From: Pseudoglutamicibacter albus
GTDB lineage: Bacteria > Actinomycetota > Actinomycetes > Actinomycetales > Micrococcaceae
Length of the DNA: 64,000 bases
Reading direction: 5' to 3'
Assembly: GCF_031458175.1 (NCBI RefSeq)
Contig: NZ_JAVDXX010000001.1
Location: 1,984,001-2,048,000 of the forward strand
Each line of letters starts with the position of its first letter. Within the stretch, counting starts at the first letter, position 1. This document shows, one piece after another, positions 1 to 64,000 of this stretch. Made by a program: the position numbers and the translations under genes. The notes beneath the pieces are model-generated. The model had not been told where the DNA came from. It searched no databases and saw only the letters and a list, made by a program, of their open reading frames with translations.

Positions 1-185
1 GCCACCTGGATGATGCCGATGAGGATTCCCGCTTGCACCAGCTGGATGCCAAGCTCTGCACTCAGCGAATCCAGGGATGGCGGCAGCTTCCAAATGTGGA
101 CGGCACTGATGATGCCCATCAGGACTATGCACAGCCATGAAACAGTCTCACTGTGAGAAGAACTCTGCCTGCGCATCGTTGTCAT
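1..185 (-). CDS. MFS transporter, N-terminal part (runs off the window)
   Basis: An open frame runs from an ATG at 185 to the window edge without a stop, giving about 61 residues. After a polar start (MTTMRRQSSSHSE) comes a first membrane helix (WLCIVLMGIISAVHIWKLPP), then a short loop and a second hydrophobic stretch. This fits the start of a major facilitator carrier. It is divergent from the P450 reductase gene and may import the aromatic substrate, but the substrate cannot be read from this fragment. Confidence 0.6.
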   Translation of the reverse strand, partial: MTTMRRQSSSHSETVSWLCIVLMGIISAVHIWKLPPSLDSLSAELGIQLVQAGILIGIIQV

Positions 186-468
186 GGCCCCACCTTCAAT
201 ACCGCTGATTGCCTTATCTTATTCCGACAATCATGCACACCTTGACTCATCAACAGGTTAGATCTTCCATTAGCCGGAAAGCATGGCTCCAGGCGGCGAA
301 CCGCAACACCACACCGGTGTTTCCATTGGATGGAATGTTTTGTGATGCGTGACACAACTAGCCCTAGGGTTGCTTCACGAGTAACCGCTACCCCGCGTAT
401 CAAGGGGTAGCCCCAACGAATCTTGTTCCCCACTGACCCACGAGGCTTGTTCTAGGAGTGAGCTCATA
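186..468. promoter_or_regulatory. Divergent promoter region with IclR-like palindrome
   Basis: This gap separates the divergent partial MFS gene and the reductase gene. It contains a perfect palindrome ACACCGGTGT (311-320), directly followed by TTTCCATTGGATGGAAT (320-336), whose arms TTCCAT/ATGGAA are perfectly inverted around TGG. The second element resembles the perfect palindrome ahead of pobA (9654-9670) and fits the size of an IclR-family operator. No other gene is visible here. Confidence 0.45.
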
Positions 469-1449
469 GTGACACCCACAGCTACCGAAGAAACCCCAGA
501 ACTCATCGACGTTGTGGTTGACGAAGTCGATGACATTGCTGAGGGCGTTCTGTCACTCGTGCTGCGCCGCCGCGATGGCCAAGAGTTCCCGCACTGGACT
601 CCGGGCTCCCACATTGACTTGCATCTAGGCAATGGTCTGATCCGCCAGTACTCCCTGTGGTCACCTATGGATGATTTGACCCAGCTACGCGTTGGCGTGC
701 TGCGGACCCTCGATTCACGCGGCGGCTCGGAATGGATCCACGACAACCTGCGCGCCGGCGAGCGCCTCAGCATCTCAGCGCCGCGGAATAACTTCCCTCT
801 GGTTGATTCCCGTAAGTACATGTTCGTGGCCGGCGGCATCGGCATCACGCCTCTGGTTTCGATGATCCAGCAGGTTGAGGAGCAGGGCCGGGAATGGCAG
901 CTGTACTACGGCGGCCGCAGCCGGGCATCGATGGCGCTAGTTGAGCAGCTGGAGGAGCAGTACGGCACCGAGAAGGTGCACATTTTCGATGAGGATGGCC
1001 GGGGTCGCCTGGATCTGGAAAGCATCCTCGCTCTGCCGCGGGCTCACATGCTGATTTATGCGTGCGGCCCGGGCGGGATGCTGGAAGCGATCGAGGATTT
1101 CTGCATGGGTTGGCCTCCAGGCTCGTTGCACACCGAACGATTTGTTGCCGGCACGCTGGGTGCGGCCGGAAACCAGGATCCGTTCTCTGTGGAGCTTGCC
1201 CGCAGCGGTAAAGAGTTCACCGTTCCACCTGAGAAGTCCATCCTCGAAGTCATGGAGGAAAACGGCACCCGGGTGCTATCCAGTTGCCGCGCTGGCCTGT
1301 GCGGTACGTGCGAAACCCGCATCATCTCAGGCGAGGTTGAACACCGCGATGCCGCCCTCACCCAGGAAGACAAGGACGCCGGCGACGTCATGATGGTGTG
1401 CGTTTCACGTGCAGCGGCCGGCTGCAACCGACTCGTTCTAGACCTATAA
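469..1449 (+). CDS. PDR/VanB-type oxidoreductase (FAD, NAD, 2Fe-2S), P450 partner
   Basis: A 326-residue electron-transfer protein of the phthalate dioxygenase reductase family. The flavin-binding motif RQYS lies at 59-62 and the NAD-binding GGIGIT at 122-127. A C-terminal plant-type ferredoxin domain has cysteines 273, 278, 281 and 311, giving the exact CX4CX2CX29C spacing. The GTG start has an AGGAG Shine-Dalgarno sequence. The next gene, 77 bp downstream, is a P450, so this protein is inferred to pass electrons from NAD(P)H to that P450. In the family it more often serves Rieske oxygenases such as VanA, but no oxygenase gene is visible nearby. Confidence 0.85.
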   Translation: MTPTATEETPELIDVVVDEVDDIAEGVLSLVLRRRDGQEFPHWTPGSHIDLHLGNGLIRQYSLWSPMDDLTQLRVGVLRTLDSRGGSEWIHDNLRAGERLSISAPRNNFPLVDSRKYMFVAGGIGITPLVSMIQQVEEQGREWQLYYGGRSRASMALVEQLEEQYGTEKVHIFDEDGRGRLDLESILALPRAHMLIYACGPGGMLEAIEDFCMGWPPGSLHTERFVAGTLGAAGNQDPFSVELARSGKEFTVPPEKSILEVMEENGTRVLSSCRAGLCGTCETRIISGEVEHRDAALTQEDKDAGDVMMVCVSRAAAGCNRLVLDL

Positions 1450-1526
1450 ACCCGCGCCGAACTTTTAGCCCCTGCGCTGGCTTTGTTACCCGTGTGCTGG
1501 ACTTATAAAACCTTGGGAGTAGAGCA

Positions 1527-2726
1527 ATGAAGACGTTAGAGAACGTACCTGTTTTCACCGAAGACCCCTACAGCGAATCAGCGCTGCTGGACCCTTACCC
1601 CTTCCTGGAACGGCTCGCAGCAGCAGGGCCGGTCAGCTACCTCGAAGCCACCGGGATCTACGCGATCACCGGTTATGAAGAGGTCTATGAGGTGCTCAAG
1701 GACTTTGAGACCTACGTTTCCTCCGGCGGCCTCGGCCCTCGCGATATCCGCAAGGACGAGGGTTGGCGTCCGCCAAGCATCCTCGAATCCGATCCACCCA
1801 TCCACACGCTCATGCGGCGAGCGCTGACCGGGGTCATCAACCCTGGCACGGTACGTAAGCTGCGTGAACCGTTCACCCCGCCAGCGGCGGAACTGGTTTC
1901 TGAGCTTGCGCATCGTACCCATTTCGACGCGATCAAGGACCTCGCTGAGCTCTACCCCATCCGGGTCTTCCCTGACGCGGTGGGCATTCCGGAAGAGGGA
2001 CGGGAGCATCTTCTGCCGTACGGCAATATGGTTTTCAACGCTTTCGGCCCGGAGAACTACATCTACGAACAAGCCTTCGCCCACGCGGATGAACACTCCG
2101 CGGTCGTGATGAAGGCGTGCGAGCATGAGTCCCTCTCCCCCGGCGGTTTCGGCGCCAAGATTTGGGAACGCGTCGAGGATGGGCTGATTACCGAGCAGCA
2201 GGCAACCCTGCTGGTGCGTGCGTTGCTGTCTGCGGGAGTGGACACCACCATCTTCGGGATCGGCAACGTTCTCTCCGTGCTCGCCGGCGAACCAGAAGCA
2301 TGGCAAGAGCTACGCAAGCAGCCGCATCTAGCGAAGTTCGCGATCGATGAGGCGCTGCGCCTGGAATCCCCGTTCCAGAAGTTCCACCGAACTGTCAGCA
2401 CTGACACGACCCTCGGCGGAGTGGACCTTCCGGCCGGGACTAAAGTGCTCGTGTTCTTGGGTGCCGCTAACCGTGATCCGGAGAAGTGGGGCCCAGACGC
2501 AACCAAGTTCAGCCTGGACAGAACGTCCTCTGGACACGTCGCTTTCGGTATGGGCCTGCACCAGTGCGTCGGCCAGCCGATTGCGCGGCTAGAAATGGAG
2601 ATCGTGCTGCAGCAAATGCTGGAACACGTCGACACCATCTCCCTGGCAGGAGAACCACAACCGATCCTGCACAACGTACTTCGCGGCTTCGAATCGCTGC
2701 CAGTAGAGATCAGCGCCGCTAAGTAA
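1527..2726 (+). CDS. Cytochrome P450, CYP199A-like (p-methoxybenzoate O-demethylase)
   Basis: A 399-residue soluble P450. The I-helix motif AGVDTT is at 236-241, the ExxR motif EALR at 275-278, and the heme loop FGMGLHQC at 340-347 has Cys347 as ligand. The stretch WRPPS (80-84), and longer blocks such as FPDAVGIPEEGREHLLPYG, closely recall CYP199A2/A4 enzymes, which bind the carboxylate of 4-methoxybenzoate and O-demethylate it to 4-hydroxybenzoate. The pathway context (pobA and pca genes downstream) supports this substrate class. The family recall comes from memory, not a search, so the exact substrate is an inference. Confidence 0.85.
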   Translation: MKTLENVPVFTEDPYSESALLDPYPFLERLAAAGPVSYLEATGIYAITGYEEVYEVLKDFETYVSSGGLGPRDIRKDEGWRPPSILESDPPIHTLMRRALTGVINPGTVRKLREPFTPPAAELVSELAHRTHFDAIKDLAELYPIRVFPDAVGIPEEGREHLLPYGNMVFNAFGPENYIYEQAFAHADEHSAVVMKACEHESLSPGGFGAKIWERVEDGLITEQQATLLVRALLSAGVDTTIFGIGNVLSVLAGEPEAWQELRKQPHLAKFAIDEALRLESPFQKFHRTVSTDTTLGGVDLPAGTKVLVFLGAANRDPEKWGPDATKFSLDRTSSGHVAFGMGLHQCVGQPIARLEMEIVLQQMLEHVDTISLAGEPQPILHNVLRGFESLPVEISAAK

Positions 2727-2805
2727 ACCTTTTCCTCACCCCATCACAGCCTGCGCGAGCCGTGCAGGTTATCACCCCCTGCCCAAAAGTAGAGATAGGA
2801 AAGAC

Positions 2806-4182
2806 ATGTCAATCGATGCGAAAAAAGTCGAGGTGAATACGCTCCCTCCTCTCGATGCCTCGGACCCAGCCAACTGGACCGCACGCAAACGCAACGCTTA
2901 CGGCTGGTCCATCGCAGTCATGTTGCTGATCCTGATGATGATCAGCTGGGCTGATAAAGCGATCCTCGGCATTGTCGCGATGCCTTTGATGCGTGACCTG
3001 GGTATCACGCCAGCACAGTTCGGCCTGTTGGGTAGCGCCGTTTTCATGCTCTTCGGTGTCGCCCAGTTCGTGGCAGCACCCATCGCAAACCGGATCCAGG
3101 CCAAATGGATCCTGCTGGTGCTGTGCCTGGTTTGGTCGATCTCCCAGGTTCCAGTCATCCTGTTCGCATCCCTACCGGCACTGTGGATCAGCCGCCTCCT
3201 GCTCGGCGCAGGCGAAGGCCCGCTGGCCCCGATCACGATGCACGCGGTCTACAAGTGGTTCCCCGCCAAGCGCTCCGCAACACCAGCGGCGCTGGCTTCG
3301 GCTGGCGTGACCCTCGGCATCGTCGCTTTCGCGCCAGTCATCGCGTGGATCACCGCCGCGCACGGCTGGAAAGCAGCCTTCGTTTTCGTCGCCCTCATCG
3401 GTGTTGTCTGGGCTGTGATCTGGCTCTTCATCGGCAAGGAAGGCCCATACACCTCGGTTGAGGCCGAGCACCGCATCGAAGGCACCACCCCTGACGAAAC
3501 CACCATCGCCGCTGACTCGAAGGTCAAATACCTCAAGTCCTTCCTGACACCAAGCTGGCTGCTCGCGGTCCTCTGCTCCTTCCTGGGCTACTGGACCTTC
3601 ACCGTGGCAATGACCTGGCTGCCGGCATACTTCGAAACCGTGTACGGAATGTCCACCCAGCAAGCCGGGTCGATGATCGCGCTGCCAGCTATCTGGGGCA
3701 CCATCTGCACGGTCGGTTTGAGCTGGCTCACCGAATACCTCGGCAACCGTGGAATCGCTACCCGCTTCTCCCGCGGCTGGGTGCTCGGCCTTGCAGCAGC
3801 CTTCTCCGGCATCATGGTCCTGGCGGGCACGTGGGCAGACAACCCGACGCTTGCACTGGTGTTCTTCACCTTCGGGTTCGGTACCGCCCCAGCCCTGTTC
3901 GCTGTCACCTACCTCGTCGCCGCCGAGACCACGAGCATCGCCCAGCGCGGCGCCGTACTGCAGATCACTAACGCATTCCTGACCTCGGGCGGCCTGCTAG
4001 CCCCAGCGATCGTCGGGCTCCTCGTCAGCGCGGCAGCAACTGAGGCGATCGGCTACGAGAACTCGTTCCTCCTGACCGGCGCGATGATGGTCATCGCCGG
4101 CATCATCGGTTGCCTCGGCATCAACCAGCAGCGTGACCGCCGCAAGCTCGGCCTCGACCAGCCAGTACCAGCCGCCAAGTAG
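2806..4182 (+). CDS. MFS transporter, probable aromatic-acid carrier
   Basis: A 458-residue major facilitator protein with about 12 hydrophobic helices. It has a soluble N-terminus of about 40 residues and a charged central loop near residues 205-245. The layout resembles the anion:cation symporter type. It follows the P450 in the same direction with a 79-bp gap, which suggests uptake of a methoxylated or hydroxylated benzoate for the same pathway. An ATG with a weak GGAAAG ribosome site was taken as the start. A strong hairpin at 4310 ends the unit. Confidence 0.8.
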   Translation: MSIDAKKVEVNTLPPLDASDPANWTARKRNAYGWSIAVMLLILMMISWADKAILGIVAMPLMRDLGITPAQFGLLGSAVFMLFGVAQFVAAPIANRIQAKWILLVLCLVWSISQVPVILFASLPALWISRLLLGAGEGPLAPITMHAVYKWFPAKRSATPAALASAGVTLGIVAFAPVIAWITAAHGWKAAFVFVALIGVVWAVIWLFIGKEGPYTSVEAEHRIEGTTPDETTIAADSKVKYLKSFLTPSWLLAVLCSFLGYWTFTVAMTWLPAYFETVYGMSTQQAGSMIALPAIWGTICTVGLSWLTEYLGNRGIATRFSRGWVLGLAAAFSGIMVLAGTWADNPTLALVFFTFGFGTAPALFAVTYLVAAETTSIAQRGAVLQITNAFLTSGGLLAPAIVGLLVSAAATEAIGYENSFLLTGAMMVIAGIIGCLGINQQRDRRKLGLDQPVPAAK

Positions 4183-4309
4183 GCCGCCACTCAGCAGGGC
4201 GTGCTGAACTAAACCGTGCTGGGTTGAATCAAAGCAACGTTGCTTCAACGCTGGGCTAGATTGACGCGACGCTGCGCTAGGCACACAAGCAGCGCAACCC
4301 AGCCGCACC
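4183..4309. other. Intergenic spacer with inverted repeat
   Basis: The spacer holds a perfect palindrome AAGCAACGTTGCTT (4232-4245), overlapped by the arms GTTGAA (4223-4228) and TTCAAC (4244-4249). Around it are degenerate repeats of a GCTGGGTTGA / GCTGGGCTAGATTGA type. No coding potential is seen. Confidence 0.4.
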
Positions 4310-4348
4310 GCCGCCGCTGACAACCACCCGGTTGTCAGCGGCGGCTTT
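4310..4348. terminator. Strong hairpin between convergent genes
   Basis: A perfect 16-bp stem, GCCGCCGCTGACAACC (4310-4325) with its complement (4330-4345), closes an ACCC loop and is followed by TTTGT on the + strand. It lies between the MFS gene and the convergent helicase gene, so it can serve both as terminator. Confidence 0.8.
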
Positions 4349-4375
4349 GTGCACCAAGCAGGCCGGTTCGTCGTT

Positions 4376-7300
4376 CTACGAAGGTCCGATCTTCCCGTCG
4401 CGAGCGAACTCCGTCAGCTTCTCCTGCGCATCCGGCGAGTAAATAAGGTTCGTGTACGGCCCGTTCTTCCCTTGACCTTCGTAGAGCGCGATACCGTAGT
4501 CCACACCACGTGCGGTGGGCTTCCAACTTGAGCCGGTGCGCGTGATGAGGCCGTACCTTGATAACGCTTCATTCAGATGAGAAGCGTTGACCTTTTGATC
4601 CGCCGATAGAACGTTAGTTTCACGCCACTCTTTAAGTATCTCCGCAGCAATGCGATATCCAGGAGCGTGACGATCAACGAACGGAATCACAGCTTCGCGA
4701 GGCTCTGAGACTTCACTTCCAAGCTCTAGTTCCGCTGCTGCTAATGTGCGAGGCTGTGCGTTTTCAAGCTCAACTTCACCAAGCTCGCAAGCACCGCTTG
4801 TGTGGCGTTGCGCGAAGTCGCCGTCATCTAGAACAGCATGCTTCTTGACAAGACTGAATACAGGCCCAGTGTCGTTCCAGCGCTTTACACTGCCGAAAAC
4901 AATAAAGAGATCTTTCGCACGCGACACCGCTACGTTCATGAGTTCGAGCGTTCCGTCGATGAAGCCCGCTTGGCCTGAGTTGTCCCCATACACCGGAGAG
5001 AAGAGAACAACTGAGCGTTCTGCCCCTTGAAGAGTGTGTGCAGTTCCAACCGTAATCTTGTCCCGGACGCTAGGGTCCACAATGCTAGCGATACGTTGCT
5101 TAATCACACTCGCTTGAGCGGCAAAGGGAGTGACCACTCCGACGATTGTTTTGTCCTTCTGCACATCTTCTTCGGGATTATAGATTGCGCGGAAGAAATC
5201 GAAGTTATCGCGAACCCACGTTGCGATCGCTGTAGCTTCTTGGAAGTTAACCCGGCTCGGGCCTTTCCGTTGGTCCTTAGAATTCGGAACTGTCTTAAAC
5301 AGGAAGGGGCTGGCCGTCTTGTTTCTGAGCTTGTAGCCATCCAGAGGACGGCTTGGCTTGAGCATGCCCTTATAGAGCAGGTCATTGCAGTATTCGATGA
5401 TGTCTGTGTGACAGCGGAAATGTTCTGCCAGGAAAAGGCCCGGGTCCAAGTCTGGTCCATAGCACCAACGGCTTGCCGAGCTCGCGGCCGCCATCACTGA
5501 AGAATGATCGGACGACGTTATTCCACTATCACCCATGTGGTCCCAGTGGTCACCCAAACCGAAAGTCGATGCCATTTCTCGGTCGCTTTCCGGGTCAATG
5601 CTCCACACTGGTGCAAGTTGCAAGACATCGCCCACAACGAGAGCTCGTTTCGGAAGCGCAAAGGCAGAAGCCCCGACTGAAATATCAACTTGGCCAGCTT
5701 CATCTACGATCAGGAGGTCTGGTCGCCTCAGGTCAAACCGCGGCTTTTCGCCCTTCTCAGTCCACAACTTGAAATACTTGGGTAGCTGATAAACCGTCAT
5801 GACAAAGCATGGCGTCAAAGCGGTGACTTGTTGCCAGTACTTCTCCATGTGGGAAGCGGTTGTGCGATAACGCTCATCGTGCGGTATGAGTTCGTCACCC
5901 GCGGCCGCGAGCAACCATTCAGCCTCGTAAATATGGATAGCTAACCAGAACTGAGCGTAACGGACCGTGACATCAAGCTGCTGATCAAGCTCATATAGGT
6001 CGGTGGCCTTTTTCAATTCCTCAACCTGCTCAGGCGACAGCAGGCCGAATTTCTCAACAGCGTAGATCGAGGTGGCGATGTTCTTCAGGTACTCTTCGTG
6101 GGCACGATATGCATCGCGCTTTACTTGCTCAATCTCCCGGTTCAGGCTAGCCATTTCGTGTGTTAGTGACGCCACGGTACGACGGTAGAAAGCCACGAAC
6201 TCATCGAGCGTGCCGAACCTTTCGGCTGGCTCGGCCTCGTCGTAGTGCATGTCGATAACAAACTCTTGCTCAATGAGGCTGGTGTTTTCTTCGTCTTCTA
6301 CACGATGTAGGTGTTGGCTCCACGCTTGGAGTTGACGTTGATGATCCGCAAGTTGCTGGGCCACCTCGCTGGCCTTGGAAGTAAAGGAGCCCAGCTGAGT
6401 GTTAGCTCGGCGATCGGCTAGAGTGCGCTTCTGAATGAGGTCACGGCGAGCGGCTTCGCACTTGCTCAGTGCTTTGCGTAGCGTTTTCAGGGCTTTCTTC
6501 AGATCGTTAGTCGGACTCACCGTTATCTGAGGTAAGTACTCAGCGCATTCTTGCAAGAAAAAGCTCGTTGCATCCGGCACATATTCTGGCTCCGAGTAGT
6601 CGCTATAAACGCCACCCTTGCGTGTGTCCTCGAGTAGGTATCCCTTTTTCTTAGCGTCTTGCACCTTCGCTTGAGACGGACAGTACGTAGCAATACCGTT
6701 GAGCGACTCTTTTGATGCTCTGCCCTCTGACGCTACCGGCAGCCAGCGCTTGTCGAGTATCCCAGGGTTTTTCTTCGTGACTTTGCTAAACGAATCGATG
6801 ATGTTGGTGACCGCTTGATTGTTGGTCGACGTGCCGACGATCAGGGGCGCAGGTTTCTCTTCGAGTGCGTGCGAAACGATGAGGCTAGCAACAACGGATT
6901 GCAACATAGTAGTTTTGCCGGTGCCCGGAGGGCCACTGACTGCGGTAATAGATGCTGGACCGTCTAGGTGAAAAGCATGCACAGCTCGGCGCTGAGATTC
7001 AGTCAGAGGGAACTCATCACTCATACTGCCTGTTGACCTCGTGGCCGCCTCTTGCAGTGTGTCAATGTAAAGGTCTATGCCATCAGATTGAATGCGCTGG
7101 TCCGAGCCCCCTGATAGGAGCTGTTGGTAAACAGGGGCGTCAGAATAAGCTCCGTTCTCCAGGAATCGGTACAACTCCAGCACGGCTCCGTTTGCCGTAA
7201 TCACTTCACCTGGTGATATGAAACATTTGTCCTCGATGATCTCGGTCGAAACATCTGTGTTGAGGCTCGCGTGATTTCGCTTGATTTGCGAAAAGTTGTC

Positions 7301-7861
7301 GTCAGCGACGCTACGAAAAAGATCAAAACTGAGGTCAACAACATCGCACCACTCCTCAGCTGTTGACGTTAACTCTTGCCCTTCCCCTATTCGCCATTTC
7401 CAGAATGAAGACAAGTTACCAACCATGACTTCGCGTTCGGTCATACCTGGAGTTCGCATACGACTGGCAGGAATCCATGGTTCTGAGCTTTGCAGATCAG
7501 CTGAGAGGCCACCGTCTGGTGACAATGATGCGGGAACTAACAACAGACCGGTTGTCTGCGCGTTCTGACGTAGAGTCACGCACGAGATGATGACTTGGAT
7601 TGGCTTCGCTTTCGGGTCCGGAGACTCCAGTTCGGTTGCCGATTCGCTTAACTTCGCTTTTCTCTTTCGTTGTGCACCCTTCGTTTCTTGAGCAAGTGCG
7701 AAAAGCTGAGCGACAGACTGTTCATTCAGTTTGCCCTCTCGGAATTCGTCAACATCGACAGTGACGTGGGGAGCGTCCGAGCCGAAGTCCACATCGTGAA
7801 GGTTAGAGCGACGCTGGACTTCAGAGTAGTAGCGGGTAAGTTCTAAAACGTGTGATGGCAT
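4376..7861 (-). CDS. Large SF1 (Upf1/Dna2-like) helicase, possible defence or mobile cargo
   Basis: About 1161 residues from an ATG at 7861 (upstream GGGA). A longer form from a TTG at 7903 has no ribosome site. Walker A GPPGTGKTTM is near residue 310 and the DEAGQ Walker B box near 715. The late helicase motifs TAHTLQGAE and NVAVSRAKD lie near 940-975. The region between the Walker motifs is long and charged and probably coiled-coil. The last 100 residues look like a winged-helix domain. Base composition is clearly lower in GC than the neighbours and codon use differs, so the gene looks acquired. It is alone and splits the aromatic catabolism genes. Similar large SF1 helicases occur in phage-defence loci, but its function here is unproven. 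Confidence 0.8.
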   Translation of the reverse strand: MPSHVLELTRYYSEVQRRSNLHDVDFGSDAPHVTVDVDEFREGKLNEQSVAQLFALAQETKGAQRKRKAKLSESATELESPDPKAKPIQVIISCVTLRQNAQTTGLLLVPASLSPDGGLSADLQSSEPWIPASRMRTPGMTEREVMVGNLSSFWKWRIGEGQELTSTAEEWCDVVDLSFDLFRSVADDNFSQIKRNHASLNTDVSTEIIEDKCFISPGEVITANGAVLELYRFLENGAYSDAPVYQQLLSGGSDQRIQSDGIDLYIDTLQEAATRSTGSMSDEFPLTESQRRAVHAFHLDGPASITAVSGPPGTGKTTMLQSVVASLIVSHALEEKPAPLIVGTSTNNQAVTNIIDSFSKVTKKNPGILDKRWLPVASEGRASKESLNGIATYCPSQAKVQDAKKKGYLLEDTRKGGVYSDYSEPEYVPDATSFFLQECAEYLPQITVSPTNDLKKALKTLRKALSKCEAARRDLIQKRTLADRRANTQLGSFTSKASEVAQQLADHQRQLQAWSQHLHRVEDEENTSLIEQEFVIDMHYDEAEPAERFGTLDEFVAFYRRTVASLTHEMASLNREIEQVKRDAYRAHEEYLKNIATSIYAVEKFGLLSPEQVEELKKATDLYELDQQLDVTVRYAQFWLAIHIYEAEWLLAAAGDELIPHDERYRTTASHMEKYWQQVTALTPCFVMTVYQLPKYFKLWTEKGEKPRFDLRRPDLLIVDEAGQVDISVGASAFALPKRALVVGDVLQLAPVWSIDPESDREMASTFGLGDHWDHMGDSGITSSDHSSVMAAASSASRWCYGPDLDPGLFLAEHFRCHTDIIEYCNDLLYKGMLKPSRPLDGYKLRNKTASPFLFKTVPNSKDQRKGPSRVNFQEATAIATWVRDNFDFFRAIYNPEEDVQKDKTIVGVVTPFAAQASVIKQRIASIVDPSVRDKITVGTAHTLQGAERSVVLFSPVYGDNSGQAGFIDGTLELMNVAVSRAKDLFIVFGSVKRWNDTGPVFSLVKKHAVLDDGDFAQRHTSGACELGEVELENAQPRTLAAAELELGSEVSEPREAVIPFVDRHAPGYRIAAEILKEWRETNVLSADQKVNASHLNEALSRYGLITRTGSSWKPTARGVDYGIALYEGQGKNGPYTNLIYSPDAQEKLTEFARDGKIGPS

Positions 7862-7903
7862 GTCATTTCCCGAGGTGTTTTCTGGCCTTATGCGAGGCTC
7901 CAA

Positions 7904-8020
7904 TGGTGCACGAATCCAGCCTCAGACTACATCGATCCGGGATAAGCACCCTGTTCTCGCTCTGGGTTCGGCCTTTATGATCGAATGTGAACCGAGACAC
8001 ACGCGAACGGAGGCCCTCTC
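7904..8020 (+). promoter_or_regulatory. Promoter region of the aldo/keto reductase gene
   Basis: TATGAT at about 7976-7981 is a good -10 box. It is followed about 40 bp later by a GGAGG ribosome site before the ATG at 8021. The matching -35 box is not clear. The region starts directly at the end of the low-GC helicase gene. Confidence 0.35.
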
Positions 8021-8836
8021 ATGGAATTGACCACCGCCAACGGAACATTGATCCCCGCGCTCGCGTTCGGAACGTGGCCGCTCCAAGGCGCGGAAGCCAC
8101 TGAAGCGGTCCGCCACGCCCTCGAGCTCGGCTACCGGCACATCGACACCGCCGAAGCCTACGAAAACGAAGAAGCAGTAGGGGCAGGCCTGCGCGCGAGC
8201 GGCCTCGACCGGGACGAGGTCTATCTGACCACCAAATTCCAGAAGAAATGGCACGGCCGCAACGAAGTCCGCCAAGCACTCGAAGCCACCCTCTCACGCT
8301 TAGGCGTCGACACCGTCGACCTGTACCTGGTGCACTGGCCCAACCCGGACCAGGACCGCTACGTTGAAGCCTGCCAGGGCCTCGAAGACCTCCGCACGGA
8401 AGGCAAAATCCGCAACTGGGGTGTCTCCAACTTCAAGCCACACCACCTGCAGAAAGTGCTCGATGCGGGCCTGGCTCCGCAGGTCAACCAGATTTCCGTC
8501 AACCCGTACGGCGCCCAGACAGAGATCCAAGAATTCAACACCGAGCACAACGTGCTGACCGCCGCCTACTCACCACTCGGCCGCGGCGGCGAACTACTCG
8601 AAGACGCAACGCTGACCCGCATCGGGCAAGAACACGGCAAAACCCCCGCCCAAGTGATCCTGCGTTGGCATCTGCAGCATGGCCGCATCGCCGTCCCGCG
8701 TTCATCCAACCCGGAACGCCAAGCAGAGAACCTGGCCGCCCTCAACTTTGAACTGACCCCCGCTGAGATCGAGGCGATCGACGCCCTCAACCGCAACGAT
8801 CCCCCACGCCTCGACGCCGACGAGTTCGGCCACTAG
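8021..8836 (+). CDS. Aldo/keto reductase (2,5-diketogluconate reductase type)
   Basis: A 271-residue AKR-fold NADPH-dependent reductase. The catalytic tetrad is visible as Asp/Tyr in DTAEAYEN (about 44-51), Lys in TTKF (about 71-74) and His in LVHWP (about 107-111). The cofactor loop VPRSSNPER is near residue 226. Length and motifs are normal for the family. It sits 11 bp ahead of the IclR regulator and upstream of pobA, so it may act on an aromatic aldehyde that feeds the pathway, but the substrate is not evident. Confidence 0.88.
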   Translation: MELTTANGTLIPALAFGTWPLQGAEATEAVRHALELGYRHIDTAEAYENEEAVGAGLRASGLDRDEVYLTTKFQKKWHGRNEVRQALEATLSRLGVDTVDLYLVHWPNPDQDRYVEACQGLEDLRTEGKIRNWGVSNFKPHHLQKVLDAGLAPQVNQISVNPYGAQTEIQEFNTEHNVLTAAYSPLGRGGELLEDATLTRIGQEHGKTPAQVILRWHLQHGRIAVPRSSNPERQAENLAALNFELTPAEIEAIDALNRNDPPRLDADEFGH

Positions 8837-8847
8837 GCCTACAAAGC

Positions 8848-9630
8848 ATGGCTAATTCTCCCTCCGGGGATTCGATGCTGGAGAGGATCATCCGGATCCT
8901 CTCTGCTTTCGATGCGGACCGTTCTTTGCTCTCGGTCGCGTCCCTAGCCAGCCGCGCCGAGATCCCGCTGGCTACGTGCTACCGGCTGGTCAATCAGATG
9001 TGTGCCACGGACCTGTTGCGCAAAGACGCGGACGGCAACATCAGCCTCGGTATGCGGCTGTGGGAGCTGGCTTCCCGTTCCTCACCCGCGCGTGACTTGC
9101 GGGTTGCGGCGATGCCTTTCCTCGATGACGTCCAGGCGGTGTTCCGCCAGCACACCCAGCTAGCGGTGCTAGAGGGCGATGAGGTGCTCGTTTTGGAGCG
9201 GTTGTCCTCCCGTAACTCGGTGGTCAACCAGGCGACCATCGCGGGCCGTATGCCGATCCATCAGGTCTCGCTCGGGCTGTCGATGCTGGCGTTCCAGCCC
9301 TCGGCCGTCATCGACGCCTACGTGCAGCAGCATCCGGAGGCCGGAAACATCGCGTACTCGAACACCGGGAACCTGCGCAACACGTTGGCGGCGATCCGCC
9401 AACGCGGTTACGCACAACTGGACGGAGTCATCGATCACGACACCGCCGGGGCCGCCGTACCAGTCTTCGCGGCACTCACCGGGCGTGAACGGTCCAAGGT
9501 GATCGCCTCCATCGGCGTGGTGGTGCCCATCGATTTCGAACAACGCGCCGCACTCGTACCCGTGCTTTTGGCGGCGAGCCGCGGCCTGACCCGCGCGATA
9601 TCAGCGCCGGAGCCTGAAGACAACCCGTAA
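8848..9630 (+). CDS. IclR-family regulator, probable pob/pca regulator
   Basis: A 260-residue IclR protein. The N-terminal winged helix covers about residues 10-75 (SMLERIIRILSAF to the CYRLVNQM recognition helix) and is followed by the effector-binding domain with the DGVIDHDTAGAAVPVF stretch. Family members such as PcaR, PobR and PcaU control protocatechuate and 4-hydroxybenzoate genes, which follow here directly. It starts 11 bp after the aldo/keto reductase with no clear ribosome site, so it is likely co-transcribed. Two related palindromes (320-336 and 9654-9670) are candidate binding sites. Confidence 0.85.
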   Translation: MANSPSGDSMLERIIRILSAFDADRSLLSVASLASRAEIPLATCYRLVNQMCATDLLRKDADGNISLGMRLWELASRSSPARDLRVAAMPFLDDVQAVFRQHTQLAVLEGDEVLVLERLSSRNSVVNQATIAGRMPIHQVSLGLSMLAFQPSAVIDAYVQQHPEAGNIAYSNTGNLRNTLAAIRQRGYAQLDGVIDHDTAGAAVPVFAALTGRERSKVIASIGVVVPIDFEQRAALVPVLLAASRGLTRAISAPEPEDNP

Positions 9631-9653
9631 CGACCCATAACGACCCACACGAA

Positions 9654-9670
9654 TTTTCATTCAATGAAAA
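9654..9670. promoter_or_regulatory. Perfect palindrome, candidate IclR operator of pobA
   Basis: TTTTCATTCAATGAAAA has 8-base arms that are perfect inverted copies around a central C. It lies directly between the regulator gene and pobA. It matches 12 of 17 positions of the palindrome at 320-336 ahead of the reductase-P450 genes. Confidence 0.55.
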
Positions 9671-9688
9671 CGACTATTGAAGTTTGTG

Positions 9689-9710
9689 TCTACTAGATCA
9701 CACTAGTAGA
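9689..9710. promoter_or_regulatory. Inverted repeat TCTACTAG/CTAGTAGA upstream of pobA
   Basis: Perfect 8-base arms (9689-9696 and 9703-9710) flank ATCACA. The core ACACTAGTA recurs in the hairpin ahead of pcaB (12579-12628), so both may be recognised by one protein. Confidence 0.4.
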
Positions 9711-9797
9711 ACTACAGAAACACACTGCCCGGCGCCACTACTTGGCCCGCGCAGATCTGAATCTCCCACTCTTCCGTTATTTTCAGGAGCTAACTTC

Positions 9798-10991
9798 GTG
9801 GCACCAACCATTGAGAAAACCAAAGTCGGCATCGTAGGTGGCGGCCCAGCCGGCCTCATGCTCTCCCACCTGCTCTCCCAGCAGGGCATCGAGAACATCG
9901 TGATCGAAAAACGCGATCACGAGACCATCGCCAACACCCACCGCGCCGGCATTCTCGAAACCGGTGCCGTGAAGATGCTGACCGAAACCGGCGTGGACTC
10001 CCGCGTGAAGACCCACGGCTACGAGCACGAAGGCATCGACCTGCGCTTCGGCGGGGTCTCCCACCGCATCAACTTCAAAGAACTCATCGACGCGACCGTG
10101 TGGCTCTACCCGCAGAACGAGGTTTTCGTTGACTTGGCCGCAGCTCGCAAGCGCGATGGCGGCGACGTCCGTTTCTCGTGCGAGGTCACCGAGGTCCTCG
10201 ATCACCTGACGGACACCCCTAAGATCCGCTATACCGACAGCGAGGGCGGCGAACACGAGATCCACTGCGACGTCCTGGTCGGCACCGACGGCTCGCAGGG
10301 CATCTGCAAGTGGTCCATCCCGCAAGAGAAACGCACCGATAACTTCATCGAGTACCCGTTCGCTTGGTTCGGCATCCTCACCGAAGCCCCACCGAGCGCA
10401 CCAGAGCTGATCTACGCGAACTCCCCACACGGCTTCGCCCTGATCTCCCAGCGCAACGAAGACGTGCAGCGCATGTACTTCCAGTGCGACCCAGAAGAGA
10501 ACGTGGACGAATGGGATGAGGAACGCATCTGGGCTGAACTGCAGCGCCGCGTTGACGGCCCGGACGGCTTCCAGCTCAAGCGCGGCCCGATCTTCGAAAA
10601 GGTCGTTCTGAAGTTCCGCTCCTACGTATGCGAGCCGATGCGTTACGGCAACATGTTCCTCGCCGGCGACGCCGGGCACACCGTCCCACCAACCGGCGCG
10701 AAGGGCCTCAACCTCGCCTTCGCTGACGTCCGCGTGCTCTTCGACGCCCTCAAGGCCTACTTCATCGACGGCAACAACGAAGGCCTGGAAGGCTACTCCG
10801 AGAAGGCACTCAAGCGTGTATGGAAGGCCCAGAACTTCTCGTTCTGGATGACCCAGATGCTGCACACCCGCAAGGACGCCAACCCGTTCGAAGCCAAGCG
10901 TGCACTCGGCGAGCTGAACACCGTCGTCAGCTCCAAGTACGGGCAGGCGTACCTCGCTGAGTCCTACACCGGCTGGCCACACGAAGACTAA
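9798..10991 (+). CDS. pobA: 4-hydroxybenzoate 3-monooxygenase
   Basis: A 397-residue FAD monooxygenase that hydroxylates 4-hydroxybenzoate to protocatechuate using NAD(P)H and O2. The GTG start at 9798 has AGGAG nine bases upstream and gives the usual length of about 394; a longer reading to 9684 lacks a site. Visible motifs are GGGPAG (dinucleotide fold) near residue 13, the substrate-side HRAGILE near 44, the DG motif GTDGS near 162, and the FAD-ribose GDAGHTVPPTGAKGLN near 290. It leads pcaHG in one probable operon. Confidence 0.95.
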   Translation: MAPTIEKTKVGIVGGGPAGLMLSHLLSQQGIENIVIEKRDHETIANTHRAGILETGAVKMLTETGVDSRVKTHGYEHEGIDLRFGGVSHRINFKELIDATVWLYPQNEVFVDLAAARKRDGGDVRFSCEVTEVLDHLTDTPKIRYTDSEGGEHEIHCDVLVGTDGSQGICKWSIPQEKRTDNFIEYPFAWFGILTEAPPSAPELIYANSPHGFALISQRNEDVQRMYFQCDPEENVDEWDEERIWAELQRRVDGPDGFQLKRGPIFEKVVLKFRSYVCEPMRYGNMFLAGDAGHTVPPTGAKGLNLAFADVRVLFDALKAYFIDGNNEGLEGYSEKALKRVWKAQNFSFWMTQMLHTRKDANPFEAKRALGELNTVVSSKYGQAYLAESYTGWPHED

Positions 10992-11050
10992 ATCCACGCC
11001 CCAGGCTCACCGCTTACGGTCTGGAACTAAGACGAGAGAAGGAGCAAAAC

Positions 11051-11863
11051 ATGGCAGAGGAAAACTTGCCCGTGCTTGACCCGCTGGCCTCCAGCGACTC
11101 GCAAGAGCAGATCAGCCAAGAGATGGCAGACATCCACGCCAGCTACGAGGCCGTCAAAAAGGCAGACCCAGCCAAGGAAGAAACCCAGCCACGGGTGAAC
11201 TTCCCGCCGTACCGGTCCTCGTTGCTGCGCCACCCAACCAAGAACATGCACCACGCTGACCCGGAAACCATCGAACTGTGGTCCCCGGCGTTCGGCCACC
11301 GCGACGTGCACCCGCTCGAAGCCGACCTCACCATCCAGGGCAACGGCGAACCTATCGGCGAGCGCATCAAGATCCGCGGCAAGGTCCTCGATGGCGACGG
11401 CCGCCCGGTGCGTGGCCAGCTGATTGAGATTTGGCAGGCCAACGCTGCGGGCCGTTACGTGCATAAGCGGGATCAGCATCCGGCGCCGATCGACCCGAAC
11501 TTCACCGGCATCGGCCGCGCCATCACCGGCCAGGACGGCTCGTACGAGTTCACGACCATCAAGCCGGCACCGTACCCGTGGAAGAACCACCACAACGCGT
11601 GGCGTCCGGCGCACGTGCATTTCTCGCTGTTCGGTACGGACTTCACGCAGCGCATGATCACCCAGATGTACTTCCCGGGGGATCCGCTGTTCTCGCTGGA
11701 CCCGATCTATCAGGCGATCACTGACCAGAAGGCTCGCGACCGCCTGGTCGCTAACTATGACCACTCCGTGACCAGCCACGAATGGAACACCGGATACCAA
11801 TGGGACATCATCCTTACCGGTTCCAACCGGACCTGGATGGAGGACGGAGAAGACCATGCCTAA
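11051..11863 (+). CDS. pcaH: Protocatechuate 3,4-dioxygenase beta subunit
   Basis: A 270-residue intradiol dioxygenase subunit that carries the catalytic Fe(III). The iron ligands can be recognised as Tyr in GRYVHKRDQ, Tyr in PAPYPWKNHH, and two His in RPAHVHFS. The ATG start is preceded by GAAGGAG. The 3' end overlaps pcaG by 8 bp, so translation is coupled and the subunits are made together. The product opens protocatechuate to 3-carboxy-cis,cis-muconate. The N-terminal region of about 45 residues is longer than the catalytic fold needs, which is common in actinobacterial PcaH. Confidence 0.96.
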   Translation: MAEENLPVLDPLASSDSQEQISQEMADIHASYEAVKKADPAKEETQPRVNFPPYRSSLLRHPTKNMHHADPETIELWSPAFGHRDVHPLEADLTIQGNGEPIGERIKIRGKVLDGDGRPVRGQLIEIWQANAAGRYVHKRDQHPAPIDPNFTGIGRAITGQDGSYEFTTIKPAPYPWKNHHNAWRPAHVHFSLFGTDFTQRMITQMYFPGDPLFSLDPIYQAITDQKARDRLVANYDHSVTSHEWNTGYQWDIILTGSNRTWMEDGEDHA

Positions 11864-12464
11864 AGAGAAGCTTGTACCTACCCCTGGCCAGACGATCGGC
11901 CCGTTCTTCGGTTACGCCCACCCTCACGAGCAGGTTCACTTGCCGTGGTGGGATGGCCAGAACCTTGTTCCGCCGGGCCACGCTAAGGCTGTCCGCCTGA
12001 CGGGCACGGTGTACGACGGCGCGGGCGACCCGATCCCGGACGCGATGCTGGAGATCTGGCAGGCCGACGAGGACGGCAACATTGTGCAGAAGGACGGCTC
12101 GCTGGTGCGTGATGGCTTCACGTTCACTGGTTGGGGTCGCGGAATTGTCGATAACGTCGGAACCTACACGTTCTCGACCGTGAACCCGGGCCCTACCGAA
12201 GAAGGCAAGGCCGCTTTCATTGCGGTTGTCGTGTTCGCACGCGGGCTGCTGAACAAGCTGCACACCCGCATCTACCTGCCAGAAGATGAGGAAGCGCTCG
12301 CGAATGACCCGGTGTTGCAGTCCCTGGATGAGGAGCGCCGCAAGACCCTGATCGCTACCCGCGGTGAGGACGGGTCCCTGCACTTCGACATCCACCTGCA
12401 GGGTGAGAAGGAAACGGTGTTCTTCCAGTTCCCAGGTATCGAATACCCGGCCAACGAAAACTAG
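11856..12464 (+). CDS. pcaG: Protocatechuate 3,4-dioxygenase alpha subunit
   Basis: A 202-residue alpha subunit that pairs with PcaH. It starts with the typical TPGQTIGPFFGYA block and carries LEIWQADEDGN and FTGWGRG, but it lacks the full set of iron ligands, as expected for the alpha chain. It overlaps pcaH by 8 bp. Confidence 0.95.
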   Translation: MPKEKLVPTPGQTIGPFFGYAHPHEQVHLPWWDGQNLVPPGHAKAVRLTGTVYDGAGDPIPDAMLEIWQADEDGNIVQKDGSLVRDGFTFTGWGRGIVDNVGTYTFSTVNPGPTEEGKAAFIAVVVFARGLLNKLHTRIYLPEDEEALANDPVLQSLDEERRKTLIATRGEDGSLHFDIHLQGEKETVFFQFPGIEYPANEN

Positions 12465-12465
12465 A

Positions 12466-12560
12466 ACCCCGCTCCCCCGGTAAGGGACACTGCCGCGGTA
12501 AAAACACTGCCGCCGGTAAGTAACACTGCCTCCGGGTTCCAATAAAGCAAGGGCCATAGT
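12466..12560. repeat. Degenerate short tandem repeat downstream of pcaG
   Basis: Three to four imperfect copies of an 18-19 bp unit of the form CCGGTAAG(N)ACACTGCC follow one another between about 12476 and 12537. They lie in the gap between pcaG and pcaB. No coding potential is seen. The repeats may be replication-slippage products or a protein-binding array. Confidence 0.6.
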
Positions 12561-12578
12561 AAACCGGGGCCTCGAATA

Positions 12579-12628
12579 AACACTAGTACTGTCCGCCTAC
12601 GTCTGCCGTGGGCGGACATACTAGTGTT
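12579..12628. promoter_or_regulatory. Long inverted repeat ahead of pcaB
   Basis: The arms AACACTAGTACTGTCCGCC (12579-12597) and GGCGGACATACTAGTGTT (12611-12628) pair with a single bulged base around a 13-nt loop. There is no T-tract, so it could be an intrinsic RNA hairpin or an operator. Its outer part repeats the ACACTAGTA core found before pobA. Confidence 0.5.
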
Positions 12629-12682
12629 AGAAGTAATCAACCAGCTCCCAATACGAGCTACCTGATATGAGGAGTGATGCGC

Positions 12683-14098
12683 GTGCTGCACGGCGATTAC
12701 GGAGTGCTCAGCCCCGCGTGGGCCGGCAGCCAGGCGGCCGCGATCACGAGTGATCACGCATTCATCCAGGCACTGCTCGATGTCGAACACGCGTGGTCTG
12801 CCGTGCTGGCTGAGGCGGGGCTCATCCCGCAGGAACACCTCGGTGCGATCACCGACGCCGCTAACGCTGACGATTACGATCTAGCCGCGATCGCCGCTGA
12901 AGGTGTGGGCGGCGGCAACCCGCTCATCCCCCTGCTGGGCGCCTACCGAGCCAACGTAGCGAAAACGAACCCGGCGGCGGCATCGAGCATCCACATCGGC
13001 GCCACAAGCCAAGACATCATGGACACCGCGATGATGCTGATCATCAAGCGTGCCGGAGAGCAGACGTTGGCGACCATCAAGAGTGCGGCGGCCGCGCTCG
13101 TGAGCTTAGCCCACGAGTACCGGGACACCCCGATGGTGGCCCGCTCTCTGACCCAACACTCGCTGCCAGCGACCTTCGGTTGGCGGGTCACCCACTGGCT
13201 CCAAGCCCTCGCCCAAGCAGGCCAGAACCTCGAACAAACACTGACACAAACCGCCCTGCAATGGGGCGGTGCCGCAGGCACGCGGGCCTCCCTCCAAGAC
13301 TTCCTGACCCGCACCAACAGCACCGTCACCGCTGATGAGCTGGTGGCTGACCTCGCGAACAAGCTGGGTCTGCAGAACCCGCCGCCGTGGCAAGCGAACC
13401 GGGTTCCGGTTCTGGTGCAGGCGGACTCGTTCGCGCAGGTGGTGGCCGCGTGCGGCAAGATCGCCAACGACGTGCTGATCAGCGTGCGTAGCGAGAACGG
13501 CGAGCTCGGCGAGCCTCTCGCCGCCGGCCGCGGGATCTCCTCAGCGATGCCGCATAAGCAGAACCCGGTGTTGTCCGTGCTCATCAAGAACGCGGCCCTC
13601 ACCGCCCCGCAGCTGCTCGCCCAGGTCTATACCGGGGCGGTCGCCAACGTGGAGGAACGCGCCGATGGCGGCTGGCACACCGAATGGGAGGCGCTGCGTG
13701 GACTCGTGCGCACCAGTGGTGCGGCAGTAGAGAAGACGCACGAGCTGGTCTCTGGCCTGCGTGTTTTCCCGGACCGTATGGCTGAGAACTTGGCCCGCCA
13801 CGGTGAGCTGTTGGCGACCGAACGCATGGTCGCGCATCTTGCGCCGCGGCTCGAAGAGCGCGGTGTTGCCGATGCGGGGCAAGACAAGAAGTACCTGCAG
13901 GGGCTGATCTCGCGCGCACTCACCGAAGGCGCGGCCGGAGAAACCCAACTGAAACCTCTATTGCTGGCGGAGTTGCCGGCGGAAGTTGTGACCGAATCAG
14001 AACTGAACAACTTGCTGGACCCTTCGGCCTATACGGGGGATGCCGCCATGCTCGTTGACCAGATCACCTCGACCTATATTGACTGGAGTCATTCATGA
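12683..14098 (+). CDS. pcaB: 3-carboxy-cis,cis-muconate cycloisomerase
   Basis: About 471 residues of the fumarase/aspartase superfamily, with the signature ISSAMPHKQNP near residue 280. It lactonises 3-carboxymuconate to 4-carboxymuconolactone. The GTG at 12683 lies 8 bp after GAGGAG and was preferred; the GTG at 12674 and ATG at 12677 lie too close to that site. The 3' end overlaps pcaDC by 4 bp (ATGA). The C-terminal helical domain is intact. Confidence 0.93.
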   Translation: MLHGDYGVLSPAWAGSQAAAITSDHAFIQALLDVEHAWSAVLAEAGLIPQEHLGAITDAANADDYDLAAIAAEGVGGGNPLIPLLGAYRANVAKTNPAAASSIHIGATSQDIMDTAMMLIIKRAGEQTLATIKSAAAALVSLAHEYRDTPMVARSLTQHSLPATFGWRVTHWLQALAQAGQNLEQTLTQTALQWGGAAGTRASLQDFLTRTNSTVTADELVADLANKLGLQNPPPWQANRVPVLVQADSFAQVVAACGKIANDVLISVRSENGELGEPLAAGRGISSAMPHKQNPVLSVLIKNAALTAPQLLAQVYTGAVANVEERADGGWHTEWEALRGLVRTSGAAVEKTHELVSGLRVFPDRMAENLARHGELLATERMVAHLAPRLEERGVADAGQDKKYLQGLISRALTEGAAGETQLKPLLLAELPAEVVTESELNNLLDPSAYTGDAAMLVDQITSTYIDWSHS

Positions 14099-15327
14099 GT
14101 GCACCGAACATCGTTGCCGTCCAACTCACCGAAGCCGACGAAAACAAGCCCCTCCTGTTGGTAGGGCCGGGTCTAGGTACGGGCGTCGAGGCGCTCTGGA
14201 ACCTGTGTGCCGAAGAACTCGCTACCGATTTCGAAGTGATCGGCTACGACCTGCCAGGGCACGGCCGCTCACCTGCTGCATCGGACGAATTCACCCTCGA
14301 AGAACTCGGGGACGCCGCCGCTGAGATCATCGCCGAACAGGCCGCTAGCGGCCGGAAGGTTTTCTTCGCCGGGGTTTCCGTCTCCGGCGCGGTTGCGCTC
14401 GAGCTCGCCCTGAAGCACGGCGATAAGTTCGCTGCGGTCGCACCGATCTGCTCGGCAGCTAAGCTCGGCACCGCCGAAGCGTGGCAGGAACGCGCCGACC
14501 TGGTTTCTAGGGCCGGGACCCCGACGATGGTGACCGGTTCCGCGCAGCGCTGGTTCGCCCCAGGCTTCATCGAGGAGCATCCGGAACGGACCACCAACCT
14601 GCTGCACACCCTGCAGAACGCTGACCGGTTCGCCTACGCATACACATGCCTCGGTTTGGCCGGCTACGACGTGCGTGACCGTTTGGGTCAGATCCAGATC
14701 CCGGTTCTCGCTATGGGTGGCGCGGTGGACCCGGTGTGCCCACCGGAAGACATCGAATTCATCGCCGCCAACGTCCCGAACGCTACCACGGTGATCATCG
14801 ACGACGCCGCCCACCAGGCACCACTCGAGAAGCCGGAAGAGACCGCAGCCGCCCTGCGCGAGCACTTCCTCAGCGCTGGCAAGAACGGTGCGGCATCCAA
14901 CGGTGGCGCGGCCCAGGATGGCGTGGCTAAGAACGGTGACGCGACGTTGCAGGAAGTTTTCGATAACGGCATGAAGGTGCGCCGCGAGGTGCTCTCCGAT
15001 GCGCACGTGGACCGCGCGAACGCGAATAAGGACGAGTTCAGCGAGGACTTCCAGGACCTCATCAGCAAGTACGCGTGGGGCACCATCTGGACCCGCCCTG
15101 GGCTGGATCGGCGCATGCGTTCGGCAGTGACCCTGACCGCGATGGTCGCAGGAGGTTACTGGGAAGAGCTCGCGATGCACGTGAAGGCCGCCCGCCGCAA
15201 CGGGGTCACCGTCGAGGAGATCAAGGAAATCCTGCTGCAGACCGCGATCTACTGCTCGGTACCGGCCGCCAACGTCGCCTTCAAGACCGCGAAAGAGGCC
15301 CTCGCCGAATACGACGCCGAACAGTAG
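14095..15327 (+). CDS. pcaL: Fused 3-oxoadipate enol-lactonase / 4-carboxymuconolactone decarboxylase
   Basis: A 410-residue fusion. Residues 1-265 are an alpha/beta hydrolase (PcaD) with the nucleophile elbow GVSVSG near 99 and a final DDAAHQAP histidine. A low-complexity linker rich in KNGAASNGG and similar repeats (about 262-285) follows. Residues 286-410 are a CMD domain (PcaC), with RMRSAVTLTAMVA, the EELAMHVKAA block and one active-site-region Cys in AIYCSVPAAN. The fusion joins the decarboxylation and lactone hydrolysis steps and is known as pcaL in actinobacteria. It yields 3-oxoadipate. Confidence 0.93.
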   Translation: MSAPNIVAVQLTEADENKPLLLVGPGLGTGVEALWNLCAEELATDFEVIGYDLPGHGRSPAASDEFTLEELGDAAAEIIAEQAASGRKVFFAGVSVSGAVALELALKHGDKFAAVAPICSAAKLGTAEAWQERADLVSRAGTPTMVTGSAQRWFAPGFIEEHPERTTNLLHTLQNADRFAYAYTCLGLAGYDVRDRLGQIQIPVLAMGGAVDPVCPPEDIEFIAANVPNATTVIIDDAAHQAPLEKPEETAAALREHFLSAGKNGAASNGGAAQDGVAKNGDATLQEVFDNGMKVRREVLSDAHVDRANANKDEFSEDFQDLISKYAWGTIWTRPGLDRRMRSAVTLTAMVAGGYWEELAMHVKAARRNGVTVEEIKEILLQTAIYCSVPAANVAFKTAKEALAEYDAEQ

Positions 15328-15380
15328 GCCTGCCTGAGGCAACGGCGGCTGCACGCCAACCGGCTCGCGGCCGCGGGCTC

Positions 15381-16967
15381 TTAGGGGATCGCGGAGTACA
15401 CAGCTAGGTCGCGGACGTCACCGCGCAGAACTTCGCCGTTGCGGCGAACGCCTTCGTAAGTGAATCCGGCTTTTTCTGCGACCCTACGGGAGGCGCGGTT
15501 GCCCGGGTGAACACACAGTTCGACCCGGGCGGCCCCGCGCTCCAGAGCCCATGCCGTCGCCAACCGGACCGCCTCCGTCATGAGGCCGCGTCCGCGCGCC
15601 CACGGGGCGGTCATGTAGCCCAAAGAAACATGATGCTCGTTGTGGACTCGCAGCTCGATCTGCCCCATCAACCGGCCACTCTCTGGCCCGTCGGGGACGG
15701 TGATAACCCAACGCGTTCCCGGCGACTGGGTGCACCAATTCAGCGCCATCTCGCGGGTATAGTCCAGCGGCACCCGCGTCCACTCGACCACCGCAGGGTC
15801 TTGGCATGTGGCTAAAAGATCGTCCACATCGTCAGCTCGGAAATGACGTAGCACCACACCACCGCCGGACAGCTCGGCTGCCTCACTCTGGGTGCGGTCG
15901 CCGTTGAGGGCCGCGGTCAGAAGCTCGGTCATGTTCTGTTCGGTTACAGCCACAGGGTTCGATGCCGGGGCCGCCTTGAGCACGCGCTCCACGGCCTCCG
16001 GAATGCCTTTGGCTGTGAAGCCGTAGTCAGCCAAACGGGACGGCGCATCCACTGCCTCATACAACTCACGCAGAGCATTCACCGCGGCAGCAGCCGGGTC
16101 ACTAGATACTTCCCCGCCGAGTGCCGCCGCCAAGCGGCCGGCAAGCTCCAGCACCGCTGGGGCGTTGAGCTCCAAAACATAAGGCAACACGGTCGCGTGG
16201 GTTTGGGCGTGCGGCAGATCAAACGTGCCGCCCAGCACGTGGCAGATCTTGTGATGCAGACCAGAACCCGCGCCAGCGAAAGACACCGCCGCCAAATAAC
16301 AGCCGTAGAGGGCCTGTTCACGCGCGTCCATGTCATCGGCATCGGCCACAATCCCACGCAGAGCCAACGCCAACGCACGCGCACCCTCAAGCGCAAGCGC
16401 CTGGTTGATCGGGTCAGTGCGCGGAGCCCACAGTGAATCCACGCAGTGCGCCATACCATTCAAACCAGACGCGACCGACATCTCCACCGGCAGGGTCTTA
16501 GACAGCTCTGCGTCATAGATGACCGTGACCGGCAGAACCTTATCGTCCACACCGGTGGTCTTGGTGCGGTCATCGGTCAGCCCCCACACGTTGGTCGCCT
16601 CAGAACCCGCATACGTGGTCGGGATCGCGATCACAGGGATCCCCGTGGTCAACGCGACAGCCTTCGCAAGCCCGGTCGTGGAGCCGCCACCCACCGAAAC
16701 CAAAACATCCGCATCGGCCTCACCGGCCGCGGCGCGTGCACGTTCAGCAACCTCAACTGGAACGTGCATCACCACCTCGTCCCACCACACGGCGGGAGTG
16801 ACCTTAGCGGTGGCGGTTTTGGCGAGTTCGGTCTCGAATTCGCCGGCGATCACCATAGGGCGGGACGCGCCCAACCGTTCAAGCTCGGCCGCCAAGTGTT
16901 CGGTGGCCTGGCCCGTACCGAACAGCACACGCTGCCCCAAGGTGGTGTGTTCAAAACTCATAGACAT
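15381..16967 (-). CDS. Maleylacetate reductase fused to a GNAT acetyltransferase
   Basis: A 528-residue single frame. Residues 1 to about 355 are an iron-type alcohol dehydrogenase of the maleylacetate reductase type, with GGGSTTGLAKA, IPTTYAGSEATN and the His-rich GLHHKICHVLGG. From about 362 to 528 the chain is a RimJ/RimL-like GNAT domain, with WVITVP, GYMTAPWARGRGL (acetyl-CoA loop) and NRASRRVAEKAGF. Maleylacetate reductase makes 3-oxoadipate, the same product as the convergent pca operon. What the acetyltransferase modifies is unknown. The ATG at 16967 and a nearby second ATG (16961) are both possible starts. Confidence 0.85.
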   Translation of the reverse strand: MSMSFEHTTLGQRVLFGTGQATEHLAAELERLGASRPMVIAGEFETELAKTATAKVTPAVWWDEVVMHVPVEVAERARAAAGEADADVLVSVGGGSTTGLAKAVALTTGIPVIAIPTTYAGSEATNVWGLTDDRTKTTGVDDKVLPVTVIYDAELSKTLPVEMSVASGLNGMAHCVDSLWAPRTDPINQALALEGARALALALRGIVADADDMDAREQALYGCYLAAVSFAGAGSGLHHKICHVLGGTFDLPHAQTHATVLPYVLELNAPAVLELAGRLAAALGGEVSSDPAAAAVNALRELYEAVDAPSRLADYGFTAKGIPEAVERVLKAAPASNPVAVTEQNMTELLTAALNGDRTQSEAAELSGGGVVLRHFRADDVDDLLATCQDPAVVEWTRVPLDYTREMALNWCTQSPGTRWVITVPDGPESGRLMGQIELRVHNEHHVSLGYMTAPWARGRGLMTEAVRLATAWALERGAARVELCVHPGNRASRRVAEKAGFTYEGVRRNGEVLRGDVRDLAVYSAIP

Positions 16968-17086
16968 GCTGGAAGCCCTCTCGAAGCCCTACATATAGGT
17001 CTTCAATATTCCAGCAGACTCTGCGCTTATCTGGCACCCCTCGAAATCTTTAGCGCTCTCAGAACCGCTAGCAGCCCTCGGGACCT

Positions 17087-18430
17087 CTAGCAGTCTTTGG
17101 AAGCCGCTGCCTTGGCCGCCTTGAGGGACTTCTCTGCGGCAGCCACATCGGCCTGAGCTGCGTTCAATGCCTTCTGAGCTTCAGCGACCTTGCCCTTGCC
17201 GCTGACAAGATAGTTCTCGTACGCGGAGATCAGCGCAGCGTACTCGCCCGTGGTGTAGGACGGTGCGTTACGGTCAGCGTTCATGTAGTTCTTGGTGTCG
17301 AAAACCTGGCCGTGCGCGATGCGGTAGGTGGTTCCCGGCTTATCGACAACCGCGAAGCCCGTCACCGTGTACCGGCGGTCCGTGAGGTTCAGGTAGTGCC
17401 CGACGTCGTGGAACGCAGCCTTCTTATTCTTCTTGTACAGCTCTTTTTCCTTGCTGTACCAGCCCTTGAACGGGTCGCTGCTTCCCCACGAGAGGTTCTC
17501 GGCAGGGACGATGTGGCCCCGGTGGCCCATATGCGCGTGGGAGGCGTTGGTCTGAACCTGGGAACCCGCCATCAGCAGTGAGTTGATCTTCAGGCTACCC
17601 CCGCCCGGGAAGACCTCGTCGCTACTGCGTAAAGCGTTACCACGGTCGATGTGCCGCAACGTGGCCTTGAGGTTCTTCAAGGTCGTGGCGTCACCTGGCT
17701 TATTAAGCTCGGTCTTTGCGAGGAACTTGCCCGCTTGGTCGGTCTTGTTGTTGAAGTTGTGCTTCTTGCCTTTGGCGTCCGTGTACCCGCCGGTGGTCAG
17801 CAACTGGTAGGCGCGATTCGCGTCAGCATCGTTCTTTTGAGCGCCAAGCCAACGGAAGAAACCGGCGGTGCCCAGCTTCTCGTCCTTGATGGCCTGCTGC
17901 GCGCTCTTCTGCGCGGCCCCCACAGCAGCCTGGTGCGAGTTCTGCGCCGCACGTGCGTTATCGAGCTTCTTCTGCGCGGCAGCTACCGCAGACTTACCCT
18001 CAGCCGCATCGCATGTAGCGCCACGCTGGGCCTTCGGCTTGCTCATAGACTGCCGGGTTGTACCGGCACTCGACTGCGGTTCATCAGACTTCTTCGCAGC
18101 GTTGCCCTCAGACTTTTTCTCAGTCTTTTCCCCAGCGGCCTTCTCAGAACCCTCCGCCGCGTCGTCCTTGGCATCATCGGCGGCATCCGGGCTCTTCTTC
18201 GCCTCGGTGCGCTGAGCCTGGGCCTCGGAGGCTTCCTCAGCAGGAGTCTCCTCCGCCAGTGTTTCCTTGGCCTCAACCAGATCATTCTCCGACGGCTGAG
18301 CGTCAGCCTTCTGCGTGTTCGCAGCAGGCGAGTTCCCATTCGAAACGGCAATGGCGATTCCGCCGAATGCCACCCCACCAATCAATACGCCAGCAGTAAT
18401 CGCGCCAGCAAGGCGTTTAGACATCGCCAC
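17087..18430 (-). CDS. Secreted CAP/SCP-domain protein with coiled-coil flanks
   Basis: A 447-residue exported protein. The GTG at 18430 follows GGGGA; an ATG two codons later is also possible. A signal or anchor helix covers about 8-29 (LAGAITAGVLIGGVAFGGIAI). Residues 30-135 are Glu/Ala/Lys-rich and disordered, then an alanine-rich coiled coil follows (AVAAAQKKLDNARAAQ). The CAP-like domain is at about 245-370, with SHAHMGHRGH, AENLSW and the AAFHDVGHYLNL region. A second Ala/Lys-rich helix closes the chain. Such proteins are surface exposed in Gram-positives; substrate and role are unknown. Confidence 0.65.
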   Translation of the reverse strand: MAMSKRLAGAITAGVLIGGVAFGGIAIAVSNGNSPAANTQKADAQPSENDLVEAKETLAEETPAEEASEAQAQRTEAKKSPDAADDAKDDAAEGSEKAAGEKTEKKSEGNAAKKSDEPQSSAGTTRQSMSKPKAQRGATCDAAEGKSAVAAAQKKLDNARAAQNSHQAAVGAAQKSAQQAIKDEKLGTAGFFRWLGAQKNDADANRAYQLLTTGGYTDAKGKKHNFNNKTDQAGKFLAKTELNKPGDATTLKNLKATLRHIDRGNALRSSDEVFPGGGSLKINSLLMAGSQVQTNASHAHMGHRGHIVPAENLSWGSSDPFKGWYSKEKELYKKNKKAAFHDVGHYLNLTDRRYTVTGFAVVDKPGTTYRIAHGQVFDTKNYMNADRNAPSYTTGEYAALISAYENYLVSGKGKVAEAQKALNAAQADVAAAEKSLKAAKAAASKDC

Positions 18431-18603
18431 AGTTGTTCCCCTTCACAAAAGTTCGCAGCACAGCCATCATCTATAGCACCCGAAACAGGCATAACGCCAG
18501 GCGTGTCCGTGATCTCGGACAGGGGCGAAAATCTGGGGATATTTGTAAGTTCAGACCTATCTTCAGCTCAGCAAACGGCCATACTTCTTGGGGTGCGCAT
18601 AGC
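18431..18603. other. Intergenic region, nothing clear
   Basis: This 173-bp gap between two minus-strand genes contains a weak hairpin TGTCCG/CGGACA near 18503-18520. No promoter or RNA gene can be called with confidence. Confidence 0.3.
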
Positions 18604-19509
18604 TTAAAAACCGTCCAGGGTCACGATGCGCACCGCGCCTTCCTCAGCGGTGTCCACGAGCCGCTTGCGCATCACTTCGATCGCTTCCGGATTCTGGTCA
18701 ACCAACAAGAACTTCCGGCCTAACTCCCGCGCCGCAGCGCCCGTCGTTCCGGAACCGCCAAAGAAATCCAGAACCGTATCGCACGGCTTGGAGCTCGCCG
18801 CGACAATACGCCGCAAAACACCCAACGGCTTCTGCGTGGGATACCCGGTTTTCTCTTTACCCATCGGAGAGACGATCGTGTGCCACCACACGTCCGTCGG
18901 TAGCTTCCCGCGTTCCCGCTTCTCCTTAGTCACCAGCCCAGGCGCCATATACGGTTCACGGTCAACCTCATCGGAATCAAACCAGTACCGCGCCGGATCC
19001 TTGACATACACCAGGATGTTGTCGTGCTTAGCGGGCCACCGTTTAGTGGTGCGCGCCCCATAGTCATAAGCCCAAATGATCTCGTTCAGGAACCCCTCAC
19101 GCCCGAACAAGCCATCCAATAGAACCTTCGCGTAATGCACCTCGCGGTAATCCAGGTGCACATACAACGTCCCATCCGGGCTCAACAGCCGGCGCGCTTC
19201 CGCCAGGCGCGGGCCCAGAAAATCCCAATACTGCGCAAACGCATCGTCATAAGCCAACGCCGCCCCGCGTAAGGTCACATACGAATGCCCACCAAAACCG
19301 ACGCGGTCCCCCACCTCATCCGCACCCGCTCGCTGAGTACGCAGCGACTGCCTGGTCTGCTTACGGCCCGTATTGAACGGCGGGTCCACATAGATCAGCC
19401 GGAAACTCTCATCCGGTAGCTGCCGCAAGACCTCGAGGTTATCCCCCAACACGATCGTGTCCGGATCCCCCGGCGCCCACACCGCGCCGCCATCAACTTG
19501 TTCCGTCAC
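18604..19509 (-). CDS. Orphan beta-class DNA methyltransferase
   Basis: A 301-residue adenine-N6 or cytosine-N4 methyltransferase. The catalytic motif DPPFNTGR is near residue 41 and the AdoMet motif DFFGGSGTTG near 255, so the motif order is that of the beta class. No restriction endonuclease or specificity gene is next to it, so it looks like a solitary modification enzyme. A regulatory or protective role is possible; the recognition site cannot be read from the sequence. The start is GTG. Confidence 0.85.
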   Translation of the reverse strand: MTEQVDGGAVWAPGDPDTIVLGDNLEVLRQLPDESFRLIYVDPPFNTGRKQTRQSLRTQRAGADEVGDRVGFGGHSYVTLRGAALAYDDAFAQYWDFLGPRLAEARRLLSPDGTLYVHLDYREVHYAKVLLDGLFGREGFLNEIIWAYDYGARTTKRWPAKHDNILVYVKDPARYWFDSDEVDREPYMAPGLVTKEKRERGKLPTDVWWHTIVSPMGKEKTGYPTQKPLGVLRRIVAASSKPCDTVLDFFGGSGTTGAAARELGRKFLLVDQNPEAIEVMRKRLVDTAEEGAVRIVTLDGF

Positions 19510-19580
19510 CTACACGCCCTTCGCCGCCGCACACGCCACTGCAGATCCGCTGACACTGCACAACTGCTAGCTTAGACACC

Positions 19581-20813
19581 ATGCGTACCCCCGTACCGGA
19601 TTACCTCCACGACATCATGGAGTCCTGCATCGACGACGGCGAAGTCGCCAGCTACATCCCCGAACTCGCCAACGCGAACCCCAACACGTTCGGTATCGCG
19701 TTGTGCATGGATGACGGCACCGTGTATGAGGTCGGCGATTATCAGCATGAATTCTCGCTGCAATCCGCCGCTAAACCGTTTGCGTACGCGCTCGCTGTTG
19801 AACACCTGGGGCCCGATGGGGTCGAAGAACACGTGGGCGTGGAGCCGTCCGGTGACGCGTTCAACTCGGCTTCGGTTGACGCTAAAACAGGTAAGCCCAG
19901 CAACCCGATGATCAACATCGGCGCGATCACCACCTACGCACTCACTGGGCCAATCAGCCTCACGCCCGAGGAACGCTACGAGAACGTGCGCCTCGGGATG
20001 TCCCGCTTTGCAGGGCGTGAACTCGAACCGGACATACCCGTCTATGAATCGGAGATGGCCAACGCGTGGCGCAACCTCTCGCTCGCCTATCTTGTGCGCT
20101 CGACCGGGCACTTCACCCTGCCACCGCACGATGTTGTGGACGGCTACACCAAAGTCTGCTCCCTCAAAGTCACCCCGCACGACCTCGCCGTGATGGGCAT
20201 GACCCTTGGCAACGGCGGGATCAACCCCATAACCCAAGAACGCGTGGTCAGCGAAGACACCGCCCAACGCGTGCTGTCCGTGATGTCGACCTGCGGAATG
20301 TATGACGCCTCTGGCGACTGGATGACCGACGTCGGCATCCCCGCTAAATCCGGGGTCTCCGGCGGCATCGTCGGCGTGCTGCCCGGCCAGGCATCGCTCG
20401 CGACGTTCTCGCCGCGGCTAGACACCTACGGCAACTCCGTGCGCGGCCTGCAAGCGTTCACGCGGCTCTCCCAGGACCTCGGCCTGCACATCATGTCGCT
20501 ACCACCCACCGGCGAATCCACGGTCCGCTCCGTTGCCCGCCGCGACCAAGGCGACGGCCCGGAACTGCACGTGGACATTCAAGGCCCGCTGCGGTTCTCG
20601 TCTGCCGAACGCGTCATGCGTACCCTTGCGGCCCTCCCGGTCGGCGAGGAACCCGTGGTCCTCGATGTCTCCCGCGTCGGTTCCGCCGACCGCATCAGTG
20701 TGCGCATGATCCACGAATCCATGCACCGCCTCCACACCGACGGCCACCAAGTTATGGTCCGCGACCCCAACGGCGTACTGCGCGACCGCTGGGACTACAA
20801 CTGGGAAGAATAA
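19581..20813 (+). CDS. glsA: Glutaminase with C-terminal STAS domain
   Basis: A 410-residue protein. Residues 1-305 form the serine-dependent glutaminase domain with SLQSAAKPFAYALA (the SxxK catalytic element) and NPMINIGAI; it hydrolyses glutamine to glutamate and ammonia. The last 90 residues look like a STAS domain (LHVDIQGPLRF to VVLDVSRVGSADRIS), as in several actinobacterial glutaminases. The ATG start is 71 bp from the divergent methyltransferase. It probably belongs with the amino-acid ureohydrolase gene that follows. Confidence 0.9.
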   Translation: MRTPVPDYLHDIMESCIDDGEVASYIPELANANPNTFGIALCMDDGTVYEVGDYQHEFSLQSAAKPFAYALAVEHLGPDGVEEHVGVEPSGDAFNSASVDAKTGKPSNPMINIGAITTYALTGPISLTPEERYENVRLGMSRFAGRELEPDIPVYESEMANAWRNLSLAYLVRSTGHFTLPPHDVVDGYTKVCSLKVTPHDLAVMGMTLGNGGINPITQERVVSEDTAQRVLSVMSTCGMYDASGDWMTDVGIPAKSGVSGGIVGVLPGQASLATFSPRLDTYGNSVRGLQAFTRLSQDLGLHIMSLPPTGESTVRSVARRDQGDGPELHVDIQGPLRFSSAERVMRTLAALPVGEEPVVLDVSRVGSADRISVRMIHESMHRLHTDGHQVMVRDPNGVLRDRWDYNWEE

Positions 20814-20935
20814 ACCGCCCACCCATCAACCGTCCGCCTACAAGCAGGCCGTCCACTGAGTCAACCAGCCAGTGAGTCAGCCAACCGCTGAGTCAGCCAA
20901 CCCACTGTGTCGGTCAATACAGAGAGCAGGTCACG
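20814..20935. repeat. Degenerate tandem repeat in a 122-bp spacer
   Basis: Between about 20858 and 20900 there are two to three imperfect copies of GTGAGTCAGCCAACC. The spacer separates glsA and the hutG-like gene. Its end carries a weak GCAGG ribosome site for the next gene. Confidence 0.5.
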
Positions 20936-21997
20936 ATGTTCCACATCCCTCCGCAGCCGTGGACCGGCCGCATCGACGGTGACGGCCCCGAACACGCCCG
21001 CTGGCACTCCACCATCCAGCCGCTCCACATGCACGATGCGCCGGGCACAGTAGCGCCGGGCAGTACCCTACCGCCCGGTTCCGGGGCGCCCGGCGCTGAA
21101 GAACCTGGCTTGGTAGAACCCGGCGTGGTAGAACCCGGCACCGTGTTGCTCGGGTTCGCATCGGATGAGGGGGTGAGGCGTAATCAGGGCCGCGTGGGTG
21201 CCGCGGAAGGACCGCAGAAACTCCGCGAGATGCTCGCCTCGATGGCGGTGCACCCTAAGTCCGGCCAACCGAACTACCCGAGATACGACGCCGGGAACAT
21301 CAACGTCACTAACAGCGACCTTGAGAGCGGTCAGGCGGCTTTCGGCGAGCGCGTCACGGAGCTTCTGGACGCTGGCCATTTCACGGTGGGGTTGGGTGGC
21401 GGTCACGAGATCGCGTACGCGAGCTATCTGGGGGTGGCTGACCACCTGGCCCGGGTGCATGGCGGGGAGCCGTTCACGCTCGGGGTGCTCAACCTGGATG
21501 CCCATTTCGACCTGCGGGAGGCTGAGCGGCCCACGTCGGGGACGGGTTTCCTCCAGATGTATCAAGCGGAAGCCGCTGCGGGTAGGGCGCTGCACTACGG
21601 CGTCGTAGGTATCAGCCCCGCGTCCAACACCACTACTTTGTTCCGGCAGGCTAAAGCGATGGGTGCTGAGTTCCTGCTCGATACCGAATGCGGCCATCGT
21701 GAGGAAGTCACCGGTTTCATCCGCGATTTCAGTAGCAGCGTCGATTACCTCTATCTCACAATCGACCTCGATGTGTTGCCTGCCGCGACAGCGCCCGGGG
21801 TTTCCGCGCCGGCCGCCTACGGTGTCGATCTGCCCACGGTCCACGCCGCGGCCCTCACTGCGGCGCGCACCAAGAAACTCGTGCACCTCGATGTAGCCGA
21901 ACTCAACCCGAGCCTGGATGTGGATAACCGTACCGCCCGCACGGCAGCGCGCCTCATCGACGAAATTGTGCGTGCCCACGAAAGCACCCGCAAGTAG
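20936..21997 (+). CDS. hutG: Formimidoylglutamase-like ureohydrolase (arginase family)
   Basis: A 353-residue arginase-fold hydrolase. The Mn-binding blocks are GLGGGHEIAYASY, NLDAHFDLR and TIDLDVLPAATAPGVSAPA. The last block and the context favour formimidoylglutamate hydrolysis in histidine breakdown, but agmatinase-like roles cannot be excluded. The N-terminus carries a Pro/Gly-rich insertion (residues about 33-65) built partly from a 15-bp DNA tandem repeat at 21097-21140. No other hut gene is visible near it. Confidence 0.85.
   Translation: MFHIPPQPWTGRIDGDGPEHARWHSTIQPLHMHDAPGTVAPGSTLPPGSGAPGAEEPGLVEPGVVEPGTVLLGFASDEGVRRNQGRVGAAEGPQKLREMLASMAVHPKSGQPNYPRYDAGNINVTNSDLESGQAAFGERVTELLDAGHFTVGLGGGHEIAYASYLGVADHLARVHGGEPFTLGVLNLDAHFDLREAERPTSGTGFLQMYQAEAAAGRALHYGVVGISPASNTTTLFRQAKAMGAEFLLDTECGHREEVTGFIRDFSSSVDYLYLTIDLDVLPAATAPGVSAPAAYGVDLPTVHAAALTAARTKKLVHLDVAELNPSLDVDNRTARTAARLIDEIVRAHESTRK
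21097..21140 (+). repeat. 15-bp tandem repeat inside hutG
   Basis: TGGTAGAACCCGGCG (21111-21125) and TGGTAGAACCCGGCA (21126-21140) differ at one base, and a degenerate third copy precedes them. The unit keeps the frame and encodes EPG-V-type pentapeptides, so copy number can vary without a frameshift. Confidence 0.75.
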
Positions 21998-22067
21998 GCT
22001 TTAACCCAAACAGGCACGCTCGCGCCAACACGCACACAAACGTAAGCGACAATGTAGGAGGGCCAGC

Positions 22068-23486
22068 ATGCACCCGGTCTTTGGGAACGCACCGCCACCT
22101 GGTGGCGCCCCGCAGCTCGCCCCCTACATGCGCGCGCCGCAGCACCCTGCCTATTCTCAGAGCGCCGCTTACGGTCACAGCCCTGCTTATCCGCACGGTT
22201 CTGCTTACGGCCAGCATCCAGGCTTCCCCGGGCCCCACCGTGGGCGTCCGGCGCGCAGGCGAGGCCGCGTCGGAAGCAACATCGCGGCCCTCTTGGTGGT
22301 CATGCTGGCGATCACCGCGTGGCTGGTGCCCAGCATCGTGTTGGACCCATCCACCATCAGCAACCCCGGGCCTGACACCACACAGCAACAGCCAGGGCAA
22401 CAAAAGCCTGATCCGGGGACGCAAGGCGAAGCCGCCGTCCCCGCTCAGCCGGGAAACCTCGCGAAAAGCCTCAGCGAGGCCAAGCCGCCCACGGTTCGTT
22501 TCCCACCTGAACCTAAAGGCCCAGAACCCCGCGAAACCGGCCCCATCAAAGAAGGCACGGTACTGAATAAGGGCGTGCCGGGGCTCGTCATCGTTGAATC
22601 CACCATGCCCGGCTACCTCGCCGGCGGCGGGACTGGGCTCATCGCGACACCGGACGGCTACGTCATCACCAACTACCACGTGGTGCAAGGCTCCAGCGGG
22701 ATCACAGTCCAAGACACCCACACAAAGAAACGCTACGAAGCCACGCTCGTGGGGCATAACGCGCTCAAAGACATCGCGGTCCTCAAACTCAACAACGCCT
22801 CCAACCTGCGCACCATCGCAACCCGCTACGACGAAAAAGTCACGCTCGGTATGCGCGTCACCGTGATCGGTAACGGCGGAGCCAAAGGCGTGCTTCAGCA
22901 GCTCTACGGCAGGATCACGGACCTCAGCGTCAACATCAGCACCCGTGCCCAAGGCTCAGTGCCGGGTGGTTCCCTCAAGAACTTGCTGGCCACCAGCGCC
23001 GACGTGGTCCAGGGCTATTCGGGTGGGGCGATGATGAACCGCGATGGCCGCGTGGTCGGTATGACCGTCGCCGCTTCCGAAGGCCCCAACGCCCGTATGG
23101 TTTATGGTTACGCGATCCCTATCAACACCGTGATCGATGAAACCCAGCGCATCCTCGACGGAAACGGCGGAGACGGCACCGTGATCGGCCGGCCGGCCGC
23201 CTTCGGCATCACGATCCGCACCGACGAAAAACCCAACCCCCGCGCACCCGGGCTCATCATCGAAAGTTTCCTCGAAGATTCGCCGCTACCGGCGCTCGGC
23301 ATCAAAAAAGGCGACCGGATCACGAAGCTCAACGGCAAAACCATCGAAAGCTACACCGACCTCAAACGCGCCCTAGCCCCGCTGGAACCCGGCCAGAAAG
23401 TCAGCATCGCGTGGAGCGGCAAAGGCGGCGGGAAAGACGGGGCCGGTCAAGGAACCGTAACCCTCATCCGCTCAAGTGTGAACTAA
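22068..23486 (+). CDS. Membrane-anchored S1C serine protease with PDZ domain
   Basis: A 472-residue HtrA/DegP-like protein. A Tyr/Pro/His-rich cytosolic head covers residues 1-60, followed by one membrane helix (NIAALLVVMLAITAWLVPS, about 72-90). A Pro-rich linker leads to the trypsin domain, with catalytic His in NYHVV, Asp in KDIAVLKL and Ser in GYSGGA. The last 90 residues form a PDZ domain (PALGIKKGDRITKLNG). The active-site loop reads GYSGGA, where the family usually has GNSGGP. It acts outside the membrane in protein quality control. The start has a clear AGGAGG site. Confidence 0.88.
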   Translation: MHPVFGNAPPPGGAPQLAPYMRAPQHPAYSQSAAYGHSPAYPHGSAYGQHPGFPGPHRGRPARRRGRVGSNIAALLVVMLAITAWLVPSIVLDPSTISNPGPDTTQQQPGQQKPDPGTQGEAAVPAQPGNLAKSLSEAKPPTVRFPPEPKGPEPRETGPIKEGTVLNKGVPGLVIVESTMPGYLAGGGTGLIATPDGYVITNYHVVQGSSGITVQDTHTKKRYEATLVGHNALKDIAVLKLNNASNLRTIATRYDEKVTLGMRVTVIGNGGAKGVLQQLYGRITDLSVNISTRAQGSVPGGSLKNLLATSADVVQGYSGGAMMNRDGRVVGMTVAASEGPNARMVYGYAIPINTVIDETQRILDGNGGDGTVIGRPAAFGITIRTDEKPNPRAPGLIIESFLEDSPLPALGIKKGDRITKLNGKTIESYTDLKRALAPLEPGQKVSIAWSGKGGGKDGAGQGTVTLIRSSVN

Positions 23487-23528
23487 CCGCAGCGTGAACT
23501 AATGTGCGGCGGGTGCGGCTGGCGGGCG

Positions 23529-24275
23529 TTAGGCCTCAGCGGCCGATGCGGCGCCGAGCGGGCGCGCATACATCGCCGTGAGCTCTGCCTCCAGCAGTGC
23601 GGAACCGTCTGCGGCGATGCCGGCTCCCGCATCGTTGATCTCGACGCGGGCACCCGGCTGGACACCCACCGATTCCAGCCTGCGCAGAACCTGCGGGTCA
23701 TCGTCAGCGATCCGCACCACCTCATACATGCCCGGGCCCAGCTCAGCGAGCGCTGCGACGTCATCCATGGGCGGCATCGTGAGGTCCGCGCCGGGGATCG
23801 GGTCCCCATGAGGGTCCATGCGTGGATGCCCGAGTAGGGCGTCGATCCGGTCCACGAACCGCGCCGATGCGGCGTGCTCGAGGCGTTCGGCATCCTCGTG
23901 CACCTCGTCCCACGTGTAGCCGAGCGATTCGACCAGGTAGGTTTCGATGAGGCGGTGGCGGCGCACCATCATGAGCGCAACCGCACGCCCCTTCTGTGTG
24001 AGAGCCACAGGCTTATACGGCTCGTACGTGATGAGGCCCTGCCGCGCCAAACGGCGCAGAGTCTCAGACACGTTGGGCGCAGAGGTTTGGAAACGCGAAG
24101 CCAACATGGACGTGGAGATCGGTTCCCCACCCCACTCGATGGATGCCCAAATCTCCTTGACATAGTCCTGGGCGACCGGGGAAATCTGATCCAGCTCAGC
24201 CGGGGACAGCCCGTTTGGCGGCCGTTCAGCCGTAGCTCGCTCAGGTGAGGGCACAGCGTTCTCGCCAGAACTCAT
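23529..24275 (-). CDS. DtxR/MntR-family metal-dependent repressor
   Basis: 248 residues from the ATG at 24275, which has GGGGAG eight bases upstream; a longer frame to 24302 has none. The winged-helix domain is at about 25-90 (TSMLASRFQTSAPNVSETLRRL), the metal-binding dimerisation domain follows (HRLIETYLVESLGYTWDEV, EDAERLEHAAS), and a FeoA/SH3-like tail ends the protein. Such proteins repress metal uptake genes when Mn(II) or Fe(II) is bound. The gene is divergent from a His-rich protein, which supports a metal-related pair. Confidence 0.88.
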   Translation of the reverse strand: MSSGENAVPSPERATAERPPNGLSPAELDQISPVAQDYVKEIWASIEWGGEPISTSMLASRFQTSAPNVSETLRRLARQGLITYEPYKPVALTQKGRAVALMMVRRHRLIETYLVESLGYTWDEVHEDAERLEHAASARFVDRIDALLGHPRMDPHGDPIPGADLTMPPMDDVAALAELGPGMYEVVRIADDDPQVLRRLESVGVQPGARVEINDAGAGIAADGSALLEAELTAMYARPLGAASAAEA

Positions 24276-24454
24276 GAGTTGCACTCCCCTCGCCCCAAAC
24301 ATCTAAGCCAGCCACACCACCGACGCGGCATCACGGCCACGGCACTACTGCTACGTGCAACCCTATCGTTCCTGCCGCCCCGGAACCCACCGCCAGCGAT
24401 GCAGGATGCTGCGAGCTATGCGAGATGCTGCCACCCGTGCGAGATACTAGGGAC

Positions 24455-25354
24455 ATGAGCCACACGCACGATCACGAGCACAGCCATCAGAACCCCGGCC
24501 ATCAGAACCACGGCGAGAACAACCCGAGCCAGCCGCGGATGAGCGACACCCGTAGCGAGGCCGCGATCGCGCATCAAGAGAAGTTCCCGCGCCCGGAGAA
24601 GGACCAGCCGGGCGGGGCGCTGTTGCGTTCCTATATCGCCTACGATCAGGGCCCCAACGGGGACACTCTGCTCGCGTTCGGTTCCGACTTTTTTGGCACC
24701 AAGCTCTACGTTCCGGTGGCGGCCCGTAGCGCATCGGGGGCTGTGACCCAGCTGGTTGCGCACGGCTTCGAGGAGCTGCGGGTGGTGGAGGCCGCGTTCT
24801 CCGAAGAGGAGGCACGCAGCCTGTGGACGCAGATCCGCCCCGACGATGAGGTGCCCGAGTTCGCGGGCCTGTACGGGGATGAGCTCGCCGAGATCGCGTT
24901 CAAAGACACCAGCTTTGGCGCAAGCGGAATCACCGGGATTGTGGTGGACCCGATGGACACCGGGATGCTGATCCGTCCCGAAGACGAAACCATGCAGTTC
25001 CCTCTACGCAACGGCCGGTTACGTGCCGCGGTGCTTGCAGGCCACGACGACGCGGTCCAGGCCCTCATGGGTGAGGGCGAGGTGGTCTTGATGACCCAGA
25101 AAACCGGTGAGGGTGAACGCGAGGGCGTTGCGTTCATGAAGAATAAAGAGACCGGCGAGATGATCCTGCCGGTGTTCTCCTCAACGCTTGAAGTGTTCCG
25201 GCACAACCCTGACGCCGGCTCCGTGATGGTGCCGCTAACCAGCCTGCGCACCACCGTGAAACCTGGGATGGGCATGGTCATCGACCCAGCCAGCCCCGAA
25301 GCCGTCGAACTGCCGAGCGCCGAGCTGGAAGAGGTCGGCTACTACCAAAGCTAG
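24455..25354 (+). CDS. SseB-like domain protein with His-rich N-terminus
   Basis: 299 residues from the ATG at 24455. The first 25 residues are rich in His, Asp and Glu (MSHTHDHEHSHQNPGHQNHG), typical of metal binding. The rest resembles the SseB N- and C-terminal domain folds, with about residues 45-140 first and the second domain with VFSSTLEVF and MGMVIDP blocks. SseB-like proteins are poorly understood. The divergent DtxR/MntR regulator suggests the His tail handles a transition metal. No signal peptide is seen, so it should be cytosolic. Confidence 0.6.
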   Translation: MSHTHDHEHSHQNPGHQNHGENNPSQPRMSDTRSEAAIAHQEKFPRPEKDQPGGALLRSYIAYDQGPNGDTLLAFGSDFFGTKLYVPVAARSASGAVTQLVAHGFEELRVVEAAFSEEEARSLWTQIRPDDEVPEFAGLYGDELAEIAFKDTSFGASGITGIVVDPMDTGMLIRPEDETMQFPLRNGRLRAAVLAGHDDAVQALMGEGEVVLMTQKTGEGEREGVAFMKNKETGEMILPVFSSTLEVFRHNPDAGSVMVPLTSLRTTVKPGMGMVIDPASPEAVELPSAELEEVGYYQS

Positions 25355-25401
25355 GCTCGCGTGGCCGGGCGCCGGCATTCGCACGACGCTCAAGTAGTCA
25401 G

Positions 25402-26049
25402 CTAGGCGGTGAGGTGCTTGAGGAGTTCTGCTTCTGCGTTCGCAAGCACTTCACGCCACGCTTGGGCCGCACCGAAAGGCTCCCCCGCATCGAGTAGCTC
25501 GGCTACTTTTCGGTGCCCTTGAACATACAAGGCGTGGAAGGCCGGGACGGCGGACATCGAATCGAAAAGCAACCGCATCGCCGCCTGGATCCGCCCCATG
25601 AGGCCATTCAGAATATCTGAGCCGCCAACGAGCATCAGCACCGTCTGGAACGCCTGGTTTTCGGCCGCCATCCCGTCCAGGTCCCCCCAGCGTTGGGCAA
25701 GTTCCGCGCGTTCGGCATGCATGCGTAGCGTATCCAGCTGCCCGGAATCGAACTCGCCCCACGCGAGCGCGGCAGGCTCCATGAGCCTGCGGGCGGCGAA
25801 GATGCGGCGCACATCGTCGGCTTTCGGGACCGCAACGAACACGCCGCGGTTCCGTATCCGTTCAACAAGGCCCTCCCCGGCGAGCGCGGTGAACGCTTCA
25901 CGCAGCGTGTTGCGTGAAACATCGAGTTCGGCCGCCAACGCGACCTCCCGCAGCTGATGCCCCGGCGGCATCTGCCCGGCGGCGATCAACTCCCGCAAGC
26001 GCGCGGCCGCGGACGCCGCCGCTGAAACGCCGTATCCAGCCACTGTCAA
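25402..26049 (-). CDS. GntR-family (FadR type) regulator of the 5-oxoprolinase operon
   Basis: A 215-residue regulator. The winged helix is at about 10-75 (LREVALAAELDVSRNTLREAF), followed by an all-helical FCD effector domain. The ATG overlaps the stop of pxpBC (ATGA), so it is the last gene of the minus-strand operon pxpA-pxpBC-gntR and probably controls that operon in response to oxoproline or a related acid. Confidence 0.88.
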   Translation of the reverse strand: MTVAGYGVSAAASAAARLRELIAAGQMPPGHQLREVALAAELDVSRNTLREAFTALAGEGLVERIRNRGVFVAVPKADDVRRIFAARRLMEPAALAWGEFDSGQLDTLRMHAERAELAQRWGDLDGMAAENQAFQTVLMLVGGSDILNGLMGRIQAAMRLLFDSMSAVPAFHALYVQGHRKVAELLDAGEPFGAAQAWREVLANAEAELLKHLTA

Positions 26050-27737
26050 ACCCTCTCGAATTGAACTACCCGTTCGAACTGCACCCTGGCGCCAGGCGGT
26101 AGTTGCGCGGCGAGGCGAATATCGGCCTCGATCACCACGCCGATCACCGGATAGCCGCCCGTGACCGGGTGGTCGGCCAGGAACAGCACCGGCTCACCAC
26201 TCGGCGGGACCTGAAGCGCGCCCGTGACCATGCCTTCGGTCGCCAGCTCGCCTGAACGCACGCGCTTGAGCGGCTGGGCATCCTCAGCCGGTTTCAGGCG
26301 CGCGCCCACACGGTTTGAATCCGTGGAAACCTCCCACACAGTCTCTTCTAGATGCTCAAGCCCCTCGGGCCCGAACCAATCATCGCGTGGGCCCGGCGAA
26401 TACCGCAGAACCGTGACCTCGCCGGCGACCGGATAATCGATCGGCTCGATCACCTCAACGGTGTGGACTGCTGTGGCGGCGGGGTCTGGTGCTGGGTCTG
26501 CATTCGGCCCGCCGTCGCCTTCTCCCGCGAGCACACCGAGCACATCGCCTGCGGCGAGTGGGGCGGGGCCTAGCCCCGAAAGCGTGTCAGTCGAGCGCGA
26601 TCCCAGAACCTCTTCGGCTATGAAGCCGCCCTTGACCGCGAGGTAGCCGCGCACCCCTTCTGGAGTGAAGCCGATGTGCAGGCTCTCCCCCGCCGCGAGC
26701 TCGAACGCCTCCCCCACAGGGGCCTCTGTCGCCGGTTGGCCCATCGATGCGCCGCCCCGCACTATCTGCGCGGGGCCAACGGCTCCACCGAGGGCGATCG
26801 TCACGTCGTCCCGGGCCGTGAACTTCGCGTTACCGAGCAGGAACTCGATCGCGGCGGCACCGGCGTGGTTGCCCACCGCGTTATTCGCCTCCGCAAGCCC
26901 CCACACGTCAGCCGCGCCAGCCTGCCCCGCACCCAGCGAACCGACCGCTGGCCGGCCCACGTCCTGAACCAAGGCCTGCGGCCCCGAGGCATCCACCACG
27001 ATGCGCGCCACAGCATCCTCGGCACCGGCACCCTCAACGCCGGCGTCAGCGCCGCGCGTTTCGCTCGCGGATATGTGTTCGCGGACGGCCTCGAAACGGA
27101 CCGTGTCGCCGGGGACCAGCAGCGAGGGCTGCTCACGCGACACATCCCACATGCGTTCGGTAGTGGAGCCGATGAGTTGCCAGCCGCCGGGTGTCGGTTG
27201 CGGATAGACCGCGCTCTGTTGCCCGGCCAACGCGACTGAGCCTTCCGGGACGCGGGTCCGTGGGGAATCTCGGCGTGGAACCTCGATCACGGGTCCGCCG
27301 TTGAGTTCGCGCGGCTTGAGATACATGAATCCCGGCGCGAATCCGGCAAAATCGGCGAGCCAATCAATGCGGGTGTGCGCGTCGATCAACGCATCCACGC
27401 TCATACCGGCAAGTTCGGCGGCGTGCGCGAGGTCCTCGCCGTCATAGACCACCGGGATCGTCACCAGCCGCGCGGCATCGGCTTCCAAGGGCTGCGGTTC
27501 CCGGCCCTGCAAGCTCACTCCGGCGAGCATCAACGAAACCGGGTCAACGAACGTCAACAGGATCGACTCAGCCGCCATGACCGCATCGACCATGCCGTCC
27601 ACGGGCTCGCGCTGTATCTCGCGGTTCCACGCCATCCGGGAGGCCGTGTCATCAAACTCCAGCAGCAGGCCCGAGAACCCCACGCGCAGCATCCGCGGGC
27701 GGGCTACAGCGTCTGGGCTAGCACCGGAGCTAGTCAT
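26046..27737 (-). CDS. pxpBC: Fused 5-oxoprolinase subunits PxpB and PxpC
   Basis: 563 residues from the ATG at 27737, which overlaps the stop of pxpA. Residues about 15-230 are the PxpB (KipI-like) part with FAPGFMYLKP, VPRRDSPRTRVP and PGGWQLIGST. The rest is PxpC (KipA-like) with VDASGPQALVQDVGRPA and GALQVPPSGEPVLFLADHPVTGGYPVIG. With PxpA the complex cleaves 5-oxoproline using ATP. The two subunits are usually separate genes. The final residues VQFERV-VQFERV are a perfect peptide duplication at the C-terminus. Confidence 0.9.
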   Translation of the reverse strand: MTSSGASPDAVARPRMLRVGFSGLLLEFDDTASRMAWNREIQREPVDGMVDAVMAAESILLTFVDPVSLMLAGVSLQGREPQPLEADAARLVTIPVVYDGEDLAHAAELAGMSVDALIDAHTRIDWLADFAGFAPGFMYLKPRELNGGPVIEVPRRDSPRTRVPEGSVALAGQQSAVYPQPTPGGWQLIGSTTERMWDVSREQPSLLVPGDTVRFEAVREHISASETRGADAGVEGAGAEDAVARIVVDASGPQALVQDVGRPAVGSLGAGQAGAADVWGLAEANNAVGNHAGAAAIEFLLGNAKFTARDDVTIALGGAVGPAQIVRGGASMGQPATEAPVGEAFELAAGESLHIGFTPEGVRGYLAVKGGFIAEEVLGSRSTDTLSGLGPAPLAAGDVLGVLAGEGDGGPNADPAPDPAATAVHTVEVIEPIDYPVAGEVTVLRYSPGPRDDWFGPEGLEHLEETVWEVSTDSNRVGARLKPAEDAQPLKRVRSGELATEGMVTGALQVPPSGEPVLFLADHPVTGGYPVIGVVIEADIRLAAQLPPGARVQFERVVQFERV

Positions 27738-28489
27738 GCGAACGCCTCGATCTTCACGCCGGCCTCGGTGAGCCCGGCGCGGACCTTCGCCGCGATCTCG
27801 ACCGCGCCCGGGGTATCGCCGTGCAGGCACAGCGACTCCGCCGCAACCTGCACCCGCGAACCATCCACGGCAGTGAATTCGCCCGTGCGTGCCCAATCCA
27901 CCACCCGCTCAACCACGGCCTGGGCATCATGGATCACAGCCCCCGGCTCGCGGCGGGACACCAGCCGGCCCTCCGGCGTATAGCCGCGGTCGGCAAAGGC
28001 CTCCCCCACGCCACGCACACCCTTCTGCGCGGCAATATCCAACGCGACCGAACCCGGCAACAACAAAACCGCCACGTCAGCGGAGAAAGCGCGCACCCCA
28101 TCGATCACTGCACGCGCCTGCTGCTCATGATGCGCAATCGTGTTATACAGCGCGCCGTGCGGCTTCACATACGTGAGCTTCCCGCCAGCGGCACGCACCA
28201 TCGCATCCAACGCACCGATCTGATACAAAACGTCATCCGCGAGTTCCCTCGGGGAAACATCCATGAACCGGCGGCCAAAGCCAGCCAAATCCCGGTACGC
28301 GACATGTGCACCCACCGCAACGCCGGCTTCAACCGCGGCGCGGGCCGTGGCGCGCATATGCGAGGGGTCCCCCGCGTGGAAACCGCACGCAATATTGGCC
28401 GAACTCACGTGCTGCAGTAGCGCGGCATCGTCCCCCATCGACCACGAGCCGAAAGACTCGCCCATGTCACCATTCAAATCAACACGCAC
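27734..28489 (-). CDS. pxpA: 5-oxoprolinase subunit PxpA (LamB/YcsF family)
   Basis: 251 residues starting at a GTG. It opens with the family hallmark DLNGDMGESFGSW, followed by SSANIACGFHAGDP and VKPHGALYN. It works with PxpBC in ATP-dependent hydrolysis of 5-oxoproline to glutamate. It is the first gene of the operon and overlaps pxpBC by 4 bp. Confidence 0.93.
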   Translation of the reverse strand: MRVDLNGDMGESFGSWSMGDDAALLQHVSSANIACGFHAGDPSHMRATARAAVEAGVAVGAHVAYRDLAGFGRRFMDVSPRELADDVLYQIGALDAMVRAAGGKLTYVKPHGALYNTIAHHEQQARAVIDGVRAFSADVAVLLLPGSVALDIAAQKGVRGVGEAFADRGYTPEGRLVSRREPGAVIHDAQAVVERVVDWARTGEFTAVDGSRVQVAAESLCLHGDTPGAVEIAAKVRAGLTEAGVKIEAFA

Positions 28490-28510
28490 GCCACTGCCTC
28501 CTTCACACCG

Positions 28511-29833
28511 TCAGCCGCTCACGAGCCACGCACCTGAACGTGACCGCACTTCCAACGTAACCCACCGCGCCACCATATAGACGCCAAACGCAACCCAAAT
28601 CCACGCCAAAACCAGTCCCGGCAGCGAAACCAACGCCGCAACCGCCAGAAACGGCACGTACACGGCCAGTTGAATGCACGATGCGATCGCAAGATAGCGG
28701 TGGTCCCCCGCCCCGATCAGCACCCCGTCCAGAACGAACACGATCCCGGCTACCGGCTGCATCACCGCAAGAATCACCAGCGCGACCGTTGCGGCGTGCG
28801 CGACCTCACCTGAGGGGGTGAACGCTCGCGGCAGCCACACGGCTGTTGCGGCAAGCACTGCGCCAACGATGGCGCCGAACCAGAAACCCCACCGCACCAT
28901 CGTGGTGGTCAACGCCTGCGCCCGGTCTGTGTTGCCTGCACCGAGTTCTTTGCCGATGAGTGACTGCGCGGCGATCGCGATCGCGTCCAACGCGAACGCA
29001 AGCGTTGAGAAGAACGTGAACGCGAGCTGATGCGCTGCCAGCGTCACGGCGCCGTGGGCGGTGGCGGCCCACACCGTTAGCAACAGTGCTATCCGCAACG
29101 CCGCGGTACGGATCATGAGCCATCCGCCTGCCTGGGCTGAGGCCCGCAAACCAGCCCGAGATGGAGCTAGCCCCACCCCGCCTGCACGGATCCGCGGAAC
29201 CAGCAACACGAGGTAGACGGCCGCCATGATCCATTGAGCGATCGAAGTCCCCAGCGCAGCGCCCGCAACCGACATGCCCGCCAGATACACGAGCGAAAAA
29301 TTCAGGACAATATTCAAGCCGAAGCCCGCGCTCGCAACGATCAGCGGGGTCTTGCCGTCCTGCAGGCCACGTAAAACACCGGTCGCAGCCAGCACCAGCA
29401 GCATCGCCGGGACGCCCGGCATGGACCAGCGCACATAATCGATCGCGAACGCGTGCGTGGCCTCATCCGGGCCGAACAGCCCCGTGAGCCACGGCACCGA
29501 AACATAACCCAGGAGTGCAAGCCCTACACCTAAGAACAGCCCGAGCCACATCCCGTCACGGCCCGCGGCGAGCGCCTTCGGCATATTCCGTGCGCCGTAT
29601 GCTCGGGCGACGGCGGGGGTGGTCGCGTACGCGAGGAAAATCATGAGCCCCACCGCGGTGTGCAGGATCGTGGTGCCCAAACCTGCGCCGGCGAGTTCCC
29701 CCACCCCGAGGTGCCCGATGATCGCGGTATCAGCCAGAAGAAACAGCGGCTCCGCGATCAACGCCCCCAACGCAGGCAGCGCGAGCGCGATAATCTGCCG
29801 CGCCAAGCCAGGGAACTCAACTGTCTTCTTCAC
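28511..29833 (-). CDS. MATE-family multidrug efflux transporter
   Basis: 440 residues if read from the GTG at 29833, which lies 8 bp after AAGGAGG; an upstream GTG at 29857 would add eight residues made of a duplicated CCCGTGAAG motif. It shows 12 hydrophobic segments. The halves ALPALGALIAEPLFLLADTA and AAHQLAFTFFSTLAFALDAIA are DinF-subfamily-like. It probably exports cationic compounds using H+ or Na+. It is only 21 bp upstream of pxpA, so the four genes may share a transcript. Confidence 0.87.
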   Translation of the reverse strand: MKKTVEFPGLARQIIALALPALGALIAEPLFLLADTAIIGHLGVGELAGAGLGTTILHTAVGLMIFLAYATTPAVARAYGARNMPKALAAGRDGMWLGLFLGVGLALLGYVSVPWLTGLFGPDEATHAFAIDYVRWSMPGVPAMLLVLAATGVLRGLQDGKTPLIVASAGFGLNIVLNFSLVYLAGMSVAGAALGTSIAQWIMAAVYLVLLVPRIRAGGVGLAPSRAGLRASAQAGGWLMIRTAALRIALLLTVWAATAHGAVTLAAHQLAFTFFSTLAFALDAIAIAAQSLIGKELGAGNTDRAQALTTTMVRWGFWFGAIVGAVLAATAVWLPRAFTPSGEVAHAATVALVILAVMQPVAGIVFVLDGVLIGAGDHRYLAIASCIQLAVYVPFLAVAALVSLPGLVLAWIWVAFGVYMVARWVTLEVRSRSGAWLVSG

Positions 29834-29893
29834 GGGCACGGCCTCCTTCACGGGCACAGTTTAGTTGGCGGCGGTTGGGTCGCTAGCGCCGCG

Positions 29894-31129
29894 TTAGGCG
29901 ACAGTGGCGCCGTCGCGTGGCGGTAGATCGCGTGGCAGGAGCTTGACGGCGGCGAACACGGCAACGCAGATGAGCACGCCCACGAAGATCACGACCCCGC
30001 CCCAGTTGGCGGCTTGGAACGCGAACCCGACGGCCCACCCGAACAGGGATGAGCCGGTGTAGTAGACGAGGTTATAAAGGCTTGAGGCTTGAGCTCGGCC
30101 GCGTGTTGCGATCGCCGGAACCCAGCTGGATGCGACTGCGTGTGCGCCGAAGAACCCGCCGGTGAAGATCGCAAGCCCCACGATGATGCCCGGGATCCAC
30201 GGAATCAGGGTGATCAACAGCCCCGTGAACATCACGAGTGCCGCACCGACCAGCACCACGAACCTGCCTTTGCGGCTCGCAAGCCGCCCCGCCCACGCGG
30301 AGGTGTATGTTCCGGCGAGGTAGGTCAGGAACACGAGGGAAGCCAACGATGTGGGAACCAGGTACGGCGGGGCCTCGAGCCGGAAGCCCATGTAGTTATA
30401 GACGGCGACGAACCCGCCCATAAGCAAGCCACTTTGAACGAAGAGCGCTAGGAGGTGTGGGTTCTTCAAACCCCAACCGAGTTTGGTGATGAGCCGGATA
30501 TCGCGCGCAGATTTACGTTGCACGGGCTCGAAACCGCGGGGTTCCGGCGCAGTCAGGAAGAACACGAGCCCCGCAACAGCGGCACTCAACGCAACGGAGA
30601 AGCTACCTGCCCGCCAACCGAAGATTTCGCCCAGCGGCCCGGCGAGCATCCGTCCGAACAGGCCGCCCAACGTCGTGCCTGCAATATATGTTCCGGCAGC
30701 CACCGAGGCGACGGCCGCCTCAACCTCATCGGCAAGATACGTCAACGCGACCGCGGGGATACCACCCAACGCGAGACCTTCAAGGAACCGCAAACCCAAC
30801 AGGACCTCGAAAGACGGAGACCACGGAACCAACAGACCCAACGCAACGGCCGCGACGATCGCCACACGCATCGTCGCGCGCCGTCCACGCCTATCCGCCA
30901 CGATCGACCACGGCAACACCGCCACAGCCAAACCGAGTGTGGCAAGCGAAACCGTCAGAGCCGCGCTCGCCTCGGAAACGTTCTGCTCTTGAGAGATCTG
31001 CGGAAGCACACCCTGGAAGGAATACAGTTGCGAGAACGTCGCAACACCGGCGGCGAACAACGCGATGATCATCCGCCGGTACCCGGAAGAACCGCGGCGA
31101 TGCCCACTAAAGGCGGCAGATGCGCTCAT
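29894..31129 (-). CDS. MFS transporter (YnfM/AraJ-like drug exporter)
   Basis: 411 residues from the ATG at 31129, which overlaps the CPBP gene stop (ATGA). It has 12 hydrophobic helices. The motif IVADRRGRRATM between helices 2 and 3 is the MFS A-motif. It is translationally coupled to the upstream membrane protease gene. The substrate is unknown; the pattern fits drug or amino-acid efflux. Confidence 0.85.
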   Translation of the reverse strand: MSASAAFSGHRRGSSGYRRMIIALFAAGVATFSQLYSFQGVLPQISQEQNVSEASAALTVSLATLGLAVAVLPWSIVADRRGRRATMRVAIVAAVALGLLVPWSPSFEVLLGLRFLEGLALGGIPAVALTYLADEVEAAVASVAAGTYIAGTTLGGLFGRMLAGPLGEIFGWRAGSFSVALSAAVAGLVFFLTAPEPRGFEPVQRKSARDIRLITKLGWGLKNPHLLALFVQSGLLMGGFVAVYNYMGFRLEAPPYLVPTSLASLVFLTYLAGTYTSAWAGRLASRKGRFVVLVGAALVMFTGLLITLIPWIPGIIVGLAIFTGGFFGAHAVASSWVPAIATRGRAQASSLYNLVYYTGSSLFGWAVGFAFQAANWGGVVIFVGVLICVAVFAAVKLLPRDLPPRDGATVA

Positions 31130-32103
31130 GCGTGCATCAGCCAACCCATCCACAGCGTGCTCGGGGGAACATCTGTGAGGCCGCTGGGCTCCACGAGGTA
31201 TATGACCGCTAAAGAAACCGCGTTATTGAGCGTGTGCAAAACCCACGAATACGCGATCGATTTACCGCTCAAAATATATGCGGTGCCGAAAACCAGGCCC
31301 ATCACCAGGTACGGCGCACCTGTGGAAACGGTCGGGACCTCGCCGGCACCCACAAAGTGCAAACCCATGAACAGTACGGAGGAGCCCACCAGCAGAACCC
31401 ACTGGTTGACCCAGCGGGATAGTTTGCCGATCATCAGGTGCCGGAAGAAATACTCTTCAACGAGCGGGCCCAACGGAACGATCGCAAGCCCGATGAGCCA
31501 CCATGGGACAGCGGTAGCGAGGCCTTCGGCGATCTGCTGATTCTGCGATTGCCTTGGCATCTCGCCCGAGATGTGGTTCCACACCGCCTGGATCATGACG
31601 TTCACCAACTGGGTCCCCAGCCACAAACCCGGGATGCACAAATACTTAACGAGCGGATACCAACGGAACGTCCTGAAGGACTTCCACAGCTCGTTGCCCA
31701 ACGCGATCATCGCGAGCACCGCAACCACCGCGTACGTGAACAGCAAAACCACAACGTTCGCTAACGCCTCGTTGCCGTTGAACAGCGGCGCGACACCCGG
31801 AATGAACAGGATCAACGCGCCCAGACCAATAAACAGCAGGAGGACGTAGGCGATAGCTGCCCCGAGGTCCCACCACGTGAACCCATCCAGTTGCGCTACA
31901 GGATGCGGGAAACGCTTACGCTTACCCTGCGGCTGTTGATGTGCAGGGTGGGGTTGTTGCGGATGCTGTTGCGGTTGTTGCGGCGGCTGACCGCCCGCCT
32001 GCTGGTGTGCAGGCCCAGGTTGATAAGCGGGGCCGGGTTGATAGGCAGGGTGGTACTGCGGTTGACCGTGCGGCGGTGGGCCTTGCGGTGGGGTTGAAGA
32101 CAT
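31126..32103 (-). CDS. CPBP-family intramembrane metalloprotease with Pro/Gln/His-rich head
   Basis: 325 residues from the ATG at 32103. The first 65 residues are low complexity (repeats of AYQPGP, then PQQPQQHPQQPHPAHQ), followed by six to eight helices. The conserved protease motifs are EEYFFRHLM, GLHF and SWVLHTLNN, whose Glu, His and Asn set up the metal site. It may process membrane peptides or confer bacteriocin resistance; the substrate is unknown. It is coupled to the MFS gene downstream. Confidence 0.85.
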   Translation of the reverse strand: MSSTPPQGPPPHGQPQYHPAYQPGPAYQPGPAHQQAGGQPPQQPQQHPQQPHPAHQQPQGKRKRFPHPVAQLDGFTWWDLGAAIAYVLLLFIGLGALILFIPGVAPLFNGNEALANVVVLLFTYAVVAVLAMIALGNELWKSFRTFRWYPLVKYLCIPGLWLGTQLVNVMIQAVWNHISGEMPRQSQNQQIAEGLATAVPWWLIGLAIVPLGPLVEEYFFRHLMIGKLSRWVNQWVLLVGSSVLFMGLHFVGAGEVPTVSTGAPYLVMGLVFGTAYILSGKSIAYSWVLHTLNNAVSLAVIYLVEPSGLTDVPPSTLWMGWLMHA

Positions 32104-32140
32104 ACCTTTAACCCTAAACCCCGCCCCCTCAAGCCCGGCC

Positions 32141-32662
32141 CTAGGAGATGCTGACCTCCGCAACTTCCTCCCAGCCTGCCTCGGCGAGCGCTTCTTTCTC
32201 GCTGGTTTTCACGACTGTATAGACTTCGTCCGCGCCGGCGTTCCACGCTTCATCCGCGGCCGCGAACCGCAGTTGCTGCACCACGGCCTGCATCTGTTGC
32301 CGCGCGGCTTCCGCATCGTCTGCGCTTTCCCCACCGTCGGCGCCGCCCGTGTTGCCTGTCCTGAAGTGATTGCCGGGCAGGGCTTTGACGGTGCCGATCA
32401 TGCCGGCGCCCTCGTCGGGGTCGGCTACCCAACGGATGCGGGCCGCGGGCTGATCGAAGATCGCGACCTCCACGACGTCGTAGTCCCCCATGGGTGCGTG
32501 TGTGATCACACTGTTCGATGCCGCGGCAGGCTCTGCTAGCTCCTGCGGCGAAACCTTCATCACAACGTGGCTCGCGCCAGAGGATGCTTCCTCGATGCTC
32601 TCCGGCTTAGCGCCGTTCAACACCGCCCACGCGTTCTTCCAATACTCGCTACTCACGCTCAT
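32141..32662 (-). CDS. Hypothetical protein at the IS481 insertion site
   Basis: 173 residues from the ATG at 32662; other starts at 32674 and 32656 are possible. It is acidic and has no membrane segment. A conserved-looking part is WKNAWAVLNGAKPESIEEA, and a Gly/Asp-rich stretch lies near residue 110. I do not recognise the family. An IS copy begins 8 bp upstream of the 32674 start, so the native promoter is cut off and transcription may come from the element or be lost. Confidence 0.6.
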   Translation of the reverse strand: MSVSSEYWKNAWAVLNGAKPESIEEASSGASHVVMKVSPQELAEPAAASNSVITHAPMGDYDVVEVAIFDQPAARIRWVADPDEGAGMIGTVKALPGNHFRTGNTGGADGGESADDAEAARQQMQAVVQQLRFAAADEAWNAGADEVYTVVKTSEKEALAEAGWEEVAEVSIS

Positions 32663-32676
32663 CACCTCACCCATAC

Positions 32677-33645
32677 CTAGTTGTAGTTCCCCGTGAGGTT
32701 GTGAACGCGTTGGGCGGGGGTTTGGCCTCCGATTCCGGTGTGGGGTCGGTGGTGATTATAGTGATGTAGCCAGGCTTCGTAGGTCGCTGCTCGGGCTTCG
32801 TCACTGTAATAGGTCTTAGCGTAGGCCCATTCTTGGGTCAGAGTACGGTTGAAGCGTTCGACTTTGCCGTTGGTCTGAGGCCGGTAGGGCTTGGTGAACT
32901 GGTGTTTAATCTTTGTCCCGAGCGTGTTGTTGAACAGGCGTGAGCGGTAGCAGGCGCCGTTATCGGTCATCACTGCCTGTACGGTGATCCCAGCTTGAGC
33001 GAAAAACTCCTGAGCGCGTTGCCAGAACCCGGCCGCGGTCTGTTTCTTCTCATCGGTAAGGATCTCTGAATACGCGAGTCTCGAATAGTCATCGATGGCG
33101 TGATGTAAGAAGGCATAGCCCCTGCCGTGTTTTCCATACCCACCGTTCTTGCGCGCCTCGGGTCCAAGCATACGGTGGCCACCACCATCGGGGATCCGCC
33201 CAAGTTTCTTGATATCAACATGCACCAGCTCACCTGGGGCTTGTTTCTCATACCGCGCGATGTGCGGTGTCCTGATGGGCAGTCCTGTTCCTCGATCGAT
33301 ATGGGCCAGTAACGGCATCTGGTACCGGGCCAAGACTCTACCAACCGTGGACCGTGGGATACCCAAGTGGTAACTGATCCGGTGTGGGCCCCACTGGCGG
33401 GTGAACCGCAGCGCAATAATCCGGCGTTCTCGGCGAACAGACAACCGGTTAGGACAGCGACGTGGCCTGCAGGACCGATCCGTCAGTGGGGCGCCGACGA
33501 GGTAGCGTTTGGCCCATTTCGATGCGGTAGCCGGTGAGACTTGGAAACGTTCGGCGGCTCGACGAATCGTCCAGCCTTCCTCGACGATAAGCACGGCAAG
33601 ACGCCGGCGACCCTCAGCAGTCAAGGGTGCATTAGGGTGAGACAT
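32677..33645 (-). CDS. IS481-family transposase
   Basis: 322 residues from the ATG at 33645, preceded by CGGAGG. An N-terminal helix-turn-helix (WTIRRAAERFQVSPATASKW) is followed by a second one, then a DDE integrase core: Asp in VHVDIKKLG, Asp in VMTDNGACY, and Glu in TNGKVERFNRTL. The length is normal and no frameshift is visible. It is the only gene of the insertion sequence. Confidence 0.93.
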   Translation of the reverse strand: MSHPNAPLTAEGRRRLAVLIVEEGWTIRRAAERFQVSPATASKWAKRYLVGAPLTDRSCRPRRCPNRLSVRRERRIIALRFTRQWGPHRISYHLGIPRSTVGRVLARYQMPLLAHIDRGTGLPIRTPHIARYEKQAPGELVHVDIKKLGRIPDGGGHRMLGPEARKNGGYGKHGRGYAFLHHAIDDYSRLAYSEILTDEKKQTAAGFWQRAQEFFAQAGITVQAVMTDNGACYRSRLFNNTLGTKIKHQFTKPYRPQTNGKVERFNRTLTQEWAYAKTYYSDEARAATYEAWLHHYNHHRPHTGIGGQTPAQRVHNLTGNYN

Positions 33646-33739
33646 GAAGACCTCCGGGTCAGGCAGGAGTTGTGGTAACCCCATACTGCCCGGAGGTCTT
33701 CACCTACCGCGAACGTTCACAACCTCCCGAGGAACTACA
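32682..33739 (-). mobile_element. IS481-family insertion sequence, 1058 bp
   Basis: The ends are inverted repeats: TGTAGTTCCCCGTGAGG at the left (32682 on) and the complement of TGTAGTTCCTCGGGAGG at the right (ending 33739), continuing with GTTGTGAACG in both. The target was duplicated as CCTAGT (32676-32681 and 33740-33745). One transposase gene fills the element. The ends and gene are intact, so it appears recent. Confidence 0.9.
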
Positions 33740-33745
33740 CCTAGT

Positions 33746-34161
33746 CACTACGCCACACCAGCACTGGGCCACATCACATCAACACAGAGCTGTGCCATAC
33801 CAAAACAGAACTGCGCCATATCAACAGAGTTCTGTGTGTGCACTATGCGCCAGTTTGACGACTCATGCCCCACACCGCCTAAGCTTAGGGGGCACCTTCT
33901 AACAATAGACGCCCGCTTGGAGCGCCGAATCAGGCCGCACCCACGAATGCGTGGCGTCACCATAGAATCAGTGCATCGTCATCACTTTCACGGCCGGCCC
34001 CGCGTCCCTCGAGAGCGGGGCCGCTGCCCTTAACCCCGAGTTCACCTTTGCGGGGACGATGGCGGGCGTGCGGCGACGCTGGACCTGGTTGCGAGGCTTG
34101 GTCGCGGGGCTGGACCTGGTTTCGAGGCTGGACCTGGTTGCGAGGATCTAGACTTGCTCGA
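33746..34161. repeat. Non-coding spacer with two repeat blocks and a hairpin
   Basis: This 416-bp gap has no gene. At about 33780-33836 there are three degenerate copies of an ACAGAGCTGTGCCATAYCA-type unit. At 33995-34023 a perfect 9-bp stem CGGCCCCGC/GCGGGGCCG occurs, without a T-tract. At 34078-34145 there are three copies of CTGGACCTGGTTGCGAGG, one with a single change, separated by a fragment. The last block directly precedes the LysE gene and could influence its expression. Confidence 0.6.
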
Positions 34162-34947
34162 GTGGAAACTACGGCTTTTCTCGCTTCCCTGCTCCCGTTA
34201 CTTGTGACGTGGGCGGCCGGGCTCATGTCCCCCGGGCCGGATCTGTTCGTGGTTCTCTACCGTTCCTTGGCGGGCTCGCGGCGTGAAGGTATCGCCGCGG
34301 CACTCGGTATCACCACGTCCGTTGGGTTCTATCTCGCGTTAGCGTTCGCGGGCCTCGGTCTATTGATGCGCACCGTCCCGTGGCTCGGATCGGCGTTACA
34401 GATCGCCGGTGGCGCAGTTCTCATCTGGATGGGCTGGGGCGCCCTACGCGGCTGGTATGCAGCCCGCAACAACCCGGCCATCATCAACGCCGGCGGCGAC
34501 TGGGAAAAGCGAGCCAAGGAACAACAAGACGCCGCGGATCAAGCATCGAACGCCGCCCCGTCCGCTAACCCAGCGCACTCTTCCAGTACGGCGCAGCCGT
34601 CTCGTACAGCGCCCCAGGGCGGGCCGGCAATACTGGGTTTCTGGGGTTCGTGGTGGCGCGGCTGTGTCACTAACCTCGCCAACCCTAAGTTCCTGATCTA
34701 CATCACCGCGATGTTCGCGCCCTTCATCGCCATCGAGCGGCCGCTGTGGCAGGTCAGCGCACTACTCGTGTTGTTGCTTGCGTGCACGTTCGGTTGGTTC
34801 GCACTCATCGCGTTCATCGCTGGCGCCCCGGCCCTGCGTACGCGCATGGAACGATGGCTGCAACACCTCGACCTGTTCGCTGGCCTGGTCTTTTGCGCGC
34901 TGGGGCTGTGGTTCATGATCCACGGGATCATCGAGGTTTTCTCCTAA
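34162..34947 (+). CDS. LysE/RhtB-family amino-acid exporter
   Basis: 261 residues from the GTG at 34162; an upstream frame to 34048 only translates the tandem repeats. Six membrane helices are expected. SPGPDLFVVLYRSLAGSRREG is the LysE signature. A long Ser/Ala/Gln-rich loop (about 115-160) replaces the usual short loop and is unusual. There is no ribosome site; a possible -10 TAGACT lies just ahead, so the mRNA may be leaderless. It should export an amino acid or homoserine-lactone type compound. Confidence 0.82.
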   Translation: METTAFLASLLPLLVTWAAGLMSPGPDLFVVLYRSLAGSRREGIAAALGITTSVGFYLALAFAGLGLLMRTVPWLGSALQIAGGAVLIWMGWGALRGWYAARNNPAIINAGGDWEKRAKEQQDAADQASNAAPSANPAHSSSTAQPSRTAPQGGPAILGFWGSWWRGCVTNLANPKFLIYITAMFAPFIAIERPLWQVSALLVLLLACTFGWFALIAFIAGAPALRTRMERWLQHLDLFAGLVFCALGLWFMIHGIIEVFS

Positions 34948-35022
34948 CGTTTTCTAGCCGCTCCAACGCTTAGAAACCCAGCGTTAACCCGCAGTTTCCG
35001 CCTCTACAGCATCCTGGGTGGC

Positions 35023-37116
35023 ATGGCTACGTCTCACACCTCTGAAGCATTCACCAGAAAGCGGGCGTTCGCGCGGAAGCTGACCGCGGCATCGTTCGCA
35101 ACGGCTCTGGCAACCACCCTCACGCTCTCGCTCAGCGGCGGCTTCTCCCCTGCGTACGCAACCACCGCGCCGGAAGCCCCAGCGTCGGAATCCGCGGCAG
35201 CAGAGTCTGCCGCCCCGGAAACAGGTGCGGCTGAAGCCGCTGAGCTTGCGGTGGTTGTCAATGAGGTTGAGTCCAACGGGGATGACACGGACTGGGTTGA
35301 GTTCGGCAACCCGAGCGGCCAAGCTGTGGACCTCACCGGCTACATCTTCACCGATAATGAACCCACGAAGGCCGGCCACACCTATGTTCTGCCGGAAGGC
35401 TCCGTGGTCCCAAGCAACGGATTCTTTGTGCTTGACCAAGCGCAGGGTTCCACCCCAGGGTTTGATTTCGGGCTCGGTAAAGACGATTCCGTGAACCTCT
35501 ACGCCCCACCCGCTGAGGGTGAATCGGTCGAAGACGCGATCGCGAAAAACCCTGTCCTGACCTACAGCTGGACCAGCCACGCCGCGATCACCTACGGCCG
35601 CTGCCCAGACTTCACCGGCGAGATGATCGACACCTTCGCATCCACCAAGGGTGCCGCGAACCAGTGCGAAGAACCCCCGGCAGAGCCAAGCGAGTCGGCT
35701 GACCCATCGGACCCATCCACCCCTGCCCCGCTGAGCCCGTCGGCGTGGCCGGGCGGGCAGACCGTCAAGCCACTGCACGATGCCGATGAGGCCCGCGGCG
35801 ACTGGTCCGGCCTGTTCTGGGAAGCGGCCGGCGCGTTCGGTAGCGACAAGCCATACCTGTGGGTTGCCGAAAACGGCAACGGAACGCTGCTGCGCCTGGA
35901 CGGCACCGAAGCTAACCGCGGGGCTGAACTGCAGACGTTCACCCTCAAGTACGCTGACGGCACCGGAACCCCGGATGCCGAGGCCGTGACCCGCGCGGCC
36001 GGCGCCCCGAACAGCATCTTCGTGGGCACCGAACGCGACAACTCCAACAAGGGCACCTCCCGCCCGTCCGTGCTCGCGTTCACCACGCCATCCATCGACG
36101 ATGCCGACGGTGAGCTGAAAGCCGCGAAAGAGTGGAACCTCGCACCTGACTTCCCGGGCCTGGGCGCTAACTCCGGCATCGAAGGCCTCACATGGATCCC
36201 GGACTCCTGGCTCGTTGAGAACAAGATCCACGACGAATCCACCGGCAAGCCATACGACCCATCCGCTTACCCCGCCCACCACGGCGGTGTGTTCGCGGTC
36301 GGCATCGAAGGCACGGGCCACGTCTACCTCTACGTCCTGAACGAAGACGGCTCCTTCCAGCGGATCGCCGACATCGAAACCGGCCTCGACGTGGTCGCCG
36401 AAGTCCTCTTCGATGCGCACCGCAGCCAACTGTGGGCTATCTGCGATGACGCATGCGAAGGCCGCATCGCCGTCCTCACCCCGGAAGCGGGCGCTGACAC
36501 CGCAAGCGAGACTGATGCTGCAACAGACACAGACGCTGACAAGAAGGTGAGCGCTCGCTCGGCCACCACACAGTCCGCTGACGATGCGGCGGTAAAGCTC
36601 GCTGTAAGCCAAGTTCTGAACCGTCCAAGCGAAACCCAGAACTACGCTAATGAAGGCTTCGCGATCGCTGACATGAGCCAGTGCAAAGACGGCGCACTCC
36701 CAGTGTTCTACGCGGACGACAACAACACCGACGACGTCTCGCTACGCGAAGGCACCCTCACCACGAAATGCCCAACCGAGCAGCCACCAGTAGAGGAAGC
36801 ACCGAGCGAAGACGCGCCGAGCGAGCAACCGAGCGAGGATGCTCCGTCGGATGAACCGAGCGAGCAGCCTTCCGAAGAGGCTCCATCGAGCCCGGCACCA
36901 TCCTCGCCAGCACCTAGCACTCCGGTTCCAGATAACGCTGCCGTAACCACCCCAGGTAGCGGTTCCACGGATGCCGGTGCCAACACCGGTGGCGGTGACC
37001 TGGCTCGAACGGGTGCTGATGTCGCCTCGTGGATCACGCTCGCTGCCGCCGCGATGGTCGTCGGCGGCGCAGCCACCCTCGCCCTGCGCCGTAAGCATAG
37101 CGGTGCCGCGCAATAG
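35023..37116 (+). CDS. Sortase-anchored surface protein with lamin-tail and phytase-like domains
   Basis: 697 residues. A signal peptide ends near residue 47 (SPAYAT). A lamin-tail (LTD)-like domain at about 75-180 has ELAVVVNEVESNGDDTDWVE and the AVDLTGYIFTD repeats. A beta-propeller-like domain at about 240-580, related to the esterase-like activity of phytase family, has PYLWVAENGNGTLLRLDG. A stalk of PSE/PSDEPS repeats follows (588-655), then LARTG, a membrane helix and the tail RRKHSG, which is a sortase-sorting signal (LPXTG variant LARTG). Its ligand is unknown. Confidence 0.8.
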   Translation: MATSHTSEAFTRKRAFARKLTAASFATALATTLTLSLSGGFSPAYATTAPEAPASESAAAESAAPETGAAEAAELAVVVNEVESNGDDTDWVEFGNPSGQAVDLTGYIFTDNEPTKAGHTYVLPEGSVVPSNGFFVLDQAQGSTPGFDFGLGKDDSVNLYAPPAEGESVEDAIAKNPVLTYSWTSHAAITYGRCPDFTGEMIDTFASTKGAANQCEEPPAEPSESADPSDPSTPAPLSPSAWPGGQTVKPLHDADEARGDWSGLFWEAAGAFGSDKPYLWVAENGNGTLLRLDGTEANRGAELQTFTLKYADGTGTPDAEAVTRAAGAPNSIFVGTERDNSNKGTSRPSVLAFTTPSIDDADGELKAAKEWNLAPDFPGLGANSGIEGLTWIPDSWLVENKIHDESTGKPYDPSAYPAHHGGVFAVGIEGTGHVYLYVLNEDGSFQRIADIETGLDVVAEVLFDAHRSQLWAICDDACEGRIAVLTPEAGADTASETDAATDTDADKKVSARSATTQSADDAAVKLAVSQVLNRPSETQNYANEGFAIADMSQCKDGALPVFYADDNNTDDVSLREGTLTTKCPTEQPPVEEAPSEDAPSEQPSEDAPSDEPSEQPSEEAPSSPAPSSPAPSTPVPDNAAVTTPGSGSTDAGANTGGGDLARTGADVASWITLAAAAMVVGGAATLALRRKHSGAAQ

Positions 37117-37237
37117 GCAGGAGCGTAGCGGTAGACAGGAGCGTGCCGCCGCGTAGTCAGAGCAGTGCTGCGCGGTAGACACGCACCTCGTGGAGCCAAG
37201 CAACGACGAACTCGCCGCGAGCCTCCGCGACAACGGG
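37117..37237. repeat. Spacer with degenerate GGCAGGAGCGT repeat
   Basis: TAGGCAGGAGCGTAGCGG and TAGACAGGAGCGTGCCGC follow each other at 37121-37155, and a third copy is more diverged. The 121-bp gap between the surface-protein gene and the DUF2891 gene has no coding potential. Confidence 0.45.
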
Positions 37238-38341
37238 CTACTCGCTGACTAGTTCGGCGAGCGCCTCCCACCCGAAGGTTGCGAGCCAGTGGGAGGCCAT
37301 GAACTCGTCCGTGGTTGCCGCGGCCAGGCCGTTGCGCATGAGCCGCGGGGCGGCGGTACGCAACGTGTCCGCTAGCTCGGGTTCGGCATCGAGGGCATCC
37401 AGCGCCCGCGCCACACGCAGGCCCGATGCGGCGAACGTGAGCCCTAGCCCGTCCAGGTGGGACTGGTGGCCGTCGCTCGCATCGATCGGCGCGACCGCCT
37501 GCAGAACCCGCGGCAGCTCACCCTTACCGGCTTCAAGCGAGCCGGCATCAAGCGAGCGGGCGTCCTCAGCAAGCTCCGCCATGAACCCAGGCAACCAGTC
37601 CGTCAGTTCCGCGGCGGACTCTGCCGAAGGTGCCGCACCAGCCTCTGCTGCCAGTACCTCGCACATGAGGTCGGCTTCGCACATCCCGGCCGAGAGGAAG
37701 TCGTGCCCAGAACGTTCGAAAGAGAACGGCCACCGGGTATCTGCGCTGTAGAAACGCCGAGCATGCTCGACAATCAGGTCCGCGACATCCGCATAGCCGC
37801 GCCTCCGGGCAACCAACAGGAACCGCCGCAAACCGAACGCCGTATTCGAGTGCACGCCGTGGCGGACCGGCTCCGGCATCGCCGGCAACCACGCCCGCAC
37901 CGCGTCCATGACCGCATCCAGTAGCGGCCGGGCGCCCTCGGCGAGCGCGTTGACCTCCGGCACGCGACTGTCATGGAGCGCATCGACCAGTTGCGCGGCC
38001 CACGCCCACCCGTAAGGGCGCTCCCACGAGGGGTTCGCGGCCACATATTCGGCCTCAGCGCGCATGTTGTCGGCGCTGAGATGCTGTTGCAGCACATCCA
38101 CGATGCGGCCGGAGGTCTCCGCCTCCACATGCTCGATGAGCTGCGCGCCAAGCCAGTGCATGTGCACGCTTGAATGCCAGTCGAACGAGTTCGCGAACGC
38201 GGGATGCATCTGCCGGGGCTGCAACAGGTCCGCTGAGTCGCGTTGCACGTGATGCGCGGCGTAGGGGAACTCGGTTGTGAGGTTATCGATCACAACCTGG
38301 GCGAACGGTTCGGCATAGTTTGGCAACGCGAATTCAGGCAT
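37238..38341 (-). CDS. DUF2891 domain protein
   Basis: 367 residues from the ATG at 38341. The hallmark HPAFANSFDWHSSVHMHW stands near residue 46, and PSWERPYGWAWAAQL and FSFERSGHDFLSAGMCEADLM follow, which are the conserved blocks of DUF2891. It is a soluble, alpha-helical, His-rich protein and probably an alpha/alpha-toroid enzyme; its substrate is not known. Confidence 0.8.
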   Translation of the reverse strand: MPEFALPNYAEPFAQVVIDNLTTEFPYAAHHVQRDSADLLQPRQMHPAFANSFDWHSSVHMHWLGAQLIEHVEAETSGRIVDVLQQHLSADNMRAEAEYVAANPSWERPYGWAWAAQLVDALHDSRVPEVNALAEGARPLLDAVMDAVRAWLPAMPEPVRHGVHSNTAFGLRRFLLVARRRGYADVADLIVEHARRFYSADTRWPFSFERSGHDFLSAGMCEADLMCEVLAAEAGAAPSAESAAELTDWLPGFMAELAEDARSLDAGSLEAGKGELPRVLQAVAPIDASDGHQSHLDGLGLTFAASGLRVARALDALDAEPELADTLRTAAPRLMRNGLAAATTDEFMASHWLATFGWEALAELVSE

Positions 38342-38451
38342 ACAACAATTCTTGCACTGGCGGCGGCGAGGCAAGAAGCAGGGTTGCCCGCGCCGGACTC
38401 ACCGGCCTGGCTTGCCCCGCCAGGACTTCCGCCAGGCCAGGCCCTGCCTCT

Positions 38452-39060
38452 CTATTTGGCGAGGAGGCCGCGATAGGAGCGGTGCACCAGAAGCGCTACT
38501 GCGGTGGCAATCACGGCTTTAGCGGTATCACCCGGGATGAACACGACGTTGCCTTTCAGAGCGGTACCGATGTCCATGCCGGTGGTCATGCTGAGCCACC
38601 CCGAACCCATCAGGTAGACGACCAGCACGCCACCTACGATGCATGCCGCGAACAGGATCACGGCGTTGATCCAAGCGGCCCGGGCACGGTCATAGAACGA
38701 TACCGTGATCAAACCGATCACGAGCGCGCCGAGGACCCAACCGAAAATGTAGCCGCCCGTCGGGCCCAATAGGGCACCCATACCGCCGCGGCCACCGGCC
38801 AGCAGCGGCAGGCCAGCTGCGACCAGTGCGATCAGCAGGACCTGCGAAAGCGCGCCGCGCCAAGGGCCTAAGAGCGCGCCTGCGAGCATGACCGCGAGGG
38901 TCTGCAACGTGATCGGGACAGGCAAAATACCGACCGTAATCGGCGGAATGAGCCCCATGACGGCGGTCAGCGCGGCGAACATCGCCACCAAAACCACATC
39001 CAGCGTCGGGTTCGAACGGCGAGCGTTGCGTACCGGCTCACCTGCCACAGTCGTAGTCAT
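38452..39060 (-). CDS. bioY: Biotin transporter substrate-binding S component
   Basis: 202 residues with six membrane helices. It carries ALTAVMGLIPPITVGILPVPITLQTLAVMLAGALLG-type sequence, the BioY pattern. It binds biotin with high affinity and works with BioMN as an ECF transporter. It is the last gene of bioMNY and overlaps bioN by 4 bp. Confidence 0.93.
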   Translation of the reverse strand: MTTTVAGEPVRNARRSNPTLDVVLVAMFAALTAVMGLIPPITVGILPVPITLQTLAVMLAGALLGPWRGALSQVLLIALVAAGLPLLAGGRGGMGALLGPTGGYIFGWVLGALVIGLITVSFYDRARAAWINAVILFAACIVGGVLVVYLMGSGWLSMTTGMDIGTALKGNVVFIPGDTAKAVIATAVALLVHRSYRGLLAK

Positions 39061-39701
39061 CGTTTACGGTTTCCTCTCTCTTGGGTGTTGAACGAGCGGG
39101 CATCAAGGGCTTGAGCCACCTGTTCAGACGTTTTCAACGTGCGGAAAATCAACGGAACAATCAGCGCGACCGCGTTCCGCTCCATGCCGCGAGCGATCTG
39201 CGCTTCGCGAATCTCCTGATACATCCCCATCAGGTGTGGGACAAAGCGGATGGTCAACGCCATCGCCATCGAAATGTTCTCCGTGTTGACCCCAACCCAC
39301 CGCAGCGGGGACACGATCTTCTCGAAGACCCGCAGCATCTGCGGGAACGTGGTCGATGCGGTCACCGCGAACGCAAGCAAAACCAACGTCAACAGCCGCA
39401 TACCAAAGTGGATGCCGCGCGCGAGGTCCTGCTGCCACGCCATGATCGCCACCACAAGCCCCACGATCATCACCGAAAACAGCACCGACTTCACGAGCCG
39501 CATGAACGGGACCCGCGGAAGCAACGCGATCACAAACGCTGCGATCAACAGGCCCAGTTGCACGCTCATCCACGGGATCAGGTAGGTCACGATGCTCAAA
39601 ACGAACAGTGCCGCGAATTTGAAGCCGGCCGGGAGCCGCTCCAGCACTCCGGGGTTGTGCGGTGCCGCGCCCGTCTGGATCAAGGAATAGGAACTGTTCA
39701 C
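39057..39701 (-). CDS. bioN: ECF transporter T component
   Basis: 214 residues of the CbiQ family with four to five helices. The coupling motif EIREAQIARGMERN carries the conserved ARG box that docks the ATPase. It overlaps bioM and bioY by 4 bp on each side, which fits co-translation of the transporter. Confidence 0.92.
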   Translation of the reverse strand: MNSSYSLIQTGAAPHNPGVLERLPAGFKFAALFVLSIVTYLIPWMSVQLGLLIAAFVIALLPRVPFMRLVKSVLFSVMIVGLVVAIMAWQQDLARGIHFGMRLLTLVLLAFAVTASTTFPQMLRVFEKIVSPLRWVGVNTENISMAMALTIRFVPHLMGMYQEIREAQIARGMERNAVALIVPLIFRTLKTSEQVAQALDARSFNTQERGNRKR

Positions 39702-40483
39702 AGCTCACACATCCTGCGGTAGGCCGCAATGCTGTCAGCGGGCGTCCCGTCCTCAACGATCCGGCCCTCATGCACCACCAGAACCCGTTGCGCATCCGCT
39801 GCAAGCTCCAGATCGTGCGTCACCACGATGCTGCGCTGGCTAAGGCCCGCGATCACCGAACGCATCCGGTGTCGGTTCAGTAGGTCCAGCATCGTGGTCG
39901 GTTCATCCAAAATGATGGTTTCGGGGCGCATGGTCAGCACGGAAGCCAACGCGATCATCTGCTGCTCGCCGCCAGAGAGCGCATGCGTTTCACGCTCGTA
40001 GAACTCCCCCATCCCCAGCTGTTCCAGAGTCTCGCGGGCTCTCTCAACGCGCTCACCCCGAGGGATTCCGATGTTCTTCAACCCGAACAGCATGTCTTCG
40101 CCCACGGTGGGCATGATGATCTGGTTCGCGGGATTCTGGAACACGAAACCGACTTTGCGGCGTACCCTCTTGGTTTCTTTCATCGTGCACGCCCCACCCA
40201 CCGTGACGCGGCCGTAGGTGGGCATCACGAGGCCGTTGATGAGGCGCACGAGCGTGGATTTACCGGAGCCGTTGAGCCCGATGATCGCGATCCGCTGCTC
40301 ATCCAAGGTGAGCGAAATATCGTCAAGGACCCGCCGGTCATCGTATTCGACAGAGACGCGCTCCATCTCGATGCGGTTGTCGGCTGTGCTGTCCGCGAGG
40401 CTGCGCTGTGCGGGAACGCTCGCTGACAGATCACTCGCTGGCAGATCGCTCGGCGATGGCTCGCTGCTTGGTGGGTTGTTCAC
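39698..40483 (-). CDS. bioM: ECF transporter ATPase component
   Basis: 261 residues of the ABC ATPase family. Walker A GLNGSGKSTL is near residue 75, the signature ALSGGEQQ near 168 and Walker B TIILDEPTT near 189. The first 35 residues are Ser/Pro-rich and not part of the fold; a later start at MERVSVEY (residue 41) is possible, and neither has a strong ribosome site. It powers biotin uptake. Confidence 0.92.
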   Translation of the reverse strand: MNNPPSSEPSPSDLPASDLSASVPAQRSLADSTADNRIEMERVSVEYDDRRVLDDISLTLDEQRIAIIGLNGSGKSTLVRLINGLVMPTYGRVTVGGACTMKETKRVRRKVGFVFQNPANQIIMPTVGEDMLFGLKNIGIPRGERVERARETLEQLGMGEFYERETHALSGGEQQMIALASVLTMRPETIILDEPTTMLDLLNRHRMRSVIAGLSQRSIVVTHDLELAADAQRVLVVHEGRIVEDGTPADSIAAYRRMCEL

Positions 40484-40556
40484 TCGGTTCGGCTCACTCG
40501 GGTTGGGTTACCCACCTATAGTGCCCCAGATTGTTCAACAATGTCTACATGGGTAT
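40484..40556 (-). promoter_or_regulatory. bioMNY promoter region with palindrome
   Basis: A perfect palindrome ATTGTTCAACAAT (40530-40542) lies about 50 bp upstream of bioM, with a TATAGG box between it and the gene (minus strand). It could be the operator of a biotin repressor of the TetR type (BioQ-like). Confidence 0.4.
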
Positions 40557-41888
40557 CTATCTGCGCTTTTTGAGCGCGGGATCGCGGTCCACTTCCTCCA
40601 GCGATTTACCCGCCATATCCCGCATGAGCCACAGCAACACGGCACCGAACAGCACCACGACCGCCGTGGCATAGTACGCCGGGGCATACAGGTTGCCGGT
40701 CGCCTCGATCAACGCTGTAGCGATCATCGGAGAGAACCCACCGAAAACCGCGGCAGCGATGTTGTAGCCGATCGCCATCCCTGCGAAACGCCCCAGCGCA
40801 CTGAACTGTTCTGGGATCGCTGCCGCCGCGACCGCGGACCATCCCGCCGCCGGCACCGCAAGCAAGGCAACACCTGTAGCGGCACCCGCGTTGCCGGAGC
40901 CGGCCAACAGCAGGTATGCCGGCAACGTCGTGACCACAAGCACGAGCCCGAGCGTGAGCATCATCGCGCGCCGCCCAAACCTATCTGAAAGCAGGCCTAT
41001 GAACGGGGTCGCGATAATCGCAGCGACCATCGCAATAGCGCCCAGGTTCAGCGCGAGCTGATTGGAAACCTCCGCCGTGGACTCAAGATAGGTGGGGATG
41101 TTGGTGATGTTGAGGAAATACGTGACCGAACCGATCGAGGAAAACAGGAAAGCGACCAGCACCGCTTTGGGTTGGTGCTTCAAAACGTCGATGAGGGGCG
41201 ATCCTTTGCGCCGCTGTGTAACCCCGGCTTCCTGGAGTTTTTCGAAGGTCTGCGTCTCGTCCATGGACCGCCGCAACGGAATCATGACGGCCGCTAACAG
41301 CCCGCCCACCACGAACAGGATCCGCCAACCCCAGGTATCCATCTGATCAGCGGTGAGCCACTGCGCTAACAGTGCCGCCCCACCCACGGCAAGGAGGGAG
41401 CCGAGTTCAGAGTTCGCTGCAGCCCAGCTCGCGGCGACTCCGCGCCGGTTCTGTTTCGCGGACTCCATGAGGTACACCATGATCCCGGTGTATTCAGCGC
41501 CCACCGAGAATCCCGCGAGGCATCGCAGAGCCACCAGCAGGATGCCTGCCCACACCCCGAGCACGTCATAGCCGGGCAGGGCCGCGATGCCGAACATCGC
41601 TACCGCCATCAGCATCGCGGAGATCACAAGGGCTTGTTTACGCCCGATGCGCTCCCCCAGGTGCCCGAAAACCATGGCTCCCAGCGGGCGGAAGAGGAAC
41701 CCTGCCGCGCCAACACCGAGGGTGAGCAGTAACGAGGAGGTATCCCCGTGGAAGAACGTGCGGGTCAGCGAAGTGGATACATAGAAGAAAATCGAGAAGT
41801 CATACCACTCGACGACCGTCCCGAACGCCGCCACCGCGAGCGAGCGTCGCCGCCGCTTGGGCGTACGGGAAGCCAACGGCCTGTCCAC
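40557..41888 (-). CDS. MHS-family MFS transporter (metabolite:H+ symporter)
   Basis: About 443 residues if read from the GTG at 41888; the longer frame to 41999 overlaps the lipoprotein gene and is rejected. It has twelve helices, VVEWYDFSIFFYVS in helix 1, the A-motif HLGERIGRKQALV, and the DRFGRRAMM repeat after helix 8. The family carries dicarboxylates, citrate, betaine or shikimate, and the substrate cannot be chosen. The start is uncertain because a large inverted repeat spans it. Confidence 0.82.
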   Translation of the reverse strand: MDRPLASRTPKRRRRSLAVAAFGTVVEWYDFSIFFYVSTSLTRTFFHGDTSSLLLTLGVGAAGFLFRPLGAMVFGHLGERIGRKQALVISAMLMAVAMFGIAALPGYDVLGVWAGILLVALRCLAGFSVGAEYTGIMVYLMESAKQNRRGVAASWAAANSELGSLLAVGGAALLAQWLTADQMDTWGWRILFVVGGLLAAVMIPLRRSMDETQTFEKLQEAGVTQRRKGSPLIDVLKHQPKAVLVAFLFSSIGSVTYFLNITNIPTYLESTAEVSNQLALNLGAIAMVAAIIATPFIGLLSDRFGRRAMMLTLGLVLVVTTLPAYLLLAGSGNAGAATGVALLAVPAAGWSAVAAAAIPEQFSALGRFAGMAIGYNIAAAVFGGFSPMIATALIEATGNLYAPAYYATAVVVLFGAVLLWLMRDMAGKSLEEVDRDPALKKRR

Positions 41889-41922
41889 ATCTACCGGATA
41901 CCGAGTGTGAACAGGCCGTTGG
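41873..41922. repeat. Perfect 12-bp inverted repeat at the MHS start
   Basis: CCAACGGCCTGT (41873-41884) and ACAGGCCGTTGG (41911-41922) are perfect complements around a 26-nt loop. The stem covers the start region of the MHS gene and follows the lipoprotein gene, so it may be a terminator or a translation-blocking hairpin. Confidence 0.6.
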
Positions 41923-41940
41923 TGCGAAGCGCTGGGCTGG

Positions 41941-42696
41941 TTATGGGAGCGCGTCGTAAACCTTCTTAGCGTCAGCCGCAGCCTTCTTAGCGTCGCCAAC
42001 GATCGATACGACGTAGTCGCCCTTTACTGCGTAAACGTATTCGACGTTCGTGCCTGCGAGGTTCGTTGCGAAGCCTGCAGTCTCGTCGAAGCCGAACTTG
42101 TCCTTGATCGGCTTGATGGTCACGGTCTGGCCCTGGATCTCGATCTTGCTGCAGACCGAGTTCTCGTTTTCCTTCCGGACCCGCTCCAGAACGTTCTCCG
42201 CCTGGTCACCGGAAGTGTACTTGATCACGTTGATGCCCTGCATCGCGACGCCAGACTTGGATGAGGACTGTTGCTTCAGGGCAGTCACAATCTGGGAGCC
42301 GTCTTCAACGAGCTCTGCTGCACCGAAGGCGGAAACTGGGCATTCCTTGACAGCCTTGCTGTTACCCAGGTCAGGCTTCTGCAGGTAGGGCTTGAGGTCT
42401 GCGACTTGGTAGTCCTTGCCGACGTTCTTCTTCACGAGCTGAACGAAATCACGGTCGGCATCCTGTACGTCCGCAATGCCGTCTGGGGTCTTCTCAGAGC
42501 TTTCCGAAGACGACGGGGCTGCGCTCTCGGTAGGCGTTGGGGTTTCCGAGTTCTGTGGCGCGGCCTGCGTGGTCTCTTCTGCTGGCTTTTTGTCGCCGCC
42601 ATCGTTGCTGGAGCAGCCGACTAGCGCCGCCGCGAGCAGCGAAGGCACAGCGAGAATCGCCAGGGTACGGCGCGCGGTTTTTGTCTTGTTGAGCAC
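41941..42696 (-). CDS. Lipoprotein, tandem paralog 1
   Basis: 251 residues from a GTG with AGGGA upstream. A signal peptide with lipobox LVGC (Cys 28) is followed by a Ser/Thr/Glu/Pro linker (30-75), then a compact domain (about 85-251) that ends in KKVYDALP. I do not recognise the family. It is a duplicate of the gene at 42855-43592, with the same layout and the same C-terminus; three Cys after the lipobox occur in comparable positions. It should be anchored on the outer face of the membrane. Confidence 0.75.
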   Translation of the reverse strand: MLNKTKTARRTLAILAVPSLLAAALVGCSSNDGGDKKPAEETTQAAPQNSETPTPTESAAPSSSESSEKTPDGIADVQDADRDFVQLVKKNVGKDYQVADLKPYLQKPDLGNSKAVKECPVSAFGAAELVEDGSQIVTALKQQSSSKSGVAMQGINVIKYTSGDQAENVLERVRKENENSVCSKIEIQGQTVTIKPIKDKFGFDETAGFATNLAGTNVEYVYAVKGDYVVSIVGDAKKAAADAKKVYDALP

Positions 42697-42733
42697 TGTG
42701 AGAATCCCTACATGTCAGAGGATTGTGTGGAGC

Positions 42734-42854
42734 CTAGTGAGACACTAGCTGTGCTTAGCCTTGCGCAGATTGCCCGCGATCGCAACATCACTTCTAGGTT
42801 GCTAAAAGCTCACCGATCCACTAGGGGCGTTATGAAACCGAAGCGCTGGGTTCG
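42734..42854. pseudogene. Vestigial 5' end of an EamA gene plus duplicated upstream region
   Basis: The 94 bp at 42734-42827 match the region just before the EamA gene (43620-43714), including the hairpin CTAGTG-AGA-CACTAG. They are followed by ATG AAA CCG AAG (42832), which parallels ATG CAA CCG AAG of EamA. After CGAAG the sequence switches to the flank of the lipoprotein. It is thus a relic of the tandem duplication, with only about four codons left. Confidence 0.7.
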
Positions 42855-43592
42855 CTATGGCAACGCGTCATAGACCTTCTTGCCGTCAGCAACTACCTCG
42901 TCGAGGTCTCCGATCATGATCACCATGAATTGACCCTTCGTTGCGAACAGGTTGTCGATGTCTTCACCCTGGACACCCAGGGTCATCCCCGCGGCCTTAT
43001 CAAAGCCGTGCGTATCCTTGAGCGGTTCAATCTTGATCGATTTACCGTTGATCGGGGTTTCCTTACATTCCGGCTTATCCAGTTCCGAGTTGACCTGATC
43101 GAGGGCAGCATTCGCCTTATCAGCCGATCCAAACATGAGCACGGTGACGGCCTTCTGCTTTGGGCCCGACTGCACAGCAGTGACGACCTGAGCGCCATAC
43201 TTGACGAGGTCCGCTGCGCCATAGACCGTGGCTGGGCATTGATCCGCGGCTGCGCCGGCACCCACGTCCGGTTTCGACACCCTCGAGCTAAGATCCACGA
43301 CCCTATAGTCGGAGCTCACATTGTCTTTCATGAACTCCATGAACTTCGGGCTTGCAGGCGACGCTCCGGATGCCGATCCGCTGCCTTGTGAATCCTGCGG
43401 AGTTGAAGCCTCAGAGCTCTGGGACTCAGGGCTCTGAGACTGCTGACCCTGAGACTGTTCGCTCGAGGCGCCTTCCGGGCTCGTCTCGTTGCCGTCGCTC
43501 TTATCGCCGCAACCCACGAGCGAGGCTGCAAGCAGTGGTGGCACAGCAATCATTGCTAATGCGCGTCGTACAGTCCTCGTTTTATTAGTCAT
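42855..43592 (-). CDS. Lipoprotein, tandem paralog 2
   Basis: 245 residues with lipobox LVGC and a Ser/Gln-rich linker (32-82). The folded part (about 83-245) aligns throughout with the neighbouring paralog: ECP/QCP, GAAELVxxGxQ versus GAADLVKYGAQ, GFDxxAG, and identical KKVYDALP ends. The two differ by many substitutions, so the duplication is not recent. The ATG has AAGGG at a good distance. Confidence 0.75.
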   Translation of the reverse strand: MTNKTRTVRRALAMIAVPPLLAASLVGCGDKSDGNETSPEGASSEQSQGQQSQSPESQSSEASTPQDSQGSGSASGASPASPKFMEFMKDNVSSDYRVVDLSSRVSKPDVGAGAAADQCPATVYGAADLVKYGAQVVTAVQSGPKQKAVTVLMFGSADKANAALDQVNSELDKPECKETPINGKSIKIEPLKDTHGFDKAAGMTLGVQGEDIDNLFATKGQFMVIMIGDLDEVVADGKKVYDALP

Positions 43593-43619
43593 TGCTAGCC
43601 CTTACGTATCGTCAAGCTT

Positions 43620-43714
43620 CTAGTGAGACACTAGCTTTGCCTACCTTTGCGCAAATTGCCAGTGATCGCAATAAATTTTCTAGGCTGACTTATAGCTCGT
43701 CCATCCACTAGGAG
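43620..43714 (+). promoter_or_regulatory. Divergent promoter region, second duplicate copy
   Basis: It starts with the hairpin CTAGTG-AGA-CACTAG (43620-43634) and ends in the ribosome site of the EamA gene (CTAGGAGG). The same 94-bp block, about 70-75% identical by eye, lies at 42734-42827 upstream of paralog 1. Conservation in two copies suggests that it holds the lipoprotein promoters. Confidence 0.5.
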
Positions 43715-43720
43715 GTGTTT

Positions 43721-44842
43721 ATGCAACCGAAGTTCCTTATCGGTCTTCTCTTTGCTTTGGCGTCGTCCTTTGCATTCGCTCTTCCTGGACCGGTGGGGAA
43801 AGCGCTCTACGGTTCCGGCTGGTCGCCAGGTTCTGTGACTTTAGTGCGTTTGACCGGTTGCGCGCTCGTCCTCCTAGTGCCCACCTTGATCCAGTTGCGC
43901 GGTAAGTGGGGTGAAGTGCGTGCGCACTGGCGGCTTGTAGTCGCGTTCGGCCTGTTCTCGATGACCGGCGTTCAAGCCACGTATTTCGTGGCGGTGGAAC
44001 GCCTGAATGTCACGATCGCGATCCTGCTTGAGATGACCGCACCCATGATGATCGTTTTCTGGCTGTGGGCCCGCACCAAGGCCCGCCCTTCCGGGCTCAC
44101 GTTCTTTGGGCTTGCGATCTCGATGATCGGCCTGGTTGCGGTGCTCGATGTGGGCTCGGTCATCGGCGAAGGCTCAGGTTCCCTCGACGCACTCGGCGTG
44201 GTCATGGGGCTGGCCTCAGCGGTGTGCCTGGCCGTGTACTTCATGATTTCTGCGAACGACTCGGTCCGGATCCCCTCCACCGCCCTGACGGGGCTGGGCT
44301 TCGCGGTCGGCGCCATCGGCACGGTCCCGTTCGTAGCACTCGGTTTACTCCCATGGAAGGCAACCACGGATCCCGTTGCGCTCGGCCAATGGAGTGCACC
44401 CTGGTTCATCGCCCACAGCATCATCATCGTCTTCACCGTCGCCGCCTACGTCCTCGGTGTTGTGGGCCTGCGGCTCATGGGTGCCGGCGTAGGTTCGTTC
44501 GTGAACCTCACCGAGGTCCTCTTCGCAGCCGTTGTGGCGTGGTGGCTACTCGGCGAGACGCTGGCGAGCATCCAGTTCGTGGGTGGTGCGGCGATCCTCG
44601 CCGGAGTCGTCTTCATCAAGCTCGGTGAGCGCCCACGCGGCCGTTCGCCAATGTCCAAGAAGATGCCAGGCATCGAGCCTCGCCGCCGCGTCAAATGGCG
44701 GCCAACACGGAAGAAGAACCACAAACGCAAAGACGGCACGCCTGGCAACAAGACCCAGAACGGCGATAAGGGCCAAAGCCAGAAGAAGGTGCAGGAGGGC
44801 AACCAGAAACGGCCTCAACGCCGCGAGGTTACCCCGCTCTAA
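43721..44842 (+). CDS. EamA/DMT transporter (RhtA-like exporter) with basic tail
   Basis: 373 residues from the ATG at 43721 with GGAGG. Ten hydrophobic helices cover about residues 5-300, with the EamA repeats around AVERLNVTIAILLEMTAP and VGSFVNLTEVLFAAVVAWWLLGE-type stretches. The last 65 residues are strongly basic (RRRVKWRPTRKKNHKRK) and are not part of the transporter fold. It probably exports an amino acid or metabolite; RhtA exports threonine and homoserine. Confidence 0.82.
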   Translation: MQPKFLIGLLFALASSFAFALPGPVGKALYGSGWSPGSVTLVRLTGCALVLLVPTLIQLRGKWGEVRAHWRLVVAFGLFSMTGVQATYFVAVERLNVTIAILLEMTAPMMIVFWLWARTKARPSGLTFFGLAISMIGLVAVLDVGSVIGEGSGSLDALGVVMGLASAVCLAVYFMISANDSVRIPSTALTGLGFAVGAIGTVPFVALGLLPWKATTDPVALGQWSAPWFIAHSIIIVFTVAAYVLGVVGLRLMGAGVGSFVNLTEVLFAAVVAWWLLGETLASIQFVGGAAILAGVVFIKLGERPRGRSPMSKKMPGIEPRRRVKWRPTRKKNHKRKDGTPGNKTQNGDKGQSQKKVQEGNQKRPQRREVTPL

Positions 44843-44904
44843 AGTCAGCCCGCTCTAAAGCCAGCCCCCGCTGATGCGCTGATGTCTCCCGCTCTAGCGC
44901 GTTG
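44843..44904. repeat. Short spacer with 17-bp direct repeat
   Basis: CCGCTCTAAAGTCAGC (44835-44850) is followed by CCGCTCTAAAGCCAGC (44851-44866). The first copy contains the stop codon of the EamA gene. The gap lies between convergent EamA and dnaB. Confidence 0.6.
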
Positions 44905-46308
44905 CTAGATGCCGGCGTCGGCGGATTCATAGGCCATGTTGTTGAAGCGCGAGTAGTGGCCCTGGAACGCGACCACGATCGTCTTGGTCGGGCCGTTTCT
45001 GTGCTTAGCCACGATTACGTCGGCTTCACCTGCGCGTGGGGACTCTTTGTCGTAGATGTCTTCGCGGTGCAACAGGATGACCATGTCGGCGTCCTGCTCA
45101 ATCGAACCGGATTCACGCAGGTCGGAGACCTGTGGGCGTTTATCGGTGCGCTGTTCGGAGCCGCGGTTGAGCTGCGAGAGCGCGATGACCGGAACATCGA
45201 GCTCTTTAGCCAACAGTTTGAGCGCACGCGAGAACTCAGCGACCTCTTGTTGGCGCGATTCAACGCGTTTACCTGAGGACATGAGCTGCAGGTAGTCCAG
45301 CACCACGAGCTTGAGGTTGTGTTGTTGCTTGAGGCGGCGGCATTTCGCGCGGATCTCCATGAGCGTCATGTTCGGTGAATCGTCGATGAAGAACGGCGCG
45401 TTATTCAGTTGCGGGAGGGTGCGGGCGATCTTGGTCCAGTCCTCGTCGCGTAAGTCACCTTTACGCAGGTTTTGAAGCCCGACGGCGGTCTCAGCTGAGA
45501 GCATGCGCATCGCGATCTCGGTGCGGCCCATTTCAAGCGAGAAGAACACGGTGGTCATGCCGTTCTTGATCGCCGCGGAGCGGGCGATATCCAGCGCGAA
45601 GGTTGATTTACCAACTGCGGGGCGGGCCGCGACCACGATCATCTGGCCACCCTGGAACCCCTGCGTCAGCTCGTCCAGCTCATAGAAGCCCGAAGGCACG
45701 CCAGTGATTTCGTCGCCGGTCATCTGCCCTGCGGCCTCGATCTCATCGACCGTGGACTCCATGATCTCTGAGAGCAGCACGTAGTCTTCCGCAGTGCGCC
45801 GTTCAGCAACCTGCATGACCTCGGACTGGGCGTCGTTGACGATCGCATCGACCTCACCGTCGGCTGCGAAGGCCATCTGCGTGATGCGATCGCCCGCGTA
45901 GACGAGGCGGCGCAGGATGGCGCGCTCCCTCACGATCTCGGCGTAGAAACTCGCGTTCGCGGCCGTCGGAACGGATTGGATCAGCTCGTGCAGATAGGCC
46001 GCGCCACCGGCACGGTTGAGCTCACCGCTCTTGGTCAGGTGGCTCGAGACGGTCACCGCATCAGCCGGTTCCCCGCGGCCGTAAAGATCGGTGATCGCAT
46101 CAAAAATGATCGAATGCGCGGGCTTATAGAAATCCGATGAGCGCAGAATCTCTACACAGTCGGCGATCGCGTCCTGGGAGAGCAACATGCCACCCAGAAC
46201 CGACTGTTCAGCCGCTACATCCTGAGGCGGGACGCGCTCAGCAAGTGAGGACGCACCCGAGGATGATGCGCCTGCATCGCTGTAGTCGGCGTCGCTGTAC
46301 TGATCCAC
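44905..46308 (-). CDS. dnaB: Replicative DNA helicase DnaB
   Basis: 467 residues. An N-terminal DnaB domain (VLGGMLLSQDAIADCVEIL to about 120) and a RecA-like ATPase with Walker A RPAVGKSTFALDIA near residue 215 and Walker B VVLDYLQLM near 330 are complete; no intein interrupts them. It unwinds DNA at the replication fork as a hexamer. The GTG start has AGGAG. It lies downstream of a cluster of DnaA boxes and across from the ribosomal/ssb operon. Confidence 0.96.
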   Translation of the reverse strand: MDQYSDADYSDAGASSSGASSLAERVPPQDVAAEQSVLGGMLLSQDAIADCVEILRSSDFYKPAHSIIFDAITDLYGRGEPADAVTVSSHLTKSGELNRAGGAAYLHELIQSVPTAANASFYAEIVRERAILRRLVYAGDRITQMAFAADGEVDAIVNDAQSEVMQVAERRTAEDYVLLSEIMESTVDEIEAAGQMTGDEITGVPSGFYELDELTQGFQGGQMIVVAARPAVGKSTFALDIARSAAIKNGMTTVFFSLEMGRTEIAMRMLSAETAVGLQNLRKGDLRDEDWTKIARTLPQLNNAPFFIDDSPNMTLMEIRAKCRRLKQQHNLKLVVLDYLQLMSSGKRVESRQQEVAEFSRALKLLAKELDVPVIALSQLNRGSEQRTDKRPQVSDLRESGSIEQDADMVILLHREDIYDKESPRAGEADVIVAKHRNGPTKTIVVAFQGHYSRFNNMAYESADAGI

Positions 46309-46750
46309 TGTGCTCCTTCAACCTGTACTGTTCTCAGGCTCAGTGTAGGGCGAAAAAAACACAACACAACCCGAGTTATCCACAGCCCCTGTCGATAGTG
46401 TGTGGACTATTGTGGAACACACCGGTGGATATCCACTACTTCTGTGGATAACCTGGGGAAAACATCGCTGTGATCTTGCTTAAAATTAGCTGTATCCCGC
46501 GAGATTCCGCGGTTTTTTCTTGTGGATTATGAAGATGCTCTAGAAACTTTTCCCCAACCTTCAAGCACACGTGTCATGTTGACAAGAAGGATATCCACGC
46601 GATACACGCCTGAAACCCTAAGTTATCCACAGGTTTGGGCTAGTTACCCACAGACTCGCCCGAGTAGAGGTTGAAGGTTCGCCAACTCACCCTCGTGGAA
46701 GGTTGACGTGCCCACAAATGGGACTACATGAAATGGGGCTACATGCACAT
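46309..46750. promoter_or_regulatory. DnaA-box cluster upstream of dnaB
   Basis: Three perfect DnaA boxes TTATCCACA occur: 46376-46384 (+), 46443-46451 (-) and 46623-46631 (+). Near-matches are TGTGGATTA (46521-46529), TTACCCACA (46644-46652), TGTGGACTA (46401-46409) and a palindrome GTGGATATCCAC near 46426. A short AT-rich run lies at 46512-46530. The 442-bp region has no gene. It may control dnaB expression by DnaA, titrate DnaA, or belong to the replication origin. Confidence 0.65.
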
Positions 46751-46776
46751 GGGGCGGGCCCGAAAGGGCCCGCCCC
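46751..46776. terminator. GC-rich hairpin downstream of the PepSY lipoprotein gene
   Basis: A perfect 11-bp stem GGGGCGGGCCC/GGGCCCGCCCC closes a GAAA tetraloop. There is no T-tract on either side. It lies 38 bp beyond the stop of the minus-strand gene and should act as its terminator. Confidence 0.65.
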
Positions 46777-46814
46777 ACAAACTACCTTGCACTATTGCTT
46801 AGGCTTTTCCGTGC

Positions 46815-47456
46815 TTATTTGTCCTTCTTGAGGACCTGTCCGCTCTTGACGTCCACATAGACCGTCACGTCGGCGCCGCCACCCTCTGGGTAGATATCAA
46901 CTTCCCACATGATCTGGCCTTGCTCCTCGTCAACACTGACGTCATCGAGGGTGCCTGGGGTGTCCTTGAGCGCGGTCTCGATCGCCTTAGCGATTTCTAC
47001 CTTGATCGCGTCATATTCGCGGCGGTCATCGCTGTCTACGTCTTCGACTTCATCCTGGTTGGTGACCTTGGATCCGTCAGCGGCTACCTCGAGCTCGTGA
47101 CTCTTATTGCCCTTGACAACATCTACGCTCCAGCCGCTCTTATCGTCATCCCAGTCGAGGTCAACGACCTTTCCGCCAACTTCCTTTTCAGCGGTCTCGA
47201 TCGCCTTGAGAGCGTTCTGTTGGCTGCCACCCTTGGTTGGGGCTTGCGCGTTGTTGTCTGCAGAGTCCTTATCATCAGCATCGTCAGCGTCATCGGCGTC
47301 AGTGTTCTGCGCCTGCTGAGTCTCAGTCTGCTGAGTTTGGGTCTGCTGGGCGTCCTGGGTGGATTCGGAGGTTTTGTCCTCCGTTGGAGCACCGCAAGCG
47401 GCAAGAACCAGCGCGAGGGTTGCTACGGACGTGAGGGCTACATGTTTTCTCTCCAT
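46815..47456 (-). CDS. Lipoprotein with PepSY domains
   Basis: 213 residues from the ATG at 47456. The signal peptide ends in lipobox LAAC, followed by a Gln/Thr/Asp-rich linker with repeated DADDADDAD. Two PepSY units lie at about 85-135 (AIETAEKEVGGKVVDLDW) and 150-213 (AIETALKDTPGTLDDVSV). PepSY units are often found in secreted peptidase inhibitors. The protein is strongly acidic. It is preceded by no close gene on the same strand. Confidence 0.8.
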   Translation of the reverse strand: MERKHVALTSVATLALVLAACGAPTEDKTSESTQDAQQTQTQQTETQQAQNTDADDADDADDKDSADNNAQAPTKGGSQQNALKAIETAEKEVGGKVVDLDWDDDKSGWSVDVVKGNKSHELEVAADGSKVTNQDEVEDVDSDDRREYDAIKVEIAKAIETALKDTPGTLDDVSVDEEQGQIMWEVDIYPEGGGADVTVYVDVKSGQVLKKDK

Positions 47457-47572
47457 GGCCTCAATATACGCAGATCGGGACTCAGATAGCACTGCTTTTT
47501 TGCTCAGCTCTAAGCCAATCTGGATTAACTGCCCGCGTTTGCCCTATGATCAGCGCCTCCAAACAGCAGGCT

Positions 47573-48097
47573 TTAGGCGGTTACGAGTGCGCGGTCTGGA
47601 AGCTGCGCAAGGTCGCGGAACGTCTTGCCGTGCAGCACGATCGGCTCTCCGTGTTCCTCGCCTTGCGATACAGCGTGGACCTTCAACAGCACGATGGTGT
47701 GGTCGCCTGCCGGGACCGTGTCATAGATCGAGGTCTCAAGCCACAGGGCGGCGCGGTCCAGGAACAAAGCACCGGAGTCAGCTAACGTAACGTCGAGGCC
47801 GCTGAAACGCTTGGATACGTCGCGGGAGGCGAGCTGATAGCAGACCTCGCGGTGTTCATCGGCCAGAATCGAGACGCCGAGCCGGTAGCCGTGCTTGAGG
47901 CGCTGCCATGTGCGGGATTCGTTGCGAACTGAGAAGGATACGAGCGCTGGCTCATATGAGATGCCGACCGCGAAGCTCGAGGAGACCATGCCTTCGTGGT
48001 GGCCTCCCACGCGGGAGCAGAGGGCTGCCACGCCTACAGGGAAACGGTCGAATGCCGAACGCAGGGTTGCCTGGTCGATGGTGTGGGTCAGGGACAT
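47573..48097 (-). CDS. Flavin reductase-like FMN-binding protein
   Basis: 174 residues of the HpaC/DszD flavin reductase family. The hallmark is RFPVGVAALCSRVGG and SSSFAVGISYEPALVSFSVRNESRTW in the first half, with GDHTIVLLKVHAV late. It supplies reduced flavin to a monooxygenase partner. The long leader with a SAM-riboswitch-like fold suggests a role in sulfur metabolism (sulfonate or sulfone monooxygenases), but no partner gene is next to it. The ATG has AAGGA nine bases upstream. Confidence 0.85.
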   Translation of the reverse strand: MSLTHTIDQATLRSAFDRFPVGVAALCSRVGGHHEGMVSSSFAVGISYEPALVSFSVRNESRTWQRLKHGYRLGVSILADEHREVCYQLASRDVSKRFSGLDVTLADSGALFLDRAALWLETSIYDTVPAGDHTIVLLKVHAVSQGEEHGEPIVLHGKTFRDLAQLPDRALVTA

Positions 48098-48169
48098 AGC
48101 GACTCATCCTTCGCAAGTATCGGCCGTCCACTATGGCCGGCGCAGCTTGCCGCCGGCATTCCCGACGGC

Positions 48170-48253
48170 CGAATCGTCACCTGGGGCACCCCACCTACGC
48201 GAGAGGGTTGCCGACGGATTAGCCAGGGCCTAAAAATCCGTACTCATGATTCG
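48170..48253 (-). promoter_or_regulatory. SAM-riboswitch-like leader of the flavin reductase gene
   Basis: Read on the minus strand, the 84-nt element opens and closes with CGAATC...GATTCG (P1). P2 is ACGGATT...AATCCGT with an internal TTAGGCCCTGGCTAA. Then come GTCGGCAACC, a P3 (CCCTCTCGCG...GGTGGGG) and the GGTGCCCCAGG box. CGGCAACC followed by GGTGC is the conserved core order of the SAM-I/SAM-IV family. A downstream hairpin CGGCCGTC/GACGGCCG could be the expression platform. The exact class is uncertain. Confidence 0.5.
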
Positions 48254-48321
48254 TGTGTTAAACGATAAACAGTTCAGCGCACGCCGTGCAACTGAATGTG
48301 TCCTGTAGTTCATTTAATGAG

Positions 48322-48375
48322 ACGAACGCCGCACCCTTGCCGGGTGCGGCGTTCGTTCACGCCCCTCGCGGGGCG
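48322..48375. terminator. Double hairpin terminator between rplI and the flavin reductase
   Basis: A perfect 15-bp stem ACGAACGCCGCACCC/GGGTGCGGCGTTCGT (48322-48356) closes a TTGCC loop. It is followed by a smaller stem CGCCCC/GGGGCG (48360-48375). It lies 70 bp past the rplI stop and should end the ribosomal operon. Confidence 0.75.
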
Positions 48376-48447
48376 CGTCTCAGACTGTTTCACACGTGAG
48401 CTGACACGCGGTTCACATTATGGTTCCGCGCGCTGAGTGCTTGAGTG

Positions 48448-48909
48448 TTACTTGCCCTTTGGTGCTGCAACAACGTGCAGCGTGGTGTTCGCGAGAACGT
48501 CTTCGTGCAGGCGGACGGTGGCCTTGTAGTGGCCAGTTGTCTTGACCTGCTGTGCGATCTCGATGGTGCGCTTGTCGACCTTGCCCAGGCCGGCAGCCTC
48601 GATTGCTGCTGCAACGTCGGCCTGCTTGACGGTACCGAACAGGCGGCCGGTGTCACCAGCTTTAACCTCGATGCGGATCTCAGCGTCCTTGAGGCCGTCT
48701 GCGATCTTCTGTGCTTCTTCGAGATTCGCGATGCGGTGGGCCTCGCGAGCAGCCTTGATGGACTCGATGTCCTTCTCGCCACCCTTGGTCCAGGTGATCG
48801 CGTAGCCGCGTGGCAACAGGTAGTTACGTGCGTAGCCGTCGCGTACTTCGACGATGTCGCCAGCAGCACCCAGGCCGGTTACCTCATGCGTGAGAATAAG
48901 CTTTGCCAT
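48448..48909 (-). CDS. rplI: 50S ribosomal protein L9
   Basis: 153 residues. The N-terminal domain carries [28 protein letters not shown], the L9 signature, then the long connecting helix and the C-terminal domain with [15 protein letters not shown]. It is the last gene of the rpsF-ssb-rpsR-rplI operon. Confidence 0.97.
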
Positions 48910-48932
48910 GTTTCTTCTCTCCTCCTTCTTGC

Positions 48933-49172
48933 TTAGCCGCGGCCAGCGCCGGAGTATGGAAGCAGGGCAACTTCGCGCGCATTCTTGATCGCCTGAGCGA
49001 TCTTGCGCTGCTCCTGCACGGTCACGCCAGTTACACGACGAGCGCGGATCTTGCCGCGGTCGGAGATGAACTTGCGAAGAAGGGCGACATCTTTGTAGTC
49101 AATGTAGTCGATGTCGGCGGCCTTGAGCGGGTTGGCCTTAGGCTTAGGCTTGCGAATTTCAGGCTTAGCCAT
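48933..49172 (-). CDS. rpsR: 30S ribosomal protein S18
   Basis: 79 residues, a standard size, with the conserved [26 protein letters not shown] block. No Cys is present, so it is the zinc-free type. It lies 23 bp before rplI. Confidence 0.97.
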
Positions 49173-49242
49173 CGTGGAGCTCCTTAGTTTGTTTTGGAGC
49201 CCGCAGTGTCAGCTGCGGGATGGGTATTGGTTTGAAAACGAT

Positions 49243-49842
49243 TTAGAACGGTGGTGCGGACTGGCCGGGGTTTGCGCCCCAGTCGCTTGAGCCGCCAGAG
49301 TTACCCCACGGGTCGTTAGCTGGAGATTGCTGAGGCGCACCCCAGTCTCCGCCGCCGCCCTGGTTCTGCTGGCCGCCGAAGCCTCCGCCTTGGTTGCCGC
49401 CACCAAAGCCGCCGCCGGTGTTTCCACCGAAGCCGCCCTGGTTGCCGCCGAAACCGCCTTGGTTACCCCCGCCGCCTCGCGGGTTGCGGGTGACTTGTGC
49501 GGTTGCGTAGCGCAGGGCTGGGCCGACTTCGTCGACGTCCAGTTCCCATGCGGTACGGCGGTTGCCGTTCTGATCGTCATAGCTGCGGGCACGGAGACGA
49601 CCCTGGGCGATGACGCGCATGCCCTTGGTCAGTGATTCCGCCACGTTTTCGGCGTGTTCGCGCCATACGCTGCAGCGCATGAAGAGGGCTTCGCCGTCTT
49701 TGAACTCGTTGGCCTGACGGTCGAAGATCCGCGGCGTAGAAGCGACCGTGAAGTTCGCTACCGCGGCACCGGAGGGCGTGAAACGCAGTTCCGGATCAGC
49801 GGTGAGGTTACCCACCACAGTGATGATGGTTTCTCCAGCCAT
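49243..49842 (-). CDS. ssb: Single-stranded DNA-binding protein
   Basis: 199 residues. The OB-fold covers 1-110 ([47 protein letters not shown]). A Gly/Asn/Gln-rich linker of GGFGGNQG repeats follows. The tail ends in GQSAPPF, which keeps the final Pro-Phe but lacks the usual acidic run. It coats single strands during replication, and its operon places it with S6 and S18. Confidence 0.96.
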
Positions 49843-49895
49843 GATTCCCCTTAGCGTGAAGCGTTGAAACGTGGTTGTGCCCGCTGAGGACGCGC

Positions 49896-50195
49896 TTACT
49901 TGATGCGCTGGTCCTCTGGGCGGATGATCTTGGTGCGCATGATGGACTCGTTGAGGCCCAAAACACGGTCAAGTTCGGATGCGGTCTGTGGCTCAGCGGT
50001 GAAGTTAACCACTGCGTAGATGGCCTCAGCCTTCTTGTTGATTTCGTAGGCCATGCGGCGACGGCCCCAGATGTCGATGTTCTCGACGGTTCCGCCGTCC
50101 TTGGTGACGACCTCGAGGAACTTGTTGAGCGTCGGTTCAACGGTGCGCTCGTCGACCTCGGGGTCAACCAGCAGCATCAGTTCGTAGTTACGCAA
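49896..50195 (-). CDS. rpsF: 30S ribosomal protein S6
   Basis: 99 residues from the TTG at 50195 ([18 protein letters not shown]), which has AAAGGAGGTG nine bases upstream. A longer frame to 50312 has no such site. [13 protein letters not shown] and RTKIIRP are conserved S6 blocks. It starts the operon. A hairpin GGTACGG/CCGTGCC (about 50223-50241) just ahead of the ribosome site may be a leader element for S6:S18 control. Confidence 0.95.
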
Positions 50196-50447
50196 GTGAA
50201 CCCACCTCCTTTGGACATAAAGCGGGCACGGTCTTTCCGTACCAGGAGGTTCTATTGCGGTAGCCCCTACCCTGCCATGCAGGGCGTGCAAGCCTGCTGA
50301 AGTGCGCATCACGATGCGGTTGCCAGCAAAACTTGAAAGTGGGCAACAGCACCAGTCTACCCGCAGTACGGCTCAAGCCATAACTCTTCACTGTGCGTGT
50401 GGGTGCCATCATGCACTGCGATGTGCAGCGCGCGTGGGCGGGAGGAG
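50196..50447 (-). promoter_or_regulatory. rpsF leader and promoter region
   Basis: This gap carries the rpsF leader, which contains a small hairpin next to the ribosome site and a larger imperfect one (GGGGCTACCGC region). A possible -10 TAGACT lies near 50356. S6:S18 leader RNAs are known in this position in other phyla, but the required CCG bulge could not be confirmed by eye. Confidence 0.35.
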
Positions 50448-52706
50448 TCAGTCCTTGTGGTCGCGTAGCTGTTGAGGGAGGCGGCGCTCCAGGACGGGTG
50501 CGAGGCTTCTCAGGTACGTGTTGGTCACGTGATTTCCATCCCTGTAGATCAGCGTGTTGCCCGCGACCACGGAGCATTCGTCTTTGCTGCAGAAGTAATC
50601 GGTCATATCAAGGAAGTAGACGTCATCGAGCCGCCCGGCCGCCTCTACCGCCGGGTCATCAAGCAAACCTTGTTCAACACTGAAATCGCACTCGTGTGGC
50701 TTGTCCATGCTCCCGGAAACGCACGTGCGTGGAATCGGAATATCGTCATCACGCGACGGGACCGGGGTGTCTCGAACCACCACAAGCTGCGCCCCGCTCT
50801 TCTGCAGTTCCTTGAACGTGCGTTCGTAACCGTCCGCCGCATCGCCGCGGAATGTTGATCCTGCAAAGTTCTTGGTGATGATCACATCAGGCTCATCCTC
50901 AACGACCCGCTGGATGGATTCCTTATTCGGTTCAACGCACCGCTCATCAGCTTTACCGAGCTCACGAGGTTCAAGTGACATGGGGCATGAAGCCTTGGTG
51001 TAGGTGATGATCCGCCAATCGTGGTGCTTCGCTAGCTCCTCTAGCGGCTCCACGAGCATCCGGGCGTGAGAATCACCCATTATCGCGATCGTCTTCTCGC
51101 CGTCTTCCTTACCCTTCACGCAGCGCGGCGTGTGTTTCTTGCCGTTGCCCGCGAAACACTCCTGATCCGTGCGCGCATCGTCCTCAGCTTCCGCAGGGGT
51201 GGGCGTGATGACCGAGCCATACGTGAGCGCCGCTGGAAGCTCATCCGCGCGCTCCTCTTCGGTGACCAACCGGCCGCCCGGGCTATCCGGATGCCCCGCA
51301 TCGAGCTTTTGAGCCCCGGACTTCTTGATGACTGGGTCCCAACTACCGGCAGCGAACTCCGGCCGCTCACCTTTTAGAAGCTCCGCGGCGAGCTCCTTCT
51401 GTTCGCGATTGATCGCATCCGCACGCACAATCGGAGTCACAGCAACCGCAACAGCAACGAGCGTTGCCACGCCACCTGCGATCCACGCTGGCGCGGGCGA
51501 GACCTTCAAACGCTTCCACTGGCGTGCAGGCTCCTCAACCCAACGCCACGAAACGTGCGCGAGCACACACGAGATCAGCATCAGCACGGGCACTTGCCAC
51601 CAATACGGCTTATGCTCCGTGATCTGCACGAAAACCATGTACACCGGCCAGTGCCACAAATACAGCGAGAAAGACACCTTGCCCAGCCACTGAACCGGCG
51701 CCCAATCAACCAGCCAATTCAGCGACAACGCACCACTGGTACGGCCCGCGATGATCACCGCCACAGCCCCCAGTACGGGAACCGCCGCGCTAGCACCCGG
51801 GAACGGGGTCGCGTGCGTGTACGTGAGGATCGACCAGCACATCGCCGCAAGACCTGCCAGCGCTAGCACCGCACGCCACGAAACGCCGCCGCCCATCCGT
51901 TGCTTGCCCTTGCCGGAATCGTCCTTGAGGATGTAGGGCGCCAGGGCTGCGATCAAGCCGCCTAAGGCGAGCTCCCACACGCGCGTTGTCGTGATGAAAT
52001 AAGCCGCCGGATCGTTTGAACGGACCCTATATTCAGCCCACACGAACGAGGCGAGGATCACCGCCGAAAACAGGACGATCGCATAGGCACGCACAGTGAG
52101 CCCGATGCGGCGGGCGAGCCATACGGCCAGGATCACCACGAGCGGCCAGAGAACATAGAACTGTTCCTCAACGCTGAGTGACCAATAGTGTTGGAAAGCG
52201 GTCGGCGCATTGTCTGAGGCCAGATAATCCACGGAATCAACGGCCAAAACCCAGTTCACGATGCTCAACAGGCTCGCGATGCCTTGCCGCGAAACCTGTT
52301 CCCACTGCTCCGTGGGCCACCATATGAACGTTGCAACGATGATCACGCACGCGGTCACTGTCGCGGCCGGCATGATGCGGCGGATGCGGGCAGCCCAGAA
52401 CTCAGCGAGGTTGATCTTGCCGTGCACTTCGGCGTCCCGCAGAAGCTTCGATGTGATCAAAAACCCTGAGATCACAAAGAAGATATCGACACCAACAAAG
52501 CCGCCCGGAACTGCCCTGGGGTAGAAATGCCACGCCACAACGGCGAAGACGGCAATCGCCCGCAGGGCTTGGACCTCCGGGAGGAACTTCCGGCCGTCTC
52601 TGCGTTTCTGGGGCGCATCCTGCCCATGCGTGTTCTGCCCTCGCCTATCTAGTCCGCGAGCACCGTCCCCTTGGATCGTTGTGGCGTTGTTGGACATGCA
52701 CGGCAT
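50448..52706 (-). CDS. Acyltransferase-3 with SGNH domain (OafA/YrhL type)
   Basis: 752 residues. The first 400 hold about ten membrane helices starting with FLPEVQALRAIAVFAVVAWHF and GFVGVDIFFVISGFLIT, the acyltransferase-3 pattern. One more helix near 410-435 leads to an SGNH domain: GDSHARM carries the nucleophile Ser, and the late DGNHVT holds Asp and His. It transfers acetyl groups to cell-surface glycans. The start ATG at 52706 and another at 52697 both lack a ribosome site. Confidence 0.9.
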   Translation of the reverse strand: MPCMSNNATTIQGDGARGLDRRGQNTHGQDAPQKRRDGRKFLPEVQALRAIAVFAVVAWHFYPRAVPGGFVGVDIFFVISGFLITSKLLRDAEVHGKINLAEFWAARIRRIMPAATVTACVIIVATFIWWPTEQWEQVSRQGIASLLSIVNWVLAVDSVDYLASDNAPTAFQHYWSLSVEEQFYVLWPLVVILAVWLARRIGLTVRAYAIVLFSAVILASFVWAEYRVRSNDPAAYFITTTRVWELALGGLIAALAPYILKDDSGKGKQRMGGGVSWRAVLALAGLAAMCWSILTYTHATPFPGASAAVPVLGAVAVIIAGRTSGALSLNWLVDWAPVQWLGKVSFSLYLWHWPVYMVFVQITEHKPYWWQVPVLMLISCVLAHVSWRWVEEPARQWKRLKVSPAPAWIAGGVATLVAVAVAVTPIVRADAINREQKELAAELLKGERPEFAAGSWDPVIKKSGAQKLDAGHPDSPGGRLVTEEERADELPAALTYGSVITPTPAEAEDDARTDQECFAGNGKKHTPRCVKGKEDGEKTIAIMGDSHARMLVEPLEELAKHHDWRIITYTKASCPMSLEPRELGKADERCVEPNKESIQRVVEDEPDVIITKNFAGSTFRGDAADGYERTFKELQKSGAQLVVVRDTPVPSRDDDIPIPRTCVSGSMDKPHECDFSVEQGLLDDPAVEAAGRLDDVYFLDMTDYFCSKDECSVVAGNTLIYRDGNHVTNTYLRSLAPVLERRLPQQLRDHKD

Positions 52707-52763
52707 TACATCACGTCTGGGTCCCCATCTCTACAAGCCCAGGTGAAGCGCAAGTGAACTAAG

Positions 52764-54050
52764 TTATGCGGTATAGAAAACCTTCGCAACCTTATATAGG
52801 TCGTGAAGATCGCTCACGCCTGCAAGCTCGCGGGCCGAATGCATCGACAGAATCGGGATACCCACATCCACGGTGCGAATCCCTAGGCGGGTCGCCGCGA
52901 TCGGGCCGATCGTGGAACCGCACGGGATATTGTTATTCGACACGAACTCCTGGCTCTCAACCCCAGCCTCGCGGCACCAGCTAGCCCACGCTGCAGCACC
53001 GAGCGCATCAGTCGCATAGCGCTGATTGGCGTTGATCTTCAAGATCGGGCCAGACCCCAGAAGTGGCTTGACCACCGGATCATGATGCCCCGCATAATTC
53101 GGGTGGATCGAATGCCCCACATCCGATGACACATGCCAGGATTCTGCGTACGCCCGCGCCTGATCCACAGCGGATGCACCCAAACCCGCATAAATACGGT
53201 TCAAAACATCCTCAAGGAACGGGCCAGCAGCACCCGAACGGGACGCCGAACCCAGCTCCTCGTGGTCAAAAGCCGCGAACATCGCAATCCGCTGAGCATC
53301 CTGGCCCACACCTGCATCCGCTACCTCACCGAGGGCAACGCAACCGGCGTGAACGGAAGCCAAGTTATCCAGGCGGCCCGCCGCGAAAAACGCTTTATCC
53401 TTGCCGAAAGCCTGACCACGAGCCGAGTCAGCGACCACCGCATCGAACCCATCGATCTGTTCAGGATCAACACCGGCGGACGAGGCGAGCTCGGCCAACA
53501 GATCATGCTCAGCAGGCACACCCAGACCCCACACCGGCTGAGTCTGGACCTGCTTATCCAACGCGAGTTTCTCATTCACGCCGCGGTCCAAGTGGATCGC
53601 AAGCTGCGGCAAACGCAGCAGCGCGCCCGTATCAGCCAAAACCACAGAACCGTCACGCATCGCCAAGCGGCCCGCCAAGCGCAGTTCACGGTCCAGCCAC
53701 GAATTCAAAAGCGGGCCACCATAGATCTCAACGCCGGCCTGCAACCAGCCGTGGTTACCCGTGGTCGGCTTCGGTTTGAGCTTGAAGCCCGGGGAATCCG
53801 TGTGCCCACCAAAAATATTCGCTGGTGTACACGGGTCCGCATTCGCCGGGACCGTCCACGCGATGACCGCGCCATCACGCACCACCACGAACTTCCCGCC
53901 CGGCTGCGCGGGCCACTCATCGTGCTCAGCGAGACGCGTGAAACCCTGTTCTTCGAGGCGTCGAGCGCTTTCCTCCGCCGCGTGATAGCTCGAAGGGGAC
54001 GCATCAATAAAGTCCGCGAGGTCCTCTACATGGGTCAACGCCTGGGTCAT
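52764..54050 (-). CDS. M18 family aminopeptidase
   Basis: 428 residues of the aspartyl aminopeptidase family. Zn ligands and their surroundings are visible as GGHTDSPGFKLKPKP, AFDHEELGSASRSGA, IPCGSTIGPI and MHSARELAG. It removes N-terminal residues in the cytosol. The ATG overlaps the stop of the GT87 gene by 4 bp, and AAGGAGAG lies inside that gene's end. Confidence 0.93.
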   Translation of the reverse strand: MTQALTHVEDLADFIDASPSSYHAAEESARRLEEQGFTRLAEHDEWPAQPGGKFVVVRDGAVIAWTVPANADPCTPANIFGGHTDSPGFKLKPKPTTGNHGWLQAGVEIYGGPLLNSWLDRELRLAGRLAMRDGSVVLADTGALLRLPQLAIHLDRGVNEKLALDKQVQTQPVWGLGVPAEHDLLAELASSAGVDPEQIDGFDAVVADSARGQAFGKDKAFFAAGRLDNLASVHAGCVALGEVADAGVGQDAQRIAMFAAFDHEELGSASRSGAAGPFLEDVLNRIYAGLGASAVDQARAYAESWHVSSDVGHSIHPNYAGHHDPVVKPLLGSGPILKINANQRYATDALGAAAWASWCREAGVESQEFVSNNNIPCGSTIGPIAATRLGIRTVDVGIPILSMHSARELAGVSDLHDLYKVAKVFYTA

Positions 54051-55597
54051 GACTCTCCTTGTTCACTCGAAGCCGCGCGGGATGCGGATGCGCGGGCTCT
54101 TGTTGGCTCGCTTGTGCCTGTTCTGGCCCGGGACGGCTCGTTTTTGCTTGTACGGGGTTTGGTTCCGGCTTTGCGTCGGCCTTTAGCGGCCCTGGCACCT
54201 CGCCGTTGTGGGCTCGCGAACAGGCCGCCGAGCGGATCATCCAGCCCCACGCGCCGTACAGGGTCTTCCTCAGGGCGGAGGATGCATCTGATGACGAGGA
54301 ACATCAGGGCCCCGAGCGAGGCGATGTGGCCCAGGACGGTCATGCTGAAGATCCAGTCTGGGAAGAAGCCGCGCGCTTGATCCGGCTGCGCCATCCCGTA
54401 GAGGCGCATCCAGATCGCTACAAAGTGGAACACCTCAAACAGTTGCCACAGCAACAGTGCGCGCCAGCGCGGATACGCAAGGACAGCGAGCGGGACGAGC
54501 CACATCACAAACTGCGGCGAGTAGACCTTACCGATCAGCACGAACATCGCCAGGATCAAGAACGAAAGCTGTGCAACGCGCGGCCTATATGGAGCGATGA
54601 GCCCCAGCATCAAAACGCCGAGGCACCAGAAGCCAAAGAAGATGATGCCCAGCAGGGAGATCGTATCCGCCGTCAACACAAGATCAGGTGCGCTGCGGCC
54701 GATCGTCATGTTCCACAGTTCCCACGTCGAGGAGAAGCCCGCGCCTCGGTCGGAGGAGAACGTATAGAAAACGGCCCACCGTTTCGGGTCAATCAGATAG
54801 ACCGGCAGGTTGATCACAAGCCAACCAATGCCAGCACCGCCTGCGATCTTGCCGAAAACATGCCAGCGGCGGGTGCGCCACGCCAACGTGAAAAACGCAC
54901 CCAAAACCAGTAGTGGGAAGAGTTTGACCGCCCCACCTATACCGATCAATATCCCGCCAAGCCACGGATGCTCGCGCGCAACCGCGAACAAGCCAGTGAC
55001 CATGAGGGCGATCGCCCACATGTCCCAGTTGACGGTCAACGCGAGGATGATCGCGGGAGACAACGCAACCATCGCGGCATCCCAGATGCGGCGAGAACTC
55101 ATCTTCGCAACCGCGATAACAACAACCGCCCACAAAACCACCGCGAGGAACGCGTTGATGTCAAAGTAAAGGAGGCTCTGTTGGCGGGGTTCAAGTGAAC
55201 GCGGCACAAACAGTGAAACGAGTGAGGCGATGATCGCCATGCCCGCCGGGTACTCGAAAGGCTCCTGCCCGGAATCGAACGGCGCGAACGGGGTCTCGTT
55301 GAACCCGCGGGCCCCCCACAGTGCCGTCCAGTCCGAATAGCACATCCCTATATAGCGGTACGGGTCACCCCAACCGTTGATGCGGCACGTGGTCTTGGTG
55401 AAAATAGCAATCACGCCAGCGATCGCGACCAGCACCAACAACACCCGTTCGATGCGCCAGAACCCAGGCGAAACAACCCCCGGAGCGGTTCTGCGCCCCA
55501 GCGGACCGCCGATCGCTCCCACCAGGGACTTCACCACGGAGTCGTTGCGACTCGGCACCGTTACACGCAACGGCCCCTTCTTAGGTCCTTTACTCAT
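54047..55597 (-). CDS. GT87-family polyprenyl-phosphate glycosyltransferase
   Basis: 516 residues with 10-12 membrane helices. The conserved acidic site of the family (YSDWTALWGARGFNETP near residue 90, and the EYPAG motif near 110) points to a GT-C fold enzyme that uses a polyprenyl-phosphate sugar donor, as in actinobacterial mannosyltransferases. The C-terminus is a long Arg/Ser/Thr-rich tail (GTKPRTSKNEPSRARTG). It is upstream of and overlaps the M18 gene. Its promoter region is shared with the divergent sialic-acid cluster. Confidence 0.82.
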   Translation of the reverse strand: MSKGPKKGPLRVTVPSRNDSVVKSLVGAIGGPLGRRTAPGVVSPGFWRIERVLLVLVAIAGVIAIFTKTTCRINGWGDPYRYIGMCYSDWTALWGARGFNETPFAPFDSGQEPFEYPAGMAIIASLVSLFVPRSLEPRQQSLLYFDINAFLAVVLWAVVVIAVAKMSSRRIWDAAMVALSPAIILALTVNWDMWAIALMVTGLFAVAREHPWLGGILIGIGGAVKLFPLLVLGAFFTLAWRTRRWHVFGKIAGGAGIGWLVINLPVYLIDPKRWAVFYTFSSDRGAGFSSTWELWNMTIGRSAPDLVLTADTISLLGIIFFGFWCLGVLMLGLIAPYRPRVAQLSFLILAMFVLIGKVYSPQFVMWLVPLAVLAYPRWRALLLWQLFEVFHFVAIWMRLYGMAQPDQARGFFPDWIFSMTVLGHIASLGALMFLVIRCILRPEEDPVRRVGLDDPLGGLFASPQRRGARAAKGRRKAGTKPRTSKNEPSRARTGTSEPTRARASASRAASSEQGES

Positions 55598-55714
55598 GCC
55601 TCTAAGCCTACTTTGAGCTAGTTAATCTGTCGTTCACGCTGGCCGCGATGAGCTTCATTTACAGTTCACGTCGAGCATGAACTCCGGACACATCAAGCCC
55701 ATACCTTGTCATAT
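55598..55714. promoter_or_regulatory. Divergent promoter of GT87 gene and nonulosonic-acid cluster
   Basis: The 117-bp gap contains TTTACA near 55656 and a TACCTT box at 55703 ahead of the first cluster gene. There is no ribosome site before the GTG at 55715, so the mRNA may be leaderless. Confidence 0.35.
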
Positions 55715-57019
55715 GTGACCACAGAAACGACTCCCCCACAGCAAGCCGCTGCACCGCAGGCCACACCGGCCAGTGTAGCCGCGCCAGACTCCCGAAGCGG
55801 CGCGACCGTCATCATCCCGGCCCGCGGAGGTTCCAAAGGTGTGCCGTTGAAAAACCTGCGCCCTATCGCAGGCCGTTCACTCGTAGGCCGCGCGATCGAT
55901 GCCGCACTTGCAGCGGAATCGGTCACCACAGTCTACGTATCTACCGACCACCCAGGCATCGCTGACGAAGCCCGCCGATGCGGAGCCGGAGTCATCGAAC
56001 GCCCCGCGGCCCTCTCCGGTGACACCGCATCGAGCGAATCCGCTCTGCTTCACGCCCTGGAAATCCTCGAAGCCCGCGGCGAACGCCCAGCCGTGACCGT
56101 GCTAGTGCAGTGCACATCGCCGTTCATCCGGCCAGAAGACCTCCAGGCGGCCGTGACCGCGGTAGAGACGAAGTCGGCTGATGTAGCGTTCTCGACCGTC
56201 GAAGACCACGGCTTCCTCTGGACCCGCACGCCCAACGGCAACGTGACCGCGGTAGGCCACCAGGTCGCCTACCGGCCGCGCCGCCAAGACCGTGCGCCTC
56301 AGATGCGTGAAACCGGTGCGTTCTACGCGATGAACACTGAAGGGTTCATCGAAACCCGCCACCGTTTCTTTGGAACCCTCACCGCGATCGAGGTTCCAGC
56401 GTGGACCGCACCGGAAATCGACACCCTCGATGACCTCGAACACGCAATCCGCATCGCCGAACTACACGAAGCACCCGTCCAAGCGCTCGATGTTGACGCG
56501 CTCATCATGGACTTCGACGGCGTCCACACCGATGATTCGGTGACCATAACCCAAGACGGAACCGAATCCGTGAAGGTGTCCCGCTCTGACGGCATGGGAA
56601 TCAAGATGCTGCGCCAAGCGGGCGTTCCGATGGTCATCGTCTCCACCGAAACCAACCCTGTAGTGACAGCCCGGGGCAAGAAGCTCAAGGTCGAAGTCAT
56701 GCAGGGCGTGGAACACAAAGCCGAAGCCGTATCCACGTGGATCAAAGAACACGGCCTCGACCCGGCCCGGGTCGCGTTCCTCGGCAACGACATCAACGAT
56801 CTACCGGCGTTCGCTGAGGTCGGCTGGCCGCTGGCTGTCGCAGACGCGCAGCCGCTGGTGACCCGCGCGGCCCGCATCTCCATCTCCGCACCCGGCGGAC
56901 ACGGCGCAGTACGCGAAGTATGTGACCGGATTCTGGCGGCACGCAACGAAAACCGCGAAGTCAATGACCCAGCGGGACTACTGCCACGTTCCATCCCCCA
57001 ACCGGCACATCTTGCCTAA
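55715..57019 (+). CDS. neuA: CMP-sialate/Kdn synthetase fused to HAD phosphatase
   Basis: 434 residues from the GTG at 55715; TTG at 55706 is an alternative. The first 255 residues are an acylneuraminate cytidylyltransferase, with VIIPARGGSKGVPLKNL and QCTSPFIRPEDL. Residues about 265-420 are a KdsC-like HAD phosphatase with DFDGVHTDD (nucleophile Asp), STE, GVEHKAEAV and GNDINDLPAF. The fusion suggests that the sugar arrives as a 9-phosphate and is dephosphorylated before CMP activation. It starts the surface polymer cluster. Confidence 0.88.
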   Translation: MTTETTPPQQAAAPQATPASVAAPDSRSGATVIIPARGGSKGVPLKNLRPIAGRSLVGRAIDAALAAESVTTVYVSTDHPGIADEARRCGAGVIERPAALSGDTASSESALLHALEILEARGERPAVTVLVQCTSPFIRPEDLQAAVTAVETKSADVAFSTVEDHGFLWTRTPNGNVTAVGHQVAYRPRRQDRAPQMRETGAFYAMNTEGFIETRHRFFGTLTAIEVPAWTAPEIDTLDDLEHAIRIAELHEAPVQALDVDALIMDFDGVHTDDSVTITQDGTESVKVSRSDGMGIKMLRQAGVPMVIVSTETNPVVTARGKKLKVEVMQGVEHKAEAVSTWIKEHGLDPARVAFLGNDINDLPAFAEVGWPLAVADAQPLVTRAARISISAPGGHGAVREVCDRILAARNENREVNDPAGLLPRSIPQPAHLA

Positions 57020-57095
57020 ACAGTTCAAACGTCCAAACAGTTCAACAACCAAAACTTCAAGCCATAACGGCTCCCTTGTGAAAGGACTCAAAGAA

Positions 57096-58007
57096 ATGAC
57101 GAAGCACCCAGCTAAGACCGTTCAGATCGGCGAGAAGACCCTCGGCGTAGACCAGCCTGTCTACGTCATCGGTGAAATCGGCATCAACCACAACGGTGAC
57201 GTCGACATCGCAAAGCAGCTCATCGACGTGGCAGCTGACGCCGGCGCCGATGCAGTGAAGTTCCAGAAGCGCACCCCGGAGATCGCTGTCCCGGAGCACA
57301 TGCGCAACAAGCCACGCCAGACCCCATGGGGCGAAATGACCTACATGGAGTACAAGCACCGCGTCGAGTTCGGTGAGAAGGAATACAAGGAGCTCATGCA
57401 GTACGCGGCAGCGCAGGACCTGCACTGCTTCGCTTCCCCATGGGATGTCCCATCCGTCGAATTCCTCGAAGACTTGGGCGTTGTCACCCACAAGATCGCG
57501 TCCGCATCCGTGACCGATAAGGAGATGTTGCGCGCCCTTCAGCAGACCGGCAAGCCACTGCTGCTCTCGACCGGCATGTCCACCCTGGCTGAGATCGACG
57601 AGGCCGTAGCGATCCTCGGAACCGATAACCTCGTTCTGATGCACTCGTGCTCGACCTACCCGATGCCACCAGAGGAAGCCAACCTCCGCTCGATCACGAC
57701 CCTCGAAGACCGCTACGGCGTCCCAGTGGGCTACTCGGGCCACGAGGACGGCCTGCAGATCTCCCTGGCGGCTGTCGCTCTAGGCGCTGTGACCGTGGAA
57801 CGCCACATCACCCTCGACCGCACGATGTGGGGCTCCGACCAGGCCGCTTCCCTTGAGCCACGCGCTTTCGAGCAGCTGGTCACCGACATCCGCATCCTCG
57901 AAAAGGCAATGGGTGACGGCCGCAAGCGCGTCATGCCAGGCGAGGCAGCTAAGAAGGATTCGCTGCGCCGCGTGACCGAAGACCCAATGGCAGTCAAGGT
58001 CGGCTAA
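57096..58007 (+). CDS. neuB: Short NeuB-type nonulosonic acid synthase
   Basis: 303 residues from the ATG at 57096 with AAAGGA; a longer frame to 56922 overlaps neuA and is rejected. It has the NeuB barrel with GEIGINHNGD, ADAVKFQKRTPE, FASPWDVPSVEFL, KIASASVTD and VGYSGHEDG. It condenses PEP with ManNAc or mannose, or their 6-phosphates. The usual C-terminal SAF/antifreeze-like domain of about 60 residues is missing, which makes it shorter than NeuB (about 345). Confidence 0.88.
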   Translation: MTKHPAKTVQIGEKTLGVDQPVYVIGEIGINHNGDVDIAKQLIDVAADAGADAVKFQKRTPEIAVPEHMRNKPRQTPWGEMTYMEYKHRVEFGEKEYKELMQYAAAQDLHCFASPWDVPSVEFLEDLGVVTHKIASASVTDKEMLRALQQTGKPLLLSTGMSTLAEIDEAVAILGTDNLVLMHSCSTYPMPPEEANLRSITTLEDRYGVPVGYSGHEDGLQISLAAVALGAVTVERHITLDRTMWGSDQAASLEPRAFEQLVTDIRILEKAMGDGRKRVMPGEAAKKDSLRRVTEDPMAVKVG

Positions 58008-58058
58008 GCGCACATCAACCCAGACCGCGTAGATATTGCAGTAGATATTGGAGGAGCC

Positions 58059-59183
58059 GTGACTGCTGCCGCAGCACCAACCGAGGCACGCTCGGATCAG
58101 CCCGAGCAGATCTCGCTGATTGTGACAACCCACAATCAGAAACACCTGCTACCGGACACGCTCGTCTCCACAACCCGGCAGATGCCTGCCGGTCAAGAAG
58201 ATCAGCTGCACGTCATCGTGGTCGATGACGGTTCCGAGGAAGACGTAGAGGACGTCATCGATTCGTTCCGTCCGCTGCTTCCGCGTCTGACACTTCTGAG
58301 GAACCCGGTTGCGCTCGGCGTCTCTGCCGCCCGCAACCGGGGCCTCGAAGTGGCCCGTGGAACCTATATCGCGTTCCTGGATGGGGACGACTGGCTTGAG
58401 CCACTCAGCCTAAGTGTTCGGGCTGAGGCGATGCAGAGGCTCGGCGTGGACTTCATCCGTGTGCCGATGATCGAGGAGAAAAACGGGACACGCACTGTAC
58501 GCAACTTACCAACCGGGCGCATCGGGACCGTAGAAAACCCGCGGGACTTCATCATGCCGCCCAACAACAGCACCATCATCGATAACCCGTGGGTCGCTGC
58601 CGGAATGTATCACCGCCGCCTCCACGACGAACTCGATGTGATGCGTTTCGACGAAAGCCTCTCGACCGCTGAAGACCGCTTGTGGCTGTGGGGCGTGATG
58701 CTCGCGGCATCCACGTGCGCTTTCATCGAAGGCCCCACCACGATGTGGCGCCGCGGCCTTGCCACAACGCTCACCCAGGTCGGTGACGAACGTCAGCTGC
58801 ACTTCGCCCGCGCGTTCGGGAAGATGGCTGACCTGCTCATTAAGGACGCCGAAGGCGAGCGTTTCATGCCGAAGCTCGCCCGCCAGTTCCTGGCGATCAC
58901 GTGCTTCCAGCTTGAACGTAAGGATCGGTTGAGCAGCGAACTCCAGGAGCAAATGAGAACCGAGATCCGGGCCACTGCAGGCAAATTCGATCGCGAGCTC
59001 ATCATCCAGACCGTGAAAGAGATGGGCCCTAAACGCCTCAAGCTCCTGGGCCCCGTGCTACCGGAAGTAAAAAAGGAAATTGAGGGCGCAGGTTTCATGG
59101 CCGCTTTGCTCTCGTTCCGGCCTTCCGCCTCCCCTTCTTCTGATACCGCCCCCGCTTCTGATACAGCAAAGAGCAGCCGATGA
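58059..59183 (+). CDS. Family 2 glycosyltransferase
   Basis: 374 residues. The GT-A fold is clear: LIVTTHNQKHLLPDTL, IVVDDGSEED, AARNRGLEVA and FLDGDDWLEP (DxD). A C-terminal helical part follows, and the last 15 residues are a Ser/Pro/Ala tail. It overlaps the next gene by 4 bp. It likely adds a sugar to the wall polymer or its primer. The GTG start has GGAGGAG. Confidence 0.9.
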   Translation: MTAAAAPTEARSDQPEQISLIVTTHNQKHLLPDTLVSTTRQMPAGQEDQLHVIVVDDGSEEDVEDVIDSFRPLLPRLTLLRNPVALGVSAARNRGLEVARGTYIAFLDGDDWLEPLSLSVRAEAMQRLGVDFIRVPMIEEKNGTRTVRNLPTGRIGTVENPRDFIMPPNNSTIIDNPWVAAGMYHRRLHDELDVMRFDESLSTAEDRLWLWGVMLAASTCAFIEGPTTMWRRGLATTLTQVGDERQLHFARAFGKMADLLIKDAEGERFMPKLARQFLAITCFQLERKDRLSSELQEQMRTEIRATAGKFDRELIIQTVKEMGPKRLKLLGPVLPEVKKEIEGAGFMAALLSFRPSASPSSDTAPASDTAKSSR

Positions 59184-60682
59184 CTCAGCTTTTCCAGGCT
59201 TCAACCCTCTACCAGGTGGCCTCTCTCGCCGCGATGATCGACGCCGGCGCAGTCCCTGAAGACGGCGACCGCGTGCTGTGCGTGGTTGACTCAACCCGCC
59301 AACCAGAACTGGTCCCCGGGATCACCGGGGCGACCGGTTTCGAAGAGCTTGCCTCACGCTTTGACCGTGTCATCAACTTCGGCGAATTCATTCGCCCGCT
59401 GCGTCCGCACCAGTTCTCCCCACGCCAGGTAGAGGCGCCGATGTGGCGGAAACTGTTCTGCAAGTATTTCGATCTGCCCCTGACCCAGCCGGGCCACGCA
59501 TCGGAAATCTCTTTGTGGCTTGAATCCCTCCAGGTCAACCCTGGCCGGGCGCTCGCGACCGTCTTCCACGACGCGCCTATCACCGTCCACGCCGACGGGC
59601 TCATGGCCTACGGGCCGCTGCGTGATCCCCTGCCCATCGAGATCGGTTCGCGTTTGGACCGCGTGGTGCACCTGGACATCGTGCCTGGCCTCAAGCCGCT
59701 CTACGGCGCGGAATGGGGTGCAGCCTCCGATGCGGTGGGGCTTGAACACTTCACTCGCGTGATCGATGCGTGGGCTAACAAGGTTGAACCGTCAGCTGCG
59801 TGCGCGAGCATCATGGCCTCGGGTAAACCTGCCGGGCTGATCCTGGGGCAATACCTCAATGAGTTGCGGCTCATCACCGATGAAGAAGAGCACGAACTGA
59901 CCACCCGCATGGCGCAGGCAGCGCTCGATGCCGGTGCAGAGGTCATCGCGTTCAAGCCGCACCCATCGGCCTCCTACACTTCACGCATCGTGACCCGGGA
60001 AGTCGTGGAATCCCTCGGCCTCGAATACGTCGAGATCACCGATACCGTGCCGGCAGAAATCGTCGCCACCTGGATCAAACCAGTCGTGGCGGTCTCGATC
60101 TTCTCGACCGCACTAGCAACACTGCGCTACGGCTACAACATCCCCGCGGTAGCGGTAGGGGCCGAGGATGTGATCCACAACCTCAACCCGTACCCGAACT
60201 CCAACCGCGTACCCGTCATGCTTGCTGACGCGCTGTTCCACCGCGGCATCCCAGCACCAGCGGACGACCCTTCCAAGGAAGGCCGCCTCCAGGCACTTCT
60301 GAACACGGTCGCTTACACGATGCAGCCCGAGCGGATGAAGGCCCTCTACCCAGAGGCGTTCGAGTTCTGCACCTCAGACCCCGAGCTGCGAAAGCTCTAC
60401 CTGCGTAAAACCCGGCTGTATCAGCTCAACCTCATGAAAACCAACCCGACCAACACCTACGAGCGCCTCGTAGGTCACCTCGGTAACGCGATGGGGGCCA
60501 AAAACTTCAACGCCCTCAAGAACAAGGTTCAGACCTCCAAACTGCTGAAGGTTCCATCCAAGGCGGCCGTCAAAGCCCTCTCCGCGCTGGGTAACCGGAA
60601 CGCACAGGGTAACCGAAAAACACAGGGCAACCAGACAGCACAGGGTAACCGGAAACCGCCAGGCCACCAGAAACAACAATGA
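59180..60682 (+). CDS. Polysialyltransferase-like glycosyltransferase
   Basis: 500 residues, GT-B-like. The features of bacterial poly- and sialyltransferases are FKPHPSAS (the HP motif) near 255 and SIFSTALATLRYG (SS/ST motif) near 310. A probable acceptor-side part lies in the first half (QFSPRQVEAPMW). The last 35 residues are four copies of a GN(R/Q)xxQ unit encoded by an 18-bp tandem repeat. It probably polymerises the activated nonulosonic acid into the chain. Confidence 0.75.
   Translation: MTQLFQASTLYQVASLAAMIDAGAVPEDGDRVLCVVDSTRQPELVPGITGATGFEELASRFDRVINFGEFIRPLRPHQFSPRQVEAPMWRKLFCKYFDLPLTQPGHASEISLWLESLQVNPGRALATVFHDAPITVHADGLMAYGPLRDPLPIEIGSRLDRVVHLDIVPGLKPLYGAEWGAASDAVGLEHFTRVIDAWANKVEPSAACASIMASGKPAGLILGQYLNELRLITDEEEHELTTRMAQAALDAGAEVIAFKPHPSASYTSRIVTREVVESLGLEYVEITDTVPAEIVATWIKPVVAVSIFSTALATLRYGYNIPAVAVGAEDVIHNLNPYPNSNRVPVMLADALFHRGIPAPADDPSKEGRLQALLNTVAYTMQPERMKALYPEAFEFCTSDPELRKLYLRKTRLYQLNLMKTNPTNTYERLVGHLGNAMGAKNFNALKNKVQTSKLLKVPSKAAVKALSALGNRNAQGNRKTQGNQTAQGNRKPPGHQKQQ
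60590..60670 (+). repeat. 18-21-bp tandem repeat at the 3' end of the polysialyltransferase gene
   Basis: Units of the type CAGGGTAACCGRAAxxCA occur four times in the last 90 bp of the gene. The unit is read in frame as GNRKTQ-type peptides, so its copy number is free to change. Confidence 0.7.
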
Positions 60683-61740
60683 AAAACTCACGCAAGCCCC
60701 GGTCACCGCGCGCGGCTCGCGCCCAACAGGAAACACCTCGCCCCAGGCTCGGCACGAGCGAAATCTGGGTTGAATCCCCGCTCCAGCTGCTCAGCGCCAT
60801 CGAAGCTCACGCGGCCGGCCTCACCGGAACCTCAACCACCGTGCGCATCCGCCCTGGTATTCCAGGCATCGAGAAAACGGTCGAGGTCCTCAACCGGCAC
60901 GTACCCGAAGGCGTCACCATCAGCGCCGAAGGCCAAGACATCACCCCCATCGGCTCAACACCCATGAACCGGTGGGGTGCCGGGGATATGCTCTCCGGGC
61001 GAGTCCAAAGAGCGATGCTGGGCCCACTCGGCGAGCGTGAAATCATCATCGTCGATGACGGCCTCGCCACGCTCGCGTTCCTCGACAAACTCACCGACCC
61101 TAAGCCCACGCCGCTCGTGCGAGACCGAGGTAAGAAAACCATCGGGCGCCTCGCCCTCGGGCTCACGGCGTGGCACCGGCTCCGGTGGGCCGCCAAAAAC
61201 AACCGCGTACTGCTCATCACCGCGCTACCGCTCGTACCGGAGCTCTCGCAGCGGCTCACCAACATCGGCGTACGCGTTGAACACCATGCTTTCGAATGGG
61301 CCAGGAGCCAGCCTGCAGAAGAGACCTTCTGCGAACAAACCATGCTGATCGGTTCAGCGCTCGCCTATGACGGCCTCATCGGTGCCGAACCCTACATCGA
61401 CTGGATCACCCAACTAGCCGCCGACACCCCGTTGGCCTACTTCCCGCACCGGCGAGAAAAAGGCGAACTGCTCGAGAAGATCCGCGCGATCCCGGGCGTC
61501 AACGTCCAAGACGTCACAACCCCGGTAGAACTGCGGCTCAGCGGTTTACGCCCCCTCCAACGCGTCATATCCCTGCCCTCAACCGCGGTGACTTCGCTAC
61601 GCATCCTGCTGGCCGGGCGCGGCATCGACGTGACATATAAACGCATCCCAGACTCGTGGTGGACCTCGCAGGCGACACCAGCACTCAGGCAACACCTTCT
61701 TTCATCCGTCTCACTCAAACAAGGTAAGGAAAAAACATGA
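60679..61740 (+). CDS. Putative sialyltransferase (GT52/PST-like)
   Basis: 353 residues. The N-terminus carries WVESPLQLLSAIEAH, a start typical of GT52-like capsule transferases. DDGLATL near 130, FPHRREK near 255 and LPSTAVTSL near 298 correspond to the D/E-D-G, H-P and S-S/T motifs of bacterial sialyltransferases. A highly basic N-terminal 25 residues precede the fold. It overlaps both neighbours by 4 bp and belongs to the same transcript as neuAB. Confidence 0.65.
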   Translation: MKNSRKPRSPRAARAQQETPRPRLGTSEIWVESPLQLLSAIEAHAAGLTGTSTTVRIRPGIPGIEKTVEVLNRHVPEGVTISAEGQDITPIGSTPMNRWGAGDMLSGRVQRAMLGPLGEREIIIVDDGLATLAFLDKLTDPKPTPLVRDRGKKTIGRLALGLTAWHRLRWAAKNNRVLLITALPLVPELSQRLTNIGVRVEHHAFEWARSQPAEETFCEQTMLIGSALAYDGLIGAEPYIDWITQLAADTPLAYFPHRREKGELLEKIRAIPGVNVQDVTTPVELRLSGLRPLQRVISLPSTAVTSLRILLAGRGIDVTYKRIPDSWWTSQATPALRQHLLSSVSLKQGKEKT

Positions 61741-63245
61741 CGGTTAGGACCATCGCGGCCATCGCAGACTCCGACTCATACCTCAAATACGCCGTCCATT
61801 TCCTTGACCAGCTCAAAGACTGGCGGCGCCAAGTAGTGGTCGTGCGCTCACACGTGATCCCGACCTCCGTACAAACCCGTGCGGCACTAGCCGGAACGTT
61901 CCTCGAAGGCCGGCCGCCCGCCGTCGTACCGGTGCGCAAGCTCTCCACCAACCTCAACCCGATGCCGGACGTGGTGCTAGTTGCCGCTACCGGGCCGATC
62001 GCCCGCGAAGTACTCATCCACTTCGCATCCCTCAAAAACCGCCCGGCACTGATCACCGCGCTACCAGGCATCGCTTTCCCGGCAACCTCGCGCGCGCTAG
62101 GCTTCCGTGAACTCTCCGACACGTTCATGGTCCACTCCCTCGCAGAAGCCGACGCGTTCGCGATCCTCGGTGAGAAGATGAGCCTCGACGGGATCACCCC
62201 GCGCGCAGTCCTCCCGAACGGTAGCTTCGACAGCGGATTCGCTAGCCACAGCAGCTTTGGCGGCAATGGCTTCGGTGGCGGGACCTACGATGGCGGGGCC
62301 TACGATGCCGGGGCCGCCGGTAACGCTGAGGCCGACGAGGACGCGGAGGCTGTGGAGGAGGCCGGCTTGGACCCTGAACGCCCAGCGATCGACGAGCCAG
62401 ACCCAGCCGACGCGCCAGAAATCGTCAAAGCGGCTCAAGAGCAAGGCCACGCCCCCACCCCGCCGCTCGAGGAAGAGAATATCCTTCCGCCGAGCTTCGC
62501 AGTCGGCAGGCTCCCGATGCTCAGCCACCACGAGCCGCCCGAGCCAGACATGACCAGCGTCAACCGCATCGTCTTCGCGCCACAAGCGAAAATGCCATTC
62601 AAGCAATTCCAGCGCCTCGAAATCCTCAAAGCCCTGGCAGAAACCAAGCGCAAACATCCTGAGGTTGAGGTTATCGTCAAGCTACGTGCGTTGCGTGGGG
62701 AACCGCAGACCCACATCGAACGCTTCCCTTACGACTACCTGTGGGAGAACTACTGCGCCGAAACCGGCGAAGACCAGAGCCTGCTGGACTTCCAGACCGG
62801 TTCACTCGCCGAACGCCTCACGCCAGGTTCGGCACTCGTGACCGTGTCGTCGACGGCGGCGGTCGAGGCGATCGACCGCGGGCTGCGGGTCGGGATCATC
62901 TCCGACTTCGGAGTCACCAAGAAGCTACTCAACGCGATGTTCAGCGAATCCGGCCTCCTCATGACACTCGAGGAAATGCAGGACCTCAACATCCCGCACG
63001 CCAACCAACAGTGGCTGCGCCGCAACTACTTCCACACCCCGGAAGACGTCAAGGCCGCACACCGCCGCGACATGGAACACGAACTCGCTGCACTAGCCGA
63101 TGCGGCACGCAAGGGCTACCTCGACGTCTCAGCAGCCGCGATGGCCCGCGCCCGCACCCGCGCATGGCGCGCACGCCTGAAAACCGCCCTTCCGGCACCG
63201 GTGTGGAAAGCGGCACGCAACGTACGCAACGCCGTCCGCGCCTAG
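61737..63245 (+). CDS. DUF6716-type putative glycosyltransferase
   Basis: 502 residues, which I place in the DUF6716 putative glycosyltransferase family from memory. The N-terminal half carries AIADSDSYLKYA, and ALITALPGIAFPATSRAL near 105. Residues about 165-245 are a low-complexity insert, Gly/Ser-rich then Glu/Asp/Ala-rich. The C-terminal half has KMPFKQFQRLEIL and VTVSSTAAVEAIDRG. The tail is Arg/Ala-rich. It overlaps the preceding gene by 4 bp and ends the cluster. The acceptor is unknown. Confidence 0.65.
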   Translation: MTVRTIAAIADSDSYLKYAVHFLDQLKDWRRQVVVVRSHVIPTSVQTRAALAGTFLEGRPPAVVPVRKLSTNLNPMPDVVLVAATGPIAREVLIHFASLKNRPALITALPGIAFPATSRALGFRELSDTFMVHSLAEADAFAILGEKMSLDGITPRAVLPNGSFDSGFASHSSFGGNGFGGGTYDGGAYDAGAAGNAEADEDAEAVEEAGLDPERPAIDEPDPADAPEIVKAAQEQGHAPTPPLEEENILPPSFAVGRLPMLSHHEPPEPDMTSVNRIVFAPQAKMPFKQFQRLEILKALAETKRKHPEVEVIVKLRALRGEPQTHIERFPYDYLWENYCAETGEDQSLLDFQTGSLAERLTPGSALVTVSSTAAVEAIDRGLRVGIISDFGVTKKLLNAMFSESGLLMTLEEMQDLNIPHANQQWLRRNYFHTPEDVKAAHRRDMEHELAALADAARKGYLDVSAAAMARARTRAWRARLKTALPAPVWKAARNVRNAVRA

Positions 63246-63269
63246 CCGCTTCAGCACTCGCGCTCAATA

Positions 63270-63309
63270 CGGCTCACGCGTGTGTGGGATGCCGCACACG
63301 CGTGAGCCG
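63270..63309. terminator. Hairpin terminating the nonulosonic-acid cluster
   Basis: A perfect 15-bp stem CGGCTCACGCGTGTG (63270-63284) with CACACGCGTGAGCCG (63295-63309) and a 10-nt loop lies 25 bp past the last gene stop. There is no T-tract. Confidence 0.7.
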
Positions 63310-63458
63310 CGTTGCCCGGCGACATGTTGCCCCTGTGACGACGTGTGGCGCCTAGTGACATAGACGAACTTTGCGCGGGCCATGAACTAAACTGAGCGCA
63401 GATCTCAAGTGCCGCTTTCGCGGTGCCTTTATTCTCTATTTCCAAGGAGACGGTTTCC

Positions 63459-64000
63459 GTGTCGGATAACGCAATCCGCGTCGCCATCGTGGGCGTCGGC
63501 AATTGTGCGACCTCGCTCGTGCAAGGCGTTGAATACTACAAAGACGCCGCAGTAGACCAGACCATCCCGGGTCTGATGCACGTGCAGTTCGGCGACTACC
63601 ACGTCAACGATGTGAACTTCGTTGCGGCATTCGATGTTGACGCCAAGAAGGTTGGGCTCGACCTCGCCGACGCGATTCAAGCATCCGAAAATAACACGAT
63701 CAAACTCTGCGACGTCCCGAAAACCGGTGTGACGGTCCAGCGCGGCCACACCCTCGACGGCCTCGGCAAGTACTACCGCGAGACCATCGAAGAGTCCACG
63801 GAAGAACCAGTTGACGTCGTCGCGGCTCTCAAGGAAGCCAACGTTGACGTTTTGGTCTCCTATCTGCCTGTCGGCTCCGAGGAAGCGAATAAGTTCTACG
63901 CCCAGTGTGCCATTGACGCCCGCGTCGCGTTCGTCAACGCGCTCCCAGTATTCATCGCCGGAACCACCGAATGGGCCGAGAAGTTCCGTGAAGCCGGCGT
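63459..64000 (+). CDS. ino1: Inositol-3-phosphate synthase, N-terminal part (runs off the window)
   Basis: The frame from a GTG at 63459 (AAGGAGA upstream) continues to the window end with about 180 residues. It begins with NAIRVAIVGVGNCATSLVQG, the NAD-binding motif of myo-inositol-3-phosphate synthases of actinobacteria, and continues with FDVDAKKVGLDL and YLPVGSEEANKFY. It makes inositol phosphate for mycothiol and inositol lipids. A -10-like TAAACT lies near 63386. Confidence 0.9.
   Translation, partial: MSDNAIRVAIVGVGNCATSLVQGVEYYKDAAVDQTIPGLMHVQFGDYHVNDVNFVAAFDVDAKKVGLDLADAIQASENNTIKLCDVPKTGVTVQRGHTLDGLGKYYRETIEESTEEPVDVVAALKEANVDVLVSYLPVGSEEANKFYAQCAIDARVAFVNALPVFIAGTTEWAEKFREAG

Follow-up and report, generated by a model that had tools for sequence, protein, structure and literature searches.

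The window analysed here is a stretch of 64,000 nucleotides from Pseudoglutamicibacter albus and corresponds to positions 1,984,001-2,048,000 of a single 2.22-Mb contig. It contains dnaB, encoding the replicative helicase, which is separated by a gene-free gap from a PepSY-domain lipoprotein gene lying upstream (Table 1). The identity of dnaB to its counterparts in two congeners is 92%, and the best relatives of the DnaB protein are found in the Micrococcaceae, e.g., in Arthrobacter, Sinomonas, and Kocuria. In four of the relatives' loci and in six of the sampled genomes, much longer open frames contain the DnaB matches in two or three separate blocks, a pattern that would be expected if dnaB carried inteins. 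The gap upstream of dnaB comprises 506 bp and has a G+C content of 50%, compared with about 60% in its surroundings. A scan of the region against Rfam gave no match and thus no known RNA element, and a megablast search against plasmids returned a single weak match, located inside dnaB only.

Table 1. Features of the dnaB locus and its upstream gap, with positions counted in the window.
Feature	Position	Strand	Remarks
dnaB, replicative helicase	44905..46308	-	467 aa, GTG start, GAAGGAG ribosome-binding site; Pfam DnaB N and DnaB_C
Gene-free gap between dnaB and PepSY lipoprotein gene	46309..46814		contains the whole box cluster
Predicted -10, TACACT	46342..46347	-	consensus; TAnnnT conserved in relatives
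Predicted -35, TTGTGT	46364..46369	-	16-nt spacer to -10; TTG conserved in relatives
Perfect DnaA box TTATCCACA, nearest dnaB	46376..46384	+	abuts -35; geometry conserved
Two-mismatch box CTATCGACA, inverted partner of promoter box	46390..46398	-	about 42 nt from -10
Two further two-mismatch boxes TAGTCCACA, TGTTCCACA	46401..46419	-	
Palindrome GTGGATATCCAC, two overlapping weak boxes	46425..46436		identical in 3/3 genomes of the genus
Perfect DnaA box TTATCCACA	46443..46451	-	
One-mismatch box TAATCCACA	46521..46529	-	
Two-mismatch box ATATCCACG	46591..46599	+	
Perfect DnaA box TTATCCACA, distal pair	46623..46631	+	conserved across Micrococcaceae
One-mismatch box TTACCCACA, distal pair	46644..46652	+	direct repeat, 21 bp from the 46623 box
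Perfect 12-bp hairpin at the end of the PepSY lipoprotein gene	46750..46777		terminator-like, putative function
PepSY-domain lipoprotein gene, upstream gene	46815..47492	-	same strand as dnaB; outside the system

An earlier note on this DNA had described a cluster of DnaA boxes beside dnaB with an extent of about 280 bp. The cluster is confirmed, as three perfect, two one-mismatch, and several two-mismatch boxes are located between 46376 and 46652. The measured extent of 277 bp agrees with the earlier figure, and all of it falls in the gene-free gap. About ten two-mismatch 9-mers are present within the surrounding 400 bp. Across 5,000 shuffles that preserved the dinucleotides of the gap, perfect boxes averaged 0.005 and one-mismatch boxes 0.13, and none of the shuffles contained three perfect boxes or five boxes with at most one mismatch. 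The note had offered, as grounds for its own rejection, that random intergenic sequence might be equally rich in boxes; the shuffles never match the gap, and the boxes at the dnaB promoter are present beyond chance. Pattern searches of the whole 2.22-Mb genome yielded 24 perfect boxes, compared with 10 for the reversed-pattern control, and no perfect box was found in a 136-kb sample elsewhere in the genome. Clusters of at least three perfect boxes occur, genome-wide, only at the dnaB site and at contig positions 2,080,052-2,080,484. At contig positions 670,402-670,425, two perfect DnaA boxes were noticed in inverted arrangement, separated by 6 bp. The pair precedes, by about 170 bp, an ORF that by eye resembles a CpaF/TadA-type secretion ATPase.

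Several other elements were noticed in and around the cluster. Repeated GGTTGAAGG / CCTTCAACC elements are located at 46315-46325, 46552-46566, and 46664-46680, with the two upstream copies being conserved in the genus. Between the two box groups, an element close to CCTAGTCA, which is not a DnaA box, is conserved in six other Micrococcaceae and may bind another regulator; it was not found in the genus of P. albus itself. A terminator-like hairpin with a T run at 46497-46512 on the plus strand was rejected as a feature, since one such element was found against a shuffle expectation of 0.6 and its stem is poorly kept in the congeners. No plus-strand gene was seen near it.

The boxes upstream of dnaB are shared widely. 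Averaged over 80 actinobacterial loci, 1.1 perfect and 1.9 one-mismatch boxes are present in the 900 bp preceding dnaB, compared with 0.035 boxes per 900 bp downstream of the dnaB start. Most of the downstream sequence is coding, and the comparison was therefore complemented by a second control, in which the letters of the box were permuted. A perfect box is present within 600 bp upstream of dnaB in 83 of 110 actinobacterial regions, and the next best of 1,680 permutations was found in only 11. The boxes of the cluster align one by one in the three genomes of the genus, the sequence farther upstream diverges, and the distance from the 46443 to the 46623 box is exactly 180 bp in every case. The distal pair at 46623 and 46644 is kept in the congeners and in several Micrococcaceae, where it recurs together with the proximal group at a spacing of roughly 170-230 bp. 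Many Micrococcaceae also have a good box at the position of CTATCGACA. Streptomycetes mostly possess one perfect box, located at the promoter, and in five relatives no box with one mismatch or fewer was found upstream of dnaB. Judged from these sequence comparisons, the cluster upstream of dnaB is real and evolutionarily conserved.

The position of the boxes relative to the promoter is likewise conserved. A strict sigma-70 scan detected no promoter above threshold on either strand, because both hexamers are weak. The dnaB promoter was recognised through conservation, as TTG and TAnnnT appear downstream of the dnaB-nearest box when relatives are aligned. Given an assumed start at 46335, this box spans about -49 to -41 and is situated directly upstream of the predicted sigma-A promoter. 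The arrangement was described as a composite consisting of a box, 4-8 nt, TTG, 16-19 nt, and TAnn[GC]T, and is present in 65 of the 110 actinobacterial dnaB loci. These include all 37 Streptomycetaceae, of which the Streptomyces loci are closely related and count as few independent events, all 16 Microbacteriaceae, in which the box has the opposite orientation, all three genomes of the own genus, and nine of 32 other Micrococcaceae. With 200 permuted boxes in place of the real one, the composite matched 0.055 loci on average and never more than one. In many other Micrococcaceae, the position of the inverted partner is occupied by a box, at a distance of 42 nt from the -10. If either box position is allowed, 82 of the 110 loci fit and 28 are without the geometry. 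Orthologous promoters thus share boxes at a fixed distance from the promoter elements, an arrangement for which no description was found in the literature searched.

In the genome of P. albus, the composite occurs once, at dnaB. The composite was defined after some of the tested sequences had been viewed, and a search of 296 genomes of the phylum with two strict composite patterns represents a more independent test. In this search, 13 genomes were matched, once each, and 11 of the matches lie in front of dnaB. They comprise all eight genomes of family f18, with sequences matching Streptomyces, and all three of family f17, which match Microbacteriaceae; the remaining two matches belong to remote lineages and lie away from dnaB. 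The strict composite is absent from family f19 of the genome sample, which possibly represents mycobacterial relatives. The dnaB upstream regions of f19 contain one-mismatch boxes in most members and perfect boxes in two.

The region upstream of dnaB is probably a DnaA-responsive control region of this gene. Such a role was among those considered in the earlier note and is strongly supported by the geometry fixed in three families, the conservation together with dnaB, and the published binding in Mycobacterium. In M. tuberculosis, DnaA binds upstream of dnaB, as determined by IDAP-seq, and in M. smegmatis it was located at the homologous dnaB-upstream site by ChIP-seq, which also revealed homologues of the same five DnaA sites (PMC7738170). 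DnaA binding upstream of dnaB is therefore already known in mycobacteria. In P. albus, DnaA is predicted to bind the distal direct-repeat pair (46623-46652) and the promoter-proximal group (46376-46451). From the box abutting the -35 and its weaker inverted partner, DnaA would either make contact with RNA polymerase or obstruct it, and the synthesis of the helicase would thereby track the level or state of DnaA. The distal pair would assist the promoter-proximal boxes in this regulation. Domain I of actinomycete DnaA dimerises, and its self-interactions have been proposed to link DnaA molecules on distant boxes (PMC13270200); a loop between the two box groups is thus conceivable here. Activation of dnaB by DnaA is slightly favoured by the location of the box in front of a weak -35, and repression is possible. 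With its distance of 37 kb from oriC, the cluster would double soon after initiation and would also take up some DnaA.

Replication initiation requires DnaA and DnaB together. If the cluster acts as a DnaA switch on dnaB with a spacing kept across families, the initiator would also set the supply of the helicase that it loads. A broader proposal, to which roughly even chances are given, assumes a conserved module in several actinobacterial families, consisting of a box abutting the -35, its inverted partner, and a distal pair, located about 180-230 bp upstream and connected by DnaA looping. Through this module, DnaA would directly set dnaB transcription and couple the supply of initiator and helicase. 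The dnaB site would then be one of the ancient origin-proximal DnaA sites (oriC, rpmH-dnaA, dnaB, and crgA) common to Micrococcaceae, Streptomyces, and mycobacteria.

A rather unlikely alternative is that the cluster serves chiefly to titrate DnaA near oriC, in the manner of the near-oriC clusters of Streptomyces or of datA in E. coli. According to this explanation, its early doubling lowers free DnaA and prevents re-initiation, and the adjacency to dnaB is incidental. The three perfect boxes 37 kb from oriC point in this direction, as does the presence of 11 of the 24 perfect boxes of the genome within 114 kb around the origin. According to PMC4585315, clusters of boxes near oriC act in S. 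coelicolor and B. subtilis to repress untimely initiation. The cluster offers several boxes of predicted high affinity at a presumably early-replicating position outside oriC, with affinity and timing deduced from sequence and position. However, a cluster acting purely as a sink would not have to keep a fixed distance to the dnaB promoter, yet the geometry is fixed in three families, and the single promoter box mostly retained by streptomycetes would be a poor sink. The box cluster could serve titration alone, and titration alongside dnaB control, a role likewise named in the earlier note, is compatible with the sequence data.

The suggestion in the earlier note that the cluster might be an extra start site is poorly supported, and a second or cryptic origin, at which DnaA melts the DNA and loads DnaB, is considered very improbable. 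The number and quality of the boxes equal those of the dnaA-dnaN gap, and a 40-mer with 70% A+T at 46513-46552 equals the corresponding value of that gap; this AT-rich part is, however, only partly conserved in the genus. The canonical gap is intact 37 kb away from the dnaB cluster (2,030.4 kb), with dnaA at contig positions 2,065,789-2,067,525 and dnaN starting at 2,068,010, and contains two perfect boxes and several weaker ones. It is expected to be the origin, and the boxes in rpmH-dnaA (2,065,539-2,065,671) and dnaA-dnaN (2,067,563-2,067,790) correspond to the expected dnaA promoter and oriC. Over 114 kb, the cumulative GC skew keeps falling through the dnaB region and reaches its minimum at 2,063 kb near dnaA, which serves as supporting evidence only, since the skew sampled around the chromosome is weak and mixed and cannot map the origin alone. 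The dnaB cluster thus lies neither at dnaA-dnaN nor at the minimum of this weak skew, and it is organised around a promoter. Chance enrichment in an intergenic stretch that is richer in A+T than its surroundings has a negligible probability, given that none of the 5,000 composition-matched shuffles reaches the cluster and that it is conserved across families.

Besides the dnaB control region favoured here, the origin-proximal part of the chromosome contains a second conserved group of boxes, near crgA. The richest DnaA-box cluster of the genome lies outside the window, at contig positions 2,080,052-2,080,520, and includes four perfect and several one-mismatch boxes in repeated modules. It is flanked by a rhomboid gene on one side and an SMR-type gene/crgA on the other and, going by the gene order, is presumably the positional counterpart of Rv0010c-Rv0011c in M. 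tuberculosis. A perfect box was found around the rhomboid gene in 22 of 30 loci, mostly from Micrococcaceae and including the own genome. Near crgA, each of four genomes from Streptomyces or Kitasatospora has two or three perfect boxes, and boxes were also noticed near this gene in Microbacterium genomes. In M. tuberculosis, the DnaA site Rv0010c-Rv0011c is linked to isoniazid tolerance, and the authors who described it saw nothing in other bacterial species that obviously corresponded to it (PMC7738170). The crgA-side cluster extends this site to Micrococcaceae and Streptomyces. Origin-proximal DnaA sites appear to be largely common to actinobacteria, and the shared sites provide a list of places bearing on the timing of replication in this group.

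Among known systems, the near-oriC clusters of Streptomyces coelicolor (Smulczyk-Krawczyszyn et al. 2006, J Bacteriol 188:6184) resemble the present one in being box clusters in the origin-proximal part of an actinobacterial chromosome. Of the S. coelicolor clusters, one may be situated near dnaB and one near crgA. The double DnaA boxes of E. coli are similar as close box pairs at regulatory sites (PMC11317965). In E. coli, tandem boxes separated by 2-3 bp are preferred, whereas the promoter pair in P. albus is inverted with a distance of 5 bp, and the distal pair is 21 bp apart from start to start. In Caulobacter, a distant relative, dnaB is preceded by predicted boxes and is among the DnaA-dependent genes (PMC8203912), a likeness that concerns boxes and dependence. 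The Rv0057-dnaB site of Mycobacterium shares with the P. albus cluster the presence of DnaA sites upstream of dnaB and near oriC in an actinobacterium, with binding being measured there and predicted here (PMC7738170). Its companion sites at oriC, rpmH-dnaA, and near crgA (Rv0010c-Rv0011c) also have counterparts in P. albus.
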